A stretch of DNA of 39,777 bases from an uncultured bacterium (GTDB lineage Bacteria > Chloroflexota > Anaerolineae > J036 > Brachytrichaceae), in NCBI GenBank assembly GCA_903921365.1, contig CAIXPS010000270.1, forward strand, positions 1 through 39,777, written 5' to 3'. The notes below the pieces were generated by a model, which made no database searches, was not told the DNA's origin, and worked only from the letters and a program-made list of their open reading frames with translations. Shown here in pieces: positions 1-39,777 of the stretch; the stretch's first letter is position 1; every line of letters starts with the position of its first letter. A program made the translations under genes and the position numbers.

Positions 1-288
1 CACCCATGTGTGCGCTCTTATGTCGAATCGGGCGGACACATGGATCCGCCCCTACGTCATGCTTACATCTCGCCGCGCACCCATGTGTGCGCTCTTATGT
101 CGAATCGGGCGGACACATGGATCCGCCCCTACGTCATGCTTACATCTCGCCGCGCACCCATGTGTGCGCTCTTATGTCGAATCGGGCGGACACACGGGTC
201 CGCCCCTACGTCATGCTTACATCTCGCCGCGCACCCATGTGTGCGCTCTTGTGTCGAATCGGGCGGACACACGGGTCCGCCCCTACGT
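1..288. repeat. 77-bp tandem repeat array, about 3.7 copies
   Basis: Units begin at 1, 78, 155 and 232, an exact 77-base period; the last copy stops at about 288, three bases before the stop codon of the neighbouring oxidoreductase gene, and the array may continue left of the window. Each unit holds a 7-bp perfect stem (GGGCGGA...TCCGCCC, 30-36 with 45-51 in the first copy) and a longer-range match between CCATGTGT (4-11) and ACACATGG (36-43). Copies 1-2 share one loop version and copies 3-4 another, so the array probably grew by stepwise duplication. Open frames across it exist only because 77 is not a multiple of three and no stop occurs in the unit; they are not genes. Confidence 0.95.
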
Positions 289-290
289 GA

Positions 291-1211
291 TTAATTCCAG
301 CGCTTGGTCAGGTCGATCAGTAGTTGCAGTTCGTCGTCGTCCGGGATGCCGCGCGTATCGACCATGAAGTACGTGCAGCCCACATCAATCAGGCTCTGAA
401 TCGTCGCGGCAATCTGGTCGGGTGTGCCGACAAGACCCAGGTCGCGCGTAAAACTATCGCGCGCATTCTTTTCAATCTCGGCCTGCGTGCGACCGATGCC
501 AATACCGCCAAACCATGACTTGCGCAGCGTGCCGAAGTCGCGCCCGATCTTATCGCATTCGCGCTTGAGCACCTCGACCTTGCGCGCGTAGTCCGGCGCG
601 TAAGCAGTGACATTCCACCAGTCGGCGTAGCGCGCCGCAATCGGCAGCGTTCGCTTTTCACCACCACCGCCGATCATCAGCAGGGGTGGTTGTGGCGTGT
701 TGGGCAGGTTCCTGGCGTGCTGCACGCGGTAGTGCTTGCCGCTGAATGTCGCGTCGCGCGGGTTTGACCACATCTCGCGCACAATCCGCACAGCCTCTTC
801 GAGCTGATCCAGCCGCACGCCTGGCGCGGGGAAATCGAACCCATAGGCGTGGTACTCATCCTCTTTCCAACCTGCGCCCATGCCAAGGATCAACCGTCCG
901 CCGCTGAGATACTGGATAGTGCTCGCCATCTTGGCGATGTATCCCGGAGTGCGATACGACTGGCACGTGACCATCGTGCCCCACTTCAAGTTGGGCGGGG
1001 TCAGCGCCGCATAGAACGCCAGCGTGGTCATCGCTTCGAGGCATTCATCTTCGCCCCACTGCAAATGGTCGGTCATCCATGCTGAATCGAAATGCCCGCT
1101 GATGGCCGCGAGTGTGCGGCGCATGCCGGCATCGAATGCGGATGAATCTTCGGTCGCGCGCGCGCCGGGCGGGAGCGCCCAGCCAAACTGGATTTTGGGT
1201 GTGTCAGACAT
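291..1211 (-). CDS. LLM-class (luciferase-like) flavin/F420-dependent oxidoreductase
   Basis: The protein of about 306 residues has the TIM-barrel pattern of the bacterial luciferase-like monooxygenase superfamily: an N-terminal strand (FGWALPPG), the WMTDHLQW segment, a GTMVTCQSYRTPGYIAKMASTIQYLSGGRLILGMGAGW block around residues 80-120, and PLLMIGGGGEKRTL further on, which is typical of flavin or F420 binding in this family. Substrate and cofactor (FMN or F420) cannot be decided from sequence. I chose the ATG at 1211, which has a weak GGA upstream; an in-frame ATG five codons earlier (1226) is possible. It follows the MutS-like gene on the same strand by about 50-65 bases, so the two may be cotranscribed. 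The stop codon abuts the tandem repeat array. Confidence 0.85.
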   Translation of the reverse strand: MSDTPKIQFGWALPPGARATEDSSAFDAGMRRTLAAISGHFDSAWMTDHLQWGEDECLEAMTTLAFYAALTPPNLKWGTMVTCQSYRTPGYIAKMASTIQYLSGGRLILGMGAGWKEDEYHAYGFDFPAPGVRLDQLEEAVRIVREMWSNPRDATFSGKHYRVQHARNLPNTPQPPLLMIGGGGEKRTLPIAARYADWWNVTAYAPDYARKVEVLKRECDKIGRDFGTLRKSWFGGIGIGRTQAEIEKNARDSFTRDLGLVGTPDQIAATIQSLIDVGCTYFMVDTRGIPDDDELQLLIDLTKRWN

Positions 1212-1275
1212 GCTGAGATTATCCATCAGAATGAGCAGGATGAGAATGACGACCTGACAATCCAGGCGCCGCGCC

Positions 1276-3012
1276 TCATGGAATCACTCGCCGCTCCTGC
1301 AGAGTCTTCTCCAATTGCTCGAAACTCAGCCCATAGCGCGCCGCGATGTCGCGCGCGAAGCTCAATCCTTCGGGCGGACCGGGCTGGATCTTGTATGTGC
1401 GCCGGGCGCTGTCCGCATCCGTTCCAGCTACTGCATCTTTGACCGAACGCGCCACCAGGCTGACCACCTTAGAGTCACCGGCGTGGGCCGCGTTGAACGC
1501 TGCCAGGTCGGCGGCCAGTTCGTGCAGGTGCGTGGCAAAGATCACGCGCGTTCCCAGCAGTTTGAGCGCGCGCACCACGTCGCGAGCCAGGTACAGCCCT
1601 TCGCCCGGACTGGTGCTGGAGAGCGATTCGTTGAGCAGCACCAGGCTGTGACGCGTGGCGCGCGTAAAGATATCGCCCAGCCGCTTAACCTCTTCACCCA
1701 GCCGCCCGGCCTCCAGGCTCGGTCGCTCCTCCACCGGGAAGTGGGTGAAAATGGCATCGACCGGGCTGATGCGCGCGCTGCTCCCCGGCACGTACAGACC
1801 CGCCTGGCACAGCAACTGCAGCAAACCGGCCGCCTGCGTGTAGGTCGTCTTGCCGCCCTGGTTCGGGCCGGTGAGGATGAAGATGCGTCCCTCCGCGCCA
1901 AAATCCACGTCGTTTGTGATGATCTGCGCACTCAGGTTCATACCAGGCTGGCGGTCGAGCAGCCGCAGCGCCAGGTTGATGTTGTAGGCGTCCTTGACCG
2001 CGCAGATGCGCTCGTCCACCGGCAACACTTCAGGCCGGCAGATCGGCAGACCGGCGGTGCGCAGGCGTTCGATCAATTTTGCCGCGCCCAGGTAGAAGGC
2101 AATCTGCGCCTCCAGCGCGGTCAGGAACTGACCGTTGTGTTTGATGTAACGGGTCAGCGCTTTGAGCACCGGCTTCGCCACCGATTCGAGCACGTCGTTA
2201 ATGTCTTTGAATAACGGCACAAGCAGCGGGTAAGCATGTTGCCCGTTACTCGATGGGATGCCTGATCTCGCCGTCGCCAGCGGCACGCTATGCAGTTGGG
2301 CGATACCCTGATAGTCGTCGCTGCTGTTAGCTCCGAGTAGTTTGCCCAGCAGCGACACAGACGCGGATGCGCCCTTGAAGCGTTGTGCGTTTATGGCGAG
2401 CAGGGTCGCCTCCACCGGCAGCAGTTGTGGATCGAGGTTAATGCCAATGGTCACACTGCGGATGCTGCGCACCGCCACCCCCAGCGCCGGAAGTTCGGCA
2501 GCCAGCGCCTGGAATGAGGGATCGGCCTCGCGCGCAATCAACACGTCGCGCAGTCGGCGCAATGCGGGCGACTGCAAGTTTTCACCCGCCGCGACAAGCA
2601 ATGCCTTGAACTGCTTGACGCATTCCACGTACAGTTCGAGTTCGCCCAGTCGCGAAACAGCTTGATGCAGTTGCGTCTCCTGTGCGCGGTGCGCGTCGCC
2701 GATGTAACCCAGTTGCGCCAGACTGGGCAACTGGGCTTCGAGCGCCGTAGCCAGGCCGGGGCAATTCAGAAAATCATCCAGGACATCGTGACGGTAGCGG
2801 ATCACATCGGGCTGGTCGCACAGCGTCCCCAGAATAGTTTTTGCCGCATCGCTGTAACGCGGCTCGATGCTCAACGCGCTTGCAAGCGCATCGAGGCCGA
2901 GGTCGGTGGCGGCGCGGTCATGGCGCAACACGGCGCGGTTACCCATCGCCGCCGTTGCGTCGCCGCCCTCCGGCCACAGCAGGCTGATCGTTTGTGTGGT
3001 TGTGTTGTCCAT
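1276..3012 (-). CDS. MutS-like ATPase (short MutS-related family)
   Basis: A 578-residue protein with a MutS core and ATPase region but no mismatch-recognition domain I, so it is a MutS-related protein rather than canonical MutS (about 850 residues). The Walker A motif GPNQGGKT lies in FILTGPNQGGKTTYTQA near residue 382. The MutS signature follows as SLVLLNESLSSTSPGEG: the usual Asp of the Walker B DE pair is Asn here, with the Glu kept. A switch-region ATHLHELA motif is also present. I recall that NE is found in other members of this short family, so it need not mean loss of activity. No Smr endonuclease tail of the MutS2 kind is visible. Role in repair or recombination is unknown. Confidence 0.85.
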   Translation of the reverse strand: MDNTTTQTISLLWPEGGDATAAMGNRAVLRHDRAATDLGLDALASALSIEPRYSDAAKTILGTLCDQPDVIRYRHDVLDDFLNCPGLATALEAQLPSLAQLGYIGDAHRAQETQLHQAVSRLGELELYVECVKQFKALLVAAGENLQSPALRRLRDVLIAREADPSFQALAAELPALGVAVRSIRSVTIGINLDPQLLPVEATLLAINAQRFKGASASVSLLGKLLGANSSDDYQGIAQLHSVPLATARSGIPSSNGQHAYPLLVPLFKDINDVLESVAKPVLKALTRYIKHNGQFLTALEAQIAFYLGAAKLIERLRTAGLPICRPEVLPVDERICAVKDAYNINLALRLLDRQPGMNLSAQIITNDVDFGAEGRIFILTGPNQGGKTTYTQAAGLLQLLCQAGLYVPGSSARISPVDAIFTHFPVEERPSLEAGRLGEEVKRLGDIFTRATRHSLVLLNESLSSTSPGEGLYLARDVVRALKLLGTRVIFATHLHELAADLAAFNAAHAGDSKVVSLVARSVKDAVAGTDADSARRTYKIQPGPPEGLSFARDIAARYGLSFEQLEKTLQERRVIP

Positions 3013-3074
3013 CCTGGCCTATTATCACCGCATGGACTGGTGCGACAGGGGCAACCGCGATGGAGGGCAACCGG

Positions 3075-3180
3075 AAGGCGCGGAGCGTGCCCCTACAACG
3101 AAGCGCACGCTCCGCGCCTTGCGCCTGCCCGATGTATGGTGATGGCAACCATGACGGAGGGCAACCGCAAGGGTTGCGCC
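3075..3180. repeat. intergenic hairpin repeats
   Basis: The 230-base gap between the divergent MutS-like and secreted-protein genes holds two strong inverted repeats. The first has a perfect 16-bp stem, 3075-3090 with 3105-3120, around a CCCTACAACG loop. The second has GCAACC (3161-3166) with GGTTGC (3172-3177) and is again followed by CCCTACAACG. The shared GGGCAACCG start and CCCTACAACG tail mark them as members of one dispersed family, related in style to the 1-288 units, which also end in CCCCTACG. Confidence 0.8.
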
Positions 3181-3243
3181 CTACAACGTGCGTGTCAGAG
3201 CGCACTCACAGCGAGTACAATACGCGACAGGCGCACGTAAATA

Positions 3244-5328
3244 ATGTCACAGGCATTTTCCAAGGGTAACAAGTCTTTCTGGCTGATCAGCGGGGCTGCG
3301 GTCATTCTGATGGCGGTCGTCATGATCGCTGCATCATCCTCCCGACAGGCGCAGGCAGCTGTAAGTCCCGCGCGCCCTAACAGCCTGCTGGGCCCGGCCG
3401 CCATCTTCACCGACACCTACGGTGCTAATAATTCAAAATCAGCTGCCTTTGACCTTGCCTCGTACAACCTCATCCCATGTCCAAACGGCGCGCCGGTTGT
3501 GCACGATGCGACGTTCTACCAGACTGGCCTGTCGACGCCTGCCTTCGAACAGGATTGGTTCAAGATACAACTGGGCTCGCAACTCGTCTATACATTCACA
3601 GTTGTACAACAGGTTCCAAGCGATCTGCAGTTCAACGTGCAGGTGTTCGACCCCGTCAATAATCTGATTGCGAGCCAGGCCAGTCAGATCACGTCGTCGA
3701 TCTCGTTTTACTCGGCATCCGGCGGATTGTATTACCTGCAGTTGTCTGCTACTAATGCAGGAACGATCACGAATCCTGAAGACAAGACCTACCAGATGTT
3801 CGTGTGCAGTTCACCCATTAATATTACTCCCACACCGCCCAATCAGGCCACGCCAACGCCATCCGTTCTCACCCCAGATGCCTACGCGCCAAACGACAAC
3901 TTGACCGAATCCGCCAGCCCGAACGGCACGCGCGGCACGGCCAGCTTCATTGCGGTCGGCCAGCGCATTGATAACCTGAACTACGTGCCGTACACTGGGC
4001 GTCCCGTGGATTCCAAGACTACGTCGTGGTTCGAGTTTTATGGCCGCGGCGGCAGCATCTATCAGATCACCACCCTGAACGTGCAGCCCGGTGTGGAAAC
4101 GGTGCTTTATGTCTACAAACCAGTCGCCGACGTGAACGCGCCCGTCCTGACGCTGGTAACACCGATCGGGGGTTATTCCAACCCGAACAACCGTTACATC
4201 GCCGGCGCGCGTGGTTCGCAGACCAGCTTCCAAGTCCCTAATGGCGCTGATGGGTTGTACTGGATTCAGGTGACGAACATCGATCCCTCGCCGCGCGTAA
4301 ACGGGCAGAGTTACTCGCTGCAAGTTTCTGAAATCCTGCAAGCCGCGACGCCAGGCCCATCGCCCACGCCCCTGCCTGCCACGTTGCCGCCGCCTACACT
4401 CACGCCGTTCCCGGGCTCGCCCGATCGCTTCGAGCCCAATGGCAACTTCGATATCGCCACGCTGATTGCGGTGAACGTCCAATACGACAATCTAAACTTC
4501 GTCCCATTCCAACCGCTGTCGCCAAATGATACCGATAACGACTTCTACAAGGTGTCGGTGAAGCAGGGCATCTATTACACCTGCCAGACGTTGAACCTCG
4601 GCCCTGGCGTCGATACCAACATCATCATCTATAACCAGGATCGCGTCGGCATCGGCGGCAACGACGACATTTCACCAGAGGAGCGCGCCAAGGGCAACTT
4701 CGCCAGCCGCTTCTCGTGGCTTGCCTCTTACACCGGCCACGCCTATATCCTGGTCGGCGAAGTTAACCCGCCCCGCGCGAGCGAAGCTGGCGGACATACC
4801 TACTCGTTCCGCTGCGACATCGGTCTACCCGCCACCCCGACGCCAACGCCAACCCCGTTTGGCACAGGTCTGCCTGGGACGGCCGCACCGGCCGCGACGT
4901 TCGCTGTGCCCACGCCTGTGCCGCCTGAGCCAACCATGACCCCGTTCCCCACACCGCGCACGGCGCAGAACCTGCCGGTGCGCCAGATCAACGTCAGCAC
5001 ACCTACCCCTGCGCCCCAGCCGACCGCCGTTCCGCGCGCCATCGTGCTGAGCGTACAGATATTCAACGACGTCAATAAGAACGGCCTGCTGGACCCCGGT
5101 GAGGGTATCTCGGGCGTGTCAGTGCGGCTGGTCGATGAACAGTCGGGGACGCCGTTGGCGCAAACAGTCACCGACGCCGACGGGCGCGTGAACTTCGCCA
5201 TCACGAACCCCGGCCCGGTGCGGATGAGCGTGCCGATGTTCGGCTACTCGACGCTGATCAACGAGCCCGCTGTGACGGTGCGCATTGCGGTGGTAACAGA
5301 CGTGACGCTGCCAGACCGGATACCGTAG
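3244..5328 (+). CDS. secreted or anchored multidomain protein with PPC-like and SdrD-B-like domains
   Basis: The 694-residue protein starts with a signal sequence or anchor (hydrophobic stretch at about residues 13-30, with a possible AxA cleavage site in RQAQAAV). Three similar beta-rich modules follow, each opening with a D-x-(Y/F)-x-PN motif (DAYAPNDN, DRFEPNGN), like bacterial pre-peptidase C-terminal (PPC) domains. They are separated by Pro/Thr-rich linkers (TPTPPNQATPTP, PTPTPTPFGTG). Near the C-terminus FNDVNKNGLLDPGEGISGV matches the calcium-binding SdrD B-like repeat. No catalytic motif is seen, so a cell-surface or extracellular binding role is only inferred. A TACAAT box (3216-3221) could be its -10 element; no clear ribosome binding site is present. 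Confidence 0.75.
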   Translation: MSQAFSKGNKSFWLISGAAVILMAVVMIAASSSRQAQAAVSPARPNSLLGPAAIFTDTYGANNSKSAAFDLASYNLIPCPNGAPVVHDATFYQTGLSTPAFEQDWFKIQLGSQLVYTFTVVQQVPSDLQFNVQVFDPVNNLIASQASQITSSISFYSASGGLYYLQLSATNAGTITNPEDKTYQMFVCSSPINITPTPPNQATPTPSVLTPDAYAPNDNLTESASPNGTRGTASFIAVGQRIDNLNYVPYTGRPVDSKTTSWFEFYGRGGSIYQITTLNVQPGVETVLYVYKPVADVNAPVLTLVTPIGGYSNPNNRYIAGARGSQTSFQVPNGADGLYWIQVTNIDPSPRVNGQSYSLQVSEILQAATPGPSPTPLPATLPPPTLTPFPGSPDRFEPNGNFDIATLIAVNVQYDNLNFVPFQPLSPNDTDNDFYKVSVKQGIYYTCQTLNLGPGVDTNIIIYNQDRVGIGGNDDISPEERAKGNFASRFSWLASYTGHAYILVGEVNPPRASEAGGHTYSFRCDIGLPATPTPTPTPFGTGLPGTAAPAATFAVPTPVPPEPTMTPFPTPRTAQNLPVRQINVSTPTPAPQPTAVPRAIVLSVQIFNDVNKNGLLDPGEGISGVSVRLVDEQSGTPLAQTVTDADGRVNFAITNPGPVRMSVPMFGYSTLINEPAVTVRIAVVTDVTLPDRIP

Positions 5329-5331
5329 GGA

Positions 5332-5760
5332 TTACGCCGGCGAGAGGCTCGCGCTGTACGTCACAATTCCATCGGTCTGGCTGCGTTCCACCTGAACCGG
5401 CAGTTTCGTGAATTCGCACAGGCGCTCGCCGAACTGCTGCGCCTCCTTGTCCCAGATGTTGCTTTGCAGCATGGCCCTCAGATGGAACGATCCTGGCGCA
5501 GGGTCGTCGTACAGTTCAACCTTGGCGATGAACCTGCCGCGGTCGAGTAACATCGACCACACGGCATGACAGCGATTGGCAATATGGGACTCATCGTGGA
5601 TCACGCAGTGAACGGGTTTTGGCAAGACAATATTATTGGCATGCGCCAGATCGGTCAGTAACCCGCACACACTGCGATCTACTCGTTCGGCATACTGCAG
5701 GGCCATCTGGTGAATTCGCTGTGCCTCAGCCTTGTTCGCGGAAACTGGTGTGGAGGACAT
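5332..5760 (-). CDS. hypothetical protein, 142 aa
   Basis: I do not recognise the family. The gene is supported by an excellent ribosome binding site (AAAGGAGGTG, seven or eight bases upstream of the ATG) and by a balanced composition. The protein is soluble-looking, with an N-terminal helix-rich part (EAQRIHQMALQYAERVDRSVCGLL), a segment rich in His and Cys (VHCVIHDESHIANRCHAVW) and a beta-rich C-terminal half. No transmembrane segment or signal peptide is visible. It is convergent with the secreted-protein gene (stop codons three bases apart) and divergent from rpoB. No function is assigned. Confidence 0.75.
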   Translation of the reverse strand: MSSTPVSANKAEAQRIHQMALQYAERVDRSVCGLLTDLAHANNIVLPKPVHCVIHDESHIANRCHAVWSMLLDRGRFIAKVELYDDPAPGSFHLRAMLQSNIWDKEAQQFGERLCEFTKLPVQVERSQTDGIVTYSASLSPA

Positions 5761-5893
5761 CGGAACACCTCCTTTACGTAAGTATACTGCGATTCAGCGG
5801 CGCGCGCCGGCCTGTGTCGATGTGTCATGATGTCCATGTGGTACAATCGAGTTGTCTAAGTGAACTTTCTACGAGGTTTTACCTGTAAATCAA

Positions 5894-5922
5894 TTGACCA
5901 AACATCGAAAACCTATTACAAT
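5894..5922 (+). promoter_or_regulatory. sigma70-type promoter of rpoB
   Basis: TTGACC (5894-5899), a 17-base spacer and TACAAT (5917-5922) match the housekeeping consensus well. Transcription would start near 5929 and give a leader of about 104 bases before rpoB. A second possible box, extended -10 TGGTACAAT (5839-5847), lies upstream without a clear -35. Confidence 0.7.
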
Positions 5923-5941
5923 CAGCCCTTGCGTTATTACT

Positions 5942-5970
5942 AGGCGACCGAAGGAGCACTTCAGTCGCCT
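5942..5970 (+). promoter_or_regulatory. leader hairpin upstream of rpoB
   Basis: AGGCGAC (5942-5948) pairs perfectly with GTCGCCT (5964-5970), and an inner GAAG/CTTC stem (5950-5953 with 5959-5962) closes a five-base loop; a C-A mismatch lies between the two. The tail is T-rich (TATGTTTGTTT). It sits near the predicted 5' end of the rpoB transcript, so it could be an attenuator, a 5' stabiliser or the terminator of upstream transcription. Confidence 0.6.
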
Positions 5971-6032
5971 TATGTTTGTTTAGCTAATATGCGTTTTTCG
6001 CACTGTCCCAAAGTTGAGGAGGGTGTTATTTA

Positions 6033-9950
<3,918 letters not shown>

Positions 9951-9952
9951 GG

Positions 9953-9980
9953 CTGATTGGATCAGGCCTTATCCAATCAG
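9953..9980 (+). terminator. hairpin immediately after rpoB stop
   Basis: CTGATTGGAT (9953-9962) pairs perfectly with ATCCAATCAG (9971-9980) around an eight-base loop, three bases after the rpoB stop. There is no T-tract, so it may protect the 3' end rather than terminate. Confidence 0.5.
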
Positions 9981-10010
9981 GCGCAATCCGGTTGCCATTT
10001 CAAGTTGCAA

Positions 10011-10052
10011 AACACGAAACAGCCCGCTCGAAAGAGTGGGCTGTTTCGTGTT
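10011..10052 (+). terminator. strong stem-loop terminator of rpoB
   Basis: A 15-bp perfect stem (10011-10025 with 10038-10052) is extended by four more pairs, one of them G-U, and closed by a GAAA tetraloop (10030-10033). The 3' side ends in T-rich sequence (GTTTCGTGTTGTAGTTTG) without a clean U-tract. Position after rpoB and stem strength support termination. Confidence 0.75.
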
Positions 10053-10119
10053 GTAGTTTGTATGGGCGATCCTTTACGGTCGCCCGTATTGACTCGCGTC
10101 TTGGTTACAATCAATACCG

Positions 10120-10965
10120 ATGACCGACCTACACACTGAACACACCTTAACGCAACCGCAACACGCGGCTGCGGTTGCGCGTGCCTTGGAACATGTCCGA
10201 GGGCGCATCGCGTCCGCCGCGACCAGCGCCGGGCGCAACCCGTCCGAAATCACACTCGTCGCCGTCTCCAAGACCTTCCCAGCCGCCGCCGTTCACGCCG
10301 CCATTGCCGCGGGTCAGCGTGACTTCGGGGAGAATCGCGTGGAAGAGGCGCTGCCGAAGATCGGAGAGATTCGAGATTCGAGATTAGACACATTTCACCC
10401 AGAAGCGGCGGCTGTTCGATGGCATTTGATTGGGCATTTACAGTCACGCAAGGTCAAAAACGCCGTTGGGCATTTCGACCTGATCCACTCCGTCGACAGC
10501 CTGAAACTCGCCGCCGCCATCAACCAGCGCGTCGCCGCACTGCGCGCAACGCCCCCAATTTCTTCTCCCCCGTCTCTAATCTCTACTCCTCAATCTCTTC
10601 TTCTGGAGTGCAACATCAGCGGTGAGGAATCCAAGAGCGGTTTCCCCGTGGCGGGATGGGAGCAGGATGCCGCTGTTCGTGACTCGTTTGTGCGCGATGT
10701 GGAACAAATCGCCCGGCTGCCCAACCTGCGTCTGTGCGGGCTGATGACGATCGCGCCCATCGTCGACGCCGATCACCCGGATCGGGCCCGCCCTATCTTC
10801 GCCTCGTTGCGCGAGTTGCGCGAGCTGTTGCGCCAGCAGTTTCCGCAGATTGCCTGGGATCATCTGTCGATGGGCATGAGCGACGACTTCGAAACGGCCA
10901 TCGCCGAGGGCGCCACGCTGGTGCGGCTGGGCCGCGCCATCTTCGGAGAACGCACTTATGCGTGA
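10120..10965 (+). CDS. yggS: YggS-family pyridoxal phosphate-binding protein (PLPBP)
   Basis: Family proteins bind pyridoxal 5'-phosphate and help balance B6 vitamers and amino/keto acid pools; they have a TIM-barrel fold like alanine racemase. Seen here: ITLVAVSKTFPAAAV with the PLP-binding Lys, DFGENRVEEALPKI, WHLIGHLQSRKVK, HSVDSLKLA, LLECNISGEESKSG, GLMTIAPIV and LSMGMSDDFETAI. At 281 residues it is longer than the usual 220-235, and the excess lies in two low-complexity insertions (near residues 83-92 and 145-165). The start is ATG 10120; no ribosome binding site is visible, and TTGACT (10089-10094) upstream could be a -35. It overlaps the next gene by eight bases, so the two are an operon. 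Confidence 0.93.
   Translation: MTDLHTEHTLTQPQHAAAVARALEHVRGRIASAATSAGRNPSEITLVAVSKTFPAAAVHAAIAAGQRDFGENRVEEALPKIGEIRDSRLDTFHPEAAAVRWHLIGHLQSRKVKNAVGHFDLIHSVDSLKLAAAINQRVAALRATPPISSPPSLISTPQSLLLECNISGEESKSGFPVAGWEQDAAVRDSFVRDVEQIARLPNLRLCGLMTIAPIVDADHPDRARPIFASLRELRELLRQQFPQIAWDHLSMGMSDDFETAIAEGATLVRLGRAIFGERTYA
10366..10387 (+). repeat. intragenic low-complexity repeat, copy 1 (in yggS)
   Basis: A 22-base stretch built from the GAGATT(CG) unit lies inside the PLPBP coding frame and encodes EIRDSRLD, right before the conserved WHLIGHLQ block. A similar stretch occurs in reverse orientation at 10576-10597. It looks like an inserted intergenic-type repeat that stayed in frame. Confidence 0.6.
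10576..10597 (-). repeat. intragenic low-complexity repeat, copy 2, inverted (in yggS)
   Basis: Read on the minus strand this stretch begins GAGATTGAGG and ends GAGATTAG, resembling copy 1 at 10366-10387. It encodes the SLISTPQSL part of an insertion just before the conserved LLECNISGEESKSG motif. Confidence 0.55.
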
Positions 10966-12484
10966 CACGCCAAAGGGCGAAAAAGATCGCAGTGATCTTC
11001 TAGCGCTGCCCGAGACGGCGCTCGTGAGAGTAGTTGCCGCGCAACGCGCCGTTCGCATCATCCTGGTCGGCGGTGCGGTGCGGGATGCGTTGCTGGGTAA
11101 ACCGGTGCACGATCTTGACTTCGCCGTGCAGGCCGAGCGACGAGACGCCGTCAGTCTGGCGCGCGCGGTCGCGGATCGACTCGGCGCAGCCTTCTATCTG
11201 ATGGACGCCGAGCGCGGCACCTCGCGTGTGATCGTGGCGCGCCCGGATCAGCCCGCCTTGAACCTCGACTTTGCTGTCTGCCGTGGCGCGACGTGGAACG
11301 ACGACCTGTTCGCCCGCGACTTCAGCATCAACGCCATCGCGCTCGATTGCGCCAGCGGCGCGCTGCTCGATCCCACCGGCGGTCAGGCCGACCTCGCCGC
11401 CGGCGTCATCCGCCAGGTCACGCCGCATTCACTCACCGACGACCCCGTGCGCGCCCTGCGCGCGGTGCGCATCGAACACGCCCTGGGCGTGCCTGGCGCG
11501 CATATCGAACCGACCACCGAAAATGCGGTGCGCGCCGCTGCCTCGTTGCTCAATGTGCCCAGCACCGAGCGTGTCCGCGACGAGTTGATGAAAATGCTCG
11601 CGTTGCCCCAGGCTGCCCGCGCGGTGCGGCGGCTTGACGCGCTGGGACTGTTGGGCGAACTGGTCCCGGAAATCGAGCCGATGCGCGCGTGCACGCAGAC
11701 GGCCCCGCACCATTTCGCGGTGCTTGAACACACCTTCGTCGTGCTCGATTACCTCGACGAGATCATCCGTTTCGTGATCGAGGAGGACGCCGTCGCGCCC
11801 GACTGGCTCAGCGAGTTGCAGATCGCCCCGCCCCATCGCGCCGCCTTGCGCCGCCAGTTGCTCACCGAAACCAGCAACGAGCGACTGCGCGTCGCGGTGC
11901 TTCGCTTTGCCGCGCTGCTGCACGACATTGCCAAGCCCGCCAACCGCAGCGTGGGCGACGATGGGCGCGTTCACTTCTACGGGCACGAGGAGGCAGGCTC
12001 GAAGGTCGCCGCTGCGCGCGCGAACACGCTCAGGTTGAGCGCCGATGAGGTGTCGCAGATTCGCGCGACGGTCGCCCATCACATGCGCCCTAACCAGATG
12101 TCGCGCGACAGCGCCATAGCGAACATCTCGCAGCGCGCCATCTACCGCTACATCAACGCTACCCGCGACTGCGCCCCGGAAATCGCACTGTTCTGCATCG
12201 CAGACGGCATGGGCAAAGCCGGGGCGGACTCGTCGCCCGACGACGCCGCGCGGCGCGCCAAAATAGCCGCACTGCTGATCAAGGCCTATTACGACCGATT
12301 TGGCCCCGACGCCGCGCCAAAACCGTTGATCGACGGGAGAGAGGTTATGGAATTGGGCGTCAAACAGGGACGCGAGATCGGCCAGATACTCAGCGCCATC
12401 CGCGAGGCGCAGATGGTGGGTGAGATCAGCACCTACGACGAGGCTGTCGCACTGGCGCAACAACTCATTCATGACGCCGGTTAA
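10958..12484 (+). CDS. CCA tRNA nucleotidyltransferase / poly(A) polymerase family protein with HD domain
   Basis: The 508-residue protein has the class II nucleotidyltransferase head: ILVGGAVRDALLGKPVHDLDFAV, with the GG and the DLD metal-binding carboxylates near residues 35-55, then RDFSINAIALD and the DPVRALRAVRIEHALG helical region. An HD phosphohydrolase-type domain (FAALLHDIAKPANRS, HFYGHEEAGS) follows at about residues 320-350. Family members add or repair the CCA end of tRNA or polyadenylate RNA; sequence alone does not separate CCA-adding, A-adding and poly(A) enzymes. It overlaps yggS by eight bases and the next gene by 14. Confidence 0.9.
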   Translation: MRDTPKGEKDRSDLLALPETALVRVVAAQRAVRIILVGGAVRDALLGKPVHDLDFAVQAERRDAVSLARAVADRLGAAFYLMDAERGTSRVIVARPDQPALNLDFAVCRGATWNDDLFARDFSINAIALDCASGALLDPTGGQADLAAGVIRQVTPHSLTDDPVRALRAVRIEHALGVPGAHIEPTTENAVRAAASLLNVPSTERVRDELMKMLALPQAARAVRRLDALGLLGELVPEIEPMRACTQTAPHHFAVLEHTFVVLDYLDEIIRFVIEEDAVAPDWLSELQIAPPHRAALRRQLLTETSNERLRVAVLRFAALLHDIAKPANRSVGDDGRVHFYGHEEAGSKVAAARANTLRLSADEVSQIRATVAHHMRPNQMSRDSAIANISQRAIYRYINATRDCAPEIALFCIADGMGKAGADSSPDDAARRAKIAALLIKAYYDRFGPDAAPKPLIDGREVMELGVKQGREIGQILSAIREAQMVGEISTYDEAVALAQQLIHDAG

Positions 12485-14396
12485 CCCAACACATACGGGG
12501 CGCCAACTGGCGCTGCTGGCGTTCATCCTGCTCGCGGCGTTCATTCTGCGCGTCGCGTCGTTGGATCATCGCCCGCTCCATTTTGACGAGGGCAACAGCG
12601 TGTACTTTGCGCAGTTCAACCTGGCACAGTTGCTGCAGGCCAGCATCGACACACATGAGGCCGACCCACCTGGTTACCGGCTGTCGCTCGGGTTGTGGAT
12701 CACTCTCGCCGGGCCTTCGCCGGTCGCGCTGCGGTTGTACTCGGTCTTTTATGGCGTGTTGGGCGTGGCTGTGCTGGTTGCGCTTTTGGGCGCGCTCGGC
12801 CTGCCCTTTGGCGCGCGCCTGCTCGCGGCGAGTCTGCTGGCAAGCGCTGCCTTTTCCATCGACTATTCGCAACAGGCCAAGGGCTACGCCATGGGCGCGG
12901 CGATGGCGCTTGTGTCATGGTGGGCGTGGGTGCGGCTGATGCGCAACCGCCCGGGAGTCCCTGCGCGCATTGCGACCGTCTACATCGTCAGCACGCTGTT
13001 GATGTTGAGCACCCACTACTACACCGCCGCGTTATTACCCATGCAGTGGTTGTGGTGGTTTGGCAGTCGCGTGCTGCCCATACAACGGCTGCGGGACTTC
13101 GGCAGGATGCATCTCCATGCCGCGTTGACGGGTATCGGCATCCAAGCGCTCACCTGCGCGCCGATCGCCGTATGGACTGTCCTGTCCATCGCAGGAATCC
13201 TAAGCGGTGCGACCGGGCTGTCGGGCGAAGCACGCGCGGCTACGCCGTTTGCCCTGCTGAGTAACACTTTTCAGGAGATGAGCGCAGGGCAGTTTGCGCC
13301 GGCACCGCTGGCCGCTGCCGGCGCGCTCGTGTTTGTTCTCCTTGCCATCGCTGGAGCGGTGCGCCTGTGGCGCGGGAGGTATCGCCCGGCCTTCTGGTTT
13401 GGCGTCACGCTCGTGATTCCGCTGATGGGTGCGCTTCTGCTGCAACAGCGCGTCACCTTCTTTTATCCCCGTTTCCTGCTCTACGCTCTGCCGTGCTTGT
13501 GCGCACTCATCGCCGGGATTGGGCTGAAAGCCAGCGCGAGGATTGCCCACAATCGTTTCGCGCCTGCGCTGACGGCCGGGGCTATTGCAGCCCTGGCGGC
13601 GCTAAGCGCCGCCGGAACCTTGGCGTTGGCGCGCGCGCCCATCGACGCCGCAACCGACTTCCGCCCGCTCTTTGCGCAAGTGCGCCCGCTGATCCAACAG
13701 GGTGACGCCGCGCTTGGCAGCTTTATCTGGATGAAGGGCATGATGATCAGCTATGCGCCCGAAACACAAAACAGGCTGCGCTGGTTCGACGACTATTACA
13801 CAGCGAACAATGTGGATGCGCTGATGGCGCCGGTGGCGGCCGGGGCAGGGCGTGTATGGTCGTTTAACTACCAGCGCAATCCCGATGCGCACGAGACCCT
13901 GTCGGTGCTGTGGTTGAAGCAACACGCTGCCTACGCAGATCGCTTCTCGTCCGGCGCGCTCAGCGCGCTGTTGTTTGATGGTTCCCCCACTGGCAGCGCG
14001 CCAGCGCGTCAGGTTCGTTTCGAGTCGGGTATCCGGCTGAGCTATACGCCGGTGCAGCAGGTATTGCATCGCGGGGACACGATCATGGTGACGCTGAACT
14101 GGCTGACCGAACTAAAGATCAGCGAACACGACGCCATTTTCCTGCATCTGGTTGCGCCCGATGGCCGGATCGTGGCGCAAAACGACAGCGACGCGGTGAA
14201 CGGCATGGCCCCCAGCTTCACCTGGACGCCCAACCAGACCATCGTCGATCGTCGCGCCTTGCTGGTGCGCGACGACCTCGGCCCCGGCGACTATACGTTA
14301 CTGGTGGGGCTGTACCGCACGGACAATGGCGCGCGCCTGAAGACCGAGTCGGGCGCGGATTCCGAGCGCATAGGGACGGCGACGGCGGCGCGTTAG
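12471..14396 (+). CDS. multispanning GT-C (GT39/ArnT-like) glycosyltransferase family protein
   Basis: An integral membrane protein of about 641 residues. It has many hydrophobic segments (LALLAFILLAAFILRV, LPFGARLLAASLLASAAFSI, ALVSWWAWVRL, and several more to about residue 400) and then a soluble C-terminal part. The first external loop carries HFDEGNSVYFAQ, which fits the acidic DE motif expected of lipid-linked sugar transferases of the GT-C fold, and HEADPPGYRL further on. Donor and acceptor are unknown. I chose the ATG at 12471, whose protein begins directly with a short tail and the first membrane helix; a longer frame to 12420 would overlap the CCA-family gene much more. It is the last gene of a three-gene run with yggS. 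Confidence 0.8.
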   Translation: MTPVNPTHTGRQLALLAFILLAAFILRVASLDHRPLHFDEGNSVYFAQFNLAQLLQASIDTHEADPPGYRLSLGLWITLAGPSPVALRLYSVFYGVLGVAVLVALLGALGLPFGARLLAASLLASAAFSIDYSQQAKGYAMGAAMALVSWWAWVRLMRNRPGVPARIATVYIVSTLLMLSTHYYTAALLPMQWLWWFGSRVLPIQRLRDFGRMHLHAALTGIGIQALTCAPIAVWTVLSIAGILSGATGLSGEARAATPFALLSNTFQEMSAGQFAPAPLAAAGALVFVLLAIAGAVRLWRGRYRPAFWFGVTLVIPLMGALLLQQRVTFFYPRFLLYALPCLCALIAGIGLKASARIAHNRFAPALTAGAIAALAALSAAGTLALARAPIDAATDFRPLFAQVRPLIQQGDAALGSFIWMKGMMISYAPETQNRLRWFDDYYTANNVDALMAPVAAGAGRVWSFNYQRNPDAHETLSVLWLKQHAAYADRFSSGALSALLFDGSPTGSAPARQVRFESGIRLSYTPVQQVLHRGDTIMVTLNWLTELKISEHDAIFLHLVAPDGRIVAQNDSDAVNGMAPSFTWTPNQTIVDRRALLVRDDLGPGDYTLLVGLYRTDNGARLKTESGADSERIGTATAAR

Positions 14397-14412
14397 CCCC
14401 ATTGCTGTGGGG
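14397..14412 (+). terminator. short hairpin after the glycosyltransferase gene
   Basis: CCCCA (14397-14401) pairs with TGGGG (14408-14412), immediately after the stop codon and followed by TTT. A small possible terminator. Confidence 0.4.
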
Positions 14413-14532
14413 TTTGCGCCGTTCGGCACACCCCGCGCGACATCGACACGACAACGCCATTTCGGGCAACAGGTTCGCATGCACCGTCGTTTCGTGGCGG
14501 TTGACGGCCGCATCCGTTCCGTTCCTATCATC

Positions 14533-14551
14533 GTGGGGGGCGCTTTCCCAC
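14533..14551 (-). terminator. possible terminator of the acs operon
   Basis: GTGGG (14533-14537) and CCCAC (14547-14551) form a short GC-rich stem 17 bases past the last gene of the carbonyl-branch operon. No clean U-tract follows on the minus strand. The rest of 14413-14567 shows no gene. Confidence 0.3.
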
Positions 14552-14567
14552 CCCGGCCTACCATCAC

Positions 14568-15356
14568 CTACAGTATCTTTGCCAGCATAGCCGCCACCGC
14601 CTGGTACACCGGCGACTCATCGCCCATCTCGACCAACGGCCGGCCGCTGAACTCAAACTCCGCCATGCGCGTGTTGTGAGGCACCGTGCCCAGCAATGGA
14701 ATGTCCAGAGCGTCGATGCGCGCCTGCAGCGGCGCCGGCAGTTCCGGCGTCGTCAGGTTGTTGACGATCAGGTAGGTCTTCTCGATGTTGATGCCCAGTT
14801 CGTGGCGGAAGCCGGCGATGTTTTCGGCGGCCACGATCCCGCGCTGCGTCGGGTCGGTGACCACCAGCAGCACCTGCACATCACGCGTGGTTCGGCGGCT
14901 GAGGTGTTCCATGCCCGCCTCGTTGTCGATGACCACGTAACGATAGTTCTTGCTGATGCCGTCCACGACCTCGCGCAGGTTGTGGTTGACCGCGCAATAG
15001 CAGCCCTGACCTTCGGAACGACCCATGGCGATCAGATCAAACCGCGAGCCTTCGGCGAGTGAGGAGCGTATCTGCATATCCAGGTAGTCGCGCTTGGTCA
15101 CGCCGCCCGGCAACGTGCCCATGGCCGCGCCGCCCGCCAGCAAGGACTGCTGCACCTGCCCCAGCAGTCCTTCGCGGATATCACCGACGGTGCATTCCGC
15201 CTCCAGACCCAGCGTCATATATAGATTGCTGCTGGGGTCGGCATCAATCGCCAGGATCGAGCCGGTTTGCGTCTGGACGAGGTACTTGATGACCATCGTC
15301 GCGATCGTGGACTTGCCAACGCCGCCTTTACCGGCCAGTGCGATGGTTGTGGTCAT
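14568..15356 (-). CDS. cooC: CO dehydrogenase nickel-maturation ATPase, CooC type
   Basis: The 262-residue protein belongs to the MinD/CooC deviant Walker A family: GKGGVGKST at residues 9-17 and a DADPSSNL metal/ATP site. The CxC motif expected of CooC dimers (GCYC near residue 114) can bind nickel between two subunits. Family members use ATP to drive Ni insertion into the C-cluster of CO dehydrogenase or the A-cluster of acetyl-CoA synthase. It is the last gene of the operon and its start overlaps the previous stop (TAATG). With two such ATPases here, one may serve AcsA and the other AcsB, but sequence alone does not say which. Confidence 0.92.
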   Translation of the reverse strand: MTTTIALAGKGGVGKSTIATMVIKYLVQTQTGSILAIDADPSSNLYMTLGLEAECTVGDIREGLLGQVQQSLLAGGAAMGTLPGGVTKRDYLDMQIRSSLAEGSRFDLIAMGRSEGQGCYCAVNHNLREVVDGISKNYRYVVIDNEAGMEHLSRRTTRDVQVLLVVTDPTQRGIVAAENIAGFRHELGINIEKTYLIVNNLTTPELPAPLQARIDALDIPLLGTVPHNTRMAEFEFSGRPLVEMGDESPVYQAVAAMLAKIL

Positions 15357-16150
15357 TATTTACGCTCCATTCCAACGGCACGTTCGTTTGCCATCCTCTG
15401 CGCGATTTGTTCGGCAGCCTGCCGCAGCGCAGGGACATGATCATACACCGCAATGCCCAGCCGATCCGCTTCCTGCACTGCCATATCCGCCGGCAAAAGA
15501 CCCAGCACCGGCATGCCGGGTGATTCTGCCCGCAGGAAGGCGGCTTCCTCTTCGTTGCGCACTTTGTTGCCAACCAGCCACAGCCGTTTCAGGCCAATGT
15601 CTGCGGCCAGTTTCTTGATCTGCGCCGCCGTGCCCAGGCTGCGCCGGGTCGGCTCCACCACGACGATCATGGCGTCCACAAAGTCCACCGTGGCGCGACC
15701 CAGATGCTCCACACCGGCGTACATGTCCAGGATCAGCACGTCATCCTTGCGGAACATCAGGTGGGTCATCAGCGTCTTGAGCATGGCGCCTTCGGGGCAG
15801 ATGCAGCCTGATCCGCCGATTTCGACCGCGCCCATCTCCAGCAGGCGCACACCGCGATGCTTCACGCTAAAGCGGTCGGGCAGATCGTCCACGCGCGGAT
15901 TCAATGTGAAGAAGCCTCCGACAGTGCCGGGCTTTGCGCCGGTGCGCTCCTCGATCAAGTCAGACATCTCGACGATGGGGCGCAAGCGCGCGCGCAGATC
16001 AGCCGGAAAGCCCAATGCGCCCGCCAGGCATGGCGAGGGGTCGGCGTCCACGGCCAGCACATCGCGCCCGGCATCCGCATAAACCTGCGCCAGCAACGCC
16101 GTCAGCGTTGTTTTGCCCACGCCGCCCTTGCCGCTGATTGCTATTTTCAT
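15356..16150 (-). CDS. second CooC/AcsF-type maturation ATPase
   Basis: A 264-residue paralogue of the downstream gene. It shows the deviant Walker A GKGGVGKTT (residues 7-15), DADPSPCLAGALG, a GCICPEG motif with the CxC pair, VLILDMYAGVEHLGR and the switch-like VVVEPTRRS. In acetogens tandem CooC and AcsF proteins mature the CODH/ACS nickel sites. The ATG overlaps the acsE stop codon (ATGA), and its stop overlaps the next start, which indicates translational coupling. Confidence 0.9.
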   Translation of the reverse strand: MKIAISGKGGVGKTTLTALLAQVYADAGRDVLAVDADPSPCLAGALGFPADLRARLRPIVEMSDLIEERTGAKPGTVGGFFTLNPRVDDLPDRFSVKHRGVRLLEMGAVEIGGSGCICPEGAMLKTLMTHLMFRKDDVLILDMYAGVEHLGRATVDFVDAMIVVVEPTRRSLGTAAQIKKLAADIGLKRLWLVGNKVRNEEEAAFLRAESPGMPVLGLLPADMAVQEADRLGIAVYDHVPALRQAAEQIAQRMANERAVGMERK

Positions 16151-17073
16151 GTAAGTTGCAGATAGGCATCTGCATAAATGACTTTGTTGAGCAGAATCTG
16201 CACTGTCTTCCAGATCGCCATCTGGTCGGGGTCGCCGGCATCCACGTCGTCGAAGACGGGCGTTTCCGAAGCCGCGATGCGGTCGTTGATCTTGAGATAC
16301 AGGCGCCCCACGGGTGTGCTGGCGTCGCGTTGCTCAATGATGCGGATGGTGTCCATCAGCTTCAGATCGAGGGGATCGCCGATCAGCATATTCAGCCCCA
16401 CACCCATCAGCATGGCGCAATAGGTGCGGTTGATCAGCGAGCGATTCTCGTTTGGCACCGAGTTTGAGACGTTCGACAGCCCGACCGAGATGGCCGGCGA
16501 CGGGCTCCAGGCGACCTGCAGCGTTCGGATCGTCTCAATCAGCTCCGGGCAGTACTCCTGGCAACCCGATACGGTCAGCACCAGCGGGTCGATGATCAAG
16601 TCCGACATGGGGTAGTCGATTTCCAGCATGCGGGGGATTAGTTGCTCAATCGCAATAGTCACGCGCGCATCGGCCCCCACCGGGATACCGCTCGCGCCCA
16701 TGGTCAGCGCGATCACGCGCGCGTTGTACTTTTTCGCCAGCAGGGGCACTTTTTCCAGCCGCTCCGGCTCCGCCGATGTAGAGTTGATAATCGGCTGGGC
16801 TTTGGTGACTTTCTTCAGCCCGGCCTCAATCCCAAGCAGGTTGGTGCTGTCAAAACTGATCGGCACGTCCACAACGGCCTCGACTGTTTGCACCATCCAG
16901 GGGAAGACCTCTTCCCAGTCCTTTTTGCGCGGCCCCAGGTTGATGTCCAGCGCCTGTGCGCCGGCCTCCACCTGCGCGACAGCGCGCTCCTGGAAAAACC
17001 GCGCATCCTTTGCTTGCAGCGCGTCTTTGACTCGCTGCGACATGATGTGGATGTTTTCGCCAATGATGTACAT
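16147..17073 (-). CDS. acsE: 5-methyltetrahydrofolate:corrinoid iron-sulfur protein methyltransferase
   Basis: AcsE moves the methyl group from methyl-THF to Co(I) of the corrinoid Fe-S protein. The 308-residue protein has the pterin-binding TIM barrel: IIGENIHIMSQRV at the start, ALDINLGPRKKDW, PISFDSTNLLGIEAGL, PIINSTSAEPERL, and GLSNVSNSVPNENRSLINRTY, the block carrying the Asn residues that contact the pterin. It ends about 35 residues later than the second methyltransferase of this window. The start has a good ribosome binding site (AAAGGAAA). It lies between the corrinoid activator and the maturation ATPases. Confidence 0.95.
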   Translation of the reverse strand: MYIIGENIHIMSQRVKDALQAKDARFFQERAVAQVEAGAQALDINLGPRKKDWEEVFPWMVQTVEAVVDVPISFDSTNLLGIEAGLKKVTKAQPIINSTSAEPERLEKVPLLAKKYNARVIALTMGASGIPVGADARVTIAIEQLIPRMLEIDYPMSDLIIDPLVLTVSGCQEYCPELIETIRTLQVAWSPSPAISVGLSNVSNSVPNENRSLINRTYCAMLMGVGLNMLIGDPLDLKLMDTIRIIEQRDASTPVGRLYLKINDRIAASETPVFDDVDAGDPDQMAIWKTVQILLNKVIYADAYLQLT

Positions 17074-17119
17074 GTCTATATTTCCTTTACTGATTTAACG
17101 CAAGATATGAAGTATGAAT

Positions 17120-17145
17120 TATGAAGTATGACGTTATACTTCATA
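17120..17145 (-). repeat. intercistronic hairpin between acsV and acsE
   Basis: TATGAAGTAT (17120-17129) pairs perfectly with ATACTTCATA (17136-17145) around a six-base loop and overlaps the acsV stop codon. A third ATGAAGTATGA copy lies at 17108-17118, so this is a small AT-rich repeat cluster in a GC-rich operon. Confidence 0.7.
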
Positions 17146-19099
17146 CTTTCTTCAATGCCGCCTGCACCGTCGGGAACCTGGAGAGGTCGGTATGGGGCAG
17201 GAACAGCGCTGAAATGAATTCGTCATAAAAGCTGTTGTCGGCGGTCAACTCGATATAGGTCATACGGCTGGCAATGTCCGTGATGCGCGCTCGCGCAGCC
17301 CGATCCAACAGCGCCAGGTAAGCGCCTCGCGCGGCAGTGTTGCCGAGGAACTTAAAACGATCCCATGGCATATCCGGCAGTAGCCCGATCTCAACCGCCT
17401 TCTCGACATTGATGTATTTGCCGAAGGAGCCGCCAATCAGCACTTGCTCAGCCATCTCAAGCGGCATGCCTACCTTCTCAGCCAACACGGAGAATCCGGC
17501 ATAAATCGCGGCTTTGGCGCGCAGCAGGTTGTCGATGTCGACGCGTGTGATGACAATATCGCTGCCAGTCTGGCTTTCGGCCGCCCACACAATCACATAC
17601 TCATCGCCATGCTCGCCTTGCCTCACCCGCGTTGTGGGCAGCTTGAGATTGAAATGACCGCTGCGGTCGATAATGCCGGTCAGGAATAACTCTGCCAGCA
17701 ACGCGATCAGCCCGCTGCCGCACACGCCGCGCGCTCGCGCGCCTGGCGCGCTGCCGATGACGCGGTAGGTCGGCTCATAGGTGTCGCTGTTGATCCAGAT
17801 TTCCTCGATTGCGCCTTCGGTCGCGCGCATGCCATGCTGCACTCCTGCGCCCTCAAAGGCGGGCCCGGCGGAGCAGGCGCAGGTCACCAGCCACTCGCGG
17901 TTGCCCAGGACGATCTCGCCGTTTGTGCCCACGTCCATGAACAGCGTCACCGCCTCGGCATCGTCTAGTCCAGACGAGAGCACCCCGGCGCTGATGTCGG
18001 CGCCCACATAGCTGGCGACGCCGGGCAGACAGTCCACGCTCGCTTCGGGGTGGATGTTCAATCCCACCATGGCAGCCGGCAACACGGGCGTCTGGTTCAC
18101 GGTGGTCACAAAGGGCGTCAGGCGGATACTCTCGCACGGGATGCCCAGCAGCAAGTGAATCATGGTGCTGTTTCCGGCCACCGTCGCCTTGACCACACTC
18201 GCCGGGTCCGCCATGACGCGTTTGCAGGCTGTCACAAGCAGCGTGTTGATCGTCTTCAACACCAGGTCGCGCAGCTCCAGCGCGCCCTCTCCCCCTGGGA
18301 GAGGGTTGGGGAGAGGGCTCTTCTTAGTCGAATAGATGATGCGCGAGATGACATCCTCGCCGCGCGAAATCTGGCCGTTGTATTCAGCTACCTGTGCCCG
18401 CACGACGCCGGTCAACAGGTCCACCAGCCACAGCGACACCGTGGTAGTGCCGATGTCCACGGCAATTCCCCACAATGGCGCAGCGTCCGGGATGATGCCG
18501 GGCCAGAGATCGACGATTCGCGCCGCGCCGGTTGGGCGATCCCACGTGTCGGTTTCGATCAGCGCAGTCACCGCCCAGTTCTGGGCGCGCAATATGGGGC
18601 CGATGCGTCGCAGCAACGGCAGTGAAATCCCAAACGCGCCGATGCCAGTCTGCTGGCGCAATGCGGTTTGTAGCCGGCTCCAGTCGTCGGTTTGATCCTG
18701 CGTGTCCGGGGGCGACAGCGTCAGGGTAACGCGGCGCATCGGTTGTGCCGCAGCGGAATAGCCGAGGGGCACAGTTACCTCAATGGCGGTGCGATCGGTC
18801 GTCAGGCGGCGCTCGATCCCGGCCTGCGGCGGTATCGTGATCGACACATCCCCTTCAATAACGGACTGGCAGGCCAGCGCATAACCCGCCGCGACATCGT
18901 CTGGGCTCAGGCGCAAGGTGCTTCGTCGCCTCACATCGCCCGCTGTCACCTGGACGGCGCAACGCCCGCACCGGCCCTGTCCGCCGCACGGCTGCTGGAG
19001 ATCGATGCCAGCCAACTGTGCGGCCTCGGACACCAACGTGCCAGTGGCGACGTGCACTGGCACGGGCGCGCCTGCAAATGTAATTATGTGTTCAGCCAT
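17141..19099 (-). CDS. acsV: corrinoid protein reductive activator, RACo type (ASKHA ATPase with 2Fe-2S domain)
   Basis: RACo reactivates the corrinoid Fe-S protein when its cobalt has oxidised to Co(II), in an ATP-dependent reduction. The 652-residue protein begins with a plant-type ferredoxin domain; Cys38, Cys44, Cys47 and Cys77 (CGGQGRCGRC, YALAC) can hold the 2Fe-2S cluster. The ASKHA ATPase part follows with GIAVDIGTTTVSLWLVDL, MDVGTNGEIVLGN, ACSAGPAFEGAG, GSGLIALLAEL and GGSFGKYI. Around residues 256-271 the frame runs through a SPLPNPLPGGEGA insertion encoded by a palindromic repeat. The gene overlaps the start-side small gene by 16 bases. Confidence 0.93.
   Translation of the reverse strand: MAEHIITFAGAPVPVHVATGTLVSEAAQLAGIDLQQPCGGQGRCGRCAVQVTAGDVRRRSTLRLSPDDVAAGYALACQSVIEGDVSITIPPQAGIERRLTTDRTAIEVTVPLGYSAAAQPMRRVTLTLSPPDTQDQTDDWSRLQTALRQQTGIGAFGISLPLLRRIGPILRAQNWAVTALIETDTWDRPTGAARIVDLWPGIIPDAAPLWGIAVDIGTTTVSLWLVDLLTGVVRAQVAEYNGQISRGEDVISRIIYSTKKSPLPNPLPGGEGALELRDLVLKTINTLLVTACKRVMADPASVVKATVAGNSTMIHLLLGIPCESIRLTPFVTTVNQTPVLPAAMVGLNIHPEASVDCLPGVASYVGADISAGVLSSGLDDAEAVTLFMDVGTNGEIVLGNREWLVTCACSAGPAFEGAGVQHGMRATEGAIEEIWINSDTYEPTYRVIGSAPGARARGVCGSGLIALLAELFLTGIIDRSGHFNLKLPTTRVRQGEHGDEYVIVWAAESQTGSDIVITRVDIDNLLRAKAAIYAGFSVLAEKVGMPLEMAEQVLIGGSFGKYINVEKAVEIGLLPDMPWDRFKFLGNTAARGAYLALLDRAARARITDIASRMTYIELTADNSFYDEFISALFLPHTDLSRFPTVQAALKKV
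18285..18317. repeat. palindromic REP-like element inside acsV
   Basis: CCCTCTCCC (18285-18293) pairs with GGGAGAGGG (18297-18305), followed by TTGGGGAGAGGG. This is the widespread bacterial repeat that reads SPLPNPLP in one frame. Here it lies in frame in the activator gene, between IISRIIYSTKK and the conserved LELRDLVLKTIN helix. Confidence 0.8.
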
Positions 19100-19299
19100 A
19101 TCGCCTGGTACAACTCAGCAATGGCTATTTCTGCAGACTGCGCTTTAAGTTTACCTTTACGGAATGCAGCGATCGACTTGCGAGCATCCGCAGCAATTTC
19201 CTCTCGCCGTGCTTCAATATGACGGCTGCGCAAGATGTCTACCAGCATCTCTTGTTGTTCGGGTGAAAGCTGCAATGCGGTGTCTATAGCTTGATCCAT
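19084..19299 (-). CDS. small antitoxin-like protein, 71 aa
   Basis: The protein (DTALQLSPEQQEMLVDILRSR, then RREEIAADARKSIAAFRKG) resembles small proteins that often precede a RelE/ParE-type toxin in cyanobacteria and Chloroflexota; that match is from memory. No toxin gene is next to it: acsC ends three bases upstream and acsV starts within its 3' end. It is entirely helical in appearance, charged, and has no cysteine. It could be an orphan antitoxin or a small accessory protein of the CODH/ACS operon. Confidence 0.6.
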   Translation of the reverse strand: MDQAIDTALQLSPEQQEMLVDILRSRHIEARREEIAADARKSIAAFRKGKLKAQSAEIAIAELYQAIWLNT

Positions 19300-19302
19300 G
19301 GT

Positions 19303-20655
19303 TCAAAGTGCCTGCTTCATAAACGCCGGCAGATCCACGGCTTCACGCGGGCCGACGCGTATCTCCCAGGTCGGCAGTTCCTCTTCGAGTTCACCAGAGA
19401 GCACTGCCACATGACCTGGCACCACGAGCCGATGCTTCGTGACCTTGTTGGCGATACCGCTTTCCTTGACGGCCTTGGCAATGCGTTCGGCATCGAACTT
19501 GCCTGCCGCCCAGCCCGTGAGAACGCTCATGCCCTCGGCATCCACAATCAGCAGCCACGCCGGCAGACCCGCGCCCTCCACCTCGTTGGCGACGCTGAAG
19601 TACGTAATGCTGAAGTTGGTTGTGACCAGCACCGGGTCGGTGGGCTTGGGATTGTTGATCTCATACAGCCCCGGCAGCACCTGGATGGGCTTTTGTGGAT
19701 CGGTATAGATGTTCTCACGCAAAACCAGCAACGGGTAGATCATCTCCGGCGCAAAACGCTCCAGCACGATGAATCCCGCATACTTGGTGATGGCCTGGGC
19801 CGCCTGCACCGCTTCCTGTGTCGGATCGGTTGCGTCGCCGGGGAAGGCGATGATGGGATAACCGAGCGGCCGGAAATCCTTCTTGAGCGCCAGACGGCGA
19901 ATCTGGGTCTGCCGCGTCAATGCCGCGCCCAACTGCCGGCTGACCGGATCGAGCACCAGGTCATCAATGCCTTTGGCCTTGAGCTTGCCGGTCAGATCGG
20001 CCAGCCCATCCAGTGAATCCGCGCACGCGACCAGTGGCGCGTGATGCTGCTTCGCCAGGCCGGCCATCGCTTCCCAGTTACTGGCATCCGCGCCATGGAT
20101 CAATGGGCTTTCGCCATCGATCGCGCGCAACCCGGCAGTCATGACGGCTACATCGCGCGCGATCAGAATGAGCGGGCGCTTGCTGCTTGCGCGGACGGCG
20201 CTCACCACATTGGCGAACCGGGCGGGGTCAAATGGCGCGGTGGCCTGAACTGCGAAACCGTCCAGCGTCAGGTCGATGCCGACATAACGCACGGTGTATG
20301 CCTCCGCGGCGGCGACTTTGGCCTGGATGCTCGCAATCGGGTCATCATCACGCACGCGCAGGAACATGCCTGGTTTGTTAATAAAGCTCTTTTCGTGCCG
20401 AAACAACACGGTCTCGTTGCCCGACTTGACTTCGCGGGCGCCGGCTCCGCCGGTCTTGAGCGTAATCAGTCGGACCGGCGGCTCAGCAGCGTCGGCCAGT
20501 TGGGCTTTGGCGTCTGCTTTGACGTGTGGACAGGCGGCCAGTTCGATCTGTTTTGCGGCCAGCTTCATAGCAAAGGCCAGGCAGGTCGGCAGACCACAGT
20601 CTTTGCAGTTGGTCTTAGGGAGCAGTTTGTAGATTTGTATTCCGGAGAGTGGCAT
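19303..20655 (-). CDS. acsC: corrinoid iron-sulfur protein, large subunit
   Basis: AcsC carries the 4Fe-4S cluster and, with AcsD, the cobamide that takes a methyl group from AcsE to acetyl-CoA synthase. The 450-residue protein starts with the cluster-binding Fes domain: Cys17, Cys20, Cys25 and Cys42 in TNCKDCGLPTC and ELAAC. A TIM barrel follows (AYTVRYVGIDLTLDGFAV, PLILIARD, DDLVLDPVS), and the C-terminal part (PVLVTTNFSITYFSVANEVE, then LLIVDAEGMSVLTGWAAGKF) fits the cobalamin-binding domain of the family. A GAGGAT ribosome binding site precedes the ATG. It follows acsD by 12 bases. Confidence 0.96.
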   Translation of the reverse strand: MPLSGIQIYKLLPKTNCKDCGLPTCLAFAMKLAAKQIELAACPHVKADAKAQLADAAEPPVRLITLKTGGAGAREVKSGNETVLFRHEKSFINKPGMFLRVRDDDPIASIQAKVAAAEAYTVRYVGIDLTLDGFAVQATAPFDPARFANVVSAVRASSKRPLILIARDVAVMTAGLRAIDGESPLIHGADASNWEAMAGLAKQHHAPLVACADSLDGLADLTGKLKAKGIDDLVLDPVSRQLGAALTRQTQIRRLALKKDFRPLGYPIIAFPGDATDPTQEAVQAAQAITKYAGFIVLERFAPEMIYPLLVLRENIYTDPQKPIQVLPGLYEINNPKPTDPVLVTTNFSITYFSVANEVEGAGLPAWLLIVDAEGMSVLTGWAAGKFDAERIAKAVKESGIANKVTKHRLVVPGHVAVLSGELEEELPTWEIRVGPREAVDLPAFMKQAL

Positions 20656-20667
20656 ATTGGGTTATCC

Positions 20668-21633
20668 TCAAATCATCAGTTCGTCAATTGCCGCGCGCAC
20701 GCGCCGCAGACTTTCGGGATGGCGCAACACGACGATGTCCGCGCCCGACTCGATCAGCGCAACGGCTGTCAACGTCTCCCAGTTAATCGCCCGTTCCTTC
20801 CAATCTCCCCATGAGGCCGGCACATCATGACCTATCTTGGCTTCCTTAGCCTTCCACGCTTCCGCGCCCGGCGTGACGATCATGGGCGATTGAGTGTTGC
20901 CGTCACCCTGTAGTGCCGCGAGACGCAGGCGTTCCATCACGGAGTAGCCATACTCAATGCCATATCCCAGCGCGCCGGTGGTCGGATCCATCAGGATGCG
21001 ATCGGTCGGGATGCCCATATCGCGCACCAGAATGTTGAGCTGCTTGGCCAGGTTCACGTCCATGGGCGTGCGCGTGCTGATCAAATGATCATTTGCCATA
21101 GCCGTCGCGACGATCGTGCGGTAGTTCTTGTCCTCGCAGATGCCCAGCACAAGCCGTTCACCCCTGGTAGCCTCGGCCACCGGAACGAGCAGCGTGTTAT
21201 CCAACTCAGCCTGCCCCGGCGCGAACACCAGCAGGGGCAGCCCACTGGCCTTTAGAACGGACTGGACGGCGGCGACAGCGGTTTCCGGCGTGGTGGGGTT
21301 GCCATCGCTGCCCGTCTGGCTGAGCGACAGCACCAGCAATTCTGCGCCGGCCTGTTCTGCGGCTTTGGCCCAACTGGCGGGATCATTCGCTGCCTGGCCC
21401 CACAGTTCGAGCAGCAGCGGCGACCAATCCTCCGGGCGATGATCTTTGATCTCCAGCGCGACGACCGGACGATGACTCATCTTTTGCTCAAAGTGCATAA
21501 AGGGCAGACTTTTGTGTCCGCCGACGGTCACGGTGTGCGAACGCGTGCCGCCTTCTGCAGCCGTCGCGCCGAGAGTCACTGTGGTGACTGAACCGGACCA
21601 GGAATCTTTGGGTATTTCCACTTGGGGGGGCAT
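20668..21633 (-). CDS. acsD: corrinoid iron-sulfur protein, small subunit
   Basis: AcsD forms a heterodimer with AcsC and shares in cobamide binding. The 321-residue protein shows the family TIM barrel: an N-terminal strand region (VTLGATAAEGGTRSHTVTVGG), LPFMHFEQKMSHRPVVALEI, ILVRDMGIPTDRILMDPTTGALGYGIEYGYSVMERLRLAAL and SGADIVVLRHPESL. Length is usual for the family. GAGGAA lies upstream of the ATG. Confidence 0.95.
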   Translation of the reverse strand: MPPQVEIPKDSWSGSVTTVTLGATAAEGGTRSHTVTVGGHKSLPFMHFEQKMSHRPVVALEIKDHRPEDWSPLLLELWGQAANDPASWAKAAEQAGAELLVLSLSQTGSDGNPTTPETAVAAVQSVLKASGLPLLVFAPGQAELDNTLLVPVAEATRGERLVLGICEDKNYRTIVATAMANDHLISTRTPMDVNLAKQLNILVRDMGIPTDRILMDPTTGALGYGIEYGYSVMERLRLAALQGDGNTQSPMIVTPGAEAWKAKEAKIGHDVPASWGDWKERAINWETLTAVALIESGADIVVLRHPESLRRVRAAIDELMI

Positions 21634-21690
21634 ATCTTGTCATTCCTCATTGGGTAAATGGGTAACGTTGCTTTGCATCCTTTAGGGGTG

Positions 21691-22224
21691 CTAATCTGTG
21701 TTGTTTTTCTTCACACTCTGTCGCGCCGCATCACGTCTTTCAAAGAACGATTCGAGTGGGAGTTTGCGCGGAGCCGCAGAACCGAGGTCGAGCAACTCCG
21801 CGTCACTCGACGCGGCCAGGTGGCGCAACAGATGCCGGTAGGAAAGCGACGCGGCCGGGTAACGGATGCCGGCGGCTTCGTGCATCTGAAAGACCACGCG
21901 CACATGTTGGTCGCGCATGATCTGGGCAGCCAGAGGCAATGACAGATCCGGTGGAATCTGCGGCACCTTGGCGCACATGATGTCTTCAGCAGTAAGGGCG
22001 CGGCAGTTGTCACGAGAATACGCGCTCACCAGTTCGTCCTGGGTTACGACGCCGACGGCTTCACCTTCAATATCCAACACGACGATAGCTTCGAGTTGCT
22101 TCTCAAGCAACAGGCGCGCAACATCGACGATGGACGTAGTGGGCGGGCACGTAGCCACGCCCACCGCCATCAAGTCGCGCACCAGCAACCGTTCCCGTGC
22201 CCGTTGGACATTCGGTTCAGTCAT
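21691..22224 (-). CDS. CBS-domain protein
   Basis: The 177-residue protein has a Bateman module of two CBS motifs: VRDLMAVGVATCPPTTSIVDVARLL with VVLDIEGEAVGVVTQDEL, then AEDIMCAKVPQIPPDLSLPLAAQIM with VRVVFQM. A charged tail of about 50 residues follows. CBS pairs usually bind adenosine nucleotides or S-adenosylmethionine and act as energy or methyl-donor sensors. There is no attached enzyme or DNA-binding domain. It is cotranscribed between acsB and acsD, which suggests a regulatory role in the pathway; this is inference. Confidence 0.85.
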   Translation of the reverse strand: MTEPNVQRARERLLVRDLMAVGVATCPPTTSIVDVARLLLEKQLEAIVVLDIEGEAVGVVTQDELVSAYSRDNCRALTAEDIMCAKVPQIPPDLSLPLAAQIMRDQHVRVVFQMHEAAGIRYPAASLSYRHLLRHLAASSDAELLDLGSAAPRKLPLESFFERRDAARQSVKKNNTD

Positions 22225-22287
22225 CTATGCATTCCTCGCCGGACATCGCGCCAATTAAGGCAATCAAGTAAATCATGCGAATCATGG

Positions 22288-23082
22288 TTAGAAGATTGGA
22301 TCCATAACCAGGGCCGGGTGGTTGTGCTCTTCCAGCCAGGCCAGCAACTGATCGACCGTGGTCACCGAGCGCTCATCAGCGATTTTGTCGATGAGATCGG
22401 GATCGCCTTCACGGATGGCGACGGCTTTCAGTTCGTCCGACATCGACTCTTTGAGCGCGCTGCTCATCCACACGACGCGCTTAAAACCGCCGTCGGAGGA
22501 GATGAACTTGGGGCTGATCAGATAGAACTTCCCCACACCCATCACGCCCGGCGTCTGCAGTCCACCGCCGGCCATGCCGGCCATGGTGCTGAAGGTCATG
22601 CCCGCCGGGGTCATGCTCGTGTCTTCACGGCTGACCACCATCACGCCGTTCGTCTCGGGGATCAGCATAACGATGCTCTCGAAGCAGCCGCACGCGGTCA
22701 TGGGGTTTTCCATGATCGAGTACATGGCCACATCCTGCACCGCGCCATGAGACCCGGACTTGGCGTATTCGTTAAGACCAGTCCAGTACCCCTTGGCCGG
22801 ATCAATGGGCGCGCCCAGCTTGATCGGCCGGTTGGGGCCAGTGGGGTTGATGCTGAAGGAAGCCTTGCAGTCCAGCCAGTTGTATGCGCCGCACAGACCC
22901 AATCGCTCCGGGCTGACGATGCAGACGTGGTTGGGCGCAAAGGACTGACACAACGTGCAGGAGTAAAACTCGTCCACCGCGCTATCGACCAGGTCGGCCA
23001 GGCGCTTGTTGCGGAAGTCGTAGGCCTCGCGCGCTTTGCCCAGCCATTCGTGAAGTTTGTCCGGATCGGTGTAGATGGTGAC
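22288..23082 (-). CDS. acsB: acetyl-CoA synthase, C-terminal A-cluster domain (downstream of an in-frame TAG)
   Basis: These 264 codons continue the acsB frame after the TAG at 23083-23085. They encode the whole A3 domain. The A-cluster ligands are in place: numbered from the acsB start with TAG as codon 503, Cys545, 548, 557 and 567 (CTLCQSFAPNHVC, GLCGAY) plus Cys634 and 636 (ACGCFE). The spacings equal those of the Moorella enzyme ligands (506, 509, 518, 528, 595, 597). No good start lies just after the TAG: the first plausible one is a GTG at 22977 without a ribosome binding site, and it would begin six residues before the first A-cluster Cys. Independent translation is therefore doubtful; readthrough, recent mutation or a sequence error are the options. 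Confidence 0.85.
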   Translation of the reverse strand, partial: VTIYTDPDKLHEWLGKAREAYDFRNKRLADLVDSAVDEFYSCTLCQSFAPNHVCIVSPERLGLCGAYNWLDCKASFSINPTGPNRPIKLGAPIDPAKGYWTGLNEYAKSGSHGAVQDVAMYSIMENPMTACGCFESIVMLIPETNGVMVVSREDTSMTPAGMTFSTMAGMAGGGLQTPGVMGVGKFYLISPKFISSDGGFKRVVWMSSALKESMSDELKAVAIREGDPDLIDKIADERSVTTVDQLLAWLEEHNHPALVMDPIF

Positions 23083-23085
23083 CTA
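23083..23085 (-). other. in-frame TAG codon inside acsB
   Basis: Read on the minus strand: GAC AAG GTG TAG GTC ACC ATC TAC, i.e. DKV-stop-VTIY, with the family sequence continuing in the same frame on both sides. From memory, acetogen AcsB has Gln at this place, so a single CAG-to-TAG change would explain it. TAG also ends rpoB, fhs, the glycosyltransferase and the secreted-protein gene here, which argues against genome-wide reassignment. Confidence 0.9.
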
Positions 23086-24591
23086 CACCTTGTCGACGAT
23101 GGCGCCGAAATCGGCGTGCAGTCGCGCGTGCAGGATCTTCCCGAAGTGCTCAAGGTTGAAGCCCTTGTCAGCCGCCGCGTTGGAGATGCGAACCCAGGCG
23201 ATGTCACGCTGACCGATATGCTGGATGCCCGATGCGCCGTTGATGAAATGATGCACCTGGCGCTCAAGCACGGGCTCGAAGTCCTTTTGCATGCCGCGCC
23301 CGGCCACTTTAATCACGATGCCCATATCCATGTGACCTTGCGGCGCGATTTTTTCGATGCCAGTGCCGACTACTTCGACCTTGCCGTCGGTCACGTCATC
23401 CAACTCAGCCATCTGCAGGTATTCAAAACAGCGCGAGTGCTTGCCGCCGAACTCGATGCGCATGTCGGCCTTACGCACGACTTCGCCTTCGAAAGCGGAA
23501 CCGTAAGCCACGGGCACAGGCACGTTTGCCAACTTCACTTTGATGCCGCGCACCTCGATGCACTTCTGCACCAGTCGCTCGGCTCGTTCCAGGTCATCCG
23601 CGCCTTCGATCTCGTTGAAAGGCATGCTGACGACGTGCTCATAGGTGGTGACGCCGGTGGGCAGGATTTCGGGAATGACCGTATCGGCAATCACGGGGAA
23701 GCCGAAATTGATCGCGCCTGCCGCCGCTGCATACTTCAAGTCATCCACTTCGCCCAGCGCCATAACAAACGCAAACACGCGCTCCTTGTTGTAGAGCAGG
23801 ATATCACGCGCCATGCCGCCCTTCTTTCCGCCGAAAGTCAGGGCGGAACGGGTGGCAAAGCCAAGCGCGTAGATTGCGCTGAGGGTATCGGTGCCAAACG
23901 GCACGATGAAGGTATCGTAGCCCATCTCGACCCCTTCCTCGGCCAACTGATCGATGATGCTCCGACCGTTAACGTTGCCTGACAGGAAGGTAAGGATGTT
24001 GCGGCGCTGCAGTTCGCGCACGATCTTCACCGCAACCTCGTTGGACTTGGCCGCGCCGACGATGGCCGCGAATCCGGGCATGCGCCCATCCACGAGTTGA
24101 ATGCCCCATGTGCGCAGCTGGATGTCGTCAATCGGGCCGTTCAGGTGCGCGCCATTCCCTTTGCCATTGCCGCTGCCTTCGGCATTTTCAGGGCTGGTGA
24201 AGGCAGCTGTTGTGCCGCCGGCCAGATGGAAGTTCCGCGCAGGCTCGGGCTGCTGCCCATAAGCGAAGCGAATCGCTTCGATGGACTCGGCAGCCAACAG
24301 GGTTGCCATTCCGCTGTCCAGGGTCTCGCCCAGGTACGGAGTCCAGTTTTTGATTGATGGGACCGGGTGCAGTAATCCGCGCGCGTGCTGCAGCACTGGC
24401 TCCAGTTGACCAATCGTTTCGACCTGCCGCCCGGTCATACCGAAGATCAGCGGCAGGTAGTAGGCTGTGTTGGGAAACGCGACCGGGGTGTCGGGACCTT
24501 TCTCAACCAAGGCCCGGTTGAGCATCGATTCCGCCTCGGAAACCAGCGCGTTTGCGCCGCGAATGGCGCGTGTTGCAATATAACGGGACAT
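23083..24591 (-). CDS. acsB: acetyl-CoA synthase, N-terminal part (domains A1-A2)
   Basis: Acetyl-CoA synthase joins CO from CO dehydrogenase, the methyl group from the corrinoid protein and coenzyme A. This 502-residue part covers the CODH-docking, CO-tunnel domain A1 and the ferredoxin/CoA-binding domain A2 (IFGMTGRQVETIGQL, FLSGNVNGRSIIDQL, GFPVIADTVIPEI, RCFEYLQMAELDDV, GHMDMGIVIKVAGRGMQ). It ends at a TAG just where domain A3 begins, and so lacks every A-cluster cysteine. A Gly/Asn-rich insertion (GSGNGKGNG) sits near residue 140. The ATG has an AAGGAG ribosome binding site. Full length through the TAG would be 766 residues plus the TAG position, close to the roughly 730 of acetogen AcsB. 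Confidence 0.93.
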   Translation of the reverse strand: MSRYIATRAIRGANALVSEAESMLNRALVEKGPDTPVAFPNTAYYLPLIFGMTGRQVETIGQLEPVLQHARGLLHPVPSIKNWTPYLGETLDSGMATLLAAESIEAIRFAYGQQPEPARNFHLAGGTTAAFTSPENAEGSGNGKGNGAHLNGPIDDIQLRTWGIQLVDGRMPGFAAIVGAAKSNEVAVKIVRELQRRNILTFLSGNVNGRSIIDQLAEEGVEMGYDTFIVPFGTDTLSAIYALGFATRSALTFGGKKGGMARDILLYNKERVFAFVMALGEVDDLKYAAAAGAINFGFPVIADTVIPEILPTGVTTYEHVVSMPFNEIEGADDLERAERLVQKCIEVRGIKVKLANVPVPVAYGSAFEGEVVRKADMRIEFGGKHSRCFEYLQMAELDDVTDGKVEVVGTGIEKIAPQGHMDMGIVIKVAGRGMQKDFEPVLERQVHHFINGASGIQHIGQRDIAWVRISNAAADKGFNLEHFGKILHARLHADFGAIVDKV

Positions 24592-24610
24592 GAGTGTTTC
24601 TCCTTAGCCC

Positions 24611-26626
24611 TTATCTGGCCGGCACGCCGTACAGGGCCGCCTGGCGATCCGCGACAGACAACTTTTCAAATTCATTCATGCGATCGTCGCCGCTGCGTCC
24701 GAAGCGGGTCGGGCTGTACTTGACCAGACCCAGGGCAGCGCGCTTGGCATCGATGTGCTCCAGCGTCCGTCGCACCATTTCGTGCGGGTCTGTCACGAAC
24801 TCCATCTTGCCGCCATACAGCTTTTCCCAGCCTTCGCCAATGTAGCGCAGGACGACATCGCTGTCGGAAACGCGGTCAGGCATGCCGCCCACGGGCGATG
24901 CGCCGCCGAAGATCACATACGCGCCCGACGCCACACAATACGTCCCGATCGCGATGGCCTTCTCGCTCATCCATTCCGGCGCCAGGCCGACGGCAGGAAT
25001 CTGGTCAATGTCATCGCCCAGACCGCCCTCCGCCACCATTTGCGTCAGCACTGTCAGGATGCGGGTGTTATCCACGCACGAACCCATGTGCAAAACAGGC
25101 GGGATGCCGACGGTTTCGCACACTTCGCGCAGACCGGGGCCGACCTGATCCAGACCGGCCTGGCCGAGCAGCAAGCCCAACTTCGCGTTGGCGATTGCGC
25201 TGCACCCGGTCTCCACGACCAGCACGTCCTGCTTGAGCAGTTCGCGGGTGGTGACGGTATGCAGGTAGTCCTGCGTGCTGCGCGGGTTGTTGCACCCGAC
25301 GACGGCAGCCACGCCGCGAATGCGGCCGGAGATGATCGCGTCGTTGAGCGGGCGGAAGGATGCGCGGTACGTGCCGCCCAGCATATAACTGATGTACTCG
25401 TTTGAGAAACCTGGAATCAGGTGCTCGCGCACATCGGGAATGCGCGTCTCGCCGCGATTCTTGTAGTTGTCAATTGCCTTGCGCAGGATTTCCTTGGCAG
25501 TCGTGAGCGCATGGTGTTCGTCAAACTCGATGTGGGTTGCGCCCGTGATGCGCGCCTTGGGTGAGGTGGTGATCACCAGGGTGTGGAAGTTCTTAGCCAG
25601 GCCGACCAGCGCCTGCATGATGCACTGCACGTCCACAACCATCGCCTCGACCGAGCCGGTGAGGATCGCCAGTTCCTGGTGCAGGAAGTTACCCGCAGCC
25701 GGGATGCCCTGGCGCATCAGGATTTCATTCGCGGTGCAGCAGATGCCCGACAGGTTGACGCCATTGGCGCCGGCAGCTTTGGCATACGCGATGATCTCAG
25801 GGTCCTGTGACGCGGCGACGATCATCTCACTGAGTGTTGGCTCGTGGCCGTGCACCACCACGTTCACCATGTCCTTCTTCAGCACGCCCAGGTTGGCTTG
25901 CCCGAGGACGGGGGCCGGTGTGCCAAACAGGATGTCGGAGACATCGGTGGCGATCATGCTGCCGCCCCATCCATCGGCCATCGAGGTGCGGATGGCATGC
26001 TGCAGGATGTGCACTGGATCCTGATCGTCGCCGATGTGGGTGCGGTGCAGCGCCTCAACCACTTCGCGGTCGATGCCGCGCGGGATGACGCCCTTTTCCT
26101 GCCATAGCTTCTGGCGCTTCGCCGGCGCGCGCTTAATCGAGATGATCTGCCCGCGTTGCTGCCCGAATTGCGCGATGAAGAGATCGGCCAGATCATTGGC
26201 GACCTGATCGTTCGTGCGCCCCTCGACGGGGATATCATACAGTGCAGCCACCGTGCGCAGCTTGGCGACGTCGCGGATGATGTAGCCCTCGGACTCGTGG
26301 TTCGCCACGGCTTTGAGCGTAAATGCCATGTCGCGCCCATGATCGGAATGTGCCGCGGAACCCGCCGCAACCATGCGGAGGAAATTGCGCGCCTGGATGG
26401 TATCAATGGTCGCGCCGCAGACTCCCGTCTGGCCTTCCTTGGTCAGGCGGCACGGGCCCATCCCGCACATCTTGCAGCACATGCCAGTGCTGCCGATATT
26501 GCACGGGGCCATATCATCGGCACGGCTGAAGGCTGTGCCGATATGCAATTCGTCGGCGCGGATCAACATCGCCTGCCCGGCAGGATCCATACTGCGTTCT
26601 TGTGGACTACGATCTTTCTTCGCCAT
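24611..26626 (-). CDS. acsA: anaerobic carbon-monoxide dehydrogenase, catalytic subunit
   Basis: Nickel-iron CO dehydrogenase (AcsA/CooS), which interconverts CO and CO2 and, with AcsB, feeds CO to acetyl-CoA synthesis. The 671-residue protein has the N-terminal B/D-cluster cysteines (Cys42, Cys50, Cys51, Cys54, Cys59 in PCNIGSTGMCCKMCGMGPC) and the C-cluster region: AHSDHGRD with the catalytic His, GVAAVVGCNN, VETGCSAIA, LHMGSCVDN and GTYCVASGAYVIFGG. Length is usual. The ribosome binding site is AAGGAAGG. It overlaps the HMA-domain gene by 20 bases, and acsB follows after 19 bases, so the CODH and ACS genes are coupled. Confidence 0.97.
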   Translation of the reverse strand: MAKKDRSPQERSMDPAGQAMLIRADELHIGTAFSRADDMAPCNIGSTGMCCKMCGMGPCRLTKEGQTGVCGATIDTIQARNFLRMVAAGSAAHSDHGRDMAFTLKAVANHESEGYIIRDVAKLRTVAALYDIPVEGRTNDQVANDLADLFIAQFGQQRGQIISIKRAPAKRQKLWQEKGVIPRGIDREVVEALHRTHIGDDQDPVHILQHAIRTSMADGWGGSMIATDVSDILFGTPAPVLGQANLGVLKKDMVNVVVHGHEPTLSEMIVAASQDPEIIAYAKAAGANGVNLSGICCTANEILMRQGIPAAGNFLHQELAILTGSVEAMVVDVQCIMQALVGLAKNFHTLVITTSPKARITGATHIEFDEHHALTTAKEILRKAIDNYKNRGETRIPDVREHLIPGFSNEYISYMLGGTYRASFRPLNDAIISGRIRGVAAVVGCNNPRSTQDYLHTVTTRELLKQDVLVVETGCSAIANAKLGLLLGQAGLDQVGPGLREVCETVGIPPVLHMGSCVDNTRILTVLTQMVAEGGLGDDIDQIPAVGLAPEWMSEKAIAIGTYCVASGAYVIFGGASPVGGMPDRVSDSDVVLRYIGEGWEKLYGGKMEFVTDPHEMVRRTLEHIDAKRAALGLVKYSPTRFGRSGDDRMNEFEKLSVADRQAALYGVPAR

Positions 26627-27017
26627 CTCTTCCTTCCTTAGTCTTCATTGTTTCCATGCCCGGGCACGGCCATAGCGCGCGGCCCGTGTGGACGACGTTT
26701 TGAGCGAAACCGACGGTGCGACCGGTCTGCTGATAAGCGACCGTGTGGCGGAAAAATATTGCGCTTGTGTCGGGGGTCAGGGGAGACTCTCCACTTTCAA
26801 GCGGCATCGCCATCGTGCCAAGATAACCTGCCCCGTCGAGCCGCGCGGTGATCGCATCGGCCGTAATCAAGGACGGATCGTAGGTCACTTCGGCAACAAG
26901 AAAGCAACTGCTGGCATACACTTCCGCGACGCCGGGAAGTTCCAGCAGGATTTTACGGACTTCTGTAACGTGATGATCGCCGTACATTCCTGGGAGATCT
27001 ATTGTTAGTTTTTTCAT
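26607..27017 (-). CDS. HMA-domain protein lacking the metal-binding CxxC
   Basis: A 136-residue protein heading the CODH/ACS operon. Residues 1-68 have the ferredoxin-like fold of heavy-metal-associated domains (KLTIDLPGMYGDHHVTEVRKIL, VAEVYASSCFLVAEVTYDPSLITADAITARLDGAGY). The usual GMxCxxC is replaced by GMYGDHH, so both metal-binding cysteines are absent (Gly13 and His16 in their places). The C-terminal half is not recognised. The gene overlaps the CO dehydrogenase start, which fits a chaperone or accessory role for this nickel enzyme; that function is inference. Confidence 0.8.
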   Translation of the reverse strand: MKKLTIDLPGMYGDHHVTEVRKILLELPGVAEVYASSCFLVAEVTYDPSLITADAITARLDGAGYLGTMAMPLESGESPLTPDTSAIFFRHTVAYQQTGRTVGFAQNVVHTGRALWPCPGMETMKTKEGRDGEERS

Positions 27018-27134
27018 AAGACATCGCTCGTCTTTGATGGTTTTGCGAGAAAGCGAATTGTGTCTTTTCGTGCGCTAATAACGATTGCGCCGTACTGAAG
27101 AGACACTTGCTACCATTGAAACCTCTATCCAGGG

Positions 27135-27162
27135 ATTATAGGTTCATTAGCGAACAGGGCAA
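27135..27162 (-). promoter_or_regulatory. promoter of the carbonyl-branch (acs) operon
   Basis: On the minus strand TTGCCC (27162-27157), a 16-base spacer and a perfect TATAAT (27140-27135). Start would be near 27128, leaving a leader of about 110 bases. The rest of 27018-27260 has no gene; a weak hairpin (GTCCTA 27195-27200 with TAGGAC 27216-27221) lies past the fhs stop. Confidence 0.75.
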
Positions 27163-27177
27163 GTGAATAAAATCACA
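27162..27177 (-). promoter_or_regulatory. CRP/FNR-family type operator at the acs promoter
   Basis: TGTGA-N6-TCACT on the minus strand, a near-perfect match to the CRP-type palindrome TGTGA-N6-TCACA. Its centre (27169.5) is 41.5 bases upstream of the predicted transcription start, the classical class II activator position, and it overlaps the weak -35. Confidence 0.6.
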
Positions 27178-27260
27178 TCAATACGGCGCTTTATGTCCTA
27201 AAGGATTCAAGGCAATAGGACTTGACAGCGCAAGCTGGCTGGCGCGGGAAACAGTTGCGG

Positions 27261-29024
27261 CTAGAACAACCCAACCACTTTCCCATCCACCAGATCCACG
27301 CTCTCGTAGGCCGGATGGCTGCCCAGACCCGGCATGGTGCGCATGTCTCCGCATAGCGGATACAGGAAACCGGCGCCGATGGAGGCGCGCACATCGCGCA
27401 CGGGCAGTGCGAAACCAGTCGGCGCACCCAGCAGTTTGGCATCGTGGGACAGGCTGAGGTGAGTCTTCGCCATACAGATCGGCAGATTGCTCCATCCCAG
27501 TTTCGTGAACAGCTTGATCTTCGCCTCGGCTTCGGGCTGATATTCCACGTGATCGGCGCCATACAGACCAGTCGCGATCGCTTCGATCTTTTCCTTGATG
27601 GAGGCCGTATCGGGATACAGCATCTTGAAGGCCTTGGGCAATTCGCAGGCCGCTGCGACCGCGTCGGCCAGTTCAGCGCCGCCCTCACCGCCCAATGCCC
27701 ACACCCTGGATGAGTATGCGCCTTGTGCGCCGGCGGCGATGGCTTTCTCTCGGATCAACGCTGTCTCAGCGGGGGTGTCGGCATCGAAGTGGTTGATCGC
27801 CACGACGACCGGCACGCCGAACTTGCGCGCGTTCTGAACCTGTTTGATCAGATTCGCGCAACCCTTCTCCAGCGCGGGCAAGTTCTCACGCGTCAGTTCT
27901 GGCGGCAACGGCTTGCCAGCGACGACGCTGCCTGCGCCGCCGTGCATCTTCAGCGCGCGGACGGTGCACACCAGCACCACGCAGTCGGGGCTTAGTCCGC
28001 TGGCGCGGCACTTGATGTCCATGAACTTTTCCATGCCCAGGTCGGCGCCGAATCCGCTCTCGGTCACGACGTAGTCCGCCAGCTTCAGCGCGATCTGGTC
28101 GGCCACAATCGAGTTGTTGCCGTGCGCGATGTTGGCAAACGGCCCGGCATGCACGAACACGGGCGACTGCTCCAGCGTCTGCAGGAGGTTTGGCATGATC
28201 GCATCTTTGAGCAGCACCGTCATGGCGCCGGCGACCTTCAGTTGCTCGGCCGTGATTGGTGTGCCGTCTTTTGCAAACGCGACGACCATGCGCCCCAGCC
28301 GCGCGCGCAGGTCTTCGATGCCATTTGACAGCGCCAGGATCGCCATGACCTCGGAGGCCACGGTGATGTCATAGCCAGAGGTTCGCGCTACGCCGTCTTC
28401 CCGGGTTCCCAGCCCGATGGCGATCTTGCGCAGTGTGCGATCGTTGATGTCGACCACGCGGTTGAGCATGATCGAATACGGATCGATGCCCAGCGGGTTG
28501 CCGTGATACAGGCAATTGTCAACTGCCGCCGCCAGCAGGTTGTGCGCCGCGCCGATGGCGTGAATGTCGCCGGTGAGATGCAGGTTGAAGTCCTCCATTG
28601 GAATCACCTGAGCATAACCACCGCCCGCCGCCCCACCCTTGATGCCGAATGTCGGCCCCATGCTGGGCTGGCGCAGACAAGTGAACACCTTGCGTCCGGT
28701 GTAGTGCAGCGCTTGTGACAGGCCGATGGTCGTCACGGTCTTGCCCTCGCCGAGCGGCGTCGGGGTGATCGCTGTCACGACGATATATCTGCCGTTGGGA
28801 CGGCTGGCCAGACGGTCGCGCACGTTCAGGTGCACTTTGGCCTTGTGCTTCCCGAAGACCTCGAGGTCGTCCTCGGTCAAGCCGACGCGTCGCGCAACTT
28901 CGACGATCGGAAGAATGGGCGCGGCCTGCGCAATAACAAGATCTTTGGGGACGGGGGTTAGCTTGACTGGGCCATTGTACTGACTACCGGGAATTGAATG
29001 CTCACTGGTTTTCTGGTCTGACAT
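27261..29024 (-). CDS. fhs: formate-tetrahydrofolate ligase
   Basis: Fhs makes 10-formyl-THF from formate, THF and ATP, the first folate step of the methyl branch. The 587-residue protein is a little longer than the usual 555-560. It shows the ATP loop TPTPLGEGKTVTTIGL near residue 90, RQPSMGPTFGIKGGAAGGGYAQVIPMEDFNLHLTGD, GPFANIAHGNNSIVAD, ESGFGADLGMEKFMDIKCR and PVVVAINHFDADT. An AAAGGA ribosome binding site precedes the ATG. It is the last gene of the methyl-branch operon and ends in TAG. Confidence 0.97.
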   Translation of the reverse strand: MSDQKTSEHSIPGSQYNGPVKLTPVPKDLVIAQAAPILPIVEVARRVGLTEDDLEVFGKHKAKVHLNVRDRLASRPNGRYIVVTAITPTPLGEGKTVTTIGLSQALHYTGRKVFTCLRQPSMGPTFGIKGGAAGGGYAQVIPMEDFNLHLTGDIHAIGAAHNLLAAAVDNCLYHGNPLGIDPYSIMLNRVVDINDRTLRKIAIGLGTREDGVARTSGYDITVASEVMAILALSNGIEDLRARLGRMVVAFAKDGTPITAEQLKVAGAMTVLLKDAIMPNLLQTLEQSPVFVHAGPFANIAHGNNSIVADQIALKLADYVVTESGFGADLGMEKFMDIKCRASGLSPDCVVLVCTVRALKMHGGAGSVVAGKPLPPELTRENLPALEKGCANLIKQVQNARKFGVPVVVAINHFDADTPAETALIREKAIAAGAQGAYSSRVWALGGEGGAELADAVAAACELPKAFKMLYPDTASIKEKIEAIATGLYGADHVEYQPEAEAKIKLFTKLGWSNLPICMAKTHLSLSHDAKLLGAPTGFALPVRDVRASIGAGFLYPLCGDMRTMPGLGSHPAYESVDLVDGKVVGLF

Positions 29025-29061
29025 CGTGAATATCCTTTTGTGATTGTTTTGTGCTTTATGC

Positions 29062-31806
29062 TTAGCGATACTGTACTTCGGGTTCTACCACCGGCTCAAT
29101 TCGAACCGTGAGTATTTTATACTCCGGGCAGCGCGTCAAAAGGTCCGAGGACGAGGACAGGAGAGAGTTTATGTGCGTCTCAGGGAAGTGGAAGGTGGTG
29201 AACACAGTTCCCTGGTGAACGCGCTCGCTCACGCGCACGGTCATCGTAATGGCGCCGCGACGGCTGCGCACGGTCGCCTTGTCGCCGTCCACCAGGTTGT
29301 ATATCAAGGCGTCTTCCGGGTGGATTTCCAGGGCATCGTGATCAACCATCTGTGCCAGTCGCGTGCGCCTTGTCATCGTGCCGGCATTGTAATGTTGCAA
29401 CACTCTGCCGGTGACGAGCACCAACGGGTACTCACTGTCTGGCTCTTCTCCGGGGGGCAAATACTCCACCGCGGCGAATTTCGCGCGCCCTCTGGGGAAC
29501 TTGTCAGTGTGAAGAATGGATGTGCCGGGATGATCCAGCGTCGGCGCCGGCCACTGCAACTCCTGGGTCTCCAGGCGCGCGTAACTGATTCCAGCCATCG
29601 GAGGCGTTAACGCTGTGATCTCGTCCATGATCTCGGACGGATTAGCGTAGACCATGGGGACGCCCATCGCCCCAGCCACTGCACAGATCGCTTCCCAGTC
29701 CGAGCGCGCATTTCCAGGCGGCGCCACCACCCGCCGCACGCGTTGCACCCGGCGCTCGCCATTGGTGAAGGTGCCGTCTTTTTCAAGCGCGCCGGCGGCA
29801 GGCAATATGACATGCGCCATCTTCGCTGTTTCACTCATGAACAACTCGGAGACCACCAGGAAATCCAGGGAACTCAGTGCGTTGCGAACGAGTGTTGTGT
29901 TCGGCTCCGTCTGGGCAGCGTCGTAGCCCATGATCCACATCGCCTTCATTTTGCCAGCCAGCGCCGCATCCCACATATCGGGGATCTTCAGTCCAACCCC
30001 CTGCGGCAGCGGATGCCCCCACTCTGTCTCAAACTTGGCGCGCACGACCGGGTCGCTGTACTTCTGATAGGCGGTGAGCACGTTTGGCAGGGCGCCCATA
30101 TCGCACGAGCCCTGCACGTTGTTCTGACCGCGCAGCGGATTGACGCCAGTCCCAGGCCGCCCGATATTTCCCGTAAGGATCGCCAGGTTCGCGATCGCCA
30201 TCACCCCGTTGGACCCTGTGCGGTGCTCTGTCATCCCCAGCCCGTGAAATGCCATCGACGCCCCGCTCGTGGCGTAAAGCCGAGCTGCTTTGCGCAGCAG
30301 ATCAGCTGGCACACCGGAAATCTCCTCGACTCGCTCAGGGGTGTAGAGGGCGATGGTCTCCCAGAATGCGTCAAAGTTCTCAGTGCGCGTTTCGACAAAA
30401 TCGGTATCGACCAATTCCTCGGTAATGATCACGTTCGCAAGCCCATTGAAGACGGCCACGTTCGTGCCGGGGCGGAGCCGCAGATGCACATCCGCATAGC
30501 GGGTCAACTCGATTTTCCGGGGGTCGATCACGATCAGCTTGGCCCCATTGCGGACGGCCTGCTTGATTCTCGCGCCAGCAACAGGATGTCCTTCTGTCGG
30601 GTTACAGCCGCTGACGAGGAACAAGTTGGCCTTCTCGATATCTCCCAGCGAGTTTGTCGCCGCGCCTGTGCCAATGACTTCCTGCATGCCTGCCACGGTG
30701 GGGCTGTGACATACGCGGGCGCAGTTGTCGATGTTGTTCGTGCCCAGGCACGCGCGCGCGAATTTCTGCAAGAGGTAGTTCTCTTCGTTAGTGCCGCGAC
30801 TGGACGAGATGCAACCCACCGCGTCCGCGCCTTCTTTCGCGACGACCTCGCCGAACTTTGCGGCGATCAAGGCAATTGCCTCATCCCACGACGCTTCGCG
30901 CCACCCGTCAGGCGCGTTTTCGTCGCGGATGAGCGGCTGCGTCAGCCGATCTTCGGCATAAATATAGTCAAAGGCATACCGCCCTTTGACGCAGGCATGC
31001 CCGGCGTTCACAGGCGAGCTGTCCACAGGGATCATGCGCACGATCCGGTCATCTGTGACCTGCACATCGAACTGGCAACCGGTGCCACAATAGGCGCATG
31101 TCGTGCGGGTAGTCCGCGTGGTGTGCGCCGATGCAGACACTGGATTCGTCAGTGTGATCTTGTCGCTGAGCGCGTCGGTGGGGCATTCGTGAACGCACGC
31201 GCCGCAGGTCACGCAGGCAGAGTTGTCGAAAGTGCCCATGCCGGGCAAAACGCCTGTGTGAAACCCGCGCCCTATCAGGTGCAGCACATTCTGTCCCTGA
31301 ACCTGATCACACGCGCGCACACATCGGGCACACAGGATGCACTTCGAGGGATCGAAGGAGAAATAAGGGCTGGTGATGTCTTCGACGCCGGCGCGATGTT
31401 CGTGGCGTCCTCCTTCAAACCTCGCGGGATCAGCGCCGTAGCGTTCGGCAAGCGTGTGCATTTCGGCATGACCGTTGCCGCCGCCGGGTATGTACTCGCG
31501 CGAGCCTTCGGACAGATAGAGTTCGAGCAGCGTGCGCCGGATGCGCAATATATCGGGCGTCTCGGTGGCGACAACCATGCCATCCCGCACTGGCGTGGTG
31601 CATGCTGCCGTAAGCGCGCGTTGGCCCTGCACCTGCACCATGCACAACCGGCATGAGCCGTACGCTTTCAGATGTTCGGAAGAGCACACCGATGCGATTG
31701 GCAACCCCTCGCGTCGCGCCACATCCATCAGGGGCATTCCCGCCGGCGCTTTGCAGGCGCGGCCATCTATCGTGACATTAACCAGATCAGGAATCAGGGT
31801 TGACAT
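29062..31806 (-). CDS. fdhA: formate dehydrogenase, catalytic (alpha) subunit, FdsA-like
   Basis: A molybdenum or tungsten bis-MGD enzyme for formate/CO2 interconversion. From the N-terminus: a 2Fe-2S domain (Cys41, Cys52, Cys55, Cys69), a His/Cys-type cluster region (HEHRAGVED) and two 4Fe-4S motifs (CILCARCVRAC, CVTCGACVHEC), then the 4Fe-4S site TTCAYCGTGC and the catalytic domain. The active site reads NIDNCARVCHSPTVAG, so Cys replaces the selenocysteine of some homologues, with the usual His next to it. The ATG at 31806 follows the fdhB stop by 15 bases and has GGATG upstream; a TTG start at 31821 is less likely. With the two flavin/Fe-S subunits upstream it fits the cytoplasmic NAD-linked FdsABG type. 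Confidence 0.94.
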   Translation of the reverse strand: MSTLIPDLVNVTIDGRACKAPAGMPLMDVARREGLPIASVCSSEHLKAYGSCRLCMVQVQGQRALTAACTTPVRDGMVVATETPDILRIRRTLLELYLSEGSREYIPGGGNGHAEMHTLAERYGADPARFEGGRHEHRAGVEDITSPYFSFDPSKCILCARCVRACDQVQGQNVLHLIGRGFHTGVLPGMGTFDNSACVTCGACVHECPTDALSDKITLTNPVSASAHTTRTTRTTCAYCGTGCQFDVQVTDDRIVRMIPVDSSPVNAGHACVKGRYAFDYIYAEDRLTQPLIRDENAPDGWREASWDEAIALIAAKFGEVVAKEGADAVGCISSSRGTNEENYLLQKFARACLGTNNIDNCARVCHSPTVAGMQEVIGTGAATNSLGDIEKANLFLVSGCNPTEGHPVAGARIKQAVRNGAKLIVIDPRKIELTRYADVHLRLRPGTNVAVFNGLANVIITEELVDTDFVETRTENFDAFWETIALYTPERVEEISGVPADLLRKAARLYATSGASMAFHGLGMTEHRTGSNGVMAIANLAILTGNIGRPGTGVNPLRGQNNVQGSCDMGALPNVLTAYQKYSDPVVRAKFETEWGHPLPQGVGLKIPDMWDAALAGKMKAMWIMGYDAAQTEPNTTLVRNALSSLDFLVVSELFMSETAKMAHVILPAAGALEKDGTFTNGERRVQRVRRVVAPPGNARSDWEAICAVAGAMGVPMVYANPSEIMDEITALTPPMAGISYARLETQELQWPAPTLDHPGTSILHTDKFPRGRAKFAAVEYLPPGEEPDSEYPLVLVTGRVLQHYNAGTMTRRTRLAQMVDHDALEIHPEDALIYNLVDGDKATVRSRRGAITMTVRVSERVHQGTVFTTFHFPETHINSLLSSSSDLLTRCPEYKILTVRIEPVVEPEVQYR

Positions 31807-31821
31807 AGGCTTTTCATCCAA

Positions 31822-33363
31822 TCAGTTCTTGCGGAATGACTCAGGGAACAGTCTGATCGCAGACAACACCGGTGTTGGGGCCATTGCGCCAAGTGCGCAT
31901 AAGCTGCTTCCGCGCATCGCGAATGCGATGTCGTCAATCAGTTCAAGGTCGCCGGTTTTTCCCGCGCCTTTGCGAATGGAATCCAGAATCTCAGTGGCGC
32001 GTTGTGAACCCAGCCGGCACGGGGCGCATTTGCCGCAGCTCTCACGCGCGACGTACGCCATCAACCGGTGAGCCAGTTGCAGCGGCTCGGTGCGGTCGTC
32101 GTACACGACAACGCCCCCGTGCCCCAGCATGCTGCCGATTTCGGTAAACGCGTCGAAGTCGATCCGCACATCCAGCTTGTCCTCGGTCATCAGGTCGCCC
32201 AGCGGGCCGCCCACCTGCACCGCCAGCAACGTCCGCCCTTCCGGCAGGCCGCCGCCGTAGGCGTTAATCACTTCGCGCAGGGTGACGCCAAATGGAACTT
32301 CTACCAGGCCAGGCGCGCGCAGGCTGCCAGCAAGTTGTATGGCAATCGTGCCTTTGCTGCGGCCAACGCCCCGCGCCGCGTACCAGTCGCCGCCCTCGCG
32401 CAAGATCGCCGGGATGGTTGCGAGCGTCGTCACATTGTTGATGACCGTAGGCCGGCCGAATAGCCCATTGATAGCAGGATAGGGCGGCTTGGGGCGCACC
32501 ATGCCGCGCTTGCCCTCCAGGCTTTCGAGCAGCGCAGTTTCTTCGCCGCACACATACGCGCCGGCGCCGCTGCGCACTTCTACGTCAAACGCGAACCCGC
32601 TTCCCATGCGTAACAGATCGTCGCCCAGGAAACCGGCGTCGCGCGCGGTTTCGACCGCGTGTTTCATCATCGCTCTGGCGGCCGGGTACTCGGCGCGAAT
32701 ATAAATAAAGCCTTTGTGCGCGCCTACGGCTTTGGCGCAGATGGCCATACCCTCCAGCAGCGCGAACGGATCCCCTTCCATCAACATGCGGTCGGCGTAC
32801 GTGCCGGGGTCGCCCTCGTCGCCGTTGGCAACGACGTATTTCTCGTCAGCGGGAGTGTCGGCGACCGTCTGCCACTTCACACCGGTCGGGAAGGCCGCGC
32901 CGCCGCGCCCGCGCAGACCTGAGCGCTTTACCTCGGCAATAATGGCCGGGGAGTCGAGTTCAAACAGCGCGCGGCGCAGTGCTATACCGCCGTCGTTTTT
33001 CAGGTAGGCATCGAGCGCGCCAGCCTCAATAACGCCACAGTTGCGGAAGGTGATGCGCTCCTGTCCGCGCAGGAATGGTATTTCCGACATCTTACCGATG
33101 TAAAAGGGCTGGATGTCTTTACCTTCAAGTAGTCCTTGATCAAGCAGCCCAGCTATGTCCTCGGCGCGCGCGTTGGCATAGCCCAGGCGCGCGCCGTCGA
33201 TTTCAACTTCAACCAGCGGTTCAAGGAAGAAGGCGCCTCGGCTGCCGGTAAGCACCAATCGGAAGTTGTTTCGACGGGTCTGTTCTGCGCGCAGAGCGGC
33301 TTCCACTTCCCGCGCCCCGATCGAGCGGCTGGAGGAGTCCAGCGAGAGAAACACATCACGCAT
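31822..33363 (-). CDS. fdhB: formate dehydrogenase beta subunit, NuoF/FdsB-like
   Basis: A 513-residue flavoprotein that would pass electrons between FMN/NAD and the catalytic subunit. After an N-terminal thioredoxin-like domain with no cysteine comes the NuoF core: SGLRGRGGAAFPTGVKW for FMN and NAD(H), NGDEGDPGTYADR, GAGAYVCGEETALLESLEG, and the 4Fe-4S site ESCGKCAPCRLG with a later Cys in SSLCALG. This domain order is that of FdsB rather than plain NuoF. I chose ATG 33363, which has GAGG seven bases upstream and overlaps the fdhG stop; longer frames would run into that gene. Confidence 0.92.
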   Translation of the reverse strand: MRDVFLSLDSSSRSIGAREVEAALRAEQTRRNNFRLVLTGSRGAFFLEPLVEVEIDGARLGYANARAEDIAGLLDQGLLEGKDIQPFYIGKMSEIPFLRGQERITFRNCGVIEAGALDAYLKNDGGIALRRALFELDSPAIIAEVKRSGLRGRGGAAFPTGVKWQTVADTPADEKYVVANGDEGDPGTYADRMLMEGDPFALLEGMAICAKAVGAHKGFIYIRAEYPAARAMMKHAVETARDAGFLGDDLLRMGSGFAFDVEVRSGAGAYVCGEETALLESLEGKRGMVRPKPPYPAINGLFGRPTVINNVTTLATIPAILREGGDWYAARGVGRSKGTIAIQLAGSLRAPGLVEVPFGVTLREVINAYGGGLPEGRTLLAVQVGGPLGDLMTEDKLDVRIDFDAFTEIGSMLGHGGVVVYDDRTEPLQLAHRLMAYVARESCGKCAPCRLGSQRATEILDSIRKGAGKTGDLELIDDIAFAMRGSSLCALGAMAPTPVLSAIRLFPESFRKN

Positions 33364-33829
33364 CTGTTGTCCTCTGGAACCGCTCCAATTGCTGCACAAC
33401 CCCATCGGGGTTACAGCGGCCATAAACTTCCTCGTCTATGGCAATCGAAGGTGACAGAGCGCAGTTCCCCAAGCAGTACACCCGCTCGTAACTAAACTGG
33501 CCGTCGAGGGTCGTCTGGCTGGGCGAAACCCCCAGATGCGTCTCTACTGATGCGGCGATGTGATGTGAGCCCGTGGCAACGCACGAGTCGCCGTTACACA
33601 CACACACCCGGTGCAGACCAGGCGGCGTCGAGCGTAATTCGGAGTAAAAGCTGATAACGCCCTGCAGTTCACCCTCAGGAACTCCCAGGGCGATAGCCAG
33701 CGAACTGCGCGACAGCGCGGATATATATCCGGCTGTGCTTTGAATCTCCTGCAACGCCACGAGAGCCATCTCTGGACGACTCTTGTGGCGCGCGATGATA
33801 TCCGCAACATTCTGCTCAAGAACTTCCAT
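33356..33829 (-). CDS. fdhG: formate dehydrogenase gamma subunit, NuoE/FdsG-like
   Basis: A 157-residue thioredoxin-fold 2Fe-2S subunit. An N-terminal helical part (VADIIARHKSRPEMALVALQEIQSTAGYI) is followed by the cluster ligands: Cys in RVCVCNGDSC and then RVYCLGNCALSPSI. The residues EGELQGVISFYSEL are typical of NuoE. It overlaps the FdsB-like gene by eight bases. The order NuoE-NuoF-alpha is the fdsG-fdsB-fdsA order. I chose ATG 33829 over an upstream TTG (33835). Confidence 0.92.
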   Translation of the reverse strand: MEVLEQNVADIIARHKSRPEMALVALQEIQSTAGYISALSRSSLAIALGVPEGELQGVISFYSELRSTPPGLHRVCVCNGDSCVATGSHHIAASVETHLGVSPSQTTLDGQFSYERVYCLGNCALSPSIAIDEEVYGRCNPDGVVQQLERFQRTTDA

Positions 33830-33901
33830 AGTCAATCACACGCGATCTATTGACAATAGCGTGTCGTCACGCCGGTTAGTTATAGGAATGCCGGGCGCCT
33901 G

Positions 33902-35359
33902 TTACGCCGCTACCTGCAGCACAGCCGGGACGCGTTTCAACCCTGCGTCGGTGACGATGCGCGGGACAATGGACTCCCACCCGACCGTCATCAGATGGAT
34001 GCCGTTCACAGCCTTTTTGGCTCTGATGCGCTCGATGATCTCAAGCGCGATGGTGACTCCCACCTCTTCTGCGCCATCACCTGCCGCTTCCATGCGTTTG
34101 ATGATTGAGGCCGGCAGAATGATGCCGGGCACCTCATTCAACTTGTGGGCCATCTTCAAGCTCTTGATCGGCATGACGCCGATAAGCAGATACGCCTTGT
34201 CGAGAATATTGCGTTTCGCCAGCTCGTTCAGCCAGATTTCCATTCGATCGGTGTCGTAGACCACGTTAGTCTGCAGGAACTGCGCGCCCGCATTGATCTT
34301 CTTGTGTTCGCGTATCGCCTGAAAGTGCGGTTCCGACGCCATTGGCGATCCGGCCGCTCCCAGAAAATACTTGGGAGGCTGTTTGATCTCGCGACCATCC
34401 AGATATTTGCCTTCGTCACGCAGTCGTCGCAGCATCCACAGAATCTGGATCGAGTCCACATCCAGGATATCCAACCGCGCCATCGGCTGCGCTCCTTCGC
34501 GCGGGCTGTCACCGGACAAGCACAGGATATTTCGAATGCCCAGCGTGCTCGCGCCAAGCACATCCGACTGGACGCTTAATCGCGTGTGATCGCGCGCCGT
34601 AATCTGCATGACCGGTTCGGCATGCTTTTGCAGCGCCATGACGCTGGACGCCCAACTGGAGACGCGCGGCATTGCTGAAGCGTTGTCGGTGAAATTCACC
34701 GCCGTCACATAGTCGCGCAGCGCTTCCACATTGCTTAAGAATTTCGTTGTGTTCGGGCTGAGTGACGGGGCGACCTCGGCAGTGACCACAAATTCACCGT
34801 CGCGCAGGCGCCGTTCCAGATCCGACGCAGGTTCTTTATATTTTGGCGCATGATACTCTGAATCGCCCGACCACCACAGGGGTTGACGAACCGGTCGGAA
34901 GACCGAGTCCCAGGTGCGGGCGCGCAAGGCTACATCGCGCGTCGCCAAGCCTTTAAACACTTTCTTGACGCCGACCTGCCTGGCCTGCTTCCACACATCG
35001 CCCCAGGTTTCCTCGCCGACCTTATCCCAGTCCAAGGGAGGCAGCACTTCCAGAAGCTTCTCGCTGCGCCCCATCTTCTCTGAACGCTTGTAGATAGCGT
35101 ACCAGATGCATGGTCGCGTGTTATCCACATAACACATCTCGGTGGAACCACCGCAGGGGCCGTTGCGCGCGCCCTTGGGGCATTCCATCGGGCAGATGAA
35201 AGCGGTTTCCTGCAACATGCAGTTACCGCACATGCGACACCCGAACAGCGGCCCTTTGATCATCCGCTCGGTTGCGGCCAGAAGCCGTTTACCCAACGGC
35301 TCTTTCTTAAAAGGAGAATACGGCGGTTGCCAACGACGACCCGGTGTAAAAATCGGCAT
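33902..35359 (-). CDS. metF: methylenetetrahydrofolate reductase, MetV-MetF fusion
   Basis: A 485-residue protein that joins two units separate in Moorella. Residues about 1-110 are the cysteine-rich MTHFR C-terminal type (MetV) domain: Cys41, 44, 47, 56, 60, 69, 76 and 84 in FGCRMCGNCMLQ, ICPMECPKG, GPCGGS and RPCIWYAIY. From about residue 175 to the end is the FAD-binding MetF barrel (EVAPSLSPNTTKF, AVNFTDNASAMPR, QITARDHTR, ILCLSGDSPREGA, FLGAAGSPMASEP, FLQTNVVYD). It reduces methylene-THF to methyl-THF, the donor for AcsE. The ribosome binding site is GGAGAGGAA. The linker between domains holds no known motif. Confidence 0.92.
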   Translation of the reverse strand: MPIFTPGRRWQPPYSPFKKEPLGKRLLAATERMIKGPLFGCRMCGNCMLQETAFICPMECPKGARNGPCGGSTEMCYVDNTRPCIWYAIYKRSEKMGRSEKLLEVLPPLDWDKVGEETWGDVWKQARQVGVKKVFKGLATRDVALRARTWDSVFRPVRQPLWWSGDSEYHAPKYKEPASDLERRLRDGEFVVTAEVAPSLSPNTTKFLSNVEALRDYVTAVNFTDNASAMPRVSSWASSVMALQKHAEPVMQITARDHTRLSVQSDVLGASTLGIRNILCLSGDSPREGAQPMARLDILDVDSIQILWMLRRLRDEGKYLDGREIKQPPKYFLGAAGSPMASEPHFQAIREHKKINAGAQFLQTNVVYDTDRMEIWLNELAKRNILDKAYLLIGVMPIKSLKMAHKLNEVPGIILPASIIKRMEAAGDGAEEVGVTIALEIIERIRAKKAVNGIHLMTVGWESIVPRIVTDAGLKRVPAVLQVAA

Positions 35360-35385
35360 ATCTAATTCCTCTCCGTGCTATTACC

Positions 35386-35426
35386 ACTGCCGGCGTCCTG
35401 GTTATTCCATCTGGAACGCTGGCAGT
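35386..35426. repeat. intercistronic hairpin upstream of metVF
   Basis: ACTGCCGGCGT (35386-35396) and ACGCTGGCAGT (35416-35426) form an 11-base stem with one imperfect pair; a small TTCC/GGAA stem lies in the loop. It sits in the 99-base gap between the methyltransferase and metVF genes and may shape relative expression. Confidence 0.5.
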
Positions 35427-35458
35427 GTGCAGACAAACCGGTAAATGATTAAAAGAGA

Positions 35459-36319
35459 TCAGGCCTTCGCCGCATTCAGGTTAGCGCGATAGGCTTTGAT
35501 AAAGCGCATGGCGTACTCATCGTTTCCCATCAACAAATCGCATGCGAGCAGTGTTGAGCGAATTTCAGGCACCGTCGGATCCGAAATCGCAGCGGTTAAT
35601 CCGCGCGCAACACCCAGCGCGAGGTAGGTCACGTTGATTAGTTTCCGATCCGGCAAACCAAAGCTGACGTTGCTGGCGCCCAGAGACAGGTTGACGCCAA
35701 GTTCACGGCGCACCAGTTGCATTGTGTCGAGAGTCACTATCCCGGCAGTGGAATCCGCGCCCACCGTCAGCGCCAGGCAGTCGATGATGATATCCTCAGC
35801 CGGTATGCCGTAATAGGCTGCGCGTTGAATGATCTTCCGCGCTACCTCAAGCCGCGCTTGCGGTGTTGGCGGAATCCCGCTCTCGTCGGTGGCAACGCCC
35901 ATGACTGCCGCATGGTATTTTGCCGCGAGCGGAAGAACGACGTCGAGATTCTTGTCTTCGCCCGTCGTCGAGTTGATCAGCGCTTTGCCCTGGTAGACCG
36001 ACAGTGCGGCCTCCAGCGCGAGTGGATTAGCGCTGTCGAAACACAGCGGCACATCCACCACCGACATAATTGCTTTTGTAAGTTCGCTGAGAAGTTTTGG
36101 TTCATCGGCGCCGGGCACGCCGGCATTCAAATCAAGCACAGTCGCGCCAGCCGCGACCTGGGAGCGCGCGTCTTCCTTTGCGACGCTGAAATCGCCCGCC
36201 GAGAGTGTTTCCATGAGCTTTTTTCGCCGCGTGGGGTTAATGCGCTCACCAATGATGACAAATGGCTCGCCAGGGCCAATAATGACCTGGCGTGTAGATG
36301 AAGATAATTGTGTTTCCAT
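35459..36319 (-). CDS. second pterin-binding methyltransferase (AcsE/MetH-like)
   Basis: A 286-residue TIM-barrel protein of the methyl-THF methyltransferase family, distinct from acsE. Motifs: PFVIIGERINPTRRKKLMETL, TVLDLNAGVPGADEP, LCFDSANPLALEAAL, ALINSTTGEDKNL, IIIDCLALTVGADS and GASNVSFGLPDRKLINVTYL, the last carrying the pterin-contacting Asn. The start ATG 36319 has GGAG six bases upstream; a longer frame runs to 36415 through the promoter and operator and is rejected. It is the first gene of the methyl-branch operon. It may transfer methyl groups between THF and another corrinoid protein; no corrinoid partner is adjacent. Confidence 0.88.
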   Translation of the reverse strand: METQLSSSTRQVIIGPGEPFVIIGERINPTRRKKLMETLSAGDFSVAKEDARSQVAAGATVLDLNAGVPGADEPKLLSELTKAIMSVVDVPLCFDSANPLALEAALSVYQGKALINSTTGEDKNLDVVLPLAAKYHAAVMGVATDESGIPPTPQARLEVARKIIQRAAYYGIPAEDIIIDCLALTVGADSTAGIVTLDTMQLVRRELGVNLSLGASNVSFGLPDRKLINVTYLALGVARGLTAAISDPTVPEIRSTLLACDLLMGNDEYAMRFIKAYRANLNAAKA

Positions 36320-36362
36320 GCCTTGCTCCATATTCGAGTGTGTCGCCAATAAGTAGGAACAC

Positions 36363-36390
36363 ATGGTACTCTGAGCGCTTTCTTTGTCAA
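36363..36390 (-). promoter_or_regulatory. promoter of the methyl-branch operon
   Basis: On the minus strand a perfect TTGACA (36390-36385), a 16-base spacer and TACCAT (36368-36363). Start would be near 36356 with a leader of about 37 bases before the methyltransferase. Confidence 0.65.
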
Positions 36391-36392
36391 CA

Positions 36393-36410
36393 TTGTGAAA
36401 TTCATCACAA
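36393..36410 (-). promoter_or_regulatory. perfect CRP/FNR-family type palindrome
   Basis: TTGTGA-N6-TCACAA is an exact inverted repeat with the CRP-type half-sites. It lies two bases upstream of the -35 box and one base beyond the citrate synthase stop codon. Its centre is about 45 bases upstream of the predicted start. Confidence 0.65.
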
Positions 36411-36411
36411 A

Positions 36412-37620
36412 TCATTCACCCAGATGCGGCAGGATGGCACCCGCGCTGGACGGGGCGATGCGGGCGTGTAGCGGTATCCACGCGCGGTTGAGGGGGCCGG
36501 TGTAAATCGATTGCGGTTGCATCAACCGATTGGCAGCCTGCTGTTCGAGGCTGTGCGCCACCCATCCTGCTGTGCGCGCAATCGCAAACGTCGGCGTGAA
36601 TAGATCCGCCGGCAGCCCGACGCCGTGAAGCAGCAGGCCGGCGTAGTACTCGACGTTGGCGTATAACGCGCGCCCCGGTTTGTATTGGGCCAGCAGCCGC
36701 ACCGCGATATGTTCGACTTCGATCGCAAGCTGGTAGATATCCAGCCTGCCCTCGGCTTCATAGATCTGCCGGGCGGCGAAAGAGAGCACATACGTTCGCG
36801 GGTCGCGCACCTTGTAGTCGCGATGCCCGAAGCCCATCAGGCGCTCACCGCGTTCGAGTTTGCTGCGCAGGTATGGCTCGGCGTTCGCAATAGAGCCGAT
36901 GTCAAGCACGGTCTGCAATGCCGGGCCGGGAGCGCCCCCATGCAATGGGCCTTTGAGCGCGCCCACCGCGCCAGTCACCGCCGAGATCAGGTCAGACTGC
37001 GTAGAGATAATCGTGCGCGCGGTGAAAGTCGAGGCGTTGAGGGCGTGATCGATCAATGCGACCAGGTACGTCTCCAGGGCGCGGACACGCGCGCCGCTCG
37101 GTTCCTGGCCGGTCAGCATGTACAGAGTGTTAGCGGCATGGTCAAGATCGGCGCGCGGGGCGATAGGCTCAAGTCCGTTCAACAGCCGCCAGTACGCAGC
37201 GACAATGACTGGGAACCGGGCGACGACCGATAGCGCGTCGCGTTGCGCCGTATTTGCGGATGCGGGTTCGTCCTCGTTGCGCAGGATGAGCGTCCCGGCG
37301 GCCATGCGCAACGCATCCATCGGCGCGACGGATTGCCGGGCGGCGGCCTGCAGCAACGCCAGCGTCGCGGCGGGTAAACGGCGCTCGCTCACCAGGCTGC
37401 GCTTGAAGCCCGCGAGTTGCGCCGCATCGGGCAGACGGTCGTTCCAGAGCAGGTACGCGGCCTCTTCGTAAGACGCCTTGGTTGCCAGTTCCTCAACCGC
37501 GAACCCGCGAATCACCAGCTCGCCGGCCTGACCATCGACATGACTCAAACTGGTATATGCTGTTGCGCCCGCCAGTCCGGGTCGTTGCGCGCTTGATGAA
37601 TCTGTGGACATGTCAATCAT
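36412..37620 (-). CDS. citrate synthase family protein
   Basis: The protein of about 402 residues condenses oxaloacetate with acetyl-CoA (or a close acyl-CoA). Family marks: SHVDGQAGELVIRGF, AAYLLWNDRLP, PLHGGAPGPAL with the first catalytic His, LMGFGHRDYKVRDPR with the second, and ALYANVEYYAGLLLHGVG where the catalytic acid is Glu instead of the Asp of classical enzymes, then FTPTFAIARTAGWVAH. I recall Glu in several CitA-type homologues. So citrate synthase is likely, but methylcitrate synthase is not excluded. The ATG at 37620 is one base past the EamA stop; 37611 is an alternative. It could use acetyl-CoA from the neighbouring pathway. Confidence 0.88.
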   Translation of the reverse strand: MIDMSTDSSSAQRPGLAGATAYTSLSHVDGQAGELVIRGFAVEELATKASYEEAAYLLWNDRLPDAAQLAGFKRSLVSERRLPAATLALLQAAARQSVAPMDALRMAAGTLILRNEDEPASANTAQRDALSVVARFPVIVAAYWRLLNGLEPIAPRADLDHAANTLYMLTGQEPSGARVRALETYLVALIDHALNASTFTARTIISTQSDLISAVTGAVGALKGPLHGGAPGPALQTVLDIGSIANAEPYLRSKLERGERLMGFGHRDYKVRDPRTYVLSFAARQIYEAEGRLDIYQLAIEVEHIAVRLLAQYKPGRALYANVEYYAGLLLHGVGLPADLFTPTFAIARTAGWVAHSLEQQAANRLMQPQSIYTGPLNRAWIPLHARIAPSSAGAILPHLGE

Positions 37621-37621
37621 G

Positions 37622-38581
37622 TCAATGCTGGGCTGGTTTCTGGAACGTGATGATGATGACGACCGCCGCGATGATGACAGCGGCAGCAAGCAGGGTCTGG
37701 ATCGTTACCGGCTCGTTCGCCAACGCCCAGCCGAGAAAAACGGCGACGACCGGATTGACATAGGCATACGTGGCGACGCGCGATGCCGGCGCATGCTTCA
37801 GCAGCCACACATACGCGCTGAACGCCATAAATGAGCCGAAGACGATCAGATACCCAAACGCCAGAAGTGACTGACTCGATATCGCATCCACGCGCACGCG
37901 CGTCCAGTCACCGCTAATGACCGATGCGATGAGCAGAAGCACGCCGCCGCCAAGCATCTCCATGCCGGTGCTTAGAAATGGCGATTTGGGAAGCTCGGCA
38001 TGGCGCGCATAGATCGATCCTGCTGCCCACGACAGCGCCGCAAAGATGACGGTGACTGCGCCAAGGAGATCGATTTGATTGCCAGTGACGAGATTGCCCG
38101 GCCCGATCAGCAACACGATGCCAGCCAGACCGAACAACAAGCCGATGAGGGTCATTCGAGTGGGACGTGTGCCGTTGGGGCGCAACCAGTCGAGCATGAC
38201 CATCCAGAAGGGCGTCATCGCAAGCAACAGCGCGACAACGCTTGAGGTTACGCGTTGCTCAGCCCATACAACGGCGCCGTTGCCTGTAAACAGCAACAAT
38301 GCGCCGACGATGGCTGTATTGCGCCATTGGAGCAGCGTCGGGCGTGGTGCGCCGCGCGCGCGCAGCCACAGGTATAAAACGCCGCCGGCAAAGACAAAAC
38401 GCACTCCCGCCATCAGAAATGGCGGGAGTGTCTGGATGGCAAATCGAATGGCGAGATACGTGGAACCCCAGATGATGTAGATGGCCGCAAATGCAACAAT
38501 CGTCTGAGTGCGCTTCGCGCGCAGCGCGCGAGTCGATAACTCACTCGCGTTGGTCGTGGAGGCGCTGTTTTGTGCAGTCAT
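37622..38581 (-). CDS. EamA-family (DMT superfamily) transporter
   Basis: A 319-residue membrane protein with ten hydrophobic segments in two EamA repeats. Typical marks are FAAIYIIWGSTYLAIRFAIQTLPPFLMAGVRF at the N-terminus and FGSFMAFSAYVWLLKHAPASRVATYAYVNPVVAVFLGWALANEPV in the second repeat, which resembles the YedA-type exporters. Substrate is unknown. It is followed one base later by citrate synthase, so the two are probably cotranscribed. Confidence 0.9.
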   Translation of the reverse strand: MTAQNSASTTNASELSTRALRAKRTQTIVAFAAIYIIWGSTYLAIRFAIQTLPPFLMAGVRFVFAGGVLYLWLRARGAPRPTLLQWRNTAIVGALLLFTGNGAVVWAEQRVTSSVVALLLAMTPFWMVMLDWLRPNGTRPTRMTLIGLLFGLAGIVLLIGPGNLVTGNQIDLLGAVTVIFAALSWAAGSIYARHAELPKSPFLSTGMEMLGGGVLLLIASVISGDWTRVRVDAISSQSLLAFGYLIVFGSFMAFSAYVWLLKHAPASRVATYAYVNPVVAVFLGWALANEPVTIQTLLAAAVIIAAVVIIITFQKPAQH

Positions 38582-38617
38582 CAGTGTGTTTTTTGGGATG
38601 TGCGCGCAGATTGGCGA

Positions 38618-39777
38618 TTATCCGCCAAACAAGCGCTTGCTCAGCGCCTTAAGCGATGTCACGGGAGCGGCAAGGCAGCCCGGGTTTGTGTTGGGCGGCG
38701 GCGTGGGGCCGGGGGTGGGCACAGGGGTTGTCGTGGGCGGCGGTGTGACCGGTGGGACGGACACGACGTTGATTCCCACTTCGGCCCAACCCTTGCGCAC
38801 AGCCTGCTGTTCGAGGCTGTTGCTGCCAAACAATTCCACCGCTGTCTGGGCGGTCAGGTTGGCGGCTTCCTGGAAATCGGAGGCGGCGCGCAGTTTATCA
38901 CGCAGCGTCACAAACCACAACCGCCCTGCCTTCTCCCACGCGTTGCCGCCCATCTCAACCGCCATGACATAGAAAGCGTGGTTGGGGATGCCGGAGTTGA
39001 TGTGCACGCCGCCGTTGTCGCCACCCATGTTCTGGTAGTCCTTCATGTTCGCGGGTTGCGGGTCTTTGCCAAGCACAGGGTCGTCGTATGCAGTGCCAGG
39101 AGCCTTCATCGAGCGCAATGCCACGCCCTTGACGCGAGAGGCGAGCAGCCCTTTGCCAATCAGCCAGTCGGCCTGCGCAGCGGTCTGACCCAATGAACGC
39201 TGTTTGACCAGCGAGCCGAAGATGTCGGAGATGGATTCATTCAGCGCGCCAGACTGGTCGGAGTAGTTGAGGTTGGCGGAGTATTGGGTGACGCCATGGG
39301 TCAGTTCGTGGCCGATCACGTCGATGGAGATAGTGAAACGGTTGAACAGACGTTGATCGGCGGGCAGGCCTTCATCGCCATCCCCGTACACCATCTGCTG
39401 GCCGTTCCAGAAGGCGTTGTCGTAGTTGGATTGATAATGCACCGTCGAGTCCAACCGTAAGCCACGGCCATCAACGGAGTCGCGCCCGTACACATCGTGA
39501 TACAGATCGTAAGTGGCGCCCGCGCCATCATAGGCCTCATTCACCGCGACATCACTACTGGCAGGGTCGCCTTCACTGCGCACCTTCGTGCCAGGGAGGG
39601 TGTCGCTATGCGCCGTGTTGTATACCACACGGTTCCGGCCTGCCAGCGCCTTTTCGATCGGCGATTGGTCTTTAGTAGGAGACATTTCGCGGGTATCGCG
39701 GAGCATCGCCGTAATGGTCATAGTCCTTTGCGCCCATGCCATCTGGTCGGGTGTGCCGCGGCTGGATATCGCCTGCA
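38618..39777 (-). CDS. M4-family metallopeptidase (thermolysin/protealysin-like), 5' end beyond window
   Basis: The frame stays open to the right edge, and the residues there (SRGTPDQMAWAQRTMTITAM) resemble the short protealysin-type propeptide, so the real start lies outside the window. The zinc site HELTH is in IDVIGHELTHGVTQY, with the third ligand Glu in GALNESISDIFG; HINSGIPNHAFY and the C-terminal helical subdomain follow. The protein ends in a Pro/Thr-rich tail (PPPTTTPVPTPGPTPPP) and a short CLAAPVTSLKALSKRLFGG end. It is a probable exported or surface-acting peptidase, but no signal sequence is in view. Confidence 0.92.
   Translation of the reverse strand, partial: QAISSRGTPDQMAWAQRTMTITAMLRDTREMSPTKDQSPIEKALAGRNRVVYNTAHSDTLPGTKVRSEGDPASSDVAVNEAYDGAGATYDLYHDVYGRDSVDGRGLRLDSTVHYQSNYDNAFWNGQQMVYGDGDEGLPADQRLFNRFTISIDVIGHELTHGVTQYSANLNYSDQSGALNESISDIFGSLVKQRSLGQTAAQADWLIGKGLLASRVKGVALRSMKAPGTAYDDPVLGKDPQPANMKDYQNMGGDNGGVHINSGIPNHAFYVMAVEMGGNAWEKAGRLWFVTLRDKLRAASDFQEAANLTAQTAVELFGSNSLEQQAVRKGWAEVGINVVSVPPVTPPPTTTPVPTPGPTPPPNTNPGCLAAPVTSLKALSKRLFGG

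Follow-up and report, generated by a model that had tools for sequence, protein, structure and literature searches.

The acsB gene of an uncultured Anaerolineae bacterium, which encodes the acetyl-CoA synthase subunit of CO dehydrogenase/acetyl-CoA synthase (CODH/ACS), was found to be interrupted by a single in-frame TAG that very probably stems from one C-to-T change at an ordinary CAG glutamine codon of an otherwise intact gene, with no dedicated decoding system. The gene lies in a 39,777 nucleotide stretch of DNA, here called the window (Table 1). Translation of the acsB frame again gave one internal stop, the TAG at codon 503 (...GAC AAG GTG TAG GTC ACC...) that had been reported in a first-pass annotation of this DNA, and the frame itself ends in TAA. 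The change from CAG to TAG would require one transition. As to its origin, we infer that a wrong or minority-strain base in the assembled consensus is somewhat likelier than otherwise, and that a nonsense mutation in the sampled population, too young for the downstream sequence to have decayed, is a lesser though realistic prospect. If the base is real, translation would end after residue 502, leaving A1 and most of A2 with no A-cluster and hence no acetyl-CoA synthesis.

When read through the TAG, the frame scored 951 bits against NF040764, the bacterial AcsB equivalog (cut-off 800), and the three expected domains were found in order, with the Pfam matches CdhC (359-512) and ACS_CODH_B_C (524-767) in the same frame. 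AcsB from Moorella and Carboxydothermus matched both sides of the TAG, and 1mjg_M gave one unbroken alignment over residues 152-766, confirming the earlier observation that AcsB continues in a single frame; a frameshift at codon 503 was accordingly rejected. The A-cluster residues C545, C548, C557, C567, C634 and C636 align with Moorella 506, 509, 518, 528, 595 and 597, a constant offset of 39, so that all six cysteines do follow the TAG with the Moorella spacing. Compared with bacterial AcsB (NF040764; the Moorella and Carboxydothermus ACS, PDB 1mjg and 1ru3), the gene is alike in its full length, its domain order, the spacing of the six cysteines and its context of acsA, acsC, acsD, acsE and RACo, and differs by the one in-frame TAG. 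Chance coding 3' of the TAG was rejected, because two congeners carry intact genes that share 94% and 90% identity with this one, and a second intact acsB was rejected because the source genome contains one copy only.

The TAG had been placed exactly before the A-cluster domain, but it was found inside the Pfam CdhC match. The predicted structure of AcsB could be aligned with solved ACS structures along its whole length, though only its A2/A3 region was used here because confidence in A1 was low. In this model codon 503 falls midway along the last beta-strand predicted for the A2 domain (501-507; residues 501-510 have a pLDDT of about 93), which is followed by a helix (510-533) and then by the A3 part from about residue 535-541, 30-40 residues behind the TAG. 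As modelled, the stop would remove the last A2 strand and the helix rather than part two domains.

The acs operon is complete, including genes for CODH, the CBS-domain protein, AcsD, AcsC, RACo, the methyltransferase and FTHFS, and acsB is the only one interrupted, which agrees with the initial impression that nothing else in the operon has decayed. Over the stretch compared, the contig of a congener carries the same genes one for one. A stop that seemed to interrupt acsD in congener G003 was rejected, as it is the end of the upstream frame and lies outside acsD. The CBS-domain gene between acsB and acsD occupies the same place in two congeners (L120 and L121; 79% and 73% identity), which suggests that its product is a regulatory part of the operon.

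Table 1 Features of the acs region in the window, and inteins and fusions of AcsB in relatives.
Feature	Position	Strand	Remarks
acsB frame, CODH/ACS acetyl-CoA synthase subunit	22288..24591	-	767 codons, one internal TAG
In-frame TAG, codon 503	23083..23085	-	Gln in 96 of 117 homologues of the class; nearest relative has CAG
acsB 5' part, A1 and most of A2 domain	23086..24591	-	502 aa if the stop terminates
acsB 3' part, A2 end and A3, all six A-cluster cysteines	22288..23082	-	No plausible start codon
acsA/cooS-type CO dehydrogenase (Prismane)	24611..26626	-	Intact
CBS-domain protein	21691..22224	-	Intact, kept in two congeners
acsD (CdhD family)	20668..21633	-	Intact
acsC (CdhD and FeS)	19303..20655	-	Intact
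RACo, corrinoid protein reductive activator	17141..19099	-	Intact
Pterin-binding methyltransferase (acsE-like)	16147..17073	-	Intact
Formate-tetrahydrofolate ligase (FTHFS)	27261..29024	-	Intact in window
AcsB intein, site a	L130:6985-8604	+	Site a in genomes G246, G126, G309
AcsB intein, site a	L131:8154-9773	-
AcsB intein, site a	L132:7527-9143	-
AcsB intein, site b	L125:6893-8479	+	Site b in genomes G040, G044, G347, G195, G121, G089, G170, G230, G246, G126
AcsB intein, site b	L131:6306-7895	-
AcsB inteins, site b, further loci			L123, L124, L126, L127, L128, L129, L130, L133
AcsB/AcsD-like fusions			L134, L135, L136, L137, L139, also L124, L130, L132; frames about 1220-2380 aa

AcsB was found in 157 of the 396 genomes surveyed in the class, and among the matches listed from that survey no other AcsB had an internal stop. 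In the column of codon 503, the 117 distinct homologues have Q (96), E (11), K (4), S (2), A (2) or P (1), and the window gene alone has a stop; the glutamine codons are CAG in 81 cases and CAA in 15, and the Moorella residue at this position is also Gln. The relative nearest to the window gene (94% amino acid identity) has CAG and the next one (90%) CAA. The TAG, which was looked for in related genomes as the first-pass annotation had proposed, is therefore not kept, and the CAG of relatives supports its suggestion of a recent mutation or assembly error from CAG to TAG. The nearest named relatives are LJ_bin-0733 and FK_Sedi_A_Bin.40, the named relatives being MAGs of Anaerolineae (Chloroflexota). 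Within the sampled family (G000-G027), AcsB was found in the source genome and in congeners G001 and G003, and was not found in congeners G002 and G004 or in any of the 23 further members sampled; this patchy presence of the pathway points to loss or lateral gain.

With respect to the nearest relative, dN/dS was 0.043 before the stop and 0.027 after it, and downstream of it the window lineage has 26 synonymous and 2 nonsynonymous changes of its own. Judged from these substitutions, the parts upstream and downstream of the TAG are under the same purifying selection, and with selection unchanged downstream, the stop either arose very recently or is not a real one. Read-through, too, would leave the downstream part under purifying selection. 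No true same-frame interruption other than that of acsB was found in 399 kb of the source genome, a result that fits either infrequent consensus errors or one mutation of recent date; other pairs of a stop and a following open frame in these 399 kb were rejected as adjacent genes of the usual kind, almost all of which have a start no more than 12 codons away. The source assembly consists of 603 contigs and 6.9 Mb, compared with 3.3-5.2 Mb in congeners, a size that would fit some strain mixing. The acsB case resembles isolated nonsense codons in metagenome-assembled genes in being a single-base transition, in the lack of decay and in its occurrence in one assembly only, and no feature was seen that distinguishes it from them.

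In order to establish whether the TAG is decoded, the source genome was searched for PylS and a tRNA with anticodon CUA, as had been suggested. The PylS profile (TIGR02367) found no match in the source genome, and in the same search one control genome only, that of the pyrrolysine user Methanosarcina acetivorans, scored above the cut-off. No CUA anticodon occurred among the 43 tRNAs found with a tRNA model or the 41 anticodon types reported by ARAGORN in this genome, which is about 97% complete, and a pattern search for a CUA-tRNA returned nothing beyond known tRNAs for Gly, Arg and Asp and matches by chance. Because of this completeness a missing suppressor tRNA is unlikely, and its absence from the assembly is a small residual possibility. 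RF1 is complete (355 aa, 508 bits). Stop usage was counted on 399 kb of the source genome, where the terminators of 143 coding-like ORFs were TAG in 42 cases, TAA in 54 and TGA in 47; TAG is therefore an ordinary terminator. Neither mark of a genome-wide reassignment of TAG, its rarity as a terminator or the loss or alteration of RF1, is present. Since there is no PylS match, no CUA tRNA, a complete RF1 and ordinary termination at TAG, a dedicated recoding system in this genome is very unlikely, contrary to the earlier proposal of suppression, pyrrolysine or other recoding, although natural read-through at a weak level may still occur. The intact codon in close relatives, together with the lack of a detected suppressor tRNA, is what the first-pass annotation had named as evidence against recoding.

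The best surviving alternative is a genuine TAG with enough read-through to be useful, in which, for instance, a near-cognate tRNA-Gln (CUG) would restore glutamine and give full AcsB. It would account for the strong purifying selection on the downstream frame and for the intact remainder of the operon; tRNA-Gln(ctg) and tRNA-Gln(ttg) are both encoded, and with Q, E, K, S, A and P all accepted in the codon 503 column, the majority of possible insertions would be functional. However, TAG is common as a terminator in a genome with RF1 and no suppressor tRNA found, the TAG is kept in no relative among the matches listed, and a stable RNA structure just 3' of the stop, which might have promoted read-through, was rejected at a fold z-score of -0.08, so that this explanation seems improbable. 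Still more doubtful is a form of it in which this lineage of Anaerolineae has fixed the TAG and ACS output would be tuned by reading UAG through in a manner not yet described, with a near-cognate tRNA-Gln or an unassembled suppressor tRNA. Read-through of either kind would mean a recoded stop in the central Wood-Ljungdahl enzyme, outside the known recoding systems.

A second proposal, that AcsB is made as two subunits, A1-A2 and A3, by termination and re-initiation, is very improbable. Archaeal CdhC lacks the A1 domain, so the domain make-up of these proteins does vary, and an AAGG-like sequence precedes ATC at codon 506. Nevertheless, the first standard start (ATG, GTG or TTG) behind the TAG is GTG 539, which has no Shine-Dalgarno-like sequence, bearing out the initial remark that neither a ribosome binding site nor an ATG follows the stop. 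With no usable start behind it and with the TAG predicted to lie inside the last A2 strand and not in the A2/A3 linker, two subunits are unlikely, and no AcsB split at this place was seen among the matches listed from the class survey.

Insertion of pyrrolysine can be practically dismissed: TAG is the pyrrolysine codon, and acsB shares with the methylamine methyltransferases in which some bacteria use pyrrolysine (PMC8318568) an in-frame TAG in a gene of C1 metabolism with conserved sequence behind it, but here PylS and a CUA tRNA were not found, TAG is a common terminator, and codon 503 is neither catalytic nor a metal ligand, is Gln in relatives and is not kept as TAG in them.

As the evidence indicates either an error of one base or a mutation of recent date at the CAG codon, caution is what matters for this genome, in which the presence or absence of acetyl-CoA synthase should not be scored from automatic annotation alone.

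In-frame inserts in AcsB of several relatives were identified by profile (Intein_splicing PF14890, TIGR01445) as inteins. They occupy two sites, which form separate tree branches: site a, in three genomes, separates L547 from C548 (numbered as in the AcsB of the window), and site b, in ten Anaerolineae genomes, lies between A633 and C634, immediately ahead of the CGC motif of the A-cluster. In G246 and G126 (L130 and L131) both inteins are present in one acsB gene. The residue after each intein is a metal-ligand cysteine of the A-cluster, as would be expected if, going by sequence position, this cysteine serves as the +1 splicing nucleophile. Those long AcsB inteins that were scanned also matched LAGLIDADG_3; three site-b inteins are short (219-222 aa; L126, L128 and L129), and the two of these that were scanned (L126 and L128) had no LAGLIDADG match. 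A limited literature search found no published description of inteins in acetyl-CoA synthase, and their position at the metal-binding cysteines of AcsB merits more attention than the TAG. In some relatives AcsB and an AcsD-like (CdhD family) domain are joined in one open frame by a long Pro/Ala-rich linker, whereas in the window acsB and acsD are separate genes.
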